Shown in pieces: positions 1 to 25,742 of a DNA stretch of 25,742 bases. The position numbers were made by a program, and so were the translations under genes. The notes beneath the pieces were generated by a model. That model was not told where the DNA came from. It saw only the letters and a list, made by a program, of their open reading frames with translations, and searched no databases. The stretch is from positions 383,099 to 408,840 of the forward strand of contig CAMPET010000009.1 in NCBI GenBank assembly GCA_946803715.1. The letters are read 5' to 3'. The stretch's first letter is position 1. Every line of letters starts with the position of its first letter. Source of the DNA: Beroe ovata (taxonomy: Eukaryota; Ctenophora; Nuda; Beroida; Beroidae).

Positions 1-14
1 ACACACACACACAC
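1..14. repeat. AC dinucleotide microsatellite (cut by window edge)
   Basis: The window opens inside a run of AC dinucleotides whose left end lies outside. It is a simple-sequence repeat with no gene nearby. Confidence 0.8.
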
Positions 15-2037
15 TAAGGTAGGGAGATTATCATGGGCAAGAGTGTGAATACACGAGATGGAAGAATCCTAGGTAATTTTCCTAGAAAACATACCTATAC
101 CGTAACTTTGGTGGGTGTTTGAACAGCGTACCTTTTATTTTGGACTACGTAACACTGTATTCTACACTGTATTGTACACTACTGGTAACGTGGCTGTTGA
201 AAGGCAAAAATTGTTAGGTAAACGGAATAATATGAAAACAAACGTCCTTGTCGCATATCGAAAGCACAGTACGTTGAGTTAACAAACGCATTCCGCAAAG
301 AAAGAAACTAAATTGAGAATAGATAAACAAAATGAAAAATCAACGTCAATCACAGAACTGATTGGTCAATATAGCTGTCAGCATGTCAAACAACACTGTA
401 CTGCACGATTTGAGACAAGTGCAAATGAACATGTCAAACAAGCAATAAAGGTTTTCTTGCAGGTAGATGAAAAAGTAACACACTTTAGATTAGAAAATCG
501 ATATCCAGTATTTTGCTATGTTTGCAGTATACCCATACACCTCTATAGATAAGACTTTGGACACGAACGTCAAACAACAAGACGATATATCAAAGCTAGG
601 AAATTGGCGCCACGAAACACGAAACTTCACCACTCATCACTCCTCACAGTATAGATCACCAGCTAATATTCACAGTACCTGCATTAATAAAAACACTCCT
701 CAACAATAAAAACACTCCTAATGGATCACAAGACTTCTGCCTCAAGAAACACACACTCTCACTTCATAAGGAGATTGAGGCAAACAGGTGGTGGGGTACA
801 CTATAAATAGCTCTGTAGCTAACTAGCTGAAGTGTACAATACAAATTTATAGTGTACACAAACTACAAGGTGAACAATGTAGTACAAACGTTGATGATTA
901 ATAGGACGAGTAGTGTTGTTACGAACATTTTACTGTAGCAATAAAACGAAGCGTTGATCTGTTGTAATATTTCAATTCATCTGTCATGAATCATAATCAT
1001 ACATCTGAAGATATTGGTTTAATAGTACAAACGCAGACACACTGTTCTAGAATTGTACTAGTACTTAGGACTAGGAGTATAAGTTGGATTGAATTTGGCC
1101 ATTCAAATGCGCCAATGAGACTCTTCGAGTCCTAGACTTGGCAATAAGAGGGGCTTTTCATACCTCACACTTTCTCTTTGCACCTAGTTTTTAGTAGTTA
1201 TCGGATGGTACTGGGAATAAGTAGCGCTCGCGCGATTAGGATTGACTTACATTTCCCGTTATTTATAAGTTTGAATTAGGTGGAAAATCCCAGTACACGT
1301 TTCTACACAACCGAAGGCAACAAGAGGAAGAGTGAAGTCTGTTGATGATTGCTGGTTTTGTAATACAACTCCCTAATAATGAGTTACGTAATACACACCT
1401 TGCACTCTTTGTAGCTTTCTAAGATAAGTAAATAATAATAAGTAAATATAAAGGAAATATAACATGCATTGATGGTGCTTACCCACATTGAAACACCATG
1501 TATAAAAAATATTATTCATTATTGTGTCGGAAATTGACAGAGGAATCGATCTGAAATTATGAATGAGCACATTGTGAAGACAAATCGCCATAATATAACG
1601 CTAGAAATCAATAATGCTGGCAGGCCCACGTTTCACGCATCCAATAGGTAGATAAGCAGATAATACTTGGTAGGGCTGGTAGCCAGTAGGCTTTAGACAT
1701 CAAGGATATCAAATTGGTGCAGTCATCATTATCAAACAATAGGTTTTTGCAGCCCGGTGCAGCCAACCTCAAATGACATGAATAGCAGATCAATGCAACA
1801 TGAAGAGAATAATCATAGTTTGTGCTTCGCTCACACTCGTCCAGTCACAATACAGTGACAGAAGGAAAGTGCAACGTCCTTGAACCTGTTCTGAATGAGG
1901 TGGTGGACATTTCAGTTGTCACTTTTTCGTGCAAATACTTATTCTCATAGGTCAACAATGACCATCCAAAAGTATGGAGATGTGATGATAAAGAATGTCA
2001 AGATTACAGTATATATCCAAGTTGAGAGATATGGGTT
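15..2037. other. AT-rich intergenic DNA, no supported gene
   Basis: Both strands hold only short open frames without family resemblance. Two stretches on the minus strand have an intron-like acceptor and donor: about 1490-1556 and about 1840-1895. Their reading frames do not join each other or the minus-strand gene at 2125-4508 in a consistent phase, so I do not call them exons. Confidence 0.5.
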
Positions 2038-2043
2038 TTTATT
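2038..2043 (-). terminator. Polyadenylation signal AATAAA for the microprotein candidate
   Basis: The minus strand reads AATAAA here, 82 bases after the stop codon of the candidate microprotein gene. That spacing is normal for a short 3' UTR and supports reading its last exon through to the stop. Confidence 0.4.
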
Positions 2044-2124
2044 GAAGGAGTAAGGGCTGTCACTTAAATTTCACTAAGATTTATCTAGTTACGGATAAGA
2101 GCAAACGATCTATATGAAGAAACA

Positions 2125-2956
2125 TTATTCAAGAGGCTTACCCAGGGCAGTGACTCCCATTTTCTGATCCCCAGTCAAACCTGAAACGGAGTATCATAGT
2201 AAAGACTATAGTAATAGAGTGATATCAGTATCATAAAATGAATTTATCAAGTCATGTAAAAGTATTTCTGATTTTCACTAAGTGAAGGTACCTAGGTACC
2301 TTCACCTAGTGATAATCAATAATGCAGTCTATAATAGATAGCTATCTATTATAAGTGATATAAGTATCAAGTGACTGCATTATTGATTGTCAATTGTTGA
2401 TTGATTCGGTCGCTGAGATAAGAAAAATTGATACACATCTCAAGAATAATAATTTCAACTGAACATACCGCTAGAAGCTGCTGCGTTGTCACCTTCTTCT
2501 TGAGACGTTGTCAAGTCTGAAATTGTTGTTAATGACCAACATAATTCAAGTTATTAAATAACATAACTCAAGTTCTCAACATAACTCAAGTTCTCATAAG
2601 TGGGGAATAGGTCTGACTGACGGACAACGCGACTCTCAGCGACGGTTACATATTCTGCTGTCTGTCAGTGGCTAATTGTTAAATGATTGTGGAAGTCGTC
2701 TCATTGAAAATTTACTCCACTAAATGTCATCTGCCTTACTATAACAGGCCATGTGAATACTGCTACAACTCACCATGCGATAATTCCCTAACAAGAGGGT
2801 CGGTAACGACAACCATTGAGTTATCAGCGTGCATCCCACTAAGAGAAGGAGAGAGGGAGGTGTCAGCTAGATAGGTGCTTGACACCGCTGAATTGGTGTT
2901 CCGGACTCGCACTCCATGCGTCTCACTTGTCAGTGATGACCTGGAATGTGTGTGTT

Positions 2957-3011
<55 letters not shown>

Positions 3012-4508
3012 ATTTGAGGATTACCTATGTTCACTGCTTCCGGATGCTTCCAAATCATAATACTTGCTTCCGAAGCTGCTAGCAACCTGCGGATATCCTG
3101 TGATTACAAATTACACCCTAATTGGATGAAAACTGTCTCCTCGGGTAACTAGAATTCAAGTTAAACTGTCTGATAATGCAATATATAGATGTTGGTAGCA
3201 GTAGGTAGCATTTCATACACCCTTTGGTTTCATACGAACTTCATGTTGAAGTTGACACTTTTTAAACTCGTAATTAGTGAAATCATTCATTATATAGGTA
3301 CACTACATATGTTTTATCTTGAAGTCTCCTAAAGTATGATAGGTAACCCGTGCATCATGGAAAAACATAGAGCCAAGCGGAGTCAAGTATTCAACAGCAT
3401 TGCATATAGCACTATTATAGTGAGCATATAAACGTATTAACATCCAAAACAAGCGTAATTTGATCTTCCATTCGACCACTGTCATGTATGTTTAACTTTC
3501 TCACAAGTCGCATTATACATTGTATACCTACTAAGAGATTCAATCCTGCGTTAAACTACACGCATTTTATTGCAGTACCTTTTTTCGTACAGCTTGCCTG
3601 GACAGCAGGAGTCTATCATGGCAGGGAGACATGTATATAATATTAGTTTACCTTGTCTTGTGTGCAAGATACCGACTATAATTCAATTGACCCCCTCCTT
3701 CTCGAATATCATTGTATACAACAATCATGTAGCATTATTATCTGCACTCCTTCCCCCTTCTCTCTTTCATTGTTTATCATTTTTGAGAAGATTTGTACAT
3801 AAGTTCTTTATTCCTGTATATATATTTCATTGTGAGTTTTGTACATCTAATTGAAGTACAAAATACTGTATTCCTGCAATCATATAGCACATCAAAGTAT
3901 TATTCATTGCGTTGTACACCAGCTATACTACTGAATTTGAGACCTGTATACCAATATACCATGTACACTCTTACTGGCATGCTTACTGGCATGCCTTCAT
4001 CGTATTGTATATAATAATACGTGACGCAGTCTGGGCGGATGGCTTAATTTCTGACAAAATGTTCAATTTCTTTCGCCTTTTTGTTCAACATGCGTTTGTA
4101 ATAAGTAAGTAAGGAGTTGATAACTTTGCGACAGGAATTTTTACCCAGTTATTTAATTTGTCACAACATTTTATATTTTAGTTATTTGTTTCGTATCGAA
4201 CACCTCATTTCTCAGATTGTCTAGCATAAACAATTGTTATACACTCGCTATGGTGGTATGGTATTCAGTATATACCTAAACGGTACAAGTGTGAAGTCCA
4301 TGAGGCTTCTTATGGCTTCTTATTGATATAGCTAGATTTGGTATGTTTTAATGTGCATCTTAGATATTTTCAGTTAATTAAACACATATTTCATCTCATG
4401 TACATTGGTGAAATGCATTGATTGTTGACACTGTTGACACTTACCTTCATCAGACCCTTGCAGTATTCGATGGCACTCCTTAGCTCCTAGAGCATTGCTG
4501 ATTCCCAT
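2125..4508 (-). CDS. Candidate 55-residue microprotein, three exons, possible N-myristoylation
   Basis: I do not recognise this protein. Three short minus-strand exons fit together in phase: 4445-4508, 2469-2516 and 2125-2180. The ATG at 4506-4508 has G at -3 and +4. Exon 1 ends in a consensus donor (gtaagt) in phase 1, exon 2 enters and leaves in phase 1, and exon 3 enters in phase 1 and runs to TAA at 2125-2127. Exon 2 is open only in the joining frame. The product begins MGISNALGAKEC, which fits the N-myristoylation pattern (Gly2, Ala6). A Glu/Asp/Ser-rich middle follows, and it ends in GKPLE. A donor-like gtaagc at 2136-2141 leaves open a splice to unseen further exons, in which case this is only an N-terminus. 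The main doubt is that 150 coding bases spread over 2.4 kb could agree by chance. Confidence 0.38.
2276..2311. repeat. 36-bp near-perfect palindrome
   Basis: A perfect 24-bp palindrome (2282-2305) is extended on both sides with one mismatch. It lies in the intron between exons 2 and 3 of the candidate microprotein gene, next to the nested inverted repeat at 2314-2388. Confidence 0.8.
2314..2388. repeat. Nested inverted repeat with cruciform potential
   Basis: Perfect 16-base arms at 2314-2329 and 2373-2388 flank a second perfect 24-bp palindrome at 2330-2353. With the neighbouring palindrome the stretch resembles a small foldback element or MITE remnant. Confidence 0.8.
2560..2597. repeat. 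Short tandem repeat, two 18-base copies
   Basis: Two copies of an 18-base unit containing AACTCAAGTTCTC lie next to each other, with a degenerate third copy just before them. Confidence 0.6.
2945..3009. repeat. TG microsatellite
   Basis: About 30 TG dinucleotides in a row, with a few interruptions at the left end. The Val-Cys open frames read across it are artefacts of the repeat. Confidence 0.95.
3010..4444. other. AT-rich DNA with no feature seen (intron of the microprotein candidate)
   Basis: If the three-exon model at 2125-4508 is right, this is most of its first intron, which spans 2517-4444. I see no convincing exon on either strand. A short direct repeat (cttactggcatg twice) lies near 3970-3995. 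Confidence 0.45.
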
Positions 4509-4830
4509 TTCCCACTAACTTGTTCCAATGTTTCGAATAACTAATTTTGCCACTTCTAGTTTTTGCATCTTGCCATCAATACATTTTTAGTTCGCAGTCA
4601 CTGACACAACTTAGTCGATGACGGTTATATAATATCATTCCAAAATAACAACGATACCTCGCTTTGCTGATTCGTTGATAGATTTCAAGTTTGGTAGGTA
4701 CGTATCTTTTTATGCGCTTTACTGTTAGATATCCGGAGGAACAGTTGTTTGACTTTCGTCTTTACTTCCGCTCTTGTGTTTTCACAAAGGCTGGATGAGA
4801 TAAATTGGTTCTTCTCATTTAGGGACAGTC
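4509..4830. promoter_or_regulatory. Candidate divergent promoter region
   Basis: This interval of 322 bases separates the ATG of the minus-strand microprotein candidate from the ATG of the first KCNMB-like gene on the plus strand. A TATA-like run (ttatataata) is near 4625. A pyrimidine-rich tract ending in TTTAG at 4820-4821, just before the plus-strand ATG, could be the acceptor of a 5' UTR intron. If so, the real promoter would lie further upstream. Confidence 0.3.
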
Positions 4831-5505
4831 ATGGCTGACTGGGGGTGGGGCAAGCTTCTGACATTCACCGTCTCCGGCTTATTTATAATTGGCTCACTTA
4901 TTTCTCTTATAATTTGCGGAGTTTTGGTATCAAAGCCTAACTTCCACGGGGCGAAATTCAAGGAAGGGGCATGTTCTCTTGCTACGAGAGAGATTGATAT
5001 GGATGAAATGCCTCTTATGAGGTAAGACATTGCAAACTTACAGATTCAAATCCAGTCTCACATCAATTGCTCTATCACAACATTTATCTCATGACCGGTG
5101 TGACACAGGTGTGACTGTGGGGGTGATGATGATAACTGCTATAGCTACTACCCATGTCTCACAATCGAAGGAACATTCTTTGAATTGGACAATTCAACTG
5201 GAGAATACAAGGACGGGGTCCAAGGAACTTTTCACTACAATTACAAGGCGATATCCAAAGGATGTTATATAGTCCCAAGTTGCACACCTAGCTATCTTTC
5301 CAATGAACGACTAGTTCAACGAGTCTGGGATACTTTTTATGATGTACTCAAAGACGTTGACTTCTTTTCGTGCTATGGCAAGGATAATAATTTCTATCTT
5401 TGGAATGATTATTCGAAGAAGAAAGCATACTTGGGTATTTTTGTACCCTTAGGATTTCTGGTTGTAGGAATCTTGGTAGGGGTATGTTTCTTTTTTGTAG
5501 ATTAA
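4831..5505 (+). CDS. KCNMB-like two-pass membrane protein, copy 1
   Basis: This is a two-exon gene (4831-5021 and 5109-5505) of 195 residues with an 87-base phase-2 intron. A short cytoplasmic N-terminus is followed by a membrane segment at about residues 11-34, a large extracellular loop and a second membrane segment at about 172-194. The loop holds eight cysteines shared with the two neighbouring paralogues: one in GAC, a CxC pair at the exon junction, two around NCYSYYPC, two in GCYIVPSC and one in SCYG. It also has an N-glycosylation site (NST). Two membrane spans, a glycosylated loop, a YPCL motif, a C-x-VP motif and a length near 190 fit the BK-channel beta-subunit family, whose members modulate the gating of calcium-activated potassium channels. 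Homology is likely, but a BK partner is inferred only. The insect TipE-type beta subunits are a related alternative. Confidence 0.72.
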
Positions 5506-5969
5506 CAGAACGGATAGAACAATAAGAAGTATCTATAAGAGGAAGGATCAAAAAACAGTGTAGATACTTAGATAGTAAGCAGAATGCAGGTATAAATTTT
5601 GTGTATTGACGTACCTACTACATTTAAGGTAGCGATCCTTTATGTCACGGTGGTCTTTTTTATGTTTTCATATAGGGATGGACAATTCATTTCATTTTGA
5701 TATAATTTTTGCAAAACTAGTTTATAACAAATCGTTATGATCGAATCAAATTATTTCAGTACGTTTTGAGCAATCAATACTTCAAAAAACCAAACTTTTT
5801 AATGTTAATAAGTGTTTCATTTATGAAAAAATGACTCATTATATTCGATTGACATAACAAAATCCTTGACAAAGGTATAATACTAATGCAAGACTCCTTC
5901 ATTTCCTTTATTTGCTTTGTCTCTTTATCACCTACTTAAGTACTTACTCATGTAGAAAACAAGCAAAGA
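5506..5969. other. Spacer between KCNMB-like copies 1 and 2
   Basis: AT-rich DNA carrying the 3' UTR of copy 1 and the 5' region of copy 2. I see no canonical AATAAA for copy 1. A TAG acceptor-like site lies just before the copy 2 start (near 5954), so copy 2 may have a 5' UTR intron. Confidence 0.45.
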
Positions 5970-6691
5970 ATGGGCTACTACTGCAGAGTAGCAACTTTCA
6001 CCACTTCCATGGCACTGATTATTGGATCTATTGTTGCACTGGGGTTGTGCGTTATCATAGTGTCGAAACCCAACTTACATGGGGCCAAATATGAGGAGGG
6101 AGTGTGTCAAATGACTACGACAAGTGTTGATATCGACATAGTGCCCTTGATAAGGTGATTGATCATAGACGGGCAAAAATTTAATGAAAATATTGTATTT
6201 TTGATAATGTTGATAGTTTCGGAAAGTTGAAAATTTCATTATTAACAAGTTAATAACATTTCAGCTGTAACTGTGGGAGGGGGCACAAGTCTGTCTGCAC
6301 ATCTTACTATCCCTGCATCACAGTCTCAGGCACATTCTATCGAGACAAAGATATCATAGAAAAGAACAAGGCAGGGTACAATATTTCCGGAAAAGAGTCT
6401 GGCATCCCAGGAACATTTCACTACGATTATTCAGCCGTTAATGAAGATTGTTTTGGCGTTCCAGATTGCATGTCAGACTACATTTCGAACAAGGAACTTG
6501 TGAGAAAGTACTGGAATGAAACGTGGCTGAATGTCAAAGACGAGGACTATTTCCCATGCTGGGGGAATGATGGCCATATGTACTTCACTATGAAATACTC
6601 TGGCGCAAAAGCCTTTGCCGGGATTTTTCTGCCCGTCTTAGGTTTCATCATTGGTGTTGGTATGGGAGTATATTATTGGAAGAAATGTTAG
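5970..6691 (+). CDS. KCNMB-like two-pass membrane protein, copy 2
   Basis: This two-exon gene (5970-6154 and 6265-6691) encodes 203 residues. Its 110-base intron lies in the same place and phase as in copies 1 and 3, just after membrane segment 1 and the SKPNLHGAK stretch. The first membrane segment is at about residues 9-31 and the second near the C-terminus (about 179-200), followed by WKKC. The loop keeps all eight family cysteines (GVC, CNC, VC..YYPC, DCFGVPDC, PCWG) and has two potential N-glycosylation sites (NIS, NET). It is longer than copy 1 because of an insertion before the GTFHYDYSA motif. The most likely role is an auxiliary subunit of a cation channel at the plasma membrane, as for copy 1. 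That function is inferred from architecture. Confidence 0.72.
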
Positions 6692-6964
6692 CTTCTTAGG
6701 TTATTATGTTCAGAATTTGTTTGGGTTGTTTTACGTTTTTATTAACGATTAAATTAAACTTCAATATTTCTGTTATGATATTCCGAGCACCTCACTTAGG
6801 TAGTTCATATAAGATTCCGGCCTCCGTCTTAGATACCTACAATATTTTGTCACGAGAAGGCTTTTATACATTGGAATATTTGCATTGCCAGCAAATTAAC
6901 ATACCTTAAGACTCGTGATATACCTACATCAAACTTTATAACGCTTTTGACATGACTATCGTAC

Positions 6965-6970
6965 AATAAA
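6965..6970 (+). terminator. Polyadenylation signal AATAAA for KCNMB-like copy 2
   Basis: A canonical AATAAA lies 273 bases after the copy 2 stop codon, in an AT-rich 3' flank. Confidence 0.45.
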
Positions 6971-7322
6971 TATATTCATGTTATGTCGGAATTCTGTTTA
7001 GTCGTAGGTAGGTGGGTAGTTCTTTATCTTGTTTTAATCCTTCACTAAACTTTTCATCTTATTTTGTTTTTAATTAATTTCGTTTTGCATTAATCAATCA
7101 GATAAACCAAATCTGTAGTCAGAAGTTCTTTTGTCTTGATATTAACCAATGCTGTGCAATACAGGTGTTTTCCGTCTCAAATCTTTCTCAAACTTGTGGA
7201 CACTAGTCCAGCCTTGAAATATACCACCACTAAGAAGTTAAGAACGTCCTCTTATCTTCTAATGACCAAATTAATACGGACTTCTAGTCTTCTACCCCAG
7301 GTTGATCATCACTAACTCGACC

Positions 7323-8051
7323 ATGATCCCTGCCAATAACTGTTGTAGACGTGGACTCTGTGTTGCATCCTTCGCCATCTTAATCGGATCACTTGTGGCG
7401 CTGGTATGCTGCGGAATCCTTGTGACAAAGCCAAATTTCGCCAAAGCACGGTTTAAGGCAGGAGAATGTGTGCTAACTGAACTGTGTGTTGATGTGGATA
7501 CAGCTCCCATAGTTGAGTACGTAATCATAATCTCCTTATTCTCTAATTGACCTTTTTTATTGATGGCTCCCCCAAATTCAGATCACTCACTCAAGGTTCT
7601 ACATGATAAACTTACATGATCTTTGAATTTTCATAGTTTCATGAAAATTACCCTCTACCTATGGGTGTTCAGGTGCAGTTGCAAAAGAGAAAACACACGT
7701 TGTTACTACCCCTGCATCTCTGTTCGAGCACTATTTCACCCAACTCATAACCGCACAGACATGGTAGAGGGAACATTCCATCTGGACTACGACGCACTGG
7801 GACAATGTTTCGCAGTACCAAAAACTTGTGAGGAGGGATATTCAGCTAACGAAGCATCAGTTCTTCAAGCTTGGAGCATTGTCAATAATAGCATTGTGAA
7901 TGGTAGTTATGTGAAGTGTTGGGGCTTTGGAGAAAATATGATTTTTAAATCTGAATATTCGAGGACCAAAGCCTATTTGGGTGTCTTTGTGCCACTTGGG
8001 TTTATCCTGTTAGGCATTGTTATGATTGTTATTCCAATTTTCATCGAATGA
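7323..8051 (+). CDS. KCNMB-like two-pass membrane protein, copy 3
   Basis: This two-exon gene (7323-7516 and 7673-8051) encodes 190 residues with a 156-base intron in the family position and phase. I chose the ATG at 7323 because upstream in-frame codons contain no other ATG and an acceptor-like TACCCCAG lies at 7293-7300. Membrane segments are at about residues 14-36 and 167-188. The eight loop cysteines are kept (GEC, CSC, RCYYPC, QCFAVPKTC, KCWG), with one extra in ELC. Potential N-glycosylation sites are NRT, NNS and NGS. It is the most diverged copy: the HGAK motif shared by copies 1 and 2 is replaced by AKAR, and the N-terminus is basic and cysteine-rich (NCCRRGLC), which could be palmitoylated. 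The role is inferred as for copies 1 and 2. Confidence 0.7.
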
Positions 8052-9039
8052 TTGGATATTCAATATTATTACAGTGATATAGAACAACCAAGTACCTCGC
8101 TTTTGACTATTATGCTAATTTTCACCTTGTTGATAAGAACATTTGTGTCAATGTCATTATCTTCTTCACTGGATGTCGGAGAGTTACTAAACGACGAAAA
8201 TCGTTCCTTCCATTTCCTTAGCCTCCGACTGGTCATTGAACTATGTTCTTGGGTGTGAAGATCACATAAAAGTTGCGTTTCTATTGCGAGATTGTTCCTT
8301 GTTTCAATTCGTAATACGAAAATGAATTGATAAACCTTGATCCTTCGTTGAATCATCGTTCATGCGATTTCGAGTCGAAAATTGATTTGATATGAATCTC
8401 ATTTATTGTTACGTCCTACTTAACAGAAGTAAGATCTTCTGAATCGTTTATGCCTAAGTAAAGTCTTCATCAATCAGAGTCCTGTCTACATTGTTGCCTT
8501 ATAATAGATCATCACAAGAAAGTTGCATGATCTGCGATAACAGAAAATTTGAACGAATCTTTCATCTAGGAACATATCATTGATAGGAGCAAGAACTTGA
8601 CAAGAACTGCAAGAGAACGGAATGAACTGAGTTATCATAGGAACACACACAACCCGCCCCCTTCTTTCGGTATCGTATTACCATGCGTACAACTGATCTG
8701 CTCTTATCTCAAGCACACTAAAGCCATGTGGTGAACCCACGTGACATGAATATTATAGGGAGTGACGTCATCTGACAGAGAGCTTGTTTCACACTCTGGT
8801 TATAGGTACCAGTGACACTTAAATATAGCCTGATTCATTAATTCTGAGTGTAGCTGATAGAATATATGACTTATATGGCTTTAATAGAATATGTGGCTGA
8901 TAAAATCAACGTTTGTTGAAGCTTGACATCGGTACTTTGGATGAGGTGCTCAGTGTAAGTAGACTTGGTCAATTACTGAGCCTATTCTGTTATGAATCCT
9001 AATATCATAGCTGATCTAGTTATGTGATCATAGGCTAAT
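8052..9039. other. Intergenic DNA between convergent genes
   Basis: No supported gene lies here. It holds the 3' flank of KCNMB-like copy 3 and the region past the end of the minus-strand tyrosine-rich gene. An E-box (CACGTG, 8738-8743) and a CRE palindrome (TGACGTCA, 8763-8770) are the only recognisable motifs. Confidence 0.5.
8738..8770. promoter_or_regulatory. Paired E-box and CRE motifs
   Basis: CACGTG (8738-8743) and TGACGTCA (8763-8770) are 19 bases apart. They match the consensus sites of bHLH and CREB/ATF factors. Both can occur by chance and no gene start is seen close by. Confidence 0.25.
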
Positions 9040-9045
9040 TTTATT
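9040..9045 (-). terminator. Polyadenylation signal AATAAA for the tyrosine-rich gene
   Basis: The minus strand reads AATAAA about 70 bases after the TAA stop at 9116-9118, as expected for the 3' end of the tyrosine-motif gene. A plus-strand AATAAA at 9079-9084 overlaps the same zone. Confidence 0.45.
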
Positions 9046-9115
9046 ATAGGATGGATTACTTTTTCCCATGAAAATACAATAAAAGCACTACATACAATTC
9101 CCAAGCAGGACAATC

Positions 9116-12100
9116 TTAGCAATGGCAGTTGCAGTATGATTCACTCACATTCTCAGTGTTTATACTTTTGAAGTCTTCACCTCTTCCCAGTGGTTCCTCG
9201 AACTCTGCGTCCATTTCGAGAACAGCTGACGCTTGACCGGTAGTGTCCTGTGAATTAATTGTTTATAATTATAGTAGTGTTATGTATGTGTATATGAGTC
9301 ACCGAGGAGGGAAAGAGTTCTCAAGATAAGGTTCAATTTTTGGAGAAACTAGCGTCCTTGAAGGTGTACGATGTGTGTGCATGCTTGTGTGTGGGACATT
9401 AATCTTGCAGTGAAAGATATCAGTAGAACAACTTTGTTAACCCTAAAGTTGAGCGAGCTGAATGTCTGGTAATCCTCATTTAGTTCGTCGTGCAGAGCGA
9501 GACTCTCATGATCCGAGAGTGAGGAGAGAGATTTGATGTAGCGGACCACGGTCAAACTACTCAAATACTCCATCGCTGTGTTTGATAAATGAAAACTAGC
9601 AGTCCATCTATAACGATTGTATCTGTTATCACAGATTAGATTCTTATCGATTAAAGGCACGAATATGGGTTAATTGCTTGCTTCTCTATACCTAAAAGGT
9701 ATAGCAAACACAATATTAAAATTGATCCAACCGTGTCAACTACTTAGCAGGCAACAAAATAAATCAGAATGAAACGTGAAACGAAATCTGCTCAATTAAA
9801 TGTGTTATTTATTCGAGAAAAACGTTCGTGACAGAGGGAAACTTGAGACTGATAAAACACAGGTGACGTAAGAGAGTGAAAGTCTGATGCAAGATATCGA
9901 ACCAAGAATGAGGCGATTTTGATCAGCCACGCATTCAAATCAGTCCTTCAAGAAATAGGCATTTTACGGACATACATTTAAATTCATTACAATACAACAT
10001 CTTGCGTATTCAATATTTGGATGATCTCAGAACAACCCTCTCTTTGCCTTACGAGTAGGTGCGTTTCTCAGACTACTTGTTTCTCGGACTACTTGTTTCT
10101 CGGACTACTTGTTTCTCAGACTACTTGTAATGCGATATCTAGGTATCTAGAAACCCATACTTTACCTTGCTTGTCATATGCCTGCTGATTTACCGCCAAA
10201 AACCGCCAAAATTACCTCTCCCGATTGCGATTTCTGCTGCACTCTCCTAGACGTACTTTTCTTCCACGACTTGCTTGCTCTTCGCTGCAGAACGTTGTAC
10301 ATTGTCTCTGTATTGGCTTTCAGCTCGGTAGCCTTAGTCCTGAAAATGGAGATGATGAGCCTCTGATAAAGTGCCTCGGCAGAAACCTCAAACATTAAAA
10401 GCTTAAACCACCACACTCAATTAATGGTCATCACGCTCAAATAGATACTTGGCCGTAGTACTTGACCATATTCATCAAAATAAGAGTCTAACTTTGTTTC
10501 TTTCAGCACTGTTTTCATCTCATTCCTGGCTTTGCTGTCCTTCCATTTTGACTTCTTCGAGCTTATGGAATGTGTAATAGCTTCCTTTAGAGTACCGAGT
10601 TGTTGAGCTGTCTTATGACGAGTTTTCGAAACAGATTTCTGAAGTATTTTAAAAAGCTAACTTCACTTGGAGACACTTGCCGAGGAAAACAAGTATACAT
10701 AGTTCTACAATATACTTAAATTTGCAGCAAACTTCAGGTAGTCCGTACTCCAATTTTGGAACTTGAACTAACCTTGAGCATCATTACTGAATAAGATCTC
10801 CTCATTTCGGTCTTTTCATTTTTCTTCTCACCACCCTCATCATCTGCACGATCTTCCTCTTCTTCTCCTTCATTAGAAACCATATCTATTCCATCGTAAA
10901 ACCCTTCACTGCTTGCTTCACTGCAGACTGAGGGTTCTCTAGGACTGGACAGAAGCTTCCCATTAGTGGCTATCTTCGATTGGACAACTTCATCTATAAC
11001 TGGTGAGAGACAAGGTGCGTCTATCGATTGCGGTACCATTTTAGAATAGTTCATAGCAGGATCAAATGGTTGGTATTGAGGGATGTCAGGGAGGGGCTTG
11101 AACGCTTTTGAGGGGCTTCTGAAAGGAACAGGCGGAGGTTTAGGCGGGACGTAAGGAGTGTCCGTTTTACCTAGAGAGTCAATCAGTCGATTTAGTGATG
11201 CATCTTCCGGGGTAGTCAGACTGAATTCCGTCTCATAGTTGGTTTCCCCAATGCCCTCATAAAAATCGCTCATCTCAGATTCATGATGGCCGTCTGGTGA
11301 CTTATCTGTTGGGGCTTCTAACCCCTCATAAAAGTTATCTTCACCTAGACCTTCATATAAATCACCAATATCATTGTCGTTGATTCCCTCATAGAACGAT
11401 TCTTCCATTTCGGCAGAATCTTGTTGGTTGTCCATATTGAATGTAGGCAGAGGGGGCAAACTGCCATGAACACTATCTGCATCACCTTTTCCTGGCTCAT
11501 CATAGAAGGAAGGATCACAGTTCATTGTAGACAAGCCAGGCGAAGGTGTAACATGTCTGATCATGGATGGATGAAGCAACGGTAAGTTCCCTTGATAGCC
11601 CTCTGCTTTAGAGGGCTCATCATAAAAGGCATTGACCTGTTGCCTCGCAGCAACAACCCGTTCTATGTTTGGTGCTAGTGGTGGCTGGATCAGGGGTTCA
11701 CTGTCTGATACATGTGGAATTTCGTCGTAGAATGCTCCTTCGTCCACATCGACTGTTGGAGGAGCACTCTTGTCAAGGGCAGCTGTGTCGTTCAACTCAC
11801 TAGTACTCCCAGAAGGTGGTGCCATATAATATTCTTCTGATTGAGTGGTTTCATTGGGAATATTGTGGACATTATCAGGTAGAGCAGTCTGTGCAATATT
11901 GCATGAGGAGTCCACCCTGCCTGCAAGAGAGTTGTTTCTTGACAGTACCCTGCTCTCAGCATGCAATGAAGTGTTCATATAGAACCCATCTTCATAATTC
12001 TGACTATCTTGCCAAATATTGGCCGGCAGATCATTCCCTTTCTTTAACAGAAGATCACAATGACTTGCATCGTTGTCGAGGTTTGGAGCACTGTTGTGAA

Positions 12101-12451
12101 TGTATTGATCGCATTGGAGAGTCAGGGATGGGAGAGCAGGGGCACTCTGATGCTGAGTGAATGGACCAGATAGCTCCTTCAACTGAAATGATAGGTACAT
12201 CGTCAATTATGTCAATTGGAGTAAGCTGGAGAGTTTCTTTGTATTGAAATTACCGATAGAATAATTTCACCAACCTGAAGAGGGGTATCATAAGTTTCCT
12301 CTGTTTCATCATTGCATTCAGTGACTATATCTATGTCCATGCCATCCCTAAACGTATGGGTGGTTGAAATAGATTGATCATCTAGAACTGTCACAATGAA
12401 CACACAATGAAATTGTATATAATACCAATTTGATCCAGAAAAGTTGAACAT
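9116..12451 (-). CDS. Multi-tyrosine-motif adaptor-like protein, five exons
   Basis: I do not recognise the family. Exons in transcript order are 12275-12387 (possibly extended to the ATG at 12449-12451), 10773-12182, 10493-10638, 10216-10339 and 9116-9247; all junctions agree in phase. The large exon encodes 470 residues, acidic and disordered, with repeated FYDE/FYEG/FYDG motifs, a YEGI-x8-YEGL pair (11346-11393) that matches the ITAM spacing, and a proline-rich stretch (PPKPPPVPFR) that could bind SH3 domains. The later exons encode a basic, helix-prone region rich in Lys and Ser. The tail ends in YCNCHC. This suggests a cytoplasmic scaffold phosphorylated by Src/Syk-type kinases, by inference only. 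The 5' end is uncertain: a good acceptor precedes 12387, but no upstream exon is visible before the ARID2 polyadenylation signal. The donor gttaga at 10492 is weak; without it, exon 3 runs to TGA at 10417. Confidence 0.6.
9442..9575 (-). other. Candidate alternative exon of the tyrosine-rich gene
   Basis: This lies in the last intron of the gene and has an acceptor (aacacag) and a GTTAAC donor. It is open for 44 codons starting MEYLSSL and rich in coding-like residues. It enters in phase 1, so it joins only if the preceding exon uses a later donor at 10193, extending that exon to 10194. It leaves in phase 0, which fits the last exon. It could be a cassette exon or chance. Confidence 0.3.
10064..10127. 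repeat. Tandem repeat, four 16-base copies
   Basis: Four head-to-tail copies of tttctcggactacttg, two with one base changed, lie in the last intron of the tyrosine-rich gene. Confidence 0.9.
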
Positions 12452-12491
12452 GAGAAAGTAACTAAGCGTTCATGTAACACAAAATGATAAC

Positions 12492-12497
12492 TTTATT
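12492..12497 (-). terminator. Polyadenylation signal AATAAA for the ARID2-like gene
   Basis: The minus strand reads AATAAA about 390 bases after the ARID2-like stop codon. It is the only canonical hexamer seen in that stretch. It leaves a 3' UTR of roughly 400 bases and puts the next minus-strand gene almost directly behind. Confidence 0.5.
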
Positions 12498-12882
12498 ATT
12501 TGAGTTCTGACAGTATGAAAAGCAATGATACGCTTATATTAAGCCAACTTAATATCAACTCGTTCCTGGACCAACCAAGAAAATGTGGAGAATTTTCATT
12601 ATCATTTCAGCTGAGTGATTTTTCATGTTCAGAACGGAAATTAAATTCAATATCACATTGGTTAAATTGACCAACTGAACACTTTGATGGATTTATGAAA
12701 CATGATGTTTATGATTTCAAATAGCAAATAACACAGAAGGTATAAAATATAATGACACTTTGTCAGAGATTAGATAAAATATCTCATTCCTTTTGCTAAG
12801 CTTTGAATGCATTATTCATAAATAATCAAAATAAACTTCCATTTAAAAAAGACTTAATCACGTATCTGACTTTCATTTTCCA
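12498..12882 (-). other. Probable 3' UTR of the ARID2-like gene
   Basis: AT-rich DNA between the ARID2-like stop codon and its polyadenylation signal. I looked here on the minus strand for a first exon of the tyrosine-rich gene and saw none. Confidence 0.45.
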
Positions 12883-15800
12883 TTACAAATCTATGTAACA
12901 AGGTTGCTTTTTGACCTCCAATTGATTTTCATCAACTTGACTACTTGGTTCATAGTGTGATGAGTCACAAGTGAATGCTAAGCAATCTGCCATAACCTTG
13001 TTCACTTCTAATGTCGACATTGCATTCATTGCACAAGTTTCAACAATTCCACTCAGGTTTGGCCTGTGGCGAACAAGGTTTCGCAGAATGAGTCCTGCAA
13101 GAAGTCGAAGACTGCGGGTAACTGGACATTCTGGATCGTCAGTCCATATGGGAGTTTCCTCTGGTTCTGGGGGTGGTTCATCTGGCACTTCATTATCTGA
13201 TTCGAAAGCAGAATCATTGAGCAGTGGTATTCGACTAGACCTGCTCATCGTTGATGAGTGAGACACAACAGGTTTCTCAGTTCTTGACTTGATCGGTGAA
13301 TGTGTGAGGGAGCATTTGGTAGTTGAGGAAGTTGCACATACGACAGGCTCACTGTAAACATTAGTACAAGATGTTATCACCGAATTATTCACTGATGGTG
13401 TCAAAATGAGAGAAGATGGAAGAATCAGGGTATTAGGTGAAGATCCATTTTGCATCTGCATTGAAACTGAACTAAAGACTACATCTCTGTTCACTGATGA
13501 CAATATGATTGTTTTGGATGATGAAGCTATTGGTGCCAGAAAGGGTGTTGGGGCTGGATTCGACACCAGAATATTATGAGTCTGTACAATGCCTGATTGG
13601 ACAGGGAGCAAAGTACAGGGAGGTGGCTGAGGTACGAGGAGCACTCTCTGCGGTGGGTTGACTGATTTTGGAGGAGAGGTCACGAGAAGGACAGGTTTCT
13701 TCGGGGATATCATCGTCTGTGGCGTTATCAGTAGAGGATTTACTGCTTGATTGTTCTGTGATGCAATAGGAAAAATCACTGGCTTCAGGATCTGGCTCTG
13801 AGGCACCATTACCACTTGCTGAGGGGAACTGGATGGTGAAATTACCAAATCAGAGCTTACTGGTTGTTGCTTTGGTAATAAGATTACAGGTTGCTTAATC
13901 ATGGGTGGACTTTCATGTGGTAGGATAACAACGTTCTGTTTTGGTGTTACAGCTGGTTGATTGGAATTGGGCATGAAAAGAACGGAATTTAAGGGCTTCA
14001 AGATTTTCTGAGGACTAGACTGAGGAATTAGAATAACTTGTCCTGCCCCAGAGGAAACTTGCTGACTCACAGGAATAATATGAGAAGCATTCCCAGCTTG
14101 GTACGGACTGCTCATGATCACATTCGATGGAGGTACATTTGAAACCAGGATCATTTGCTGAGGATTGTTGTTGACAATGACCGGCGGTTGACTCACAGAA
14201 ACGACGATTGTGTGCTGACCAGTAATTTGCCCTTGCTGCTGCTGGAGATCAATCCTAGGCAAAATGCGGCAGTTGGTAGAAGTGCTCACGAGTGCTTTGG
14301 GTGGAGACCCATTGTTCATAGCTGACTGCACGGATACTATGTGAGGATCTTGTTCTTCAATATGTTTTGAATTTGAACCATCGTTACTGGATGCAAAATT
14401 TGACACGACTGTTTTAGGAACTGGCTTGTATTCTAGCGTACTTGTATCTACCGAAACATTGTGCTTTGTTTTAACTTGAGGAGAAGGAGTCAGTGAACAC
14501 AGTTCAGATCTTGATACAAGAATGTCGCTATCTATTTTCAACTTAGGAGAGTTCAATTCAACCTCGGGTCTTTGATCATCATCAAGATTCGCTACATCGA
14601 CAGCTCCATGGTTTTCAGCTTGTGGCAAGTCACCTACAACTAACGATGGATTCTTCTCATCAACTCTCGAGACAGACGTATCATTAAAGTTTGGGGATGC
14701 TCCCTTGTCGAATATTGGTGACCCTCCTCTATCAAATGTTGGTGACCCTCCTCTATCAAATGTTGGTGACCCTCCTCTATCAAATGTTGGTGATCCTTCG
14801 TTATCGAATTTTGGGGATGCTCCTTTGCCGAATGTTGGTGACCCTCCCTTATCAAATGTTGGTGAAGCTTCTCTGTCAAATATTGGTGAATCTCCTCTAT
14901 TACTGTCATTTGGTTCTAGTCTTGGTCTTGATGATTGCAGATTGAATGTTGGTGAAGCTGGTTGCTCAAATATTGGAGATGAGGGCCTTTCTTCAATATC
15001 ATCATACCCTGGAGACTTTGAGGCGTCCGATGAAGCATAGCCATCAAGTCGAGCTCTTTTCTCAGGTGTAGTTGATAAATCGAGAGTCAGAGTTTTCTTG
15101 TACTTCTTAAATTCGCAACTCTGTTTGTGGCGGAATGAGGTAAAAATGGAGTGTTTTGGAATTGGAGGGAGCATAGAGTTTTCTAAATTCTCATTGCTTT
15201 TGTTCCCTTCCAATTCTTCAATTATTTCAGGGTCAACATCCATTTCTTCTTCAATTATTTCAGCAAGTACAACCTTTGCAGTTGTTTTATTGTTGGAGAA
15301 GGATGCATTCTCTTTGTCTTTATGTGATTGCTCCGTTACAAAATCATATGGATCACTACCCAGGGGAGGTACTTTTGAGCTTCCGATTCGATTGAAAAGA
15401 GATATCTTCTTAGGCTTTACTGAGGTCAGATTTGAATCATCTTTCAGAGCAGCTGTAGATTCTGAAAGTGTTTCTTGTTCTTGGAAGTCTCCTTTTTCAT
15501 CTTCAGAGTTCCCGACCACATTGTCTTTTGCTGAGTAATCCCAGACGTTTTCATCATTTTCATTTTCATGATGCTTTTCCGAATCACACATTTTTCCCTT
15601 TAATTCATCAATCAGCGTTGTGTTTTCATTTTCTGGTTCAATTTCTACTGAATTTAGCAAATTTTTGTGTTCTTTTTTCGTTTTGACCAAATTGACAACT
15701 TTCAGATTCCTGTGACTCATCTGATAAGCTGATACTCTCAGGAGCTTTAGAATCACATTCAAGAAATGGGGAATTGTCAACAACTTATCACAAGCTTCGG

Positions 15801-17301
15801 TTCCTATTGAGGTAATTTCATAAAGAGAATCCAATACAGCATGAAGCAATTGAACATCTGGTACCAGTAAAAGTTGTGCAAGGCGTGAATAGTGGGCACC
15901 TTTTATGTGCCTCAACAAAAATTCGTGATTATCAGCTTTCTGGCACAAACCAGATAAAAACTCTAATCCTGATAAGATCAAAAAGTGATCAGGTGAAACA
16001 ATGAAACCCATAACTTTTTTCATGACATATTCTGATTGAAAAGGGCTCTCATCAACTTTCAGCTCTTTAGTCAGTAGAGAGAGCATGCCTACACTATTAT
16101 TCCTTATAGCCAGTATTCTGCACTGCAAAGACTCCATAAGATAGCTCATGAAAAATGGTGAGTTGAGTAACACAGTACAATTCGTTGGCACATGGCACAG
16201 GTTGAAGAGTATCACACTAACTTGTGTTGATCTTGTCTTTTCTGAATCATACCCATTGTTAAAGAAAGAATTTTCCTGCTGAGAGTCCTCCCAGAAATTG
16301 ACAATTTTTTCATCTGACCAATATTCAGAAGAAATAGTGCCAAGAATGCCAGTGTTGGCAAGAATTGCGCCAAGCAAACGAGGATATTTGGGGAGAGGAA
16401 GACACCAGGTCTCTGTCAAGACAAGAAGTGAATTGAGACCAAATTGAACCTCATGAGGTAAACCACATTCCAGCTGCCTTATGATAGGTTCAATGTTGTA
16501 TCCTTCAGGTGGACCAGAAGGTTTGGGGAGGCCTCTATTTTCAATAACAATTTCTGAAGATGACACAACTTTCAGTGTATCTGTTTCAGCTCCTCCATCT
16601 CTTGTCTCTGCTTCCAATGGGGCTTCATGACAAATTTCATTTTTCAAAGGGGGATGAGGCGAGCTTATTGTTAAGAGCTTCTTATTCTCATCCTTAACAA
16701 AGTTTTCCCACAGGTTAGGGGATGGCCTCTCTTTCAACAACACTTTTTTGTGAATGTTTACTTCTTTACGTTTATATGTTCTTTTGGTTGTGGCATTGAG
16801 GTTTGGAATCGGTAAATTACTTGGGTATCTTGTACAAACCTTTTTATATGGAGTTGTTTCTGAAGATGAAAACTCCTTAGGTTGTACTTGAGCCAAACTT
16901 TTTCTCCTTTTGTAAACCCTTTTTTGGGGCTTTTGTTGCATTGGGGAGTGCGTTTTGAAGCTGATTGGTGAGAGATTGGAAGTACTCTCTGATGAACTTT
17001 TTTCATAACATTCCTCAATGTAACGCTTGTAAATCTTAGAAAGAACAACTGCATTCATGTCACCCTTGAAACCTAACTCTCTTGCAACAGTCCTCCATCC
17101 ATCAACATTAGAGGTGTAAGAAGCATCACCATTACTCTTGCATTTAAGGACCCTTGCAAAGCAATATAGTTTGTATAAGTCCACAGCTGAATCTTTGAGT
17201 AAACATGGATAAGTAAGGCCAAATTCCTCTATTGCAACAGAAAGCTTCTTTTCAAAAACTTGACGTTCAATGCTGCTACCCCTCTTCTCCATAATTACCA
17301 T
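12883..17301 (-). CDS. ARID2: ARID2/BAF200-like PBAF chromatin-remodelling subunit, single exon
   Basis: A 1472-residue intronless reading frame. ARID2 is the signature DNA-binding subunit of the PBAF form of SWI/SNF in the nucleus. Residues about 15-100 form an ARID domain (VDLYKLYCFARVLK, GWRTVARELGF, KIYKRYIEECYE). Residues about 265-535 match the ARID2 armadillo-like region, including YNIEPIIRQLECGLPHEV and LLGAILANTGILG. The last conserved block, residues about 1390-1445 (TRSLRLLAGLILRNL to MADCLAF), matches the extreme C-terminus of vertebrate ARID2. The middle is long, disordered, and rich in Ser, Pro, Val and Gln, with an SPTFD repeat. I find neither the RFX-type domain nor the C2H2 zinc fingers of the vertebrate protein. 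The start is the ATG at 17299-17301; a second in-frame ATG is three codons later. A very short overlapping upstream frame precedes it unless a 5' UTR intron (acceptor TTTTAG near 17327) removes it. Confidence 0.9.
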   Translation of the reverse strand: MVIMEKRGSSIERQVFEKKLSVAIEEFGLTYPCLLKDSAVDLYKLYCFARVLKCKSNGDASYTSNVDGWRTVARELGFKGDMNAVVLSKIYKRYIEECYEKSSSESTSNLSPISFKTHSPMQQKPQKRVYKRRKSLAQVQPKEFSSSETTPYKKVCTRYPSNLPIPNLNATTKRTYKRKEVNIHKKVLLKERPSPNLWENFVKDENKKLLTISSPHPPLKNEICHEAPLEAETRDGGAETDTLKVVSSSEIVIENRGLPKPSGPPEGYNIEPIIRQLECGLPHEVQFGLNSLLVLTETWCLPLPKYPRLLGAILANTGILGTISSEYWSDEKIVNFWEDSQQENSFFNNGYDSEKTRSTQVSVILFNLCHVPTNCTVLLNSPFFMSYLMESLQCRILAIRNNSVGMLSLLTKELKVDESPFQSEYVMKKVMGFIVSPDHFLILSGLEFLSGLCQKADNHEFLLRHIKGAHYSRLAQLLLVPDVQLLHAVLDSLYEITSIGTEACDKLLTIPHFLNVILKLLRVSAYQMSHRNLKVVNLVKTKKEHKNLLNSVEIEPENENTTLIDELKGKMCDSEKHHENENDENVWDYSAKDNVVGNSEDEKGDFQEQETLSESTAALKDDSNLTSVKPKKISLFNRIGSSKVPPLGSDPYDFVTEQSHKDKENASFSNNKTTAKVVLAEIIEEEMDVDPEIIEELEGNKSNENLENSMLPPIPKHSIFTSFRHKQSCEFKKYKKTLTLDLSTTPEKRARLDGYASSDASKSPGYDDIEERPSSPIFEQPASPTFNLQSSRPRLEPNDSNRGDSPIFDREASPTFDKGGSPTFGKGASPKFDNEGSPTFDRGGSPTFDRGGSPTFDRGGSPIFDKGASPNFNDTSVSRVDEKNPSLVVGDLPQAENHGAVDVANLDDDQRPEVELNSPKLKIDSDILVSRSELCSLTPSPQVKTKHNVSVDTSTLEYKPVPKTVVSNFASSNDGSNSKHIEEQDPHIVSVQSAMNNGSPPKALVSTSTNCRILPRIDLQQQQGQITGQHTIVVSVSQPPVIVNNNPQQMILVSNVPPSNVIMSSPYQAGNASHIIPVSQQVSSGAGQVILIPQSSPQKILKPLNSVLFMPNSNQPAVTPKQNVVILPHESPPMIKQPVILLPKQQPVSSDLVISPSSSPQQVVMVPQSQILKPVIFPIASQNNQAVNPLLITPQTMISPKKPVLLVTSPPKSVNPPQRVLLVPQPPPCTLLPVQSGIVQTHNILVSNPAPTPFLAPIASSSKTIILSSVNRDVVFSSVSMQMQNGSSPNTLILPSSLILTPSVNNSVITSCTNVYSEPVVCATSSTTKCSLTHSPIKSRTEKPVVSHSSTMSRSSRIPLLNDSAFESDNEVPDEPPPEPEETPIWTDDPECPVTRSLRLLAGLILRNLVRHRPNLSGIVETCAMNAMSTLEVNKVMADCLAFTCDSSHYEPSSQVDENQLEVKKQPCYIDL
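14674..14889 (-). repeat. 24-base in-frame tandem repeat in the ARID2-like gene (nine SPTFD units)
   Basis: Nine exact-length units of 24 bases encode eight-residue repeats of the type SPTFDRGG. Three adjacent units are nearly identical at DNA level, which suggests recent expansion. Two more diverged SPIF/SPTF motifs lie N-terminal to the array. Each unit contributes a Ser-Pro site that a proline-directed kinase could use. Confidence 0.95.
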
Positions 17302-18018
17302 GTTTCATGGAGATTCTCTGGGCTCCTAAAATCAAAGAATATGTGAATAATATGATCAAATACTTCATGAAAAGGCAATTTTCAATCGAGGAAATAATAA
17401 ATATTGAGTCATTACACAATAGATTTCAGACATCAATAAAGTTAGTTTAATGTGCTTCCTTAATAAAGATGCGTATGCATATATCATCATGACTCAGATC
17501 TGAGGAGCATTGCATGTGCAGATTTTGAACTATTATAAACATTGCCATGGATGCGTGGAACTACTGTAGTAGCAAAAAGGGAGCTCATTCCTGATGATAG
17601 TGCTTAGGTTACATTGTCCTGTCTTGGTTAATTAAGAGAGTTAAATCTGTGGTGGGAAGCTGAGATTCACTCCAGTAGTCACTCTCATATATTGTACCTA
17701 AATTTGAAATAGAATTCTAGAGATGCTAAAAATCTAAGAATTTAGAGAGTTAGATTCGTGGTGGGATGTGTGGGTGATGCTAGGACTTGGCTGTCGATGA
17801 TAGCCCCTGTCGAGAATTTCATTGCGCGCGGCTCGCGTCAGCTGGGCCTAGCATCGCCAGGCAATGCTAGGACATACAAATGAATTTCGGCACCATTGTC
17901 AATTGTCCAATTTTTGATTCACATGATCGAAATTGGTCAAATTTCATCAGACCTTTGTTCCTCGTCCTCGATCGCGCGCTAAGTAGAGGTCAGATAGAAT
18001 CCGAAAACCGAAATTACT
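17302..18018. other. ARID2 5' flank grading into repeat DNA
   Basis: No gene seen. The first 300 bases should hold the ARID2-like promoter and 5' UTR; I see no clear TATA box. A direct repeat with the core GTGGTGGGA occurs near 17634-17660 and 17742-17770. An inverted pair (cctagcat / atgctagg) lies near 17847-17871. CpG-rich DNA begins around 17824. Confidence 0.5.
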
Positions 18019-18124
18019 GTTCCCGCGCTGCGTGACCCAAATACTCCGCGCGCGCTGCGCGTCTCCGTCCTTTCTACGACTTTTCAGTTCACTGAGTAGA
18101 ACAGGGGCGCGCAACGTGTGCACA
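18019..18124 (+). repeat. CpG-rich interspersed repeat, copy 1
   Basis: First of three copies of a unit that starts gttcccgcgctgcgtgaccc, contains a run of CG dinucleotides and ttttcagttcactga, and ends ggggcgcgcaacgtgtgcaca. The composition contrasts sharply with the surrounding AT-rich DNA. Confidence 0.85.
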
Positions 18125-18163
18125 GAAATTACTTGTCTGGCGATGCTAAACCGTTGTCAGATT

Positions 18164-18307
18164 GTTCCCGCGCTGCGTGACCCAAATACTCCGCGCGCGC
18201 TGCGCGTCTCCGTGGTTTGGAGACCACGGACTTTTCAGTTCACTGACCAGCGACTTTTCAGTTCACTGATGCAGCTGAGTAGAACAGGGGCGCGCAACGT
18301 GTGCACA
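18164..18307 (+). repeat. CpG-rich interspersed repeat, copy 2
   Basis: Same start and end as the first copy but longer. It carries an insertion with a short inverted repeat (ggtttggagacc) and a duplicated cgacttttcagttcactga segment. Confidence 0.85.
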
Positions 18308-18308
18308 T

Positions 18309-18420
18309 GTCAGATTTTATCTAACCTCAGTTTCTCGCGCACCTTCATCGAAGGCCTGTTTCGGCCTTCGATGAAGGCGCGGCGCGAACGCGCGAGAAAC
18401 AGATCAGGTAACATCTGACA
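18309..18420. mobile_element. Foldback (MITE-like) hairpin element
   Basis: A 112-base inverted repeat. The outer ends are TGTCAGAT and ATCTGACA, and the inner arms at 18342-18356 and 18363-18377 are perfectly complementary over 15 bases with a six-base loop. The arms between are imperfect. A single-arm relative lies near 18655-18710. No coding capacity. Confidence 0.6.
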
Positions 18421-18502
18421 AGCTAAACCGCTGATGCGGCTTGCGTCTGAGAATAAGTTTGCGCCGCGGTGCAAGACGGAATTCTAGACAGGATCTATTG
18501 AT

Positions 18503-18608
18503 GTTCCCGCGCTGCGTGACCCAAATACTCCGCGCGCGCAGCGCGTCTTCGTGGTTTCTACGACTTTTCAGTTCACTGAGTAGAACAGGGGCGCGCAACG
18601 TGTGCACA
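18503..18608 (+). repeat. CpG-rich interspersed repeat, copy 3
   Basis: This copy is nearly the same as the first, with the same start and end motifs. Open frames in all three copies come from the GC-rich repeat and are not taken as genes. Confidence 0.85.
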
Positions 18609-19677
18609 ATCTATTGACGGATATTTCATTAATATATATCTGTCCGCTGTTTTTTGTGCGCGGCGAAGGCCGATGAAGGCGCGCGCGCGAGAAACAGAAG
18701 TCACATAAAATAGCTGACAATCCACGGTCCCGGTCATATGCAACGCATAGCAGGAGGCATGGCACGTAGACACCATAGACTAGACAATAATTGACACTAG
18801 ACTGTAGACAGAGGGCCGGAAAATAAGATCTCTGATGGAAATGCCAAACCGCTGATGCAAGCCGCGAAGGATTCCACCCTATCAAACAGAACTCTGGCTT
18901 CTAGGGACTGTGCCCCCTGCCCCCAGAACCCTGCTCCTCATTAAAGATGATATTATGCTATCTTTCAGTACCTTTGGATATCTTATATGAGACAGTGCCC
19001 TATCACCAATATTTGTCCCTTGCTACAACAATCTATGAAAGCCTGCAATTTAGATGAGTGTCTAACACCTCAGATCATCACATTTTCTTCAGTTCTTCAA
19101 TTTTGCATAACTTTTTGCTCCTCTTATTTTTCTGTTGCTGTGATATTTTCTTTGACACCAGATTTCGTCCACCACACTCTATTTCTGAAAAGCCCCCAAC
19201 CAGGGGCTTGGCCCCTGGACCCTAATGGGGGATGCCACCATACCCGGCTCCTGTCCTAGCATTCTTGCTGCGCAAACTCGACTCGTTCACTCCTCCCCAA
19301 AAAGAATGTGTCTGGGCACACACTCACCCTCACTAAGCTTGGGCATTATCATTCGCATCTCTGTGAGACTATTATTGAGACTATTATTGCATGATACGAC
19401 CAAGACATGATGTAACACAATCAATAATTTACAGATTGATATTTCAAAAAATCTTTCTTTTTTGAAATATATCCTTCCATGGTGTATGAAATCAACACTA
19501 TTGTATACTAGGCATACAAAAACTTATTTCACTATGACACCAAAGCATCATTCAAATAATGAACCACCCTGAATCTGGCTGAAATTCACAAGGTTAGCCT
19601 CAGTCAGGCATCTTGCTCAGGCTGTGACTTCTCTGTCACTCAGGGTTTCTTCTCCCACAGGTTTACTCTTGGGTATA
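18609..19677. other. Repeat-rich intergenic DNA without a supported gene
   Basis: Holds a half-copy of the hairpin arm near 18655-18710, a recurring ccaaaccgctgatgc motif (also seen near 18424 and, degenerate, 18146) and a C/G-rich patch at about 19190-19260. I see no exon structure on either strand. Confidence 0.5.
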
Positions 19678-20332
19678 GGTCATAGGACTGTATGGGGTAG
19701 GACGGTACGGCAAAGGACGCTACAGCAGACTTTGCAATTTAGGATTGACGCTTCAGCGGAGTTTCAATTTAGGGTGGACAGTGGACACTCTGGCGGCATT
19801 TAGGGCACAAGCATATGCATCTTTTCACAAGCACACATAACCTCATTAGCTCATCTTGTCACTGTACTGGGTACCCTGTCATCCCATACCCTGTTATCCT
19901 GTATAGTCAGGGCATCCCAATCTCACAAATGATTATATCTTTGGACAACAATCCAGAGATTAGAACACTCGGGGAGAATACCCACACGGCTCCCTTCCTC
20001 TTCCACTGCTCTGCCACTGGGGATATCTTCCTGCACCCTCACACATACACATACATACATATACATACACACAGACACAGACACACACAAACATACACAA
20101 TCCACGCCCTGCTTTTCATAACTGATACATAACATTCCCCTTTGGCCTTTCAATGAATCGATCATCTACCTATCTATCTAAGTATCTGAAACCGTACCAT
20201 CCGTTGCTAATGTGCTAATCGGTTATGTGTGCTTATGAAGAGATGTATGTACTCGTGCCCTAATCTCCACCGTAGAGTCCATCCTAAGTTGAAAAGTCTG
20301 CCGTAGCGTCCTGCACCATAGCGTCCTATGCC
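19678..20332. mobile_element. Long imperfect inverted-repeat element, about 650 bp
   Basis: The left arm (about 19678-19850) and the reverse complement of the right arm (about 20205-20332) align over many stretches: ggacgctac-gcagactt, tttagg/cttagg, tagggcac and aagcacacataacc. The loop (about 19860-20200) is non-coding and contains a CA-rich microsatellite. This is the structure of a foldback or MITE-type element. I see no transposase. Confidence 0.6.
20037..20100. repeat. CA/CATA-rich microsatellite
   Basis: Degenerate runs of ACAC, ACAT and ACAG units inside the loop of the long inverted-repeat element. Confidence 0.85.
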
Positions 20333-20488
20333 ACACAGTCCTCCTCTATACAGTCTTCCGCCGTAGAGTCCAGACCCTGTAGTCATACATCTAATTATCA
20401 GAATCCTTATTCCTCATGTCCTGCGCCCAAGAAGGATGGTGAGGTGGAGTTTCCTTGTGTTATGATCATATCTTGCTCTAACATGTCG

Positions 20489-20552
20489 CTCCTTCACGTG
20501 AAGGAGTTTCTTTTCAGAAGTTTCTTCTCAGTGAATTCACTGAAAAGAAACT
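20489..20552. repeat. Palindrome cluster
   Basis: A perfect 18-bp palindrome (20489-20506) overlaps the left arm of a 13-base perfect inverted repeat (20505-20517 with 20540-20552). The loop of that repeat reaches into a third palindrome, cagtgaattcactg (20529-20542). Confidence 0.85.
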
Positions 20553-20860
20553 ATTTGCTCTTCATAACTATTTGATTGGTTGTATGATTGAGTAGGTCCA
20601 CCCTGAAAGCTTCATTTCATATCTGTGTTAAGAATTTTGGATCACATTTGCCTGTCTGTATTGGGTTTGGTGTTATTCTAAGAAGAGTCCTACTTTTGAA
20701 ATTTGATTATGCTGCAAAATGGTTGTAAACATTGTACCTTAATAAAGAAACCTTGTTAACATTGGAACTTTTCTCATGATGGCAGTGATGTGAGATTGGC
20801 TTATGAAAGTTTCATGATTTGTGAATTAATGATAATTGTTTATCAATGGTTAGTTGATTA
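20553..20860. other. Intergenic DNA after the lectin-like gene
   Basis: AT-rich. It should contain the 3' UTR of the minus-strand lectin-like gene, but I see no canonical AATAAA on that strand. A plus-strand AATAAA at about 20741-20746 is not linked to any plus-strand gene I can support. Confidence 0.4.
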
Positions 20861-21648
20861 TTACTTATTACCCTTATTACCTCCATATGGAAGTATCTGC
20901 CACAGATTGGAAATCTCCACACTACTGACATCTACCCAGTATGTGTTATCTCCCTTCTTTATTTCAGAAACCAAGTGTTTCCCAGCACTTCTGGACAGTG
21001 TCTTTGTGAGTCTGTAATTTTTAGGTGTTCCAGGAATTTCAGTAATTGTCCAGCATTCATCAACAAGGCGGTGATCTGCACTGTGAACTAGAGCTCTGCT
21101 CAATTCGCTATTAGTTGCTTGTGTGTTGCTATGTACTACTAACATCCGGCCTTGGTTGATCCCTATTATAAGAATCAAACAATTTAGAATTTTCAAGACT
21201 ACAATAGGATACAATTGCATGACAACAATATTTCATTATACATTACATAATACATATCTGCATAATGCTAGTTTGCAATACCTGATATGGCCATGATATT
21301 GTAGCATGATTTGCCGTTGAATATTTTGTGTGTTATTTTCCACCATTGTCCATCCTCTCTCTCCCCTGGGTCAGGCTGTGTGTGTATCCAGTATGACCCT
21401 TCATTCCTTCTCTCAGAGTTGTATGTGATGAACAGACCATCTGCTGGACCACCAACTTTCTTGAAACGGTAGTTGTCTGGCCATGATATGACATCTGAAA
21501 AGTGCATATTTCCAGTAACCTGACTATGGCTGGGAATAAATAATTGCACCGAGATATGGAATTCGTTATCATTGGAATTACCTGACTTTACTGTAGCTCC
21601 GAGGTAGCAGAAAATAGCAGTGACTAATAAACGAGAACCATACAACAT
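20861..21648 (-). CDS. Secreted ricin-B-like beta-trefoil lectin-domain protein
   Basis: Two exons (21282-21648 and 20861-21162) join in phase 1 across a 119-base intron and give 222 residues. Residues about 1-22 (MLYGSRLLVTAIFCYLGATV) form a signal peptide. The rest shows a threefold pattern: NYRFKK, CYNIMA and NYRLTK each open a subdomain, and QWWKI, ECWTI and NLWQI close it. That matches the QxW-type core of ricin-B/R-type lectin domains, which often bind galactose-type sugars. No catalytic or toxin domain is present. Two cysteines, in SCYN and DECW, could pair. Secretion and carbohydrate binding are inferred; the sugar is unknown and the sequence is too diverged to name a subfamily. A donor-like GGAG/gtaata just before the stop leaves a small chance of a further exon. 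Confidence 0.72.
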
Positions 21649-22692
21649 TCTGATGATTGAAAAGTATTTTCATTCCAAGGCATTTTACCTATCAATAAGA
21701 CAGTAATAACAAGCAACAAAATTCCTAGTAGCACTTCATCAGAAAGTAAGGCATGTTCAACCTTGAGAGATTTAACTATTCTAACTACCCGCTCCTTTAT
21801 ACTAGGTACTAGGTAGTTAGAGATGATTGATCAAAGAGAGCACAGACCATGTTCGACTGAATAATTCAGTTGCTAAAGAAGAGTGCATATTCAATGAAAT
21901 AGGCGTGCTAAGGGCTTTACAGGATTTTCATTGAGTCATTCGTCAGGGAAGATACCCACTGTCACATGTCACGGGGGCTTATTCCTATTCAAAGTATAGA
22001 GAATCCGCTGTATATTGGGGATTATGTGCAAAGGAGGACAAAATTTAAAAGTAAGCAACAGCTGTTATAGAGGGGAATGATAAGGTAGGAAGTGAAATTG
22101 AAATCACATTATGGGAAATTAGGCCACGTAGCACCTTACATCCTTCACTATTGGCTAGTGGTAAATTGAACTATTTCTCTAATAATGTTATAATGTAGGT
22201 ATCATCTTTCTAGATGACAATTTACAAAGTGTTAATTGCGGCAAGGCACATATCAATCGCTAAAATAACGATGAAATACTTACCCGAATTTTAGGCCATT
22301 CAAAAATCGGTTCAGCCGATTATTACTAGAACTGTGTATTTTTAGAACTGTGTGAAAGTCGGCCAGAAGTATTATCCGTTAGGTATTGCCAATACCGTAC
22401 CTATTGGCATGTTTATACTTGCGCAACAGAATGATGCTGTCTACCGGGCGCCTAATACTGATGTGGGATTAGAGATCAAAATGCATGTTCGTCTAAATTA
22501 TTCATTAGCAAGACTACAAGAGCGCATGTAAAATTTAAGGGCGTGCGAAGTGACTAGACAAGGAATTCAGAGATTCATTCGTCTACTATAGTATGGGTTC
22601 CATGGGTGGGGTGGAAAACAAAAGGGTCAATATCACAAGAGCCCATGAGGTTTGTCAACGAAAAACACACATAATGGAATGACAATTTATAG
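21649..22692. other. Intergenic DNA, nothing clear
   Basis: The first part is the 5' flank of the lectin-like gene. A small inverted repeat (ctaactac / gtagttag) lies at about 21779-21819. No exon seen. Confidence 0.5.
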
Positions 22693-23037
22693 ATAGATAT
22701 CTCTATTATAGATAGACAACAGATCAAAGCAGCTGTTGAGGAGAAGCTAGATGCGAAAGAGCTTCCCGTAGTTCCCTCAGTTTATGTAGGAGCTAAGCAT
22801 GATGTTCATTGTTCCCCTTGTTACTTTGTTACTTACATGGAGACGGGTTTCTATGAGACCCCTTTGTGTTGTTCATACAAAATATGTTCAGGGAATCACA
22901 TCATGGGAAATATATTGCACCTATACAAGTCAAGTACTTATATAATAAATATCTTTCTCTATATGGCACCTAACAACCTCCTACAAGCACACACACAACA
23001 ACAGCACGAAGTTACCTACGGGTTATGGCCGAAATGA
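22693..23037 (+). other. Unexplained open frame without a start codon
   Basis: 115 codons are open from a stop at 22690-22692 to TGA at 23035-23037. The first part after an AG at 22721-22722 reads coding-like (IKAAVEEKLDAKELP and onward) but has no good pyrimidine tract before it and no recognised domain. It could be a decayed exon or chance. Confidence 0.2.
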
Positions 23038-23666
23038 ATATTTTATCATACCTACTCTACATTATGGACTGATGGTAACAAATCGCTCATTACAATTGTA
23101 TATAATAATCAGGTGCACTGCAATTTATGGATCTTGTTGCTCTATTTGAATTAAATGGATTTATCGAATCGTTCCATGATTACAGCGTAATTTTATCTCT
23201 GATCCACCAAGATTTGCCACCGGTTTGTTATACCATATATTAACTCAACTGCGTTAGTAGATCCAATAGTTGAAAAGCAAACACATTAAAGAGCAGGTGA
23301 CGCTGTATTATAATTGTTATGTTGTAAGGAATATGAGGTTAACATTTGTGTGCTGCGAGTAGCAATGAAGAAATGAAATCGCGAATGACATGTGCATCTG
23401 CCGGGTAGCCTGTAGTGGATGAGCCGTGCAGAAATTTACAAAAACTTTCCCCCATCTAATTTATTACAATCCTCGCCGCATTGTGATATGCTGTTATAAG
23501 CATATTGCGCTGTCCTTACTCCTTGGTATTATACCCTAATAACTAACGTCTCAAAAGTGATAATGTTTCTCAAATTTGAACTCTAAACAACGTAGCTTTT
23601 GGAGTTATAAATTCCAAATTATCGACTCTCCTTTTTATTTACTAACAGCTGATAAATATACTTTAG
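23038..23666. other. Upstream region of the prefoldin gene
   Basis: AT-rich DNA with no exon seen. It should contain the VBP1-like promoter and 5' UTR; I see no decisive core-promoter motif. Confidence 0.4.
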
Positions 23667-24206
23667 ATGGGCACTGAAAAAGTCGAGAAGGAACATAGGG
23701 GAATACCCAAAGCAGTTTTTCTAGAAGATGTTGATGGTTATATGAACGCTACTACACCTGAAAGAAATGCAACCACAGTCCTAAAAGACTTTGATGAGCA
23801 GCTCCAAAAATATAAGTACATGGAGTTGAATCTTGTGCAACGGAAAAAACGGCTGAGGGCCCAAGTTCCTGATATCGAAAAAACACTCGAGATAGTGAAG
23901 CATATGTTGCAGAAGAAGGAAGAATTCCAGACTCATTTCATGTTGTCTGATCAGGTACATGCCCTAGCTACTGTACCCCCTACTGAGAAAGTATTCCTTT
24001 GGCTCGGCGCTAATGTCATGCTGGAGTACACAATAGAGGAAGCTGTCGGTCTGCTTACAAAGAACCTCAATACTGCAACAGTCAATGCTGATCAGCTTGA
24101 GGATGACCTTGGCTACCTTTCCAACCAAATAACCACCATGGAGGTAAACATGGCAAGGGTGTACAACTGGGACTTCAAGAGGAGGAAGGCACTCGCCGAG
24201 AAATGA
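23667..24206 (+). CDS. VBP1: Prefoldin subunit 3 (VBP1)
   Basis: A 179-residue intronless frame for an alpha-type prefoldin subunit. The hexameric prefoldin complex captures nascent actin and tubulin in the cytosol and hands them to the CCT/TRiC chaperonin. Family hallmarks are GIPKAVFLEDVD at the N-terminus, FDEQLQKYKYMELNL at the start of the first coiled coil, the KVFLWLGANVMLEYT block in the central beta hairpin region, and a second coiled coil ending in the VARVYNWD-type motif (here MARVYNWDFKRRK). The length is slightly below vertebrate VBP1. The ATG at 23667 directly precedes the conserved N-terminus. The mitofusin gene follows on the same strand only 201 bases after the stop. Confidence 0.96.
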   Translation: MGTEKVEKEHRGIPKAVFLEDVDGYMNATTPERNATTVLKDFDEQLQKYKYMELNLVQRKKRLRAQVPDIEKTLEIVKHMLQKKEEFQTHFMLSDQVHALATVPPTEKVFLWLGANVMLEYTIEEAVGLLTKNLNTATVNADQLEDDLGYLSNQITTMEVNMARVYNWDFKRRKALAEK

Positions 24207-24338
24207 TCATGAAAGTCGAGGAATTTATACTTTTGTAAATATGTCAATCTGAGGTTGTCTGCTACTCCCATATTATTTGTTATGCTTGGTGTTTCCTTCA
24301 AAATGTATTGAAAATGCGGGACGAATATTTCCTTTATT

Positions 24339-24356
24339 AATAAAAAGGGTAATAAA
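24339..24356 (+). terminator. Two AATAAA polyadenylation signals for VBP1
   Basis: AATAAA occurs at 24339-24344 and again at 24351-24356, about 135-150 bases after the VBP1 stop. The second ends only 51 bases before the mitofusin ATG. Confidence 0.6.
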
Positions 24357-24407
24357 ACAGCTTCAAAACAATAACAATTTGACCAATGTCCAGTAGTGAG
24401 GAATGAC

Positions 24408-25742
24408 ATGACTCAAACTGTTGCTGGATCTCCCGGGTTGCGTCGGAGTCTCTCCCAAACTGACTATGAGGTGCTCAAAGCAATGCCTGACCTCTCGAGT
24501 ATTCCCCCTCTCCAAAGGTACAGAACTCAACCTAGCCCAACCTAGTGATCATTCAGAACATGATAAAATGTTATACCTACTGGTCCAAGCTATTCAGACC
24601 AGATGATACCCTAAATTTGAGCTATAATACCTATGGTCTAAGATAAACTATTCAGGTTTGGATTCGCAAAGCGACGGATAAATGACATTTTTGAGAATTT
24701 CAAAGTGTTTCTGGAGGAACTGGATCGTTTCATAGGTAGGGTGTTATTAGATCAATTATTGTGTTCCATCACATGTGCACTATACGTCTGTGCAGTACCC
24801 CAAGATCCTTGGCCAAGAAGGTTGGTATTATTGAGAATTCCCGCCGTCACAGGTCAGTCATATATCAAAGTAGAGGAAGATCTGAAAGGGGAGCACAATG
24901 ATACCCAGAACATGTTGAGACAGATTGTCAGCATCGTGGAGATTATTGACAGGGATCACATGAAGGTAAAATGATAATCTCCGGCTTACTGTCTGTCTGA
25001 CAAGTTTAATAAAATCGTCCACCCCCATTTTTATCCCTTATCGAAGCGAACCCCCTGTATTTGAACGTATTGTGGTTACAATTCATGTCGTGAGTGATAT
25101 TATGAAAATATGAGACTGAAATGATAGCCATACATCGTGTATATGCTGTGTAGTGTATAGGTACCTACTGTGTCATGTCACAATAACGATTATAATGTTT
25201 CCACATATATTTCTCAACCATTTTCTCATTCTGTACGGTTCAAATTATAAGTTCTCCTTATCAATTACAAACATGCACTGTGCAGTAGCATAACACAAGA
25301 AACACACTCTTGCATGGTGAAGCTGAGTTTCCATTCACAACATACATAGTATACATAACAACTCCATGTACATTGTACATCGATATTGTACATCGATATT
25401 GTACATCGATATTGTACATCGATATTGTACAGGCTAGGAAAAGTTGTTCGTTTGAACTTGCTACGCTTGAGGATACCTATCGCAGCAGAATAGCACACTT
25501 TCCTTGGTAAAGCCTCTCAACTATAATCCCTATTCTTAACTAGCTATGATACCACCCCGCTGTTTTCCCCAGGTGGCATTCTTCGGTAGGACGAGTAATG
25601 GCAAGAGTACGGTGATCAACTCCATGTTACGAGATCAGATCCTTCCCTCCGGCATTGGGCACACGACCAACTGTTTCCTGTCCATAACCGGGGTTGATGT
25701 GCCTGAACCATACCTCCTCAGACCCGATTCCCCCGATAAGAA
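24408..25742 (+). CDS. MFN: Mitofusin, 5' part (cut by window end)
   Basis: Dynamin-family GTPase of the outer mitochondrial membrane that tethers and fuses mitochondria. Four exons are visible: 24408-24517, 24656-24735, 24853-24965 and 25573 to the window end, with phases 2, 1 and 0 at the joins. Exons 1-3 encode the N-terminal helical region ([19 protein letters not shown], then the segment ending IIDRDHMK). Exon 4 encodes the GTPase start: [19 protein letters not shown] contains the G1/P-loop GRTSNGKS, and [14 protein letters not shown] contains the switch I/G2 threonine. These motifs identify mitofusin (MFN1/MFN2/Fzo), not another dynamin. The rest of the GTPase domain, heptad repeats and membrane anchor lie outside the window. 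The gene starts just behind VBP1, with two minimal upstream frames before the ATG. Confidence 0.93.
24966..25572 (+). other. Mitofusin intron 3
   Basis: 607 bases between a gtaaaa donor and a strong pyrimidine-rich acceptor (ctgttttccccag). It contains a 13-base tandem repeat and no exon that I can see. Confidence 0.8.
25378..25429. repeat. Tandem repeat, four 13-base copies
   Basis: Four perfect copies of catcgatattgta lie in mitofusin intron 3, preceded by a partial copy. Each unit contains the self-complementary ATCGAT. Confidence 0.95.

Follow-up and report, generated by a model that had tools for sequence, protein, structure and literature searches.

The locus at positions 4831-8051 of the window (the whole stretch of DNA analysed here, 25,742 nucleotides) raises the question of whether three adjacent genes that resemble KCNMB, the beta subunits of BK (Slo1) channels, belong to that family, and which channel their products would serve. 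The genes, named here g1, g2, and g3, were modelled with two exons each and lie head to tail on the plus strand. In g1, exon 1 (4831..5021) carries the start codon, the first membrane span (TM1), and the first loop cysteine, and it ends at a donor GT at 5022; an intron of 87 nt (5022..5108) precedes exon 2 (5109..5505), which encodes the cysteine-rich loop, the second span (TM2), and the stop. The last few residues of the g1 protein are unsure because of a GT-poly-T-AG stretch at the end of TM2. The g2 gene consists of exon 1 (5970..6154; TM1 and the first loop cysteine), a 110-nt intron (6155..6264), and exon 2 (6265..6691; loop, TM2, and stop). The g3 gene has the same arrangement, with exon 1 (7323..7516) coding for TM1, the first loop cysteine, and one extra cysteine (C55), a 156-nt intron (7517..7672), and exon 2 (7673..8051) coding for the loop, TM2, and stop. 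The preliminary description, which had placed one intron in each gene at the same position and phase, was right on this point: all three introns are GT-AG, interrupt the frame in phase 2, and split the codon immediately 5' of the C-x-C pair of the loop. The predicted spliced proteins have 195 (g1), 203 (g2), and 190 (g3) residues.

Each protein contains two hydrophobic stretches near its ends (Kyte-Doolittle 19-residue mean, peaks 2.2-2.9), which points to two membrane spans around a large, putatively extracellular loop, and the part before TM1 is very short, at some 7-15 residues as judged from hydropathy. Two spans and eight loop cysteines had been claimed for every copy. Eight cysteines are indeed common to all three proteins; in g3 there is also a ninth, C55. 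N-glycosylation sequons are present as described, one in g1, two in g2, and three in g3, while the motif initially given as C-x-VP has to be corrected to C-x-x-V-P (GCYIVP, DCFGVP, and QCFAVP). The copies are far apart in sequence. Any two of them are 38-42% identical over 185-193 aligned residues, with alignment scores of 434, 341, and 281 against best shuffled scores of -1, -11, and -11 (300 shuffles per pair). Synonymous sites are nearly saturated with differences (pS 0.71-0.90) and pN is 0.39-0.42; these values lead us to read g1, g2, and g3 as old duplicates kept by purifying selection.

The relationship to BK beta subunits was examined with the Pfam model of that family, CaKB (PF03185), for which the curated cut-off is 25.1 bits. 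All three whole spliced proteins lie above it: g1 with 34.2 bits (E 2.6e-8), g2 with 34.7 bits (E 1.9e-8), and g3 with 28.1 bits (E 1.9e-6). A search with both CaKB and the model of the insect TipE family (PF16972) had been suggested beforehand, and the outcome is divided, as TipE gave no match to any of the three at E up to 10 in a search whose filters may lose very weak matches. The whole-genome search with the TipE model gave no match, and its controls gave none either; a genome search with the CaKB model was equally silent and overlooked genes that do exist, so neither silence counts as an absence. No other Pfam family was above cut-off for any family member scanned. Searching the PDB with the single g1 sequence yielded two weak sortase matches and did not find beta-4. 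A profile of seven rows (g1-g3, the outside relatives P0001-P0003, and a further gene of this genome on contig C54) matches human beta-4 in the PDB at E 2.5e-7, and addition of three more outside relatives (P0004-P0006; ten rows) gave E 1.6e-8, the best match outside the family being at E 1.2. In the alignment, which includes a beta-4 fragment, the eight loop cysteines of all 12 rows are in register with beta-4. The KCNMB-like architecture of the preliminary description is thus upheld by the CaKB matches, the profile match to beta-4, and the cysteine register, and at the level of sequence g1, g2, and g3 are established as homologues of BK beta subunits.

Structure prediction supports this assignment by way of a relative. 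The model of P0003, a full-length protein 45% identical to g1, was predicted with a pLDDT of 82 and a pTM of 0.69. The ten highest-ranking PDB matches to this model are without exception BK beta chains in Slo1-bound form, and the PDB fold search returned nothing other than such chains below E 0.9. The superposition on BK beta chains is loose (rmsd 5-8 Å, TM-score about 0.5), and the identity of P0003 to beta-4 chains is 16-19% in Foldseek and 12-16% in VIA alignments; the order of the extracellular elements is nevertheless the same as in beta-4. The g1 exon 2, folded alone and not as part of the spliced protein, gave a poor model (pLDDT 52), with its best PDB match at E 1.3. The proposed comparison of the loop with BK beta structures therefore succeeded for the relative and failed for g1's own isolated exon, and a BK-beta fold of g1-g3 is predicted by proxy, through P0003.

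The family is not confined to the locus. In the assembly (77.8 Mb, 534 contigs), a search with g2 exon 2 recovered the three tandem genes and the fourth one on contig C54 (E 0.0086; E 5.5e-35 with P0006 as query), which is coded as a single open frame that lacks the intron of g1-g3. A piece on C81, matched by P0006 at E 0.012, was interpreted as a gene of three exons in which none of the eight cysteines is missing. Both genes score below the CaKB cut-off, C54 with 21.0 bits and C81 with 22.0 bits (E 1.5e-4). Next to the four clear members in this genome, we regard C81 as a probable fifth, an assignment that draws on the E-value, a manual splice reading, the sub-cut-off CaKB score, and the cysteine register. 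A further piece on C215 (E 0.79 with P0006) was discarded as a chance match. Among the six outside relatives, P0006 is the sole one above the CaKB cut-off (2e-11); P0003 (15.3 bits) and P0005 (17.7 bits) are below it, and the Pfam scan gave no CaKB match for P0001, P0002, and P0004. In the tree, C54 was grouped with P0004 and P0005 (support 100/99) and with P0006 (95/95), and P0001-P0003 were placed together (100/99), while g1 and g2 joined P0001-P0003 with just 90/94; the positions of C81 and beta-4 mean little because of their long branches. The second subfamily (C54 and P0004-P0006) has the same eight cysteines as g1-g3, and all four of its members carry a PPPY-type motif near the C-terminus: PPPPY in the C54 gene (locus L004, 1312-2079 of G000:C54), and PPPY or PPPPY in P0004-P0006. 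This motif is a possible WW-domain ligand, which would hint at control by a ubiquitin ligase.

The search for a Slo1 channel in the same genome, also proposed in advance, was successful. The BK_channel_a model matched four pieces at two loci, all above cut-off. On C148, the pore exons, once joined, match human Slo1 at 2e-32, compared with 1.1e-7 for the strongest channel outside the BK type, and the joined S0-S6 pieces match human Slo1 at 4.2e-64 and fly slowpoke at 7.5e-53. The S0 piece is within the fly match (from query residue 6), and alone it scores -3.2 bits against human Slo1, which is not significant; it is likely to encode the Slo1 S0 helix. The S4 exon reads GMRFMRALRFMQMGEIL, and the joined calcium-bowl pieces match at 3.2e-16. 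The genome therefore encodes a Slo1 alpha subunit that includes a voltage sensor, a pore, and a calcium bowl, and its presence makes a beta-regulated BK channel possible in this animal. The second Slo1-like locus above the BK_channel_a cut-off is on G000:C129 (L005 and L006), which raises the possibility of two Slo1 genes in this genome.

Further gene content was surveyed with genome model searches, in which counts of channel pieces are lower bounds. Two loci, C50 and C23, are four-domain Nav2-type channels in which domains II, III, and IV carry E, E, and A, respectively, and over these domains, the ones that were read, no DEKA filter was seen in either. Two Nav2 (DEEA) genes are given as a ctenophore criterion in one report (PMC5095125), while sponges are counted among the groups with two Nav2 genes in a review (PMC6259924). 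On C50 (L018, G000:C50:282501-291500, about 1506-1740), two tandem near-identical S4-coding stretches about 40 nt apart were noticed, KALRVLRSLRTITVVPG; they are alike as protein, not as a long DNA repeat, probably belong to domain I of the Nav2-type channel, and resemble mutually exclusive exons. A single Cav gene is a further ctenophore criterion; one Cav-like locus (C107) was conspicuous among at least 95 Ion_trans pieces, the other loci having been read in part. The Cav-like gene contains a 90%-identical repeat of 676 columns (L020, G000:C107:183001-193000, 785-1439 and 1496-2162), each copy of which holds an S4-like stretch, KALRALRVLRPLKFIAG; this repeat could represent either alternative exons or a recent duplication. 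A Kv channel with a T1 domain is present, along with 19 BTB_2 (T1-type) pieces. The Kv-type matches on G000:C92 and G000:C531 have the same Ion_trans score (132.8 bits) and BTB_2 scores of 75.1 and 75.6, and C531 may be a leftover haplotype copy. A glass sponge was the first source considered, in view of the compact genome, and was rejected: Oopsacas minuta is reported to have no Nav and no obvious Kv channels (PMC10280926), in contrast to the Nav2-type genes, the Kv channel, the BTB_2 pieces, and the innexins found here. Wnt pieces number 11 on four contigs, one of which, on C64, is short, lies inside a 6033-residue frame, and is doubtful; the Wnt pieces mark the source as an animal, and their number suits ctenophores. 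For innexins, 20 matching pieces are spread over 11 contigs; 15 exceed the cut-off, and five lie on one contig (C34). Between 9 and 19 innexin genes are reported in four ctenophore species, and none identified in sponges and placozoans (PMC9949713); a placozoan source was rejected on account of the innexins. COX1 was not found in a search of the assembly. The suggestion that the DNA comes from an early animal agrees with this gene content, in which the innexins and the two Nav2-type genes fit Ctenophora best.

Elsewhere in the window, several features unrelated to the tandem genes were recorded. The minus strand contains an open frame of 490 residues (10734-12206) in which FYE/FYDE motifs recur many times and for which Pfam gave no match, and one of 1473 residues (12883-17304) with a weak ARID match (21.6 bits, cut-off 24.1), which is ARID2-like by eye and includes a tandem SPTFDRGG-type repeat near 14687-14900. 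Repeat copies of 84-107 bp, 89-96% alike and locally GC-rich, occupy 18018-18608 and are perhaps mobile-element debris. Two adjoining minus-strand frames of 123 and 133 residues (20861-21669), with no Pfam match above cut-off, possibly encode small secreted proteins.

How might the products of g1-g3 work? We consider it likely that they form a family of BK beta subunits acting as auxiliary subunits of Slo1, whose binding to the channel and modulation of it would follow from the resemblance to known complexes. With KCNMB1-4 the proteins share two spans, a loop roughly 120 residues long whose eight cysteines follow one order (that of beta-4, 6V22 and 6V35), the YPC motif, N-glycosylation sequons, and a Slo1 gene in the same genome. 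They differ in being three adjacent copies that arose by local expansion and in having a single phase-2 intron just before the C-x-C pair, vertebrate gene structures lying outside this comparison. Each protein would span the membrane twice, exposing an extracellular domain held by four disulfides of presumed pairing. In the structural work on Slo1-beta4, four beta-4 subunits lie between the voltage sensors, form an extracellular crown, and shift the gating equilibrium, and beta-4 TM2 reaches into the cytoplasm (PMC6934384). By analogy with this human complex, the Slo1 encoded in the present genome would accommodate four copies between its voltage sensors, their extracellular domains would form a crown above its pore, and they would shift the balance between existing gating states, as beta-4 does. 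In contrast to beta-4, g1-g3 have nearly no tail after TM2, so that details of how they meet the channel at the inner membrane face could be different. Vertebrate beta-2 carries an inactivation ball; given the very short N-termini of g1-g3, nothing comparable would be expected here. Local duplication would have produced three divergent copies, which may let cell types tune BK differently, a presumed division of labour.

The most serious alternative concerns the partner. It assumes that g1-g3 belong to a KCNMB/TipE superfamily but serve a sodium/calcium channel, namely the two Nav2-type genes C50 and C23, as TipE serves Para (Nav1). Distant homology of TipE to KCNMB4 is in print (PMC3240667; PMC6259924). 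KCNMB4 is matched by a TipE profile at below 1e-5, and the two families were proposed to descend from one ancestor whose partner was either a potassium or a sodium channel (PMC3240667). TipE and Teh1-4 share with g1-g3 the two spans, a disulfide-bridged extracellular loop, and organization in a tandem cluster, the last being documented for TipE genes (PMC3240667). However, CaKB alone was above cut-off where TipE found nothing, the loops of g1-g3 lack the longer EGF-like form described for TipE, Teh3, and Teh4 (PMC3240667), and the fold search with P0003 led to Slo1-bound beta chains, in a structure library that possibly holds no TipE. We therefore consider service to a Nav2-type channel unlikely. 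It is less probable still, to the point of being a long shot, that lineage expansion turned BK-beta-like membrane proteins to work without any channel, e.g. in adhesion or surface signalling. The strong divergence among g1, g2, and g3 could be read in this way, as could the possible adaptor-binding site in the PPPY-type tail of the C54 subgroup; we know of no such site in vertebrate beta subunits. The eight cysteines are kept, however, the fold is kept in P0003, and a Slo1 gene is present. That an unrelated two-pass cysteine-rich family came to resemble KCNMB by convergence, as the low identity to beta-4 chains might suggest, is hardly credible, since sequence-profile and fold tests agree and no other Pfam family competes.

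What is new in the preferred reading of g1-g3 as Slo1 beta subunits is the lineage and the local expansion; the kind of protein was already known. Among the open-licence papers listed in literature searches, no title or abstract reports KCNMB in a ctenophore, which is no proof of absence, and the one paper with both words names KCNMB once, in a reference. Most work on BK beta subunits concerns vertebrates, and the invertebrate relatives that have been characterized best act on sodium channels. Whether a potassium or a sodium channel was the partner of the KCNMB/TipE ancestor is a question that Li and co-workers did not settle (PMC3240667). It becomes testable by co-expression with a genome from near the base of the animal tree that contains Slo1, Nav2-type channels, and several clear family members. 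The data suggest that the helper family dates back to the earliest animals, and we lean towards a history in which ctenophores expanded it independently to four or five genes and insects later redeployed the fold, as TipE, on sodium channels. If this is true, subunit-tuned BK channels arose before comb jellies separated from the remaining animals, and perhaps even before neurons, which would bear on how comb jellies, with their unusual nervous system, shape electrical signals.
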